Virus record (IMG/VR): IMGVR_UViG_3300021142_000190 | Location: 1 to 22,887 of that record | DNA: 22,887 nt | Reading direction: 5' to 3' (one strand) | Origin: a virus | Part shown: positions 1 to 22,887 of the stretch, in pieces | How the letters are laid out: the number at the start of each line of letters is the position of its first letter | How positions within the stretch are numbered: position 1 is the stretch's first letter | Translations under genes and position numbers: made by a program | The notes under the pieces: model-generated | Seen by the model: only the letters and a program-made list of their open reading frames with translations | Databases searched by the model: none | Told to the model about the DNA's origin: nothing

Positions 1-28
1 CTCTAGACGCAGCGAGTAGTCCAACTAT

Positions 29-102
29 GCGGGATTAGTTTAATGGTAAAACCGGAGTTTTCCAAACTTCTGTCATCAGTTCAATTCTGATATCCCGCTC
101 CA
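29..102 (+). tRNA. tRNA-Gly (anticodon UCC), CCA encoded
   Basis: A full cloverleaf can be folded by eye. The acceptor stem pairs GCGGGAT (29-35) with ATCCCGC (92-98). The D arm has a GTTT/AAAC stem. The anticodon stem GGAGT/ACTTC (54-58/66-70) closes a 7-base loop with TCC at 61-63. The T arm is ATCAG/CTGAT around TTCAATT. Discriminator T99 is followed by an encoded CCA (100-102). UCC reads mainly GGA glycine codons. It lies 37 bases upstream of the polymerase gene on the same strand. A phage-borne tRNA of this kind usually supplements host decoding; here the many Gly-rich virion proteins make a glycine tRNA plausible, but that link is inference. Confidence 0.95.
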
Positions 103-110
103 CTTTTTAA

Positions 111-124
111 TCGGATAAGTCCGA
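111..124 (+). other. small hairpin ahead of the polymerase ribosome binding site
   Basis: TCGGA-TAAG-TCCGA forms a 5-bp stem with a 4-base loop between the tRNA and the polymerase Shine-Dalgarno AGGAGG (130-135). No T-run follows, so it is not a convincing terminator. It could be a tRNA-mRNA processing signal or chance. Confidence 0.25.
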
Positions 125-139
125 AGCCTAGGAGGCATT

Positions 140-2041
140 ATGATTTATAGTATTGATTTTGAATCTAGGTCTCATATTGACCTAAAAGATCGTGGCCTAG
201 ATGTTTATGCCAACGACTCATCAACAGAAGTAATCTGCATCGCCTTTGCATCCTCCATTGATCAAGTAAATGTATCTGAACCTAATAGTCCTGTAGTTGG
301 GCACCTATTAGCACACGTAAAATCCGGCGGAAAAGTTCAAGGGTGGAATGTCCTATTTGAGTATGCTATTTGGAATACTGTCTGTGTTCCTAAATACGGA
401 TGGCCTCCATTAAAGTTAGATCAGTGTATTGACACTATGGGAGTTGCCGCCGCAAATAATATTCCACAAGGATTGGAAGATGCCGCTATTTTTATGGATG
501 CAAAACATAAAAAAGATCCCATCGGTAAGAAATTAATTCAAAAATTATGCAAACCACACAATGGCGTCTTTAATAAGGACCCAGAACTGATAAAACAGCT
601 TTTTGACTACTGTAAACAGGATGTTTTAACCGAAATGTCCATAGGAGCTATTTTAAGGCCCCTCTCGCTTCACGAGCAGAAGATCTGGACCCTTACTAAC
701 AGGATCAATGTGATCGGCGTTCCTGTGTCGATTACAGAAGTCGAAAATGCGGTGAAAGCTGTAAAAAATGCACAAACTGCCCTCGATGATGAACTTTTGG
801 CTTTTACTGGATGCAAACCATCTGAAAGATTTAAATTATTAAACTGGTTAAATTCTAAGGGTGCAAATTTAGAAAACTTAACAGCCGAGACAGTAACATT
901 AAAATTACTCGATCCATTAATTCCGAAGTCTGTCAGAAAAGCTCTTGAACTTCGTCAAGAAGGTAGTCAAACTTCTGTGGCAAAGTACGCCAAGATTTTA
1001 GACATACAGCACAATGGTAGAATTAGAAACACACTAATCTACCATGGAGCCAGTACAGGTCGATGGGCATCTAGGGGTGGATTAAACTTACAGAATATTG
1101 CTAGACCTACAATCAGTGATGAAGCAATTAGCGCCGCGATAGAGCCAGTCTTTAATCAAGGTGTTGGTACCATGCAGGAACTGTCTTCATTAGTGCGAAG
1201 TGTAATTAAGGCGCCTAATGGAAAAATGTTTATTGATGCAGACTATAGCTCAATTGAGAATAGGGTCGCGGCATACATAGCCAATCAGAATGACAAGGTG
1301 GAAATGTTTCGCAAGGGATTAGATGAGTACAAGATGTTTGCGTCAACTTCTATTTACAATGTGCCATACGAAGAAGTTACCAAGGACCAAAGACAGATGG
1401 CTAAATCGGCAGTTCTTGGATGTATGTTTGGGCAAGGAGCTAAGGGCTTGGTAGCGTATGCTAAGGGAATGGGTGTGAACATGGACCTAGAGCAGGCTAC
1501 TCTTTCAGTTGCCAAGTATCGAGGCTCATATGGTAAAGTTAGAAGTTTATGGTACGCATGTGAAGAAGCAGCTATTCAGGCTGTAGAAAATCCAGGGTAT
1601 CCATTTAAGCCAAATGATAACATTGTGATGAAGGTAGAGAAGGGAGCTTTATGGGTAAAACTATTGAGTGGGAGGACGATATGTTGGCAACGCCCAGCCA
1701 TAGAGATAGTTAAAACACCTTGGGGTGAAGAGAAGAACGCAGTTACGGTACATAGCCAAAATACATTCACTCGGACTTGGTGCCGTAATGCGCTTATTGG
1801 TAGTTCTATTTTTCAGAGTGTAGTGCAGGGCACAGCTAGAGATTTCCTAGCTAATGCTATGCTGAACTTAGATGACGCGGGCTATGATATCTGTATGAGC
1901 GTCCACGATGAGGTTTTAGTCATTGCAGATGAAAGCACTGAACTGGATGAAATAATTGATGTTATGATCAATCCCCCAATGTGGGCTCCAACCTTTCCAC
2001 TAGCCGCAGAGGGCTGGGTAGGAACTCGCTATCGCAAGTAA
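140..2041 (+). CDS. phage family A DNA polymerase with 3'-5' proofreading exonuclease
   Basis: Replicative DNA polymerase, 633 residues, without a 5' nuclease domain. The N-terminal DnaQ-like exonuclease shows D6/E8 (SIDFES), N70 (GWNVLFEYA) and D161 (YCKQDV). The polymerase domain has motif A DADYSSIENR (366-375, catalytic D368), motif B R418-x3-K422 ending in F430-G431, and motif C VHDE (588-591, catalytic D590). GASTGRWASRGGLNLQN (303-319) is the usual template-contact segment of phage PolA proteins. The residue equivalent to E. coli Pol I F762 (K422+4) is L426. The start is set by AGGAGG at 130-135, four bases before ATG. It is the only plus-strand protein gene here, presumably the end of an early/replication operon entering from the left. 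Its stop directly abuts the stop of the convergent neighbour. Confidence 0.97.
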   Translation: MIYSIDFESRSHIDLKDRGLDVYANDSSTEVICIAFASSIDQVNVSEPNSPVVGHLLAHVKSGGKVQGWNVLFEYAIWNTVCVPKYGWPPLKLDQCIDTMGVAAANNIPQGLEDAAIFMDAKHKKDPIGKKLIQKLCKPHNGVFNKDPELIKQLFDYCKQDVLTEMSIGAILRPLSLHEQKIWTLTNRINVIGVPVSITEVENAVKAVKNAQTALDDELLAFTGCKPSERFKLLNWLNSKGANLENLTAETVTLKLLDPLIPKSVRKALELRQEGSQTSVAKYAKILDIQHNGRIRNTLIYHGASTGRWASRGGLNLQNIARPTISDEAISAAIEPVFNQGVGTMQELSSLVRSVIKAPNGKMFIDADYSSIENRVAAYIANQNDKVEMFRKGLDEYKMFASTSIYNVPYEEVTKDQRQMAKSAVLGCMFGQGAKGLVAYAKGMGVNMDLEQATLSVAKYRGSYGKVRSLWYACEEAAIQAVENPGYPFKPNDNIVMKVEKGALWVKLLSGRTICWQRPAIEIVKTPWGEEKNAVTVHSQNTFTRTWCRNALIGSSIFQSVVQGTARDFLANAMLNLDDAGYDICMSVHDEVLVIADESTELDEIIDVMINPPMWAPTFPLAAEGWVGTRYRK

Positions 2042-4399
2042 CTACTCTTTGTACGCAGGATTTGCTCCAAAATCGTTTTGGTTAGCATACTTAATACCTT
2101 GGTCTACTAACTGTTGTTTTGTTAAAAGAGGGTTACAAGTTCCAAGGGCAAGTCCTGCAGCATCTTGAGTAATATTATCATCTCTATTTTTACCAAGGTG
2201 ATTTGTATACTGATAAACTTTTGCATTAATTAAGTCTTGATTATAGTTCGGGTTTCTTTGACCATAATCAGCAGCCCCGGTAAACTCAGAGGCCGCGTCC
2301 AAAGGAGTACCTGATGCTCTTAGATTACCTAAAATATCCGCGTGTTCCTTCATTAAATAGGGCATATCCCCATTATAAAATTCAGCATGTTCTTTAAATT
2401 CTGGACTTCTTAAATCATTTATTCCTTGAGATATTTCATTAAAATAAGGTATCTTAGATAAGCCTTTTTCTAGCAAAGAATGTTCTGGAGCATTAGGAAT
2501 TTTAGTATAATCTACTATTTCAGGTTTAATAGGGGTAGAATATTTTTTGCCAAATAAATCGTCAACTGAAGCTTTATATTGACGCATCTCTTCTGGAGAT
2601 GGTTTGGGAGCAGTTACGCTAACTGGAGGTAAAGTAGAATCTACCTCACCGCCCTCAGCAAATCCGGGAGGATTATAAAATGGTGACATACCTTGAGCTT
2701 TTCTACTATCGCTCCAAGCTCTTGCCTTTTTGGCTACTTCTGGAGTAATGTTTCCATTTAGGACATTTTTAATATCTTCTGAATTTAACGTTGGTACTAG
2801 AGATGGGTAGTCTCCTGTCTCATCTCCAATAGAATATTCTGTCATTGACTTACCGGCGTTAGGACCAGTGCCATGAAGCTCATCCAATAAGCCAGTAGAC
2901 TTTGGTATCATCTCGCCACCATAAGTGCCGTCTGATTTTAAATAGGCTCTTAATCCACCACCATTGATATTAGGATTTTGATATGGGTTTGGGTAGTCAC
3001 GATAGTTAATACCACCCTCACTTGGATTGGTCCCTACCTCACCGCCCTCAGCGAACTTTTTTTTTACTGCAGGGTTAAAGTTTGATTGGCCATAAGCCAT
3101 ATTGAGTGCATCTTTCATATATTGCTCAGGATTTACATAAGCTTTATCAATTTGACTATTAAGTATAGGGGCTGCTGTAGCTAATCCCCCACCAATGATT
3201 TTGGATGGTAATGATGGAATAGCAGAAGCACCAGCACCAAGAGCACCAACTCCACTAATAAAAGCTTGTAAAGGCCTATTTTGATCATAATAGTTTTTTG
3301 CCTGTGCTCCTTGGTATACCATATCCCCTATTGATGCAGCAGGTAATATTTTATTAGCAAAGGGTATTTTATTAACTACTGAAAGTGTCTTACCCACTGC
3401 TGAACCCACAGGACTTTCACCGATAGCTTGATACATAGCTTTTGCTTTATCTAAATTTGACATACCAGCTCTAGCCACCTGAGCTTCTCTTTCAGAAGAT
3501 AAGGCATTTGCAGCACCTTGATTTATTCTATAAGTTCTAGCAGCCTCATTACGAGCTGCGGCTGCATCTGCTATTTGCTGTTGTGTAGCTGCAGCCTTCC
3601 GTTGAGCTTCTGCAATAGCCGCTTCTCTTGCAGATTGTTCTGCTTTAGCTGTTTCTTCTGCTGCTTGGGCTGCTTTAGATTGAGCAAGTATTCTAGCTTG
3701 GGCTAACTCCTCTGGAGTTGCATTCGGAGTAAGAATTCGGCTGTTACCTTGAATACTATGGCTTGTTATAGGTAACTCTTCAACTCCCATAGTACCAGCT
3801 TTTCTTGCTGCAGCATTTCCCGCAGAAATATCTTCATTTACGATAACATTTTTAACAGCGGGCTCTGATAACCCATGTTCAGAATAATAAGTATCCCTCG
3901 GTACTACGGGCTCGGGAGTGGCGATAGGTTTTGCAACACTATCTAATGGGGAAGGGAACCCTCTTTTATATGCAGGATCTGTTTGAAAATTCTTTGGCAC
4001 ATTAAATAATTCAGAAGCTTGAACGGTATTAGGAGTTTCAGCAATTGTAGGTTTTAATTTAGATGCTAATGAATCTGAAAAAGATTCAATAGGGTTTAAT
4101 TTTTTTGGTAAAAATTGAGCTGCTAAAGCTGCACCACCTGCTTCTTCACCTAATTTTTTTGCATTAAGTTGTTGTTCCGGAGAAGTAAGATGTTCTAAAG
4201 AACCTCCAGCGTAATCTTCAATATCTCCGGGAGCCCTTTGAGTTTTGTATTCATTTACAAAATCACCATAAGATCCGGCGCCCTCAGTAACTGCTTTATC
4301 TACATCAATACCGTGTGCTGAGCCTAATTGACGAGCTTGAGCTATTATAGAGGGATCTTCAGCCGTTATAGAAGGGTTTTCAGTAGTTCCATCAGCCAT
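2042..4399 (-). CDS. putative internal virion (ejection) protein, 785 aa
   Basis: No family is recognised with certainty. The role is inferred from position, as last gene of the virion module after three similarly built low-complexity proteins, and from composition. It has a Pro/Ala-rich N-terminal part, an Ala/Gln/Glu-rich predicted coiled coil (about 229-315), a Gly/Ala-rich hydrophobic stretch (about 377-415) that might contact membrane, then a cassette (456-580) bounded by two AEGGEV motifs (450-455, 581-586). The cassette contains TEYSIG...YPSLVPTLN (520-539), a pattern I associate with phage structural proteins of unknown function. The C-terminal part (590-785) is charged and mostly helical-looking. 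Its ATG overlaps the upstream stop as TAATG at 4399, implying coupled translation. It ends head-to-head against the polymerase gene with no spacer. Podoviruses such as T7 and P22 carry large helical ejection proteins here. A tail-fibre role is unlikely. Confidence 0.6.
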   Translation of the reverse strand: MADGTTENPSITAEDPSIIAQARQLGSAHGIDVDKAVTEGAGSYGDFVNEYKTQRAPGDIEDYAGGSLEHLTSPEQQLNAKKLGEEAGGAALAAQFLPKKLNPIESFSDSLASKLKPTIAETPNTVQASELFNVPKNFQTDPAYKRGFPSPLDSVAKPIATPEPVVPRDTYYSEHGLSEPAVKNVIVNEDISAGNAAARKAGTMGVEELPITSHSIQGNSRILTPNATPEELAQARILAQSKAAQAAEETAKAEQSAREAAIAEAQRKAAATQQQIADAAAARNEAARTYRINQGAANALSSEREAQVARAGMSNLDKAKAMYQAIGESPVGSAVGKTLSVVNKIPFANKILPAASIGDMVYQGAQAKNYYDQNRPLQAFISGVGALGAGASAIPSLPSKIIGGGLATAAPILNSQIDKAYVNPEQYMKDALNMAYGQSNFNPAVKKKFAEGGEVGTNPSEGGINYRDYPNPYQNPNINGGGLRAYLKSDGTYGGEMIPKSTGLLDELHGTGPNAGKSMTEYSIGDETGDYPSLVPTLNSEDIKNVLNGNITPEVAKKARAWSDSRKAQGMSPFYNPPGFAEGGEVDSTLPPVSVTAPKPSPEEMRQYKASVDDLFGKKYSTPIKPEIVDYTKIPNAPEHSLLEKGLSKIPYFNEISQGINDLRSPEFKEHAEFYNGDMPYLMKEHADILGNLRASGTPLDAASEFTGAADYGQRNPNYNQDLINAKVYQYTNHLGKNRDDNITQDAAGLALGTCNPLLTKQQLVDQGIKYANQNDFGANPAYKE
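2641..2659. repeat. 19-bp direct repeat, copy 1 (codes AEGGEV)
   Basis: CTACCTCACCGCCCTCAGC on the plus strand is identical to 3034-3052. The copies are 393 bp apart start to start, a multiple of three, and sit in the same reading frame of the 785-residue protein. Confidence 0.95.
3034..3052. repeat. 19-bp direct repeat, copy 2 (codes AEGGEV)
   Basis: Exact copy of 2641-2659. It encodes residues 450-455 (AEGGEV), while the other copy encodes 581-586. Recombination between them would remove 131 codons without a frameshift. Confidence 0.95.
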
Positions 4400-6534
4400 T
4401 AAATTTGCCCCTTTTTATATGCGTCGAATGATGAAATTGGTTTAAAATGTGAAGGAAATTGTTTTGCTAAATTGTTATTAGTTTTAATTTCTAGTTGCTT
4501 ATAAGCTGGGGATGATTCTAAGACTTCAAAAGGAGCATCAAGACCGTATTTGGTATGATATTGATCCAGCATTTCATTTTTTGCTTGCACTAATTGAGCT
4601 GCAGCTTTCATTAAAGTCGCGGCTAATACGTTTGATGAAGCCGAAGAATTTGTCCCTACACCCTTAGCTTGTTGAGCTAATCGCAAGAATGATTGTTCCA
4701 TACGAGTTCCTGCAAAAGCTTGTTTAGCAAAATCAATCTGTAATCGTGCAGACGCATCATCCGCCATTTTACGATTAGCAATTTCTTCAGGTGCGTATTT
4801 AACTTGCTGAACAATATTTTCTGGATTGCCCCCAACGATTGGCAACTTATCACCAAATATGGAACGTGTTATTGATGTGATATCACCTTGCTGCGTTGGA
4901 GCAAATAAATGGGGTGAATTTATAGCAAGGTTACTAACTAGATCAGCATCACGCATTGTGGCTAATGTTGAGTCTTTTTGTGCTCTTAATGTAGACTCTC
5001 GTTTAGCTGAATCAGTTCCTAAAGCTGTAGCTGTAGAAGTAGCTTTTGCTTGACCAACTTTTTGTGTGGCACCTAAAGCAGCGGCATCTAAATCAGCATT
5101 CTTTTGATCAATGGTTTTAGAAGCTTCAGTTGATTCACCCCAAGCGTGTGGAATATGTTGAACGGCTACGGGAGCTTGTCCAGTGGGTTGTACAATAGCT
5201 TGTACAGGAGTAATAGGGGCTTGAGTTTTGCTCATTGTAGCAGCAGTAGGAGCAGCAGCAGTCGGAGCAGCAGTAGGAGCAACAGCAGTCGGAGCAGCAG
5301 TAGGAGCATTACCTAAGTCAACACCATTCATTACTTGTGATAAATATTTAGTAGGATCAGCTTTTTTGAAACCACCATATTGCATCATAGCTTTTGTATA
5401 GTCGCCGCCATTTTGTTTAACTAATTGTTGAATATAGTAATCAGCGGCAGCACGAGATTCATCTGCATCAAATGGATTAAACTTAACACCCTGTTTATGA
5501 AGCATGGCAGCAGTTTCTGGTGTAAATTGATACCGTCCTAATGCTTTAGAGACTGGATTAATAGCATATGGATCCTGTGAACTCTCAGCACCAGATAAGT
5601 TATCTAATAATTTAGCAGGGGTTCCATAAGATTTGTGTACGTCAAAACTCGGGGGAGTTTCAGCACCAGCGGTAGGAGCACCAGCGGTAGGAGTACCAGC
5701 GGTAGGAGCACCAGCGGTAGGAGTACCAGCGGTAGGAGCACCAGCGGTAGGAGCACCAGCGGTAGGAGCAGGCTGGTTGTTTGGATATGCTTTTTGAAAA
5801 TCCACAATACTACCAAAGAAGTATTTGCCCGGTTGACCTGGAATAGCCCACTGTCTTTGTTCCATCATAGCCGGGTTATGCTCATAATTGTATTGAGCTA
5901 GTGTTAAGTCACCCTTTGTTTTTCCAGCTTGTAATGAACGAGCTGCTAATGCTTTAGTATATTCTGCTTGAGCGGCTTCCGGATTTGTTTGAGCCAAACT
6001 CATAATGTTAGCCATTACTGCCGGGTCTATTGGAAGTTGTGTACCTTGTGTACCTTGTGTACCTTGTGTACCTTGTGTACCTTGTACACCTTGTGTACCT
6101 TGATCACTTTGAGGAGTTTGAGCTCCTTGAACACCTTGATTATATTTAGCAAGCACATCACCAAAGTTTTGACGACTAGCTGCTTGTTGTGCTTGCTGTG
6201 CTCTAAAGTTTGCAATTTGCATTTGCATATCTTGCACATCTTTAGCCTCTGCCCGTTTGTCTGTAGTGCGTTGACTCATTGCAGCATTGGCCTGAGTATA
6301 CGGAGCCCAAGCAGCCATAGCGTCCTGTAGACTGCTTTGAAACTTAGCTACGGGACTATTCCGTTCATCTAAGTAATCTTGCATCTTTTTAAGTACTGCT
6401 TCTGAATTCGTTGGGTCTAATACTGTCTTAGCTCCTTTAGGTCCAGCAATAGTTGTGTATCCACCCAACCCAGAAGCTGGGGTAGGTGTTTCGTCTGGAG
6501 TTTCGTCTGGTAGTATTGAATCTAGTCCGGCCAT
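4399..6534 (-). CDS. internal virion protein with lytic transglycosylase-like (SLT) domain
   Basis: 711 residues. A domain at about 305-405 reads as an SLT/lysozyme-like fold: LSGAESSQDPYAINPVSKAL with candidate catalytic E317, then GRYQF (333-337) in place of the usual GxxQ(I/F/M) block, and MMQYGG (384-388) in the position of the family's YNaG block. It is flanked by flexible linkers: GTQ repeats (147-166), seven PTAGA/T units (257-291) and APTAA repeats (410-432). The N- and C-terminal thirds are helical and Gln/Ala-rich. In T7 (gp16) and other podoviruses an ejected protein carries such a domain to open peptidoglycan for DNA entry, which is the inferred role. The stop overlaps the next start as TAATG. 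The start is preceded by AGGAAA about 7 bases upstream. Confidence 0.8.
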   Translation of the reverse strand: MAGLDSILPDETPDETPTPASGLGGYTTIAGPKGAKTVLDPTNSEAVLKKMQDYLDERNSPVAKFQSSLQDAMAAWAPYTQANAAMSQRTTDKRAEAKDVQDMQMQIANFRAQQAQQAASRQNFGDVLAKYNQGVQGAQTPQSDQGTQGVQGTQGTQGTQGTQGTQLPIDPAVMANIMSLAQTNPEAAQAEYTKALAARSLQAGKTKGDLTLAQYNYEHNPAMMEQRQWAIPGQPGKYFFGSIVDFQKAYPNNQPAPTAGAPTAGAPTAGTPTAGAPTAGTPTAGAPTAGAETPPSFDVHKSYGTPAKLLDNLSGAESSQDPYAINPVSKALGRYQFTPETAAMLHKQGVKFNPFDADESRAAADYYIQQLVKQNGGDYTKAMMQYGGFKKADPTKYLSQVMNGVDLGNAPTAAPTAVAPTAAPTAAAPTAATMSKTQAPITPVQAIVQPTGQAPVAVQHIPHAWGESTEASKTIDQKNADLDAAALGATQKVGQAKATSTATALGTDSAKRESTLRAQKDSTLATMRDADLVSNLAINSPHLFAPTQQGDITSITRSIFGDKLPIVGGNPENIVQQVKYAPEEIANRKMADDASARLQIDFAKQAFAGTRMEQSFLRLAQQAKGVGTNSSASSNVLAATLMKAAAQLVQAKNEMLDQYHTKYGLDAPFEVLESSPAYKQLEIKTNNNLAKQFPSHFKPISSFDAYKKGQI
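5239..5308. repeat. imperfect Ala-Pro-Thr coding repeat
   Basis: Alternating GTAGGAGCAGCA and GTCGGAGCAACA/AGCA-type units encode the APTAA linker just after the transglycosylase domain (residues about 410-432). It is protein-coding low complexity, less regular than the 15-bp array at 5663-5767. Confidence 0.7.
5663..5767. repeat. seven-copy 15-bp tandem repeat (PTAGA/T linker)
   Basis: Seven contiguous copies of G(C/T)ACCAGCGGTAGGA, differing only at the second base. They encode the PTAGA/PTAGT linker ahead of the transglycosylase domain. The near-perfect DNA identity suggests recent copy-number change by slippage or unequal recombination. Confidence 0.95.
6037..6099. repeat. seven-copy 9-bp tandem repeat (GTQ linker)
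   Basis: Seven units of TTGTGTACC, of which the sixth is TTGTACACC. On the minus strand they encode Gly-Thr-Gln (Gly-Val-Gln in the variant) in the N-terminal part of the transglycosylase-bearing protein. Confidence 0.95.
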
Positions 6535-6560
6535 TTAATAATTTCCTATAATTATGGGAT

Positions 6561-7631
6561 TTAAGAAAGCCAATTAGGACTTCCTGTCGTATCTATCATT
6601 GACCCATTATAGTTCGGAAGGGTGCTAGAAGTACTTCCCGTGTCTATAGGAGAAGACCCTCCGGTAAATGCGTCCACAGTATTAGGATTAATACCGGTAC
6701 CGTTTATAGCGCCTGAAATATTAGGGCCCACTGGAAGCCCTCCAATTAGCCCTGTATCCGCTGGAGTAGTAGTTCCAGCGGCGGTGTTTATTGGATTTTG
6801 ATTATTAATCATCCCTGTGGTGTCCACACCGGTAGTTCCAGAAGTTCCATTAATCCAATTACTAATTGTGTTTCCTAAACTTGATCCTGTATTAACTCCC
6901 AAAGAGCTTAATAAGCTATTAGCTCCAGTCCCCAAAGCAGTGAGACCAGCCACGTTTTGTAACATAGATGGGGTTTGAGTATTTGTAACAGTTGTCGGAG
7001 CCTTGATAGTACCAAGGATGTTGGCTAAGTCGGCCGTTGCCGTTAGCGGGGCTGCTTGTTGTGCCTGACCTAGGGTAGTCATTGCTGATGTTCCTTGAGT
7101 ACCCACGTTACCAAGACCTGTTGCGGCATTAACACCGGTTTGTTGGTTAGTTAAAGCGGCTTGCATTTGTTGTGACGTTAGTGCATTTTGAGCATTTGTA
7201 ACGGCAGTATCAGCAGCAGAAACGTCTCTTAAACTACCAAACTGTCCATTTGCAATTGCGCCAGCATCTGCAGGGGCAACATAGCTAGGTAGAAGACCTT
7301 TTAATTGTTGGTCTTGTGCCGCAAATAGTCCGCCCATTGCTGTATCAGTATTTGGTGAGACTACCCCTGTAGTTGCGTCAGTAGTCCAAGGGTTAGTAGC
7401 CCCGGCACCAATAGTACCCAGAGTCCCTTGAGCTTGAGTAAATGGATTAGTTGCAGGATTACTTAAATTGTTTATTGCGGTTCCAGCGACTGTATTTTGT
7501 AAACTGGGCATTGATGCTGCACCCGTGGTGGCTTGGTTTACAACATTCTGTTGAGCTTGGTCATACCACGATGGCATCGTGGTTGACTGAGACGCAGTTC
7601 CTTGGGTTAATGAGTCTAGGGCTGAAGCCAT
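6561..7631 (-). CDS. putative internal virion protein, Ala/Thr/Gly/Asn-rich, 356 aa
   Basis: No recognised domain. The sequence is low in charge and very rich in Ala, Thr, Gly, Asn and Gln. An Ala/Gln-rich stretch (about residues 140-200) could be helical and the C-terminal 150 residues are Gly/Thr/Asn-rich and probably disordered or beta-structured. It ends with IDTTGSPNWLS. The phrase IDTTGSP also occurs near the N-terminus of the next upstream gene product (PIDTTGSPWG), suggesting related segments. The start codon overlaps the stop of that gene as TAATG at 7631. Position between the GNAT-like/TGEF-motif genes and the transglycosylase protein suggests a core or ejection protein, by analogy with podovirus gene order. 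It is not obviously a tail fibre, as the NGGTG modules of the fibre genes are absent. Confidence 0.55.
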   Translation of the reverse strand: MASALDSLTQGTASQSTTMPSWYDQAQQNVVNQATTGAASMPSLQNTVAGTAINNLSNPATNPFTQAQGTLGTIGAGATNPWTTDATTGVVSPNTDTAMGGLFAAQDQQLKGLLPSYVAPADAGAIANGQFGSLRDVSAADTAVTNAQNALTSQQMQAALTNQQTGVNAATGLGNVGTQGTSAMTTLGQAQQAAPLTATADLANILGTIKAPTTVTNTQTPSMLQNVAGLTALGTGANSLLSSLGVNTGSSLGNTISNWINGTSGTTGVDTTGMINNQNPINTAAGTTTPADTGLIGGLPVGPNISGAINGTGINPNTVDAFTGGSSPIDTGSTSSTLPNYNGSMIDTTGSPNWLS

Positions 7632-8779
7632 TATTTTCCTACCTTTTTAACTGCAATTGATAAATATCCTAATGGGCCTTTACTGTCCGGAGGCAAATCT
7701 TTTGGATCGTGATCCTGTTTATGCTCTCTGATAACTTTTAAAAAGCTATCAAGCACTTTAGATCCGCTGTCGTTATTTCCATTACCTAATGAAGAAACGA
7801 TATCCGCAGGCAAAACAAATTCACCTGTGGCCAACATGGCCGGAACACTGTCGCTTGTTCCATCACCTTCACCAGTAACATATGTGTTACTATGCTTGGC
7901 ACCCCCCTCAGAATAAAACTCTGGTATGTGACCCCCTTCTGCAAAATGCGGGGCTATATCGGCCATAGAATGGAAGTCTGGGGATACTCCATGTAGTGAG
8001 GCTGAAGATGATCCCTTATTAATTTTTGGGGAAAATCCAGAAAATTCAAACGGGGATACTTCACCCCCAGTAGCATAATGTTGAGCGGCTACATCGGCAT
8101 TATATAGTTGTGGAGCACTAAAAGTTCCACCTAAATTAACTTGACCTGTAGACCCTTGAGTTAGTCCCGGAGTGAAATTAGTAAAGCCAGAGTTATTGGA
8201 TGTCCCTGCAGGACCATTTAGATTGGTCGCTCCGGTGCCTGTAGTTCCTGTAGTTCCTGTAGTACCTGTAGTTCCTGTAGTACCTGTAGTTCCTGTAGTT
8301 CCTGTAGTACCTGTAGTACTTCCAATACCCAATGCCCCTAAGCCAGCCCCAATGGCGGCTTTTGTACCTGTACCAATAACCGTATTGGCAATGGTATTTC
8401 CAAGGGTTCCTAGTCCAGTTCCTGTAGAATTAGGCATTCCACCTGTCTCTCCGGGTAGGATGTTAGATATACCCGGAATATTAGGAATTCCAGAAGAACC
8501 CGGAATACTAGGAAGGGTTCCAGTAGAAGATGTTAAGTCAACTGGAGAAGGTAAATTTGGATCTGGAGTTACTCCAGTAGGTGTTTGGGCGTTGCCCCAA
8601 GGACTTCCTGTTGTATCAATAGGAGCATTTGGGGATGATGGTATCGATGGGGTTGATGGTGTTCCAGGATCACTGTCACCAAGATAATGACTGGCAGTTA
8701 AATAATCACCGCCGGGGATATAATGGGTAACATTTAGATAGTCACCGCCGGGAACGAAGCTGGTTACGTAATCAGACAT
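7631..8779 (-). CDS. putative internal virion protein with GTSDSVPAMLATGEFVLPA motif, 382 aa
   Basis: The N-terminus carries two repeats of the type (F/Y)(V/I)PGGDYL (MSDYVTSFVPGGDYL, THYIPGGDYL). A Pro/Ser/Gly-rich middle includes nine Thr-Thr-Gly-type units. The C-terminal third has YATGGEV, FAEGGHI and YSEGG, followed by GEGDGTSDSVPAMLATGEFVLPADIV and a helical tail. The GxGTSDSvPamLs.GEfVlpA block is a pattern I know from the C-terminal regions of tape-measure-like and podoviral internal proteins; its function is unknown to me. In a short-tailed phage this protein is more likely ejected or in the internal core than a tape measure. It starts two bases after the GNAT-like gene stops, and its TAATG stop overlaps the 356-residue gene. 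Confidence 0.6.
   Translation of the reverse strand: MSDYVTSFVPGGDYLNVTHYIPGGDYLTASHYLGDSDPGTPSTPSIPSSPNAPIDTTGSPWGNAQTPTGVTPDPNLPSPVDLTSSTGTLPSIPGSSGIPNIPGISNILPGETGGMPNSTGTGLGTLGNTIANTVIGTGTKAAIGAGLGALGIGSTTGTTGTTGTTGTTGTTGTTGTTGTTGTGATNLNGPAGTSNNSGFTNFTPGLTQGSTGQVNLGGTFSAPQLYNADVAAQHYATGGEVSPFEFSGFSPKINKGSSSASLHGVSPDFHSMADIAPHFAEGGHIPEFYSEGGAKHSNTYVTGEGDGTSDSVPAMLATGEFVLPADIVSSLGNGNNDSGSKVLDSFLKVIREHKQDHDPKDLPPDSKGPLGYLSIAVKKVGK
8238..8318. repeat. nine-copy 9-bp tandem repeat (Thr-Thr-Gly)
   Basis: Nine contiguous CCTGTAGT(T/A) units encode a Gly-Thr-Thr run in the 382-residue protein. Third-position T/A variation is the only difference between units. Confidence 0.95.
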
Positions 8780-8781
8780 TT

Positions 8782-9234
8782 TTATTCCAGTTTAAATGAG
8801 TACACAGTTTCAAAATGTCCAGCTCCTAATCTCTCTAATATTTTACCAAAGTCATTATTAGGTTTTACACCAACTAATATTCTTTGGGGGTTATGTTTTT
8901 TAATTTCATTAAGGGAATGCTTTAGGAATTTATATCCAAATAGCCCTTTTCTATATTCTTGTAATACAAAAATCAAATCAGATGTTGCGGTAAGACTTGT
9001 TTTAAAATGAGGATGGTAAAACAATATCCAAAAACTAAATCCTATTAATTTACCATCATCTCGAATAGTATATATTTTAAATCTATTTCGACTTTCTAAA
9101 TGCTTATAAAATTCTGTATTAAATCCCGCTGGAATATCATCTTTATTTTGAGCTATTTCATCATAAAATATATCAAATAACGGTTTTGAATCAGGTAAAA
9201 ATGTGTCTAATGTTTCTTGCTGATAGGTTATCAT
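8782..9234 (-). CDS. GNAT-fold acetyltransferase-like virion-cluster protein
   Basis: 150 residues, close to one GNAT domain. The pattern fits: beta-strands around KIYTIRDDGKLIGFSFW (53-69), then DLIFVLQEYRKGLFGYKFLKHSLNE (86-110), where QEYRKGLFG resembles the acetyl-CoA pyrophosphate loop (R-x-x-G-x-G/A), then a strand (RILVGV) and KPNNDFGKILERLGAGHFETVYSF, the usual xxN...lyeklGF...-like end. Related GNAT-like proteins occur among podovirus structural genes (T7 gp13-type), so it may be structural, not catalytic. No substrate can be named. There is no Shine-Dalgarno before ATG; instead the repeated two-block element (9241-9272) ends six bases upstream, which would fit a very short or absent leader if that element is a promoter. 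The next gene starts two bases past its stop. Confidence 0.7.
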   Translation of the reverse strand: MITYQQETLDTFLPDSKPLFDIFYDEIAQNKDDIPAGFNTEFYKHLESRNRFKIYTIRDDGKLIGFSFWILFYHPHFKTSLTATSDLIFVLQEYRKGLFGYKFLKHSLNEIKKHNPQRILVGVKPNNDFGKILERLGAGHFETVYSFKLE

Positions 9235-9240
9235 CTAAGT

Positions 9241-9272
9241 ATACTAATACATAAATCGTATATTATACGCCC
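9241..9272 (-). promoter_or_regulatory. two-block repeated element, copy A (candidate promoter)
   Basis: Read on the minus strand: GGGCGTAT, ten unconserved bases, TTATGTATTAGTAT. The same two blocks with exactly the same spacing recur at 15642-15673. Copy A occupies nearly all of the 40-bp gap upstream of the GNAT-like gene. It does not match sigma-70 -35/-10 boxes well. A phage-specific promoter is the simplest reading; an RNA-processing or operator site is possible. Confidence 0.55.
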
Positions 9273-9274
9273 TT

Positions 9275-9541
9275 TTACCGCACAACACCATTGACTATTA
9301 AACTAAATTCATTAGCCCATTCTTGCCAATTTGGAAACAAACTAGGGTCCGGAACTGGATATCCAGAAAAAGCAGGAGTTTGAGTTAAGCTATTAGCTGT
9401 CTCTTTCCAATTCTCTGCTGTAGTGTATGCGATTGGTTCAGCCCCATAAGACATTATCAAATTACCATTAAAGTCTTCCCAACTAGAATAGTGAGGCACA
9501 TAAGGAAAGAATTTTGGTATACTAGCCATGTATGTATACAT
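9275..9541 (-). CDS. small conserved-looking protein of unknown function, 88 aa
   Basis: Not recognised. It has a Trp/Tyr/Pro-rich composition (YSSWEDFNGNLIMSYGAEPI, FPNWQEWANEF), no signal peptide and no membrane segment. It lies between the nozzle gene (30 bases upstream) and the GNAT-like gene, a position where podoviruses often keep a small protein. The start is uncertain: ATG at 9541 and ATG at 9529 (MASIPKFF) are both open, and neither has a Shine-Dalgarno. A 12-bp perfect palindrome TATGTATACATA (9531-9542) covers the first start and lies just upstream of the second. Confidence 0.65.
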   Translation of the reverse strand: MYTYMASIPKFFPYVPHYSSWEDFNGNLIMSYGAEPIAYTTAENWKETANSLTQTPAFSGYPVPDPSLFPNWQEWANEFSLIVNGVVR

Positions 9542-9542
9542 A
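9531..9542. promoter_or_regulatory. 12-bp perfect palindrome at the start of the 88-aa gene
   Basis: TATGTATACATA equals its own reverse complement. On the minus strand it shares TTATGTAT with the repeated element at 9241-9272 but lacks the GGGCGTAT block at the right distance. It could be an operator half-site pair or chance in AT-rich DNA. Confidence 0.25.
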
Positions 9543-9571
9543 AAAAATATCGTTTAAAATCATATACTTAG

Positions 9572-11698
9572 CTAAGGTCTTTCATCCCCATATTCAGCAG
9601 TAACTAGGACACGACCCATCTCATAATTTCCATTGATATCATTAGATACGAACTGTAAGCTTAATTGGCGGTATTCAAGACGCAAGTCGATCTTTTCTGT
9701 GTTAGCATCAAAGTAATATGGTCCTGATACTTCGGTTGGGCTTTGTGCAAATTTACGGCCTAGAATACTCATAGACATAGTGCCACCCAGTACAAAGTCT
9801 GGCTCTACACGGCGTAAATGTAATCGCCTATTAACCGCTGGAGTAGCATCCCCCGATGGAGTACCACCAACCCAACTAATATCACAAGTAGTGAAACTAG
9901 AATCGATTGCTGTTTCAGCATTTAATGTAACTTTGTTTAACCCAACCTCATGTTGCCAAATACCATACCCTCCACTAATAGAGTAGAACGCAGTATCTGG
10001 TGGTGGGGTAGCAGGGAATGTTGTTAGGACAGTGATTAACGTTACGTTATGAACCACGTTATAGATACTTGTAGCTATCTGATACATTGGATCAAAAGGA
10101 ACTTGAGTAAATGTTAAGAATGTCCCCGGAGAAAATGTTGGTGTTAAGTTACCCGGCGCATATATTTGGAATATGGTTGGGGCTGTCATTCCAGATGGTG
10201 TTGCAACTACATCATATTCAATACTGTAGGTTGTATTATAATCCCAACCGGCCCATATAGGTGTAGGGAATATTTCAGTAGTGAACCCGCTTGATCTACG
10301 AGCTCCTTCAGCTTGGCCTGCATCATACCAAATTTTATCCTTAACATTATAAATAATAGCATCGGTACATTCTGTTTCAGTTCCTCTAGGGTAGAAGAAC
10401 CAAATTTCATTGTACCTAGGTACCTTAGTAGCCCAAACGTATTGTCTTTGTTGGTAGTTCAAATTATTAAATAGCCAGTTTACATTCTTATCATTTGGAA
10501 GAACTTGAACCATACCATTGTAAACATAGAACCTATCTACTCCCATCCAATAGTATAGTCCGTCCATTTCAACAACAGACCTAGATGACATAATAGATGT
10601 TTGGCTAGATACAATATCATACTGCCAGTAAGTAGATCCGGTATTAACGAATGATACTCGGATTAAGCTATCTGTAGCCCAGAATAATCCCGAGGGAGAG
10701 CTTGTACCCCCACGAACTGGCACTCCAAATACAACTTTACCAGAGGCTACATTGACCTGATTGGCAAGCGGTCCATTCCAATCGTTTAATGTTTGACTGC
10801 CGTATACAGAGCTTACATTGTTATTGGCAATATAGCCATTTGATCCATATACAAATAGGAACGGGTGAATAGTGCAAACCCCTCCATCAACTGAGATAGG
10901 TTGATGTGTTGGACTGGTACCTGCAGTATCAGCTAACCCAGTGAAAACCCACTGGTTACTAGAGTTAGGTACTGTGGAGCCTAAGTATACCTGTGTATTA
11001 ACGCCGTTATCAATATTAGATAGGTTTAATCCCGGATGCATGACTAAATTAAGTGCACCCCCTAATGGAGAATATTGAAAGTCAAACTGCCATAATAAAT
11101 CTGGGTTTGGGGCAAAGTAGTCATTAGCCAGCCAAACATTAGTAATAGTTCCTGTATAGCTAGGGCCAAAATTAACCACTGTAGCCGTTCCAGAGAACGT
11201 AGATGTAGTAACAGTATAGAACGTAGGTGTCGCAGATTGGGCAAATACTACTTTAGTTCCAGTGCTATATAGTCCGGTATAGTTAGTTGTACTTGTAATG
11301 GTGAATGATGTTGTTGTGTTTGCCGATACAGCAAACTGAGAGTACCCAACAAGAAATTGAGCAGAGTATGGACCTGCACCTAGGGCTAGAGTTTGTCCTG
11401 TTAAGAACACATCTAAGCCTAATTGGTTTCCTGCAAATATATAGTTTACTCCGTTATACCCATTTAAAACCATGCCTCTAGCAGGTCCCCGGAATGATGA
11501 AAATAGCTGAGTATACCCTCCTATTTTCTTTGGAACACCACGTTGAAACCTACACCAAACACCGTCAGTAAAATCTGAAGACTCAAATTGTGTACCATCT
11601 CGTTTTATACCCGCAGTAACTCCTAGGGTATATATTTGAGAATATTGTGCAGGAAGTTGATTAGCTGGCTGGGCCTGTACTGGAGGCTGTTGAGCCAT
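9572..11698 (-). CDS. tail nozzle/hub protein, P22 gp10-like (T7 gp12-type)
   Basis: 708 residues. It appears to be the beta-propeller-like hub that closes the short tail and holds packaged DNA. Family-like features: an N-terminal GVWCRFQRGVPKKIGGY block (46-62), TDSLIRVSF (342-350), then SSRSVVEMDGLYYWMGVDRF (371-390), YVYNG, NEIWFFYP (430-437) and a Cys followed by IIYNVKDKIWYDAG (448-461), ending in a C-terminal beta sandwich (KIDLRLEYRQLSLQFVSND...). This run is typical of marine and freshwater podovirus nozzle proteins. Residues about 110-190 look like an extra Thr/Ser-rich beta insertion. The assignment rests on motif pattern and on its place downstream of two adaptor genes. Its ATG immediately follows the TAA of the upstream gene with no spacer. 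Confidence 0.8.
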   Translation of the reverse strand: MAQQPPVQAQPANQLPAQYSQIYTLGVTAGIKRDGTQFESSDFTDGVWCRFQRGVPKKIGGYTQLFSSFRGPARGMVLNGYNGVNYIFAGNQLGLDVFLTGQTLALGAGPYSAQFLVGYSQFAVSANTTTSFTITSTTNYTGLYSTGTKVVFAQSATPTFYTVTTSTFSGTATVVNFGPSYTGTITNVWLANDYFAPNPDLLWQFDFQYSPLGGALNLVMHPGLNLSNIDNGVNTQVYLGSTVPNSSNQWVFTGLADTAGTSPTHQPISVDGGVCTIHPFLFVYGSNGYIANNNVSSVYGSQTLNDWNGPLANQVNVASGKVVFGVPVRGGTSSPSGLFWATDSLIRVSFVNTGSTYWQYDIVSSQTSIMSSRSVVEMDGLYYWMGVDRFYVYNGMVQVLPNDKNVNWLFNNLNYQQRQYVWATKVPRYNEIWFFYPRGTETECTDAIIYNVKDKIWYDAGQAEGARRSSGFTTEIFPTPIWAGWDYNTTYSIEYDVVATPSGMTAPTIFQIYAPGNLTPTFSPGTFLTFTQVPFDPMYQIATSIYNVVHNVTLITVLTTFPATPPPDTAFYSISGGYGIWQHEVGLNKVTLNAETAIDSSFTTCDISWVGGTPSGDATPAVNRRLHLRRVEPDFVLGGTMSMSILGRKFAQSPTEVSGPYYFDANTEKIDLRLEYRQLSLQFVSNDINGNYEMGRVLVTAEYGDERP

Positions 11699-12970
11699 TT
11701 AAAATACACCGCCCGGAATTAGTCCCGCGTTGAATGTTGCTACAGTGGATATTTGGGGGTTAAGAACATTGGTGTTATCCAGATTTAGCATTTCTACACT
11801 ATTGACTGTCAATCCTAAAACATGGGAACTGGCTAAATACATTCCTGTAGTTGTGTCACTAGAAAAGGTAAATGATGGGGCACTAGCTGATCCATCTCCC
11901 GCAACAAAGTTAGAAACTGATGCTTGTGAGATTGGGAATATTGTACCCCCGTCTGTACCTGCAACTACCACATCTCCTGCATGTAATACCAATGGAGCTG
12001 TTAAACTTCCAGATACATTAATAACAATGTTATATAGCCCTGATGTAGTATTATTTACTAATACATAGAGCTGTGTAATTGCTGGGAGAGTAACAATTAG
12101 GTTAGTTGTTCTGGTGCCTGATAGCGCTACGTAGGTTTCAATGATTGGCGCATTAGCCACTAAGTTAAGTGCTGATCCAGAAATGCTGTCTACATCATAT
12201 GTAGCTGCTGAAAAAGTAATACTATTGGGAACAGCCCAGCCAACTGTGAAAAAGTTGCCAGATGAAATGTCATAAATAATAATCCCAGAATCCCCAGGAT
12301 TAGTAATAATAGATGGAGAACCATTGATTGTAGATGGGCTTTGGGGAGATATCGTGAGTGAACCTGTACCATTATTTCTAAAACCAATATACCAGCCAGA
12401 TAAAATTGATGAATAGCTAGGTAGGGTAAAACTTCCTGCACCAGAATTCCATACATAGGTAGACGCTCGACTTGATTCTGCAATTGTAGGAGAGGCTGAT
12501 ACTTGAATAATATTACTTGATGTTGCAAGCTTACCAGAAAGAGTAGTTGATAACCCGTACCCAGCTAAACTTGCTGCATCTGCAGAAGAAGTGCCAGTAC
12601 CAAAGGTTACATTATTCCAAACACCATCTGGGGTAGAATTATCAGCCAAATAAAAGTATTTAGAAGTCCCCGCTGGAATTGAAACTGCATTGTCTTGTAA
12701 ATAGGAATTAACTGTAAATGGTACTGAACCCAAATTACGAATTAAAATATCTGACCCTACGGTTCCTTGTGTAGCGTCAGGTAAGAATATTGATAATAAG
12801 GTTGTGTTTGGGGTACAATCAATAATTCGAGCTACAGCTACTTGTGTTTCATTAACAACTGCAGGCCAGTATAAAGGGGTATTATTGGTAAGTGCAAGCG
12901 CAAGATATGATACATCTGTAGGCTGAACCACTGTTCCAGTGAAAGGGGAAACGTATGTAGGTGTTGTCAT
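11699..12970 (-). CDS. fibre-like structural protein between adaptor and nozzle genes, 423 aa
   Basis: No family is named with certainty. The protein is beta-rich, Ser/Thr/Asn/Gly-rich, with almost no helix-forming stretches after the N-terminus. It includes SLAGYGLSTTLSGKL, WNSGAGSFTLPSYSSILSGWYIGFRNNGTGSLTISPQ and an adhesin-like C-terminal third. The last residues, FNAGLIPGGVF, resemble the end of the partial fibre at the right edge (GSGVVGGLAGGTF), and MLNLDNTNVL is a common fibre-tip phrase. A tail appendage or head-to-tail decoration protein is likely. It sits two bases downstream of the SU10-type adaptor gene and abuts the nozzle gene, so it is made together with the connector proteins. 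Confidence 0.55.
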   Translation of the reverse strand: MTTPTYVSPFTGTVVQPTDVSYLALALTNNTPLYWPAVVNETQVAVARIIDCTPNTTLLSIFLPDATQGTVGSDILIRNLGSVPFTVNSYLQDNAVSIPAGTSKYFYLADNSTPDGVWNNVTFGTGTSSADAASLAGYGLSTTLSGKLATSSNIIQVSASPTIAESSRASTYVWNSGAGSFTLPSYSSILSGWYIGFRNNGTGSLTISPQSPSTINGSPSIITNPGDSGIIIYDISSGNFFTVGWAVPNSITFSAATYDVDSISGSALNLVANAPIIETYVALSGTRTTNLIVTLPAITQLYVLVNNTTSGLYNIVINVSGSLTAPLVLHAGDVVVAGTDGGTIFPISQASVSNFVAGDGSASAPSFTFSSDTTTGMYLASSHVLGLTVNSVEMLNLDNTNVLNPQISTVATFNAGLIPGGVF

Positions 12971-12972
12971 AT

Positions 12973-13587
12973 TTATGGCTCTTGAATGGATGTGTTTCTA
13001 TCGATCTTACGAGAATTATCTTCGTTCTTCACAGCGGCCATAGCGTCATCAAAATAGCCTTTCCATACACCAATCTTATCTAATGCTTTAAGGTATACCA
13101 TAGCATGATATAAAGCCCCGTATAGCATTAATTGTGGGGTAGTGGCAGTGAATAAGTTAGTTTGATTGCTTGCATCTAAAGGTTGAATTAAACTATAGTA
13201 GATTATTTCAACAGGATATACTGCATCTGGAGCTGGGGCAAAATTCCAGTGACTGTAGTCATAATCAGCATAATAGATAGGTTCTCCAGAAGTAGATTCA
13301 GATTGAAGCTGTGCCACATAGTCTTGACCCCTTAACAGTATTGGAGCTCCATTGATTTTCATAGAGATGGTTTTACGCCAGCGAACTGGTTTATCTAGTA
13401 CTGTTTGGTTCACTGCTAGGGTAGTCTCTACCACATTTAATTGAAGCAGTGTCTTTAACTCAGCAGCAATACTTGCCTCTGTTAAAGCAATTATTGTAGG
13501 AATTGTAGCTACAAACTGATCATCGTTTCTTTCAGTATAGTTAATGATATCTGCTACAAGGCTATCGTAATTCATTATGGAGCTCAT
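12973..13587 (-). CDS. head-tail adaptor protein, phage SU10-type
   Basis: 204 residues. The pattern matches the SU10-like adaptor family: N-terminal helix LVADIINYTERNDDQFVATIPTIIALTEASIAAEL, followed by TTLAVNQTVLDKPVRWRKTISMKI, GQDYVAQLQ, then YDYSHWNFAPAPDAVYPVEIIYYSLIQPLD, and a C-terminal helical hairpin (PQLMLYGALYHAMVYLKALDKIGVWKGYFDDAMAAVKNE). Such proteins form a ring under the portal and connect it to the nozzle. The gene lies between the gp4-like adaptor (4-base gap) and the fibre-like protein, within the connector block. No signal peptide or membrane segment. I consider the family assignment good but it was not checked by search. Confidence 0.8.
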   Translation of the reverse strand: MSSIMNYDSLVADIINYTERNDDQFVATIPTIIALTEASIAAELKTLLQLNVVETTLAVNQTVLDKPVRWRKTISMKINGAPILLRGQDYVAQLQSESTSGEPIYYADYDYSHWNFAPAPDAVYPVEIIYYSLIQPLDASNQTNLFTATTPQLMLYGALYHAMVYLKALDKIGVWKGYFDDAMAAVKNEDNSRKIDRNTSIQEP

Positions 13588-13591
13588 TTAA

Positions 13592-14671
13592 CTATCTCGT
13601 GTAGTAACTGAAATTCGGAGACAGAAATATTCCAGACTTGTCTCTATCTTCTTCTTCAAATTGTGTTCTTAAATCTAATGCAAGTTTTTCTAAGTACATG
13701 ATTCTTTGTATATCAACACCGGGGAGTTGCATAGATAATTTATGTGATAATGCTGCTTGTATGTAAGGCACCACACGATCAGGTAAATATAACTGATTAG
13801 ACAGATCACCAACATCTTGTGGCTGCATTTCAAGTATCATTTGGAATACTTGATAGTTGTTATTAGGTACAGGCCATAAGTACATCTGTGGGTCAATTTG
13901 GCGGTTAAACCAATACTGCAAAGTACGTTGACTTGGGAATTGCTTATTAGGCAAACTAAAGTAATCAGTACGGTTCAATCTAGCCATTGGAATTGATTGT
14001 TGGCTTTGTGCAAATTGAATTGCGCGTAATGAGAATACCGTTCCAGAAACTCTATTAACCAGTCTATAGTAGTAAAACTGTTGTGTATTATTGACTGATA
14101 TATAAGACCACTCTTGGTCATTCAATGTCACTGTAGGACATGATTGCCAAGTATCCCATGTAACTCCGTCATTACTTACTTGTAGATCTAAAGAATAAGT
14201 AGCAGTAGTATCAGGGCAATAAGCATTAAATCCCACATAAAAAATTCGGGTTTGATTTGCATATGACACGCCAAAGTAGTTCTCTGTAAGCGTAGAGGTT
14301 GCGTATTCATTCAGATTAGCATTACCACTTTGGTCAAACAGTGCAGGGGCTCCAGGATTATCAATTGGGTATGATTCTGCAATTGCGGGATTAACAATGT
14401 AAATCCAGTTAGCCTCAAGTACATCTATAGTACTAACTGGCATTGATAGAATTTGTTGGTTGGTTTGAGCACCTAAAACAACAAACTGTTGTAACCAAAT
14501 ATTAATACCACGATTGACAGAGTTCTGGAGCACATAGAATAAGGCCTGCTTACCGGCATTAACATACTCCGGAGTCATCTCTTCTGTCTGTTTGCCTGCG
14601 TCGCGGTAAGCGTAAGATATCAATTGGTCTACCGATATCTTTGTCTTATCATATGTTCCAGAATATGCCAA
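13592..14671 (-). CDS. gp4-like tail accessory/adaptor protein with inserted beta domain
   Basis: 359 residues. The N-terminal helices (SVDQLISYAYRDAGKQTEEMTPEYVNAGKQALFYVLQNSVNRGINIW, 13-59) and the C-terminal half (PQMYLWPVPNNNYQVFQMILEMQ..., LYLPDRVVPYIQAALSHKLS, 261-313) follow the P22 gp4-type head-completion pattern, in which the acidic C-terminal helix projects from the ring. Between them, residues about 105-225 form a beta-rich block with LQVSNDGVTWDTWQSCPTVTLNDQEWSYISV and YYYRLVNRVSG, resembling an F5/8-type (discoidin-like) carbohydrate-binding sandwich. The usual gp4-like length is about 160-220 residues, so this is an enlarged version. It is the first connector gene transcribed here, two bases after the small basic protein gene. 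Confidence 0.7.
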   Translation of the reverse strand: MAYSGTYDKTKISVDQLISYAYRDAGKQTEEMTPEYVNAGKQALFYVLQNSVNRGINIWLQQFVVLGAQTNQQILSMPVSTIDVLEANWIYIVNPAIAESYPIDNPGAPALFDQSGNANLNEYATSTLTENYFGVSYANQTRIFYVGFNAYCPDTTATYSLDLQVSNDGVTWDTWQSCPTVTLNDQEWSYISVNNTQQFYYYRLVNRVSGTVFSLRAIQFAQSQQSIPMARLNRTDYFSLPNKQFPSQRTLQYWFNRQIDPQMYLWPVPNNNYQVFQMILEMQPQDVGDLSNQLYLPDRVVPYIQAALSHKLSMQLPGVDIQRIMYLEKLALDLRTQFEEEDRDKSGIFLSPNFSYYTR

Positions 14672-14673
14672 AA

Positions 14674-14820
14674 TTATTTACCTTTTACCTTTTTAGGAAG
14701 GTTCTTTGGAGCAGGAGCTTTGATAAACTCTTTGCCTACCTTCTTAGGGATACCGAGGGTACTCTCACCCTCTGCAGCCGCGTACATTGCTTTTTGCTGT
14801 TGTTTACTTACATACGGCAT
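14674..14820 (-). CDS. small basic phage protein, 48 aa
   Basis: [36 protein letters not shown] followed by a Lys/Pro-rich tail. Short proteins with VSKxQQxAMxAAAxGxSTxGIPxKVGKEF are, in my knowledge, common in phage virion clusters, with unknown function. The start at 14820 is chosen over an upstream ATG at 14868 because the family pattern begins there and the longer version would run into the upstream gene; the upstream stop (14825) lies four bases away. Very basic, so nucleic-acid or virion association is possible. Confidence 0.7.
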
Positions 14821-14824
14821 GATA

Positions 14825-15592
14825 TTAGTCCGGATTGTTCGCGTTAGCCATTGGAGCACCCATACCACCAGCTTGACCTTGACGAGCAGCCATCAATGCT
14901 TGGATCATTTGTGGAGTGATTTGTTGGCCACCTTGAGGCATTCCTTGAGGAGGCATACCACCACCACCTTGAGGCATTCCTTGAGGAGGCATACCACCAC
15001 CTTGAGGCATTCCTTTAAGTGACGCCGCCATTCTAGCTGAATCTTGAGCCATTTTAGCACGTTGGATTTGAGCCGCAATTTCTGGTGGAATTGATGGAGC
15101 TCCTGTTGGGCCTCCATCAGCAAACTTTTTTACTTTGCTGCCCTTAGCTACTTGAATATCATCAACAGCGTTTTTACCAGTGCGGTTAGGCTTAACTGCT
15201 GCTTTGTTTGGAGTATCAGCTTTCTTGTCACCTGTAGGTTTTACTTTTTTAATAGCGTCTTTATCACCGGCGGGTTTTGTATCTTTAGCTGGAGTTTCTT
15301 TACCCTTAACAGCCGCTTTTGATGGTACGTCTAACATACCACCGGCTTTGAATTTTTTAACAGTGCCTTCAGCCTTAGCTGTACGACCACCTTTTTTGAG
15401 TTTTAACTCTGGCTTTTCACCTTTTTCTTCTTTGTCAATCATTTTCTTGATTAACACTTTATCTTGAGCTTCATCATCATGAACCTTACCACCTTCTTTT
15501 TTCTTCATGATTTTACCACCACATGCTTTTTTAGAAGCTTCGGCTACAGATCCACCGCACTTCATTTTTACCATTTTTTTAAACTCTTCCAT
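14825..15592 (-). CDS. Lys-rich GG-motif low-complexity protein, 255 aa
   Basis: No domain recognised. The N-terminal two thirds are extremely Lys-rich and punctuated by GG motifs: MKCGGSV, KACGGKI, KKEGGKV, LKKGGRT, FKAGGML and FADGGPTG. The C-terminal third changes to Gln/Met/Pro/Gly with [11 protein letters not shown] repeats and ends MANANNPD. The composition suggests a disordered, possibly DNA- or scaffold-binding virion protein; this is inference. GAGGAG lies seven bases before the ATG, one of the clearest ribosome binding sites on this strand. It is preceded by a 66-bp gap holding the second two-block element, so it may be the first gene of a transcript covering the virion module. Confidence 0.7.
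14931..15013. repeat. 33/36-bp tandem repeat coding [12 protein letters not shown]
   Basis: CCTTGAGGCATTCCTTGAGG-type units start at 14931, 14967 and 15000 (the last partial). The unequal spacing of 36 and 33 bp equals one extra Gly codon. They lie in the C-terminal part of the 255-residue protein. Confidence 0.9.
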
Positions 15593-15641
15593 TGTAGTAC
15601 TCCTCGAGGTTTTTAAATTGGAGCTGATCGATCTCCTAGTA

Positions 15642-15673
15642 ATACTAATACATAATTACTATGAAATACGCCC
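15642..15673 (-). promoter_or_regulatory. two-block repeated element, copy B (candidate promoter)
   Basis: Minus strand: GGGCGTAT, ten bases, TTATGTATTAGTAT, identical in both blocks and in spacing to 9241-9272, while the ten middle bases match at about four positions. The GGGCGTAT block overlaps the last codons of the endolysin gene. The element ends 49 bases before the ATG of the Lys-rich protein, leaving a normal leader with a Shine-Dalgarno. Confidence 0.55.
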
Positions 15674-16126
15674 ACCAGCAGCAATATAGGCAGCTTTTAG
15701 ATCCGCCATTTTATTTGTATGCTGCCCATATTGAGCACCCGGTAATGATGCCCATATGTTAGAAATACGAGCTATAGCAGTCTCAAAGTTACCCTTATTA
15801 ATATCATCTAGGGCGCCTCTCTCATGGCACTGCATCAAGGCTATTCTGTCTTGGCAATCAGGTGAGAAGTCAGGAAGGTTTAATGACATCTTATAGGAGT
15901 CAAAGTATCTAGCTAGGAGTTGGTATCTGCCTGCGGCAGTAGATGACAGCTTGTCATTCAGGCGTATAAGCTGTCTTGGGTGATCAGCATAACTATAAAA
16001 AAGATGAGGGTTATTTGGCGTCGATCCAACGATTACATTGTACCCGTTGTCTGACTTGGCAAGAAGCGCAGGTCCTATCTCAGAGTGCGCTATGGTGTCT
16101 AGCAGTGCCTTTTCATTTTTGGTCAT
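15659..16126 (-). CDS. endolysin, lambda R-type transglycosylase
   Basis: 155 residues. It degrades peptidoglycan at lysis. It aligns by eye with lambda R along its whole length: LLDTIAHSE with candidate catalytic E16, NGYNVIVGS (27-35), YADHPRQLIRLN (46-57), STAAGRYQLLARYFD (62-76), FSPDCQDRIALMQ and ERGAL (87-105), and ISNIWASLPGAQYGQ (121-135). There is no N-terminal signal or membrane anchor, so it is a cytoplasmic endolysin that needs a large-hole holin. The start lies inside the i-spanin gene, a 14-base overlap. The order spanin-then-endolysin is the reverse of lambda's S-R-Rz-Rz1. The last codons overlap the copy B element. Confidence 0.93.
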   Translation of the reverse strand: MTKNEKALLDTIAHSEIGPALLAKSDNGYNVIVGSTPNNPHLFYSYADHPRQLIRLNDKLSSTAAGRYQLLARYFDSYKMSLNLPDFSPDCQDRIALMQCHERGALDDINKGNFETAIARISNIWASLPGAQYGQHTNKMADLKAAYIAAGGRIS

Positions 16127-16592
16127 ATATCGAGGCTTGTTCTAAAGCCCAGTCCTGTGCGTTGAGTAATTGTTTAGTTGTCTCAGTACAATCACTTTCT
16201 AATTTGTTGAACGAGGCACGAGATACTGTGTCGGGGGTTTGACTGTCAGACTGTTTGGTAGGGGCGGGAATGTCGGACACTGAACTGCTATTGCTTTGGT
16301 TGCTTGGAATGAGGCGCAGCCAGTCAATTCCAGGAGTAGGGCTAGTCCCATTAAATATTTGACTGAATTTAGTATTGGCATTTTGAGTTTCCTGATTTGC
16401 ATTAGAGGTTACTTTTGCGGTGATTAATGCTGCTTTTTCTACGGCGATGGCGTCTACTACTTTTTGTTTATCCCAATTACTCTGAATAGCTTCTTTCCCT
16501 GATACATACCCTGTGTGGTGTGCATATAAAATAGATAGAGCCAGAGTGGCTAAGATAGCGGCTTGTTTCCAATACAGTGCTAAGAATGGCAT
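16113..16592 (-). CDS. i-spanin (Rz-like)
   Basis: 159 residues. Inner-membrane spanin subunit that joins the outer-membrane partner to fuse the two membranes after wall degradation. The N-terminal YWKQAAILATLALSILYAHHTGYVSG is a single membrane anchor (about 8-25). Then comes a predicted periplasmic helical region (KEAIQSNWDKQKVVDAIAVEKAALITAKVTSNANQ), a Pro/Ser-rich stretch, and a second helix ending in LLNAQDWALEQASIYDQK, which has the C-terminal style of Rz proteins. The o-spanin is encoded entirely inside it in another frame, the lambda arrangement. The start overlaps the stop of the propeller gene as TAATG. Confidence 0.85.
   Translation of the reverse strand: MPFLALYWKQAAILATLALSILYAHHTGYVSGKEAIQSNWDKQKVVDAIAVEKAALITAKVTSNANQETQNANTKFSQIFNGTSPTPGIDWLRLIPSNQSNSSSVSDIPAPTKQSDSQTPDTVSRASFNKLESDCTETTKQLLNAQDWALEQASIYDQK
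16199..16381 (-). CDS. o-spanin (Rz1-like lipoprotein), nested in the i-spanin gene
   Basis: 60 residues from ATG at 16381. This start has AGGAAA eight to nine bases upstream; an in-frame ATG at 16402 is less well placed. A signal sequence (NSVKYLMGLALLLELTGC) ends in a lipobox L-T-G-C, with the lipidated Cys at residue 22. The short mature part is Pro-rich (CPTFPPLPNSLTVKPP), as in Rz1 proteins. It lies wholly within 16113-16592 in a different frame. A lipobox plus a Pro-rich tail inside an Rz gene is strong evidence that this is a real gene. Confidence 0.88.
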   Translation of the reverse strand: MPILNSVKYLMGLALLLELTGCASFQATKAIAVQCPTFPPLPNSLTVKPPTQYLVPRSTN

Positions 16593-17452
16593 TATGTCAT
16601 TACCTTTAAGTCATTAATACAATTGTTATTAGGCACTGGATATCTTTTATACCCACCTGTTTTTAAATCAAATATTAAAACATAACTAGACTGTTTGGCT
16701 TTGACATTTTTAAAGTTAATAGATGCTCCAATTACTAACTTATTATCATGTATATCTAAACCACGTAAAAACGTTGTATTGGCGTCAACTATTTTGTATC
16801 GGGTAATACCTAGGGTACCTAGGTCTATTTTTAAGAGCTCTCCGGTCGCTGTAGAGAGTGTATATAGTTGATTATGTAAAATTATAATGCCGTGACAGCA
16901 AGTTCCACCACTAGCAATGATTTTTACTTCTAGTGTGTCCTTATCAATATACCCAAAGTCTGATGTAATTATCGTCTTATTATGTCGACAAAAATAGATC
17001 TTATCTGGCGTATTGAACAATGAATTTACATGTCTAGAATCCATTGTGTCTGCATGAACAGGTTCAGGGGGTGCTTCAACCCTATTTAAAAAGTTGATAT
17101 TAACTTGTTGATGCTTTCCAGCTAAATATACCCCAATACAATCTACTGCTGTGTTACAGGTATACCAAGTGTCTAAATCTTTAATAATCTGGTGGGTGTT
17201 TATATAGAGCGGGATATCTATCATATGGCTGAAATAGCATGTAGACCGGCTAAATGCCGCTAGTTTATCATTTGATACCACGTAGATATACTTATCATCA
17301 AACTCAATACCAAAGGGGCGGTATGGACTTCGCCCCTTCCCGTCCAAACTCTTTGCTAATAATTGTGGTGCTCGTGCTTGTTTGTGAATAACCGCTCCCG
17401 TGATAATGTTAAGCACAACGAAATCATTATCATCTGTTGTTATTAATATCAT
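16592..17452 (-). CDS. beta-propeller protein of unknown function
   Basis: 286 residues. Repeating blade-like segments of about 40-50 residues: MILITTDDNDFVVLNIITGAVIH, PFGIEFDDKYIYVVSNDKLAAFS, HQIIKDLDTWYTCNTAVDCIGVY, HGIIILHNQLYTLSTATGELLKIDL, FLRGLDIHDNKLVIGASINF and YVLIFDLKTGGYKRYPV. These have the strand-turn-strand look of NHL/quinoprotein-like propellers. The HVN...IYF and HGI...LY...G.L pattern recalls the TIGR03032/DUF4915 type, which is a tentative comparison. No signal peptide, so probably cytosolic. The ATG overlaps the oxygenase stop as ATGA, so the two are probably translated together and may act together. It lies inside the lysis cassette but shows no lysis feature. Confidence 0.6.
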   Translation of the reverse strand: MILITTDDNDFVVLNIITGAVIHKQARAPQLLAKSLDGKGRSPYRPFGIEFDDKYIYVVSNDKLAAFSRSTCYFSHMIDIPLYINTHQIIKDLDTWYTCNTAVDCIGVYLAGKHQQVNINFLNRVEAPPEPVHADTMDSRHVNSLFNTPDKIYFCRHNKTIITSDFGYIDKDTLEVKIIASGGTCCHGIIILHNQLYTLSTATGELLKIDLGTLGITRYKIVDANTTFLRGLDIHDNKLVIGASINFKNVKAKQSSYVLIFDLKTGGYKRYPVPNNNCINDLKVMT

Positions 17453-17991
17453 TCAACCTCCAAGATAAAGTTAATAACTACTCTTCTTTTATGGTTAATT
17501 GGTACTGTAGATCTATGGTACGTCTTTGAATCAAACCAGTAGCAATTTCCTCTGACTGGTGGTGAACGATCAACAATTGTTGTCTTATCATCTGCTAAGA
17601 TAATCGTGTCCCCATCGGAATCCATTACGTAGTACACAAAAGTAATATAGTTACCGGGGTCATTAGGGCTAATATCTGGGTGTATTAAGTTTTCTAATGC
17701 ATTTGGATCGTGGGATATGTTAGGGATTAGATTACCCTTAATGCGCACGATGCGTTTTATCTTAATTCCTGTCTTTTCAGCAAATACCCCTATCATAGCA
17801 TTTACTAGATAGAAGTGTTTGGAAAACACTTTTTTAAATATATAGAAGACATGCGTCATCTGAAAAATATCTTCGTCCGGAGTATCAGGAACTATTTGTT
17901 CTGCATTCCAGTACCAAGGAAATCCAGTGCTTGTCATTACTTTGTGAACTTCTTCTTCAAGTTCTTTAGGGAGTACATTTTGTATAATCAT
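17449..17991 (-). CDS. 2-oxoglutarate/Fe(II)-dependent oxygenase, phage type
   Basis: 180 residues, a single double-stranded beta-helix domain of prolyl-4-hydroxylase-like type. The iron ligands are visible: H104-P-D106 (LIHPDIS), the distal H159 (KTYHRSTVP), and an arginine pair R169/R170 (HKRRVVINF) that would bind the 2-oxoglutarate carboxylate. Core strands NYITFVYYVMDSDGDTIIL and PPVRGNCYWFDSKTYH follow the family pattern (GG.. replaced by DGD.). Phage enzymes of this class are frequent in aquatic viromes. Their substrates (protein, nucleobase or small molecule) are mostly unknown, and none can be inferred here. The ATG begins four bases after the putative holin stop, and the stop overlaps the propeller start. 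Confidence 0.85.
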   Translation of the reverse strand: MIIQNVLPKELEEEVHKVMTSTGFPWYWNAEQIVPDTPDEDIFQMTHVFYIFKKVFSKHFYLVNAMIGVFAEKTGIKIKRIVRIKGNLIPNISHDPNALENLIHPDISPNDPGNYITFVYYVMDSDGDTIILADDKTTIVDRSPPVRGNCYWFDSKTYHRSTVPINHKRRVVINFILEVE

Positions 17992-17995
17992 TCGA

Positions 17996-18211
17996 CTATT
18001 GTACAGGAGTTTCCTTATACTTCATAGAAATATATTTAGAGGCTACTGCAGCACTCCCCACAATACCTAAATATGCCATCCAGATATCAGCCGTTGGGTT
18101 TGGGATCATAATAAATTTAATGGTGCCAGCCAAGTAGGCTATATTACACCATAGTTTAGAATGACTGACTTTACCATCTGCGGTGGAAATAACATCTGAA
18201 AAAATAGACAT
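17996..18211 (-). CDS. putative holin, 71 aa, two membrane segments
   Basis: A short protein with two hydrophobic segments: LWCNIAYLAGTIKFIMI (about 20-36) and IWMAYLGIVGSAAVASKYI (about 43-61), separated by a short polar turn with Pro-Asn-Pro, and a charged C-terminus (KYKETPVQ). The N-terminus SxxDGKVSHSKLW has the form of several phage holin-like proteins. Size, topology and position upstream of the spanins and endolysin support a holin. Its ATG overlaps the upstream XhlA-like stop as TAATG, so the two small membrane proteins are co-translated. Confidence 0.7.
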   Translation of the reverse strand: MSIFSDVISTADGKVSHSKLWCNIAYLAGTIKFIMIPNPTADIWMAYLGIVGSAAVASKYISMKYKETPVQ

Positions 18212-18423
18212 TATTTTTTACCAGAAATTAAAAAGTAGATAAAGGTTCCTGCACCTACAATTGCCATAAACCATCGAGCCGCGGCTCCGATCCATGCTAA
18301 TGCTTTCAATGCACCCTTGGCATCTTTCCAAGCAGCTAGTAATTCAGAAGTGTCTTGCTTGATAGCTGAAAGGTCTTCTTTTAAACTATCAACCTCTTCT
18401 TTAAGTTGCTCTAATGAGGCCAT
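18211..18423 (-). CDS. XhlA-like coiled-coil membrane protein (holin or holin partner), 70 aa
   Basis: The N-terminal 35 residues form a heptad-like coiled coil (LEQLKEEVDSLKEDLSAIKQDTSELLAAW). One membrane segment follows (about 49-66, AARWFMAIVGAGTFIYFLI) and the C-terminus is short and basic (SGKK). This is the arrangement of the hemolysin XhlA family, which acts with a holin in Bacillus phages; the match is by architecture only. It is linked by TAATG overlaps to the gene on each side. Confidence 0.65.
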   Translation of the reverse strand: MASLEQLKEEVDSLKEDLSAIKQDTSELLAAWKDAKGALKALAWIGAAARWFMAIVGAGTFIYFLISGKK

Positions 18424-18581
18424 TATTTTGTCTCATTTGCCAGACGTTCAGCGGCTTGAGCGATTGCTAAGGCGATGATTGGGTTTGGATGAGGTGCTTC
18501 TATTGCTTTAACAATAATAGGTGTTTCCACTTTAGCTACAATCGTTTCTATTTCAGCTACAACTTCTTTAATAAATGCCAT
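18423..18581 (-). CDS. small protein of unknown function, 52 aa
   Basis: MAFIKEVVAEIETIVAKVET... followed by PIIVKAIEAPHPNPIIALAIAQAAERLANETK. It is too short for many ORF callers but well supported: AAGGA lies seven bases before the ATG, and its TAA overlaps the next ATG (TAATG at 18423). Acidic helix, then a Pro break, then an Ala-rich helix. No membrane segment is strong enough to call. Function unknown; co-translated with the XhlA-like protein. Confidence 0.7.
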   Translation of the reverse strand: MAFIKEVVAEIETIVAKVETPIIVKAIEAPHPNPIIALAIAQAAERLANETK

Positions 18582-18599
18582 GATATTTCCTTATTGTGG

Positions 18600-18677
18600 T
18601 TAAACTTTAATCCAGTTTTCAGTTGGTACTGTGGCTATTAGGCGGCCATATTCTACAGGGTTAATTATGTCAGTCAT
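18600..18677 (-). CDS. possible microprotein, 25 aa
   Basis: MTDIINPVEYGRLIATVPTE followed by NWIKV. The ATG overlaps the TGA of the frame carrying WLSEGNEPTPADEAV as ATGA, so it could be translated by coupling. There is no clear Shine-Dalgarno of its own. It fills the gap between the broken microgene and the 52-residue gene almost exactly, which supports it, but so short an ORF may be chance. Confidence 0.4.
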   Translation of the reverse strand: MTDIINPVEYGRLIATVPTENWIKV

Positions 18678-18735
18678 ACCGCTTCATCCGCAGGAGTTGG
18701 CTCGTTGCCTTCGGATAGCCAACTGAATTATACAT
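18674..18735 (-). pseudogene. microgene apparently broken by a one-base deletion
   Basis: ATG at 18735 overlaps the stop of the upstream membrane-protein gene as TAATG, but its frame reads MYNSVGYPKATSQLL... and stops at 18670. The third frame instead encodes FSWLSEGNEPTPADEAV, of the W-L-x-E-G-N-x-P-x-P-A-D-E type common in small phage proteins, ending in TGA at 18674 that overlaps the next ATG (ATGA). It has no start codon of its own, because TAA lies directly before it. The span from ATG to TGA is 62 bases. One extra A in TATAATTC would make 63 bases and a 20-residue protein beginning MYKFSWLSEGN. Sequencing error, real mutation or programmed shift cannot be told apart here. Confidence 0.5.
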
Positions 18736-19235
18736 TATTTATTCCACTTTCTTGGCGTAATGTGTGTAGCAAGCATTAATCGTGTAAATCCACCATGCCC
18801 TTTCCAGCCTATATTAATACGAATAAACCATTTAGCTGTAAAAAACCATTGCGCCCTAAAGTTAAAGGCATTGCCCCAATCTGTATATTCCCAGTTGCTA
18901 ACGCCTGTGTCCCACTTAGTGATAGAGCCACATACAGTAGGTGCATGAGTAGGCTCTACACCCATAGGGAATTGACCAAAGCCATAAGCAGGGTTTCTGA
19001 CTAACCAAAACATTCTATAAAGATAAGGGCTAGTCGTAGTAAAGTAGCCACCATAATGACCTTCATCTAAAGGCGCATCAAAGGTCTGAAACCATCTTAA
19101 AGGTTTAATCAGCCAATCTCTATCATCTATCACAATCACAAATATAGGTAGAGCAAGGATAGGTGAAAGTAACCATGTAACTAAAGTTAAAATTACAGAG
19201 ATTGGATAACAAATAAGCCAGCATAAATATTTCAT
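18735..19235 (-). CDS. small membrane-associated phage protein, 166 aa
   Basis: The N-terminal 40 residues are strongly hydrophobic (LCWLICYPISVILTLVTWLLSPILALPIFVIVI) and may form a hairpin or two membrane passes. The rest is Trp/Tyr/Phe-rich and polar: RWFQTFDAPLDEG, YLYRMFWLVRNPAYGFGQFP, TDWGNAFNFRAQWFFTAKWFIRINIGWKG. I have seen this RNPxYGF... style in uncharacterised phage membrane proteins (DUF7338-like, tentative). It lies between the fibre block and the holin candidates. Its ATG overlaps the XkdW-like stop (ATGA) and its stop overlaps the next start (TAATG). Function unknown. Confidence 0.65.
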   Translation of the reverse strand: MKYLCWLICYPISVILTLVTWLLSPILALPIFVIVIDDRDWLIKPLRWFQTFDAPLDEGHYGGYFTTTSPYLYRMFWLVRNPAYGFGQFPMGVEPTHAPTVCGSITKWDTGVSNWEYTDWGNAFNFRAQWFFTAKWFIRINIGWKGHGGFTRLMLATHITPRKWNK

Positions 19236-19396
19236 GCTAATTGTTCTTTGGTTGGTTGTGGTAATTTATTTGTCCATATTTTAATATAATCCCCATTACC
19301 ATCAGAATCATTTTGCAATATTATTGTACCAGTATCAGTTAAAAAATCATTAATAGTTAATGTTGGGTAAATAGCAATTATTTTTTCATATAGCAT
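19232..19396 (-). CDS. XkdW-like small tail-region protein, 54 aa
   Basis: [20 protein letters not shown], then DTGTIILQNDSDGNGDYIKIWTNKLPQPTKEQLA. The pattern (YP near the N-terminus, DdsDGnGpYIkxW, LPQPTxEQL at the end) resembles XkdW-type proteins encoded after fibre genes. The start at 19396 is chosen over an in-frame ATG at 19480 because it overlaps the fibre stop as TAATG and the family pattern begins there; the longer version would share 84 bases with the fibre gene. Role unknown, possibly fibre assembly. Confidence 0.75.
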   Translation of the reverse strand: MLYEKIIAIYPTLTINDFLTDTGTIILQNDSDGNGDYIKIWTNKLPQPTKEQLA

Positions 19397-20115
19397 TATG
19401 CTGTCCTTATCATTGAACCTTGAAAATATGTGTTTACTAAAGTATTTGAAATTGATACTGATGAAGCCCCTACTGAACAATATATTTCTACATAATCAGT
19501 TGAGCCATTAAGGTAAACTAAAGCTGAACCAAATCCACCATTTATAGTAGTGTTATAACTATTTAAAAACCCTTTAAATGCAGTACCATTTTTATAAAGT
19601 AAAACTTGTAACCAAGTAGCTGTGTTAATTGTTACGCCACCATTAATTTGATAATATCCAGCAATAGTTGGTGTAAACCTACTAGAAGCAAACATACCGC
19701 CAGTAGTATCAAAATCATTAGAAGTAAATGTAATCTTAGTAGCTGTTAAAGATGAAGGTATCGTTTGTTGAACACTTTGATAATAACTAAAAGTTGGTTT
19801 AGATTGACTAACCCAAGCAGACCCATTACTTGTTAATACGTTTCCTGATGCACCTACTGCTGTTATGCCTGTACCACCATTAGCAATTGGTAAAGTACCT
19901 GTAACACCTGTAGTAAGCGGCAATCCTGTTAAGTTAGTTGCAACTCCTGATGTTGGTGTACCTAATAAAGGTGTCACTAATGTAGGGCTTGTTGCCAATA
20001 CTACGTTACCACTACCTGTTGACGTTGTTACTCCTGTACCACCACCTGCAACTTGCAAGACCCCGGAGGCGTTGAATTGCGAACTTCCGATCGCTATATT
20101 ACTTGCTTGTGTCAT
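19396..20115 (-). CDS. tail fibre with C1q/TNF-like C-terminal tip, 239 aa
   Basis: The N-terminal half is made of fibre modules: [40 protein letters not shown] and [11 protein letters not shown], also found in the other two fibre genes. After [14 protein letters not shown], the last ~130 residues ([30 protein letters not shown]..., [57 protein letters not shown]) have the strand order of a C1q-like jelly roll, a common receptor-binding tip. The start at 20115 overlaps the upstream TGA (ATGA) and has GGAG six bases before it; an in-frame ATG at 20127 has no such support. Confidence 0.8.
19868..19900. repeat. 33-bp direct repeat between fibre genes, copy 1
   Basis: All 33 bases are identical to 21208-21240. 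On the minus strand it encodes [11 protein letters not shown]. It is a natural crossover point between the two fibre genes. Confidence 0.95.
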
Positions 20116-20492
20116 ACTGTACTCCATGTATCAGTTGGCTGTATTGGCCAAGTTAAATTACCAGCCGTTGGGTTTACTGCTATACCACGAATTGTATTCC
20201 TGTAAGCTAAGAACTCTGCTTGGTTAGTAAGGTATGGCGAGTTGATAGGGTCAGCTACGTCAGCAATCGTTGTCCAGTCAGTAGCAGAAAGTAATCCTGA
20301 AGCTGTGGCTTTGTTGTCTGAGGCTGTTGGAATATATGGCTGTGGTGGAATAAAAACTCCGTCAACATAAGTCCATTCTGTTGTAACATCATCAGCACAA
20401 TCAACCCAATATAAAGGTTGTGCTACTTCAAATTCTTGTACTGCCACCTCTGCAATACGGTTGTTTTCTTCAGGTGAGATTAGTGCTTTCAT
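20112..20492 (-). CDS. tail fibre assembly chaperone-like protein, 126 aa
   Basis: The C-terminal half follows the phage tail-assembly-chaperone (APC-type) pattern: [42 protein letters not shown], i.e. L-x-x-T-D-W-T..DV...F..YR..(L/I)R, then [11 protein letters not shown]. The N-terminal half ([29 protein letters not shown]) probably interacts with fibres. It lies between two fibre genes, as expected for a fibre-specific chaperone; whether it serves one or both cannot be told. The stop overlaps the next start as ATGA. Confidence 0.75.
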
Positions 20493-20501
20493 TATTTATC
20501 C

Positions 20502-22172
20502 TTAATATTCTACGACTACAACACCAGCAAATCCAGCACCGCCAGCGTTCCCACCGCCCGCTCCTGCTCCTCCTGTCCCTACCGTAACAGCAACTGTCCC
20601 CGCAGGTGTTAATCCTGTAACTATTGATATAGCACACCCTCCAGACCCACCACCACCCCCACCTGAAGCAGTAGATGAAGCGGCAGCACCGCCACCACCA
20701 CCACCACCCCCGTATTGTGTACCCGCACTTCCACCAAGATTGCCTGTTGCTCCTTTGCCAGCTCCTCCAAAGACAGAACCACCCCCTGCACCCCCATTTG
20801 AAGATGACGATGATGCTCCTGGAGTTCCTGATACCCCTGTATTTCCTGATAGATTTAAAGTTCCAGAGGCTCCTAATCCACCTAATCCCCCGTTACCCGG
20901 AGTACCAGAGCCAGAAGCATTTCCTAATCCTCCAGCTCCACCCGTGGCTGATGCATACGCTGAAAATGAAGATGTAACCCCAGCACTTCCGGAGTTTGCT
21001 CCGTTATAACCCGCACCTCCGCCACCACCACCACCAACAACAGTTACTTTAACTTTAGTAATACCTGCTGGAACTGTAAAAGTACCTGATGCTGTAAAGA
21101 CTTGCATATTAGAAAAACCACCACCACCACTAGCGTTAATGGTTTGATTAGGGAATGAGCCTGAAACTGTAATACCTGTACCAGCAACAATGGCTGGACT
21201 TGCCGTTCCTGTACCACCATTAGCAATTGGTAAAGTACCTACTACTGCAAGAACTTGGGCTGTTGATGCCGCTGTGAATGCTGATGTTCCATTACCAAAG
21301 GCAATACCTGATAGAGTAGCTACACCTGTACCACCGTTGGTTGCTGTTAATGCACCTGAGATGTTAGTGTTAGCAGTGCCAATTGCCAAGGCCCCGAAGG
21401 CCGGAGCCGCAGCGCCTGCTGAGATTAGTGCATTACCTGATGTACCTGCCGCTGTAACTGCATAGGCTGTACCAGTACCGTAAGCTGCCCCTCCTGCTGT
21501 TGCCGTGGCTGTTGAGTTCGTACCACCGTTGGCAATCGCCAAGGTACCTGCTAGAGTGATTGCTCCAGAAGATGCTGTTGCTGGGGTTAATCCTGTAGTG
21601 CCTCCATTGAATGTACTGACTGTTGCCGCGATAGCAATAACACTATACACAACACATTCAATAAGATCTCCAGTAATTGCGCCTGTTGCTAAAGTGACTG
21701 AAGTACCATTGGTAGCGGTATAGTCAGCATTAGCTAACTTAATACCATTGCGGTATACATCAATTGCACCAGCTACGTAGGAGATTGTAAATACTGTCTG
21801 ACCTGATGTGGCAGTGAAGTCTGTTCTTGTTATGGTTGAAGCCCCACCCCCACCAATCGCACCCCAAACAGTACCATTGTAGCCCTCAAATGATCCAGTT
21901 GTTGTATTGAAGCGCAACATACCCTGAACACCCGTTGGCTCTTGAGCCGTGGTGCCTACAGGAACCGTGATTGCGCCTGTGCCAATGAAGATACCCGATG
22001 TGGCACTCTTGGTTGCAATGACCTGAACGACGCCAGAGTTGTCCTTATAGAACAACTTACCGTCTGTAATGTTAATCGCTAGTTCACCGTTGACCAAGTT
22101 CCCTGCTGTAGGGGCATTGGTTGTTGTTGCACTGTAATACAGCGATAGTGGGGTAAACCCTGATGCTGCCAT
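20502..22172 (-). CDS. tail fibre with glycine-rich tip domain, 556 aa
   Basis: The N-terminal segment LYYSATTTNAPTAGNLVNGELAINITDGKLFYKDNSG (11-47) is a common fibre-attachment pattern. It is followed by MLRFNTTTGSFEGYNGTVWG (85-104) and a VYRNGIKLANADYTATNGTSVTLATG...GD module (139-170). The shaft (185-350) consists of GGTTGLTPATA, GTLAIANGGT and [11 protein letters not shown] repeats. The tip (about 357-556) begins MQVFTASGTFTVPAGITKVKVTVVGGGGGGG, the signature of the Gly_rich_2-type domain, and continues with long Gly/Ala/Ser loops to GFAGVVVVEY. Glycine-rich tips of this kind bind host receptors in T-even adhesins; their loops can vary quickly. The start follows TAAGGAAATATT, a good ribosome site. 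Confidence 0.85.
   Translation of the reverse strand: MAASGFTPLSLYYSATTTNAPTAGNLVNGELAINITDGKLFYKDNSGVVQVIATKSATSGIFIGTGAITVPVGTTAQEPTGVQGMLRFNTTTGSFEGYNGTVWGAIGGGGASTITRTDFTATSGQTVFTISYVAGAIDVYRNGIKLANADYTATNGTSVTLATGAITGDLIECVVYSVIAIAATVSTFNGGTTGLTPATASSGAITLAGTLAIANGGTNSTATATAGGAAYGTGTAYAVTAAGTSGNALISAGAAAPAFGALAIGTANTNISGALTATNGGTGVATLSGIAFGNGTSAFTAASTAQVLAVVGTLPIANGGTGTASPAIVAGTGITVSGSFPNQTINASGGGGFSNMQVFTASGTFTVPAGITKVKVTVVGGGGGGGAGYNGANSGSAGVTSSFSAYASATGGAGGLGNASGSGTPGNGGLGGLGASGTLNLSGNTGVSGTPGASSSSSNGGAGGGSVFGGAGKGATGNLGGSAGTQYGGGGGGGGAAASSTASGGGGGGSGGCAISIVTGLTPAGTVAVTVGTGGAGAGGGNAGGAGFAGVVVVEY
21208..21240. repeat. 33-bp direct repeat between fibre genes, copy 2
   Basis: Identical to 19868-19900. 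A diverged third version encoding GTLAIANGGT lies near 21521-21550 and a fourth near 22721-22750. Confidence 0.95.
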
Positions 22173-22185
22173 AATATTTCCTTAA

Positions 22186-22887
22186 TTAAAAAGTTCCGCC
22201 AGCTAATCCGCCGACAACACCAGACCCAATTGATACGACCCCTGTTGCTGAAATCAGCATCGAGTCTGTTGCACTACTATTTGTTACAAAATGAATTGCG
22301 TTTGCTGTTGCTGTACCTATTGCCAAGTCTGCTGTCTGTGAGTACAAATAGACGTAACCAGCCCCACCCAAGGACCCTGTTCCTGAGAACGCGGAACTAT
22401 TCATCCCGAAGTCACCATAATAGGCGAGGCTTGTCCCGCTGTTATTACTGACAATAAAGTCAGTCGATGCCGATGCCCCAGTGCTAGTATTCTGTAATAT
22501 TATCTGAGCGTAACTATTTACACTCGTATTAAACGAGGCGAATAGGTTAGTGTCAGAGTATGACATTGTACCAAAGCTATACGCCCCTGAAGTAGCCGCT
22601 GAAGTAATTGCACCCGTGGCGGCGTAGCTTGTTGCTGACGCCACACCTAACACAGGCGTCACTAAGGTTGGGCTTGTACTTAATACTGTATTACCTGTCC
22701 CTGTACTTGTTGTTACCCCAGTGCCCCCATTGGCTACTGCCAATGTGCCTGCCAAAGTTACTGCTCCAGATGTTGCTGTTGCCGGAGTTAATCCTGTAGT
22801 ACCACCACTAAATGTTGTTACACCACTAGCAGACCCATTGATCGTTTGGTTTGGAAACGTACCCGTGATGGTAATGTTTGTTCCCGC
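22186..22887 (-). CDS. tail fibre, partial (5' end beyond the window)
   Basis: Open from the right edge without a stop: 44 codons before the first TTG at 22755 are in frame and fibre-like (AGTNITITGTFPNQTINGS, TTFSGGTTGLTPATATSGAV), so that TTG is not the true start. The 233 visible residues comprise shaft modules similar to those of the two other fibre genes ([31 protein letters not shown]) and a tip region with ILQNTSTGASASTDFIVSNNSGTS, YLYSQTADLAIGTATANAIHFVTN and SMLISATGVVSIGSG, all typical of phage fibre C-termini. It ends 13 bases before the 556-residue fibre gene begins. Confidence 0.85.
   Translation of the reverse strand, partial: AGTNITITGTFPNQTINGSASGVTTFSGGTTGLTPATATSGAVTLAGTLAVANGGTGVTTSTGTGNTVLSTSPTLVTPVLGVASATSYAATGAITSAATSGAYSFGTMSYSDTNLFASFNTSVNSYAQIILQNTSTGASASTDFIVSNNSGTSLAYYGDFGMNSSAFSGTGSLGGAGYVYLYSQTADLAIGTATANAIHFVTNSSATDSMLISATGVVSIGSGVVGGLAGGTF

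Follow-up and report, generated by a model that had tools for sequence, protein, structure and literature searches.

A conserved oxygenase and β-propeller gene pair beside phage tail-fibre genes as a candidate protein-hydroxylation module

A 2-oxoglutarate (2OG)-dependent Fe(II) oxygenase and a predicted β-propeller protein, here termed OXY and PROP, form a conserved, little-noticed two-gene module in a group of uncultivated aquatic phages. Computation supports the folds and motifs of the two proteins, their conserved pairing and fusion, purifying selection, a conserved propeller face and a location on the tail-fibre side. We propose, with a probability of roughly 40%, that the pair constitutes a two-part protein-hydroxylation module, in which OXY would perform the chemistry and PROP would present the substrate, with a tail-fibre protein as the likeliest target.

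The pair was analysed in a linear phage record (the window; 22,887 bases), in which the virion and lysis genes form a block on the minus strand; all features listed in this paragraph lie on that strand. Fibre genes are followed there by small membrane genes, then by OXY and PROP, and finally by spanin and endolysin. A glycine-rich tail-fibre protein (20502-22172), which is a candidate substrate, and a tail-fibre-like protein (19396-20127; PHROG 11393, E 3.7e-4) are encoded upstream of OXY (17449-17991, 180 aa) and PROP (16592-17452, 286 aa). Two holin candidates had been proposed next to the pair: the coiled-coil/membrane protein at 18211-18423, with just one segment above the hydropathy threshold and a weak XhlA match (E 0.0045), retains this status, whereas the small protein immediately upstream of OXY (17996-18211; PHROG 1322 'membrane protein') has no such segment. 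On the other side follow an Rz-like inner spanin candidate (16113-16592, E 3.6e-5), which probably lies outside the OXY-PROP module, and an endolysin (15659-16126, E 2.5e-47). As the first-pass annotation had reported, the open frames of OXY and PROP share the ATGA at 17449-17452, where the OXY stop codon meets the PROP start codon. A GGAGG Shine-Dalgarno-like site for PROP is embedded in the final OXY codons (LEVE; 17457-17461). Site and overlap are both kept in L001, L004, L006 and L010; L036 and L066 have short gaps in place of the overlap. The overlap alone proves little, because the block is gene-dense, with 13 of the 21 neighbouring gene pairs examined overlapping or lying within 5 nt of each other. 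Given that tight packing is general in this block, we rejected the ATGA overlap as stand-alone evidence of a partnership.

The assignment of OXY to the 2OG-Fe(II) oxygenases, made in the first-pass annotation, is confirmed. The iron triad H104, D106 (HxD) and distal H159 is invariant in a family alignment of 17 sequences, as is the 2OG-binding R170; OXY thus displays two features of the superfamily, an HxD...H triad and a 2OG-binding Arg following the distal His, and shares the HxD...H...R motif with PF13640 phage oxygenases and PHROG 274, which it matches at E 4e-28. An apparent loss of D106 in some rows was rejected on inspection by eye, as L036, L038, L066 and L082 show HID or HQD a few columns off, indicating an alignment shift. 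The window copy matches Pfam 2OG-FeII_Oxy_3 (PF13640) at E 3.8e-4 and 21.8 bits, under the curated cut-off of 27; the copies of L090, L076 and L036 exceed the cut-off, and those of L087 and L091 fall below it. For L066 we took 3913 as the start of the oxygenase, since the mechanically assigned start lies too far upstream. OXY is 24-27% identical to cyanophage proteins over most of its length (34-44% in two partial matches), and its profile gave no match when searched against PDB sequences. On these motifs we infer that OXY is an Fe(II)/2OG oxygenase and a candidate protein hydroxylase.

PROP had been read as a β-propeller, and structure prediction bears this out. The AlphaFold2 model, built on 14 aligned sequences, has a mean pLDDT of 92.7 and a pTM of 0.90, and its strand list resolves into six four-stranded blades, with a C-terminal strand predicted to close the ring against the N-terminus. 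The nearest solved structures are generic six-bladed propellers such as 1npe (Z 26.2, rmsd 2.2 over 238 residues); generic propellers dominate the match lists, which excludes nothing, and the nearest predicted viral structure is an uncultured phage protein of 52% identity. By sequence, 13 of 16 PROP proteins match PF16261 (DUF4915), a family without assigned function, at E<0.01 (best 1.6e-8), and the match of L004 covers most of the profile (35-257 of 316). Among the scores listed, all are below the 35-bit Pfam cut-off (24.4 bits for the window, 34.6 for L004, the best), and for TIGR03032 the score is 18.9 bits, with a cut-off of 251.5. Judged by these curated cut-offs, PROP falls outside both families and appears to be a remote relative of them. 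Neither the 50,697 isolate phage records nor the plasmids searched contained a match to PROP, two scans of genome contigs with PROP alignments gave no confirmed match, and a PDB search with its profile returned nothing beyond short matches that look unrelated (6trs and 7ewf, E about 1e-3).

Pairing of the two genes was assessed from both sides. PROP-based scans together with the window yielded 21 distinct contigs, two of which (L002 and L003) end before OXY, leaving 19 informative. OXY is adjacent to or fused with PROP in 13 of these; in L038 one gene intervenes; in L041, L042 and L043 PROP stands beside a 2OG oxygenase of another family; and in L039 and L040 no oxygenase adjoins it. Two other genes flank the L041-L043 PROP: Pfam, applied to L041, identifies the first as a 2OG-FeII_Oxy_3 oxygenase and gives no match for the second, at 4501-5037. 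Scanning with the window OXY identified 26 loci: PROP lies next to OXY in all nine at 67% identity or more, and in none of the 17 relatives at 42% identity or less, as read from their flanking DNA. A third scan, for the OXY C-terminal motif and blind to PROP, returned 24 contigs, 23 with OXY; here PROP is adjacent or fused at 16 of the 23 OXY genes and missing at 7, the L077 contig ending on the relevant side. All six contigs newly found in this way (L076, L087, L090, L091, L095 and L097) keep the 4-nt overlap. That PROP usually follows distinguishes this OXY subfamily from other PF13640/PHROG 274 oxygenases. The partnership is strong, not obligatory, as there are contigs in which OXY lacks PROP and others in which PROP lacks this OXY.

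In one contig the two proteins are joined. L037 encodes a single frame of 483 aa (4625-6076), in which a Met-free linker of about 18 residues connects OXY to the PROP that follows. Its model shows the two domains, and pLDDT falls below 50 in part of the linker; owing to the pTM of 0.62, no interface between OXY and PROP can be read from it. The OXY motif scan found no second fusion in its 24 contigs, and because the fusion is seen in one metagenomic contig, it could still stem from a junction error in assembly or sequencing. Co-occurrence and fusion together led us to reject chance adjacency of the two genes.

Phylogeny points in the same direction. In the OXY tree, the paired oxygenases fall into two well-supported groups, {window, L004, L006, L010, L037} and {L036, L038, L066}, a topology compatible with a single origin of pairing without requiring it. 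The order of PROP within the groups is the same as that of OXY, with L037 unplaced at low support. Across the seven lineages compared, to which L076, L087, L090, L091, L095 and L097 do not belong, OXY and PROP distance matrices correlate at 0.895, a value that no label order among the 5040 reached except the identity. Both genes are under purifying selection, with dN/dS of 0.05-0.23 for OXY in four pairs and 0.13-0.17 for PROP in three of four, the fourth being saturated. This selection, the divergence of PROP pairs to about 40% identity and their presence on several phage backbones led us to reject recent cargo. Rarity of the pair among relatives, or recent arrival as cargo with no conserved neighbourhood, was what the first-pass annotation had named as speaking against its reading; the co-occurrence check was run, and the counts of 13/19 and 16/23 leave that reading standing. 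Its suggestion of joint action is well supported by co-occurrence, the one natural fusion, congruent trees and the conserved overlap.

The genomic surroundings bear on function. Contigs of podovirus-like and T4-like type have tail-fibre genes just upstream of the pair and, in most cases, endolysin genes downstream of it. L076, L090, L095 and L097 have the order fibre or fibre-like gene, OXY, PROP, coiled-coil protein and endolysin; the upstream genes of L097, L090 and L095 were called fibre-like from sequence pattern. PHROG matching covered the upstream genes of L076, L091, L097 and L087 and the downstream genes of L090, and the upstream gene of L097 gave no PHROG match. In L010, fibre-like genes, a glycosyltransferase-like gene (read from its sequence) and a gene with weak HNH matches precede OXY and PROP, and small membrane-like genes and then chitinase-like and lysozyme genes follow them. 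In L036 and L066 a glycine-rich gene lies 17-21 nt upstream and a cell-wall hydrolase downstream (Pfam-confirmed only in L036); in L038 a glycine-rich gene lies 15 nt upstream, and the locus is situated between two fibre-like genes. A gp32-like gene was recognised by eye in L036, so that the L036/L038/L066 group looks T4-like. The window group has a tail protein in common with phages of about 60 kb such as Caulobacter phage RW; in the annotated stretches read of two relatives, RW and Manatee Spring MW202545, where many genes are 'hypothetical', no oxygenase or propeller is named, and PROP finds no match in the collection to which they belong.

The first-pass annotation had located the pair inside a lysis cassette. 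This description holds for window-like lineages only; elsewhere the pair sits between tail-fibre and lysis genes, and the fibre side is therefore at least as constant a neighbour as lysis. An accessory role in lysis, with holin, spanin or endolysin as partner, would suit the window-like position between small membrane genes and spanin/endolysin. Yet the neighbouring lysis genes differ in L010 and the T4-like lineages while the pair stays, and neither protein has a lysis feature, as had already been remarked; we therefore rejected a lysis function, to which we assign a very low probability. The lysis position of the pair is mostly incidental.

Whether a particular kind of fibre accompanies the pair was less consistent. 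A glycine-rich fibre gene was at first found at 6 of 7 pair loci and at 1 of 14 loci with OXY only, counts in which related loci were not collapsed. At the same threshold, among later loci, such a gene adjoins the pair in L087 and lies about 7 kb upstream in L097; it is absent near the pair in L076 and L091, the only glycine-rich genes of L090 are other virion genes, and the L095 contig ends. L010, too, has none near the pair at this threshold. Since the glycine-rich link weakened with the new loci, we limit the claim to fibre genes upstream. Repeats of at least eight Gly-X-Y triplets occur in 4 of 15 sequences from pair contigs (window, L067, L091 and L097) versus 0 of 18 without the OXY-PROP pair, and the four carriers are related podovirus-like phages. 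In L067, L091 and L097 the gene with the repeat is a long one of the fibre region and precedes the pair; this does not apply to the window, whose contig ends early.

Several further features of these virion regions were observed. Window proteins at 7631-8779 and 4399-6534 contain a long (Gly-Thr-Thr)n run and (Gly-Thr-Gln)n or Pro-Thr-Ala-Gly repeats, collagen-like in look. Within the tail-protein block, 8782-9234 encodes a GNAT acetyltransferase (PHROG 1249) that is kept in relatives (53% identity in L010) and is possibly another virion-modifying enzyme. In L082, OXY lies beside tail-fibre-assembly-like, glycine-rich and cupin-like genes, and similar small genes adjoin the fused gene of L037.

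The conservation pattern of PROP suggests how it might act. Computed on 14 rows, after L001 and L043 had been dropped from 16 as near-copies, mean conservation is 0.77 on the A-start/B-end face (48 positions) versus 0.60 on the opposite face (39 positions; 0 of 20000 shuffles). R45, H87, H141, H157, H187 and R230 form an invariant Arg/His ring. By strand topology, the invariant positions R45, P46, S60, T86, H87, H141, H157, H187, L199, S200 and F228 map to inner-strand starts or second-strand ends, and R230 maps to the interior of the blade-six inner strand; D138 and N143 are also invariant. On the basis of this topology, as opposed to coordinates, the conserved face would be the channel mouth, contributed by Arg and His from successive blades.

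PROP could itself be the substrate, with OXY hydroxylating a conserved propeller residue and PROP being a virion or fibre-tip protein. Pairing and fusion fit such an arrangement equally well, fibre genes adjoin, and P46, D138, N143 and four His are invariant. We nevertheless consider it unlikely, as the conserved residues seem to make up a channel-mouth face typical of ligand binding, not one exposed target, and OXY homologues without PROP at the equivalent position between fibre and lysis genes (L082, with L081 and L089) need another substrate.

In the hydroxylation module that we favour, OXY would contribute the hydroxylation chemistry, and PROP, whose ribosome site for translation is embedded in the OXY gene, would be its dedicated partner and form a physical complex with it. 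The channel-mouth face, with Arg and His of successive blades, would bind either the polypeptide that serves as substrate or its modified residue. OXY and PROP would be made late, in the cytoplasm and beside the tail-fibre genes, and it is for these reasons that a tail-fibre or adhesin protein, carrying hydroxylated residues before virion assembly, would be the likeliest substrate. The first-pass annotation had also entertained modification of the host surface; with no N-terminal hydrophobic segment in OXY or PROP by a simple hydropathy count, a direct action there is less likely than one on a cytoplasm-made protein. The apparently cytoplasmic location would also suit a late-infection hydroxylation of some host protein in the cytoplasm, such as one of the ribosome or of a defence system, and hydroxylation of ribosomal proteins by prokaryotic 2OG oxygenases is documented in the accessible text of PMC4396695. 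We regard this as improbable: the neighbourhood contains no defence pointer, and the position beside the fibres would be left unexplained.

A protein substrate for OXY is supported by structural comparison. The oxygenase domain of the fused L037 model matches, at TMt values of up to 0.96, structures predicted for 2OG oxygenases of viruses, the nearest of which carries a prolyl 4-hydroxylase label (a label only), and phage 2OG oxygenases are likened to human EGLN3 in the available part of PMC12774648. Both points weigh against a small-molecule or host-metabolism module, in which OXY would oxidise a metabolite and PROP would be a second enzyme or a metal/ligand-binding protein of the same pathway, as does the recurrence of the fibre neighbourhood in unlike phages. 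The likeness of the invariant His/Arg ring to an active site and the abundance of 2OG oxygenases in cyanophages (PMC3037559, in the text available) speak for such a module, which we hold to be a minor prospect.

Two known systems provide a comparison for the proposed hydroxylation module. The peptide-substrate-binding domain of collagen prolyl 4-hydroxylase is helical, of the TPR type, and N-terminal to the catalytic domain, unlike PROP, a predicted β-propeller encoded downstream of OXY; mimivirus L230, a collagen lysyl hydroxylase, also has a glycosyltransferase part. With the former, OXY-PROP would share the combination of a catalytic 2OG domain and a separate substrate-chain-binding domain, as described in the accessible text of PMC12433258 and PMC9676403, and by analogy the mechanism may be common to both. 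L230 is, like the role proposed for OXY, a virus-encoded 2OG protein hydroxylase (PMC5802723 and PMC9546862, in the parts available); it belongs to an amoeba-infecting virus, by which, and not by sequence comparison, it is set apart here. It is a tentative and rather doubtful extension of our proposal that the pair would represent the first recognised system by which a phage hydroxylates its own virion, with a propeller receptor and collagen-like Gly-X-Y or glycine-rich fibres whose modification would alter how stable the adhesin is or how it binds its receptor.

Few unexplained accessory genes of aquatic phages are as common as those for 2OG oxygenases. These oxygenases have been read as auxiliary metabolic genes drawing on 2-oxoglutarate (PMC3037559) and, in cyanophages, as metabolic or repair genes (PMC3037559, PMC10436341), as far as the available text of these papers goes; in pelagiphages they are co-located with ferrochelatases, the accessible part of that report mentioning no propeller (PMC9599517). 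Among titles and abstract beginnings in the open-licence literature on phage hydroxylases with tail fibres or β-propellers, no description of the OXY-PROP pair was found, nor did any paper found in that literature name TIGR03032, DUF4915 or PF16261. Through its dedicated, once fused partner and its recurring neighbourhood, the OXY subfamily offers a testable hypothesis of protein modification in place of a vague 'auxiliary metabolic gene', and the uncharacterised DUF4915-like propellers gain functional context from the pairing.

Three observations concern oxygenases more widely. The label 'DNA endonuclease V' sits, in PHROGs (PHROG 274) and in several cyanophage records, on proteins with the 2OG oxygenase motif, and to judge by that motif looks like a propagated annotation error. 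Two large phage contigs, L012 (5991-10788) and L017 (6131-10914), each contain an array of seven genes in a row, with products of about 160-215 aa that mostly match the OXY family at 22-38% identity. In the phage contig L080, two large genes with FAD-binding-like starts (6660-9436) lie near several oxygenases and possibly encode tryptophan halogenases.
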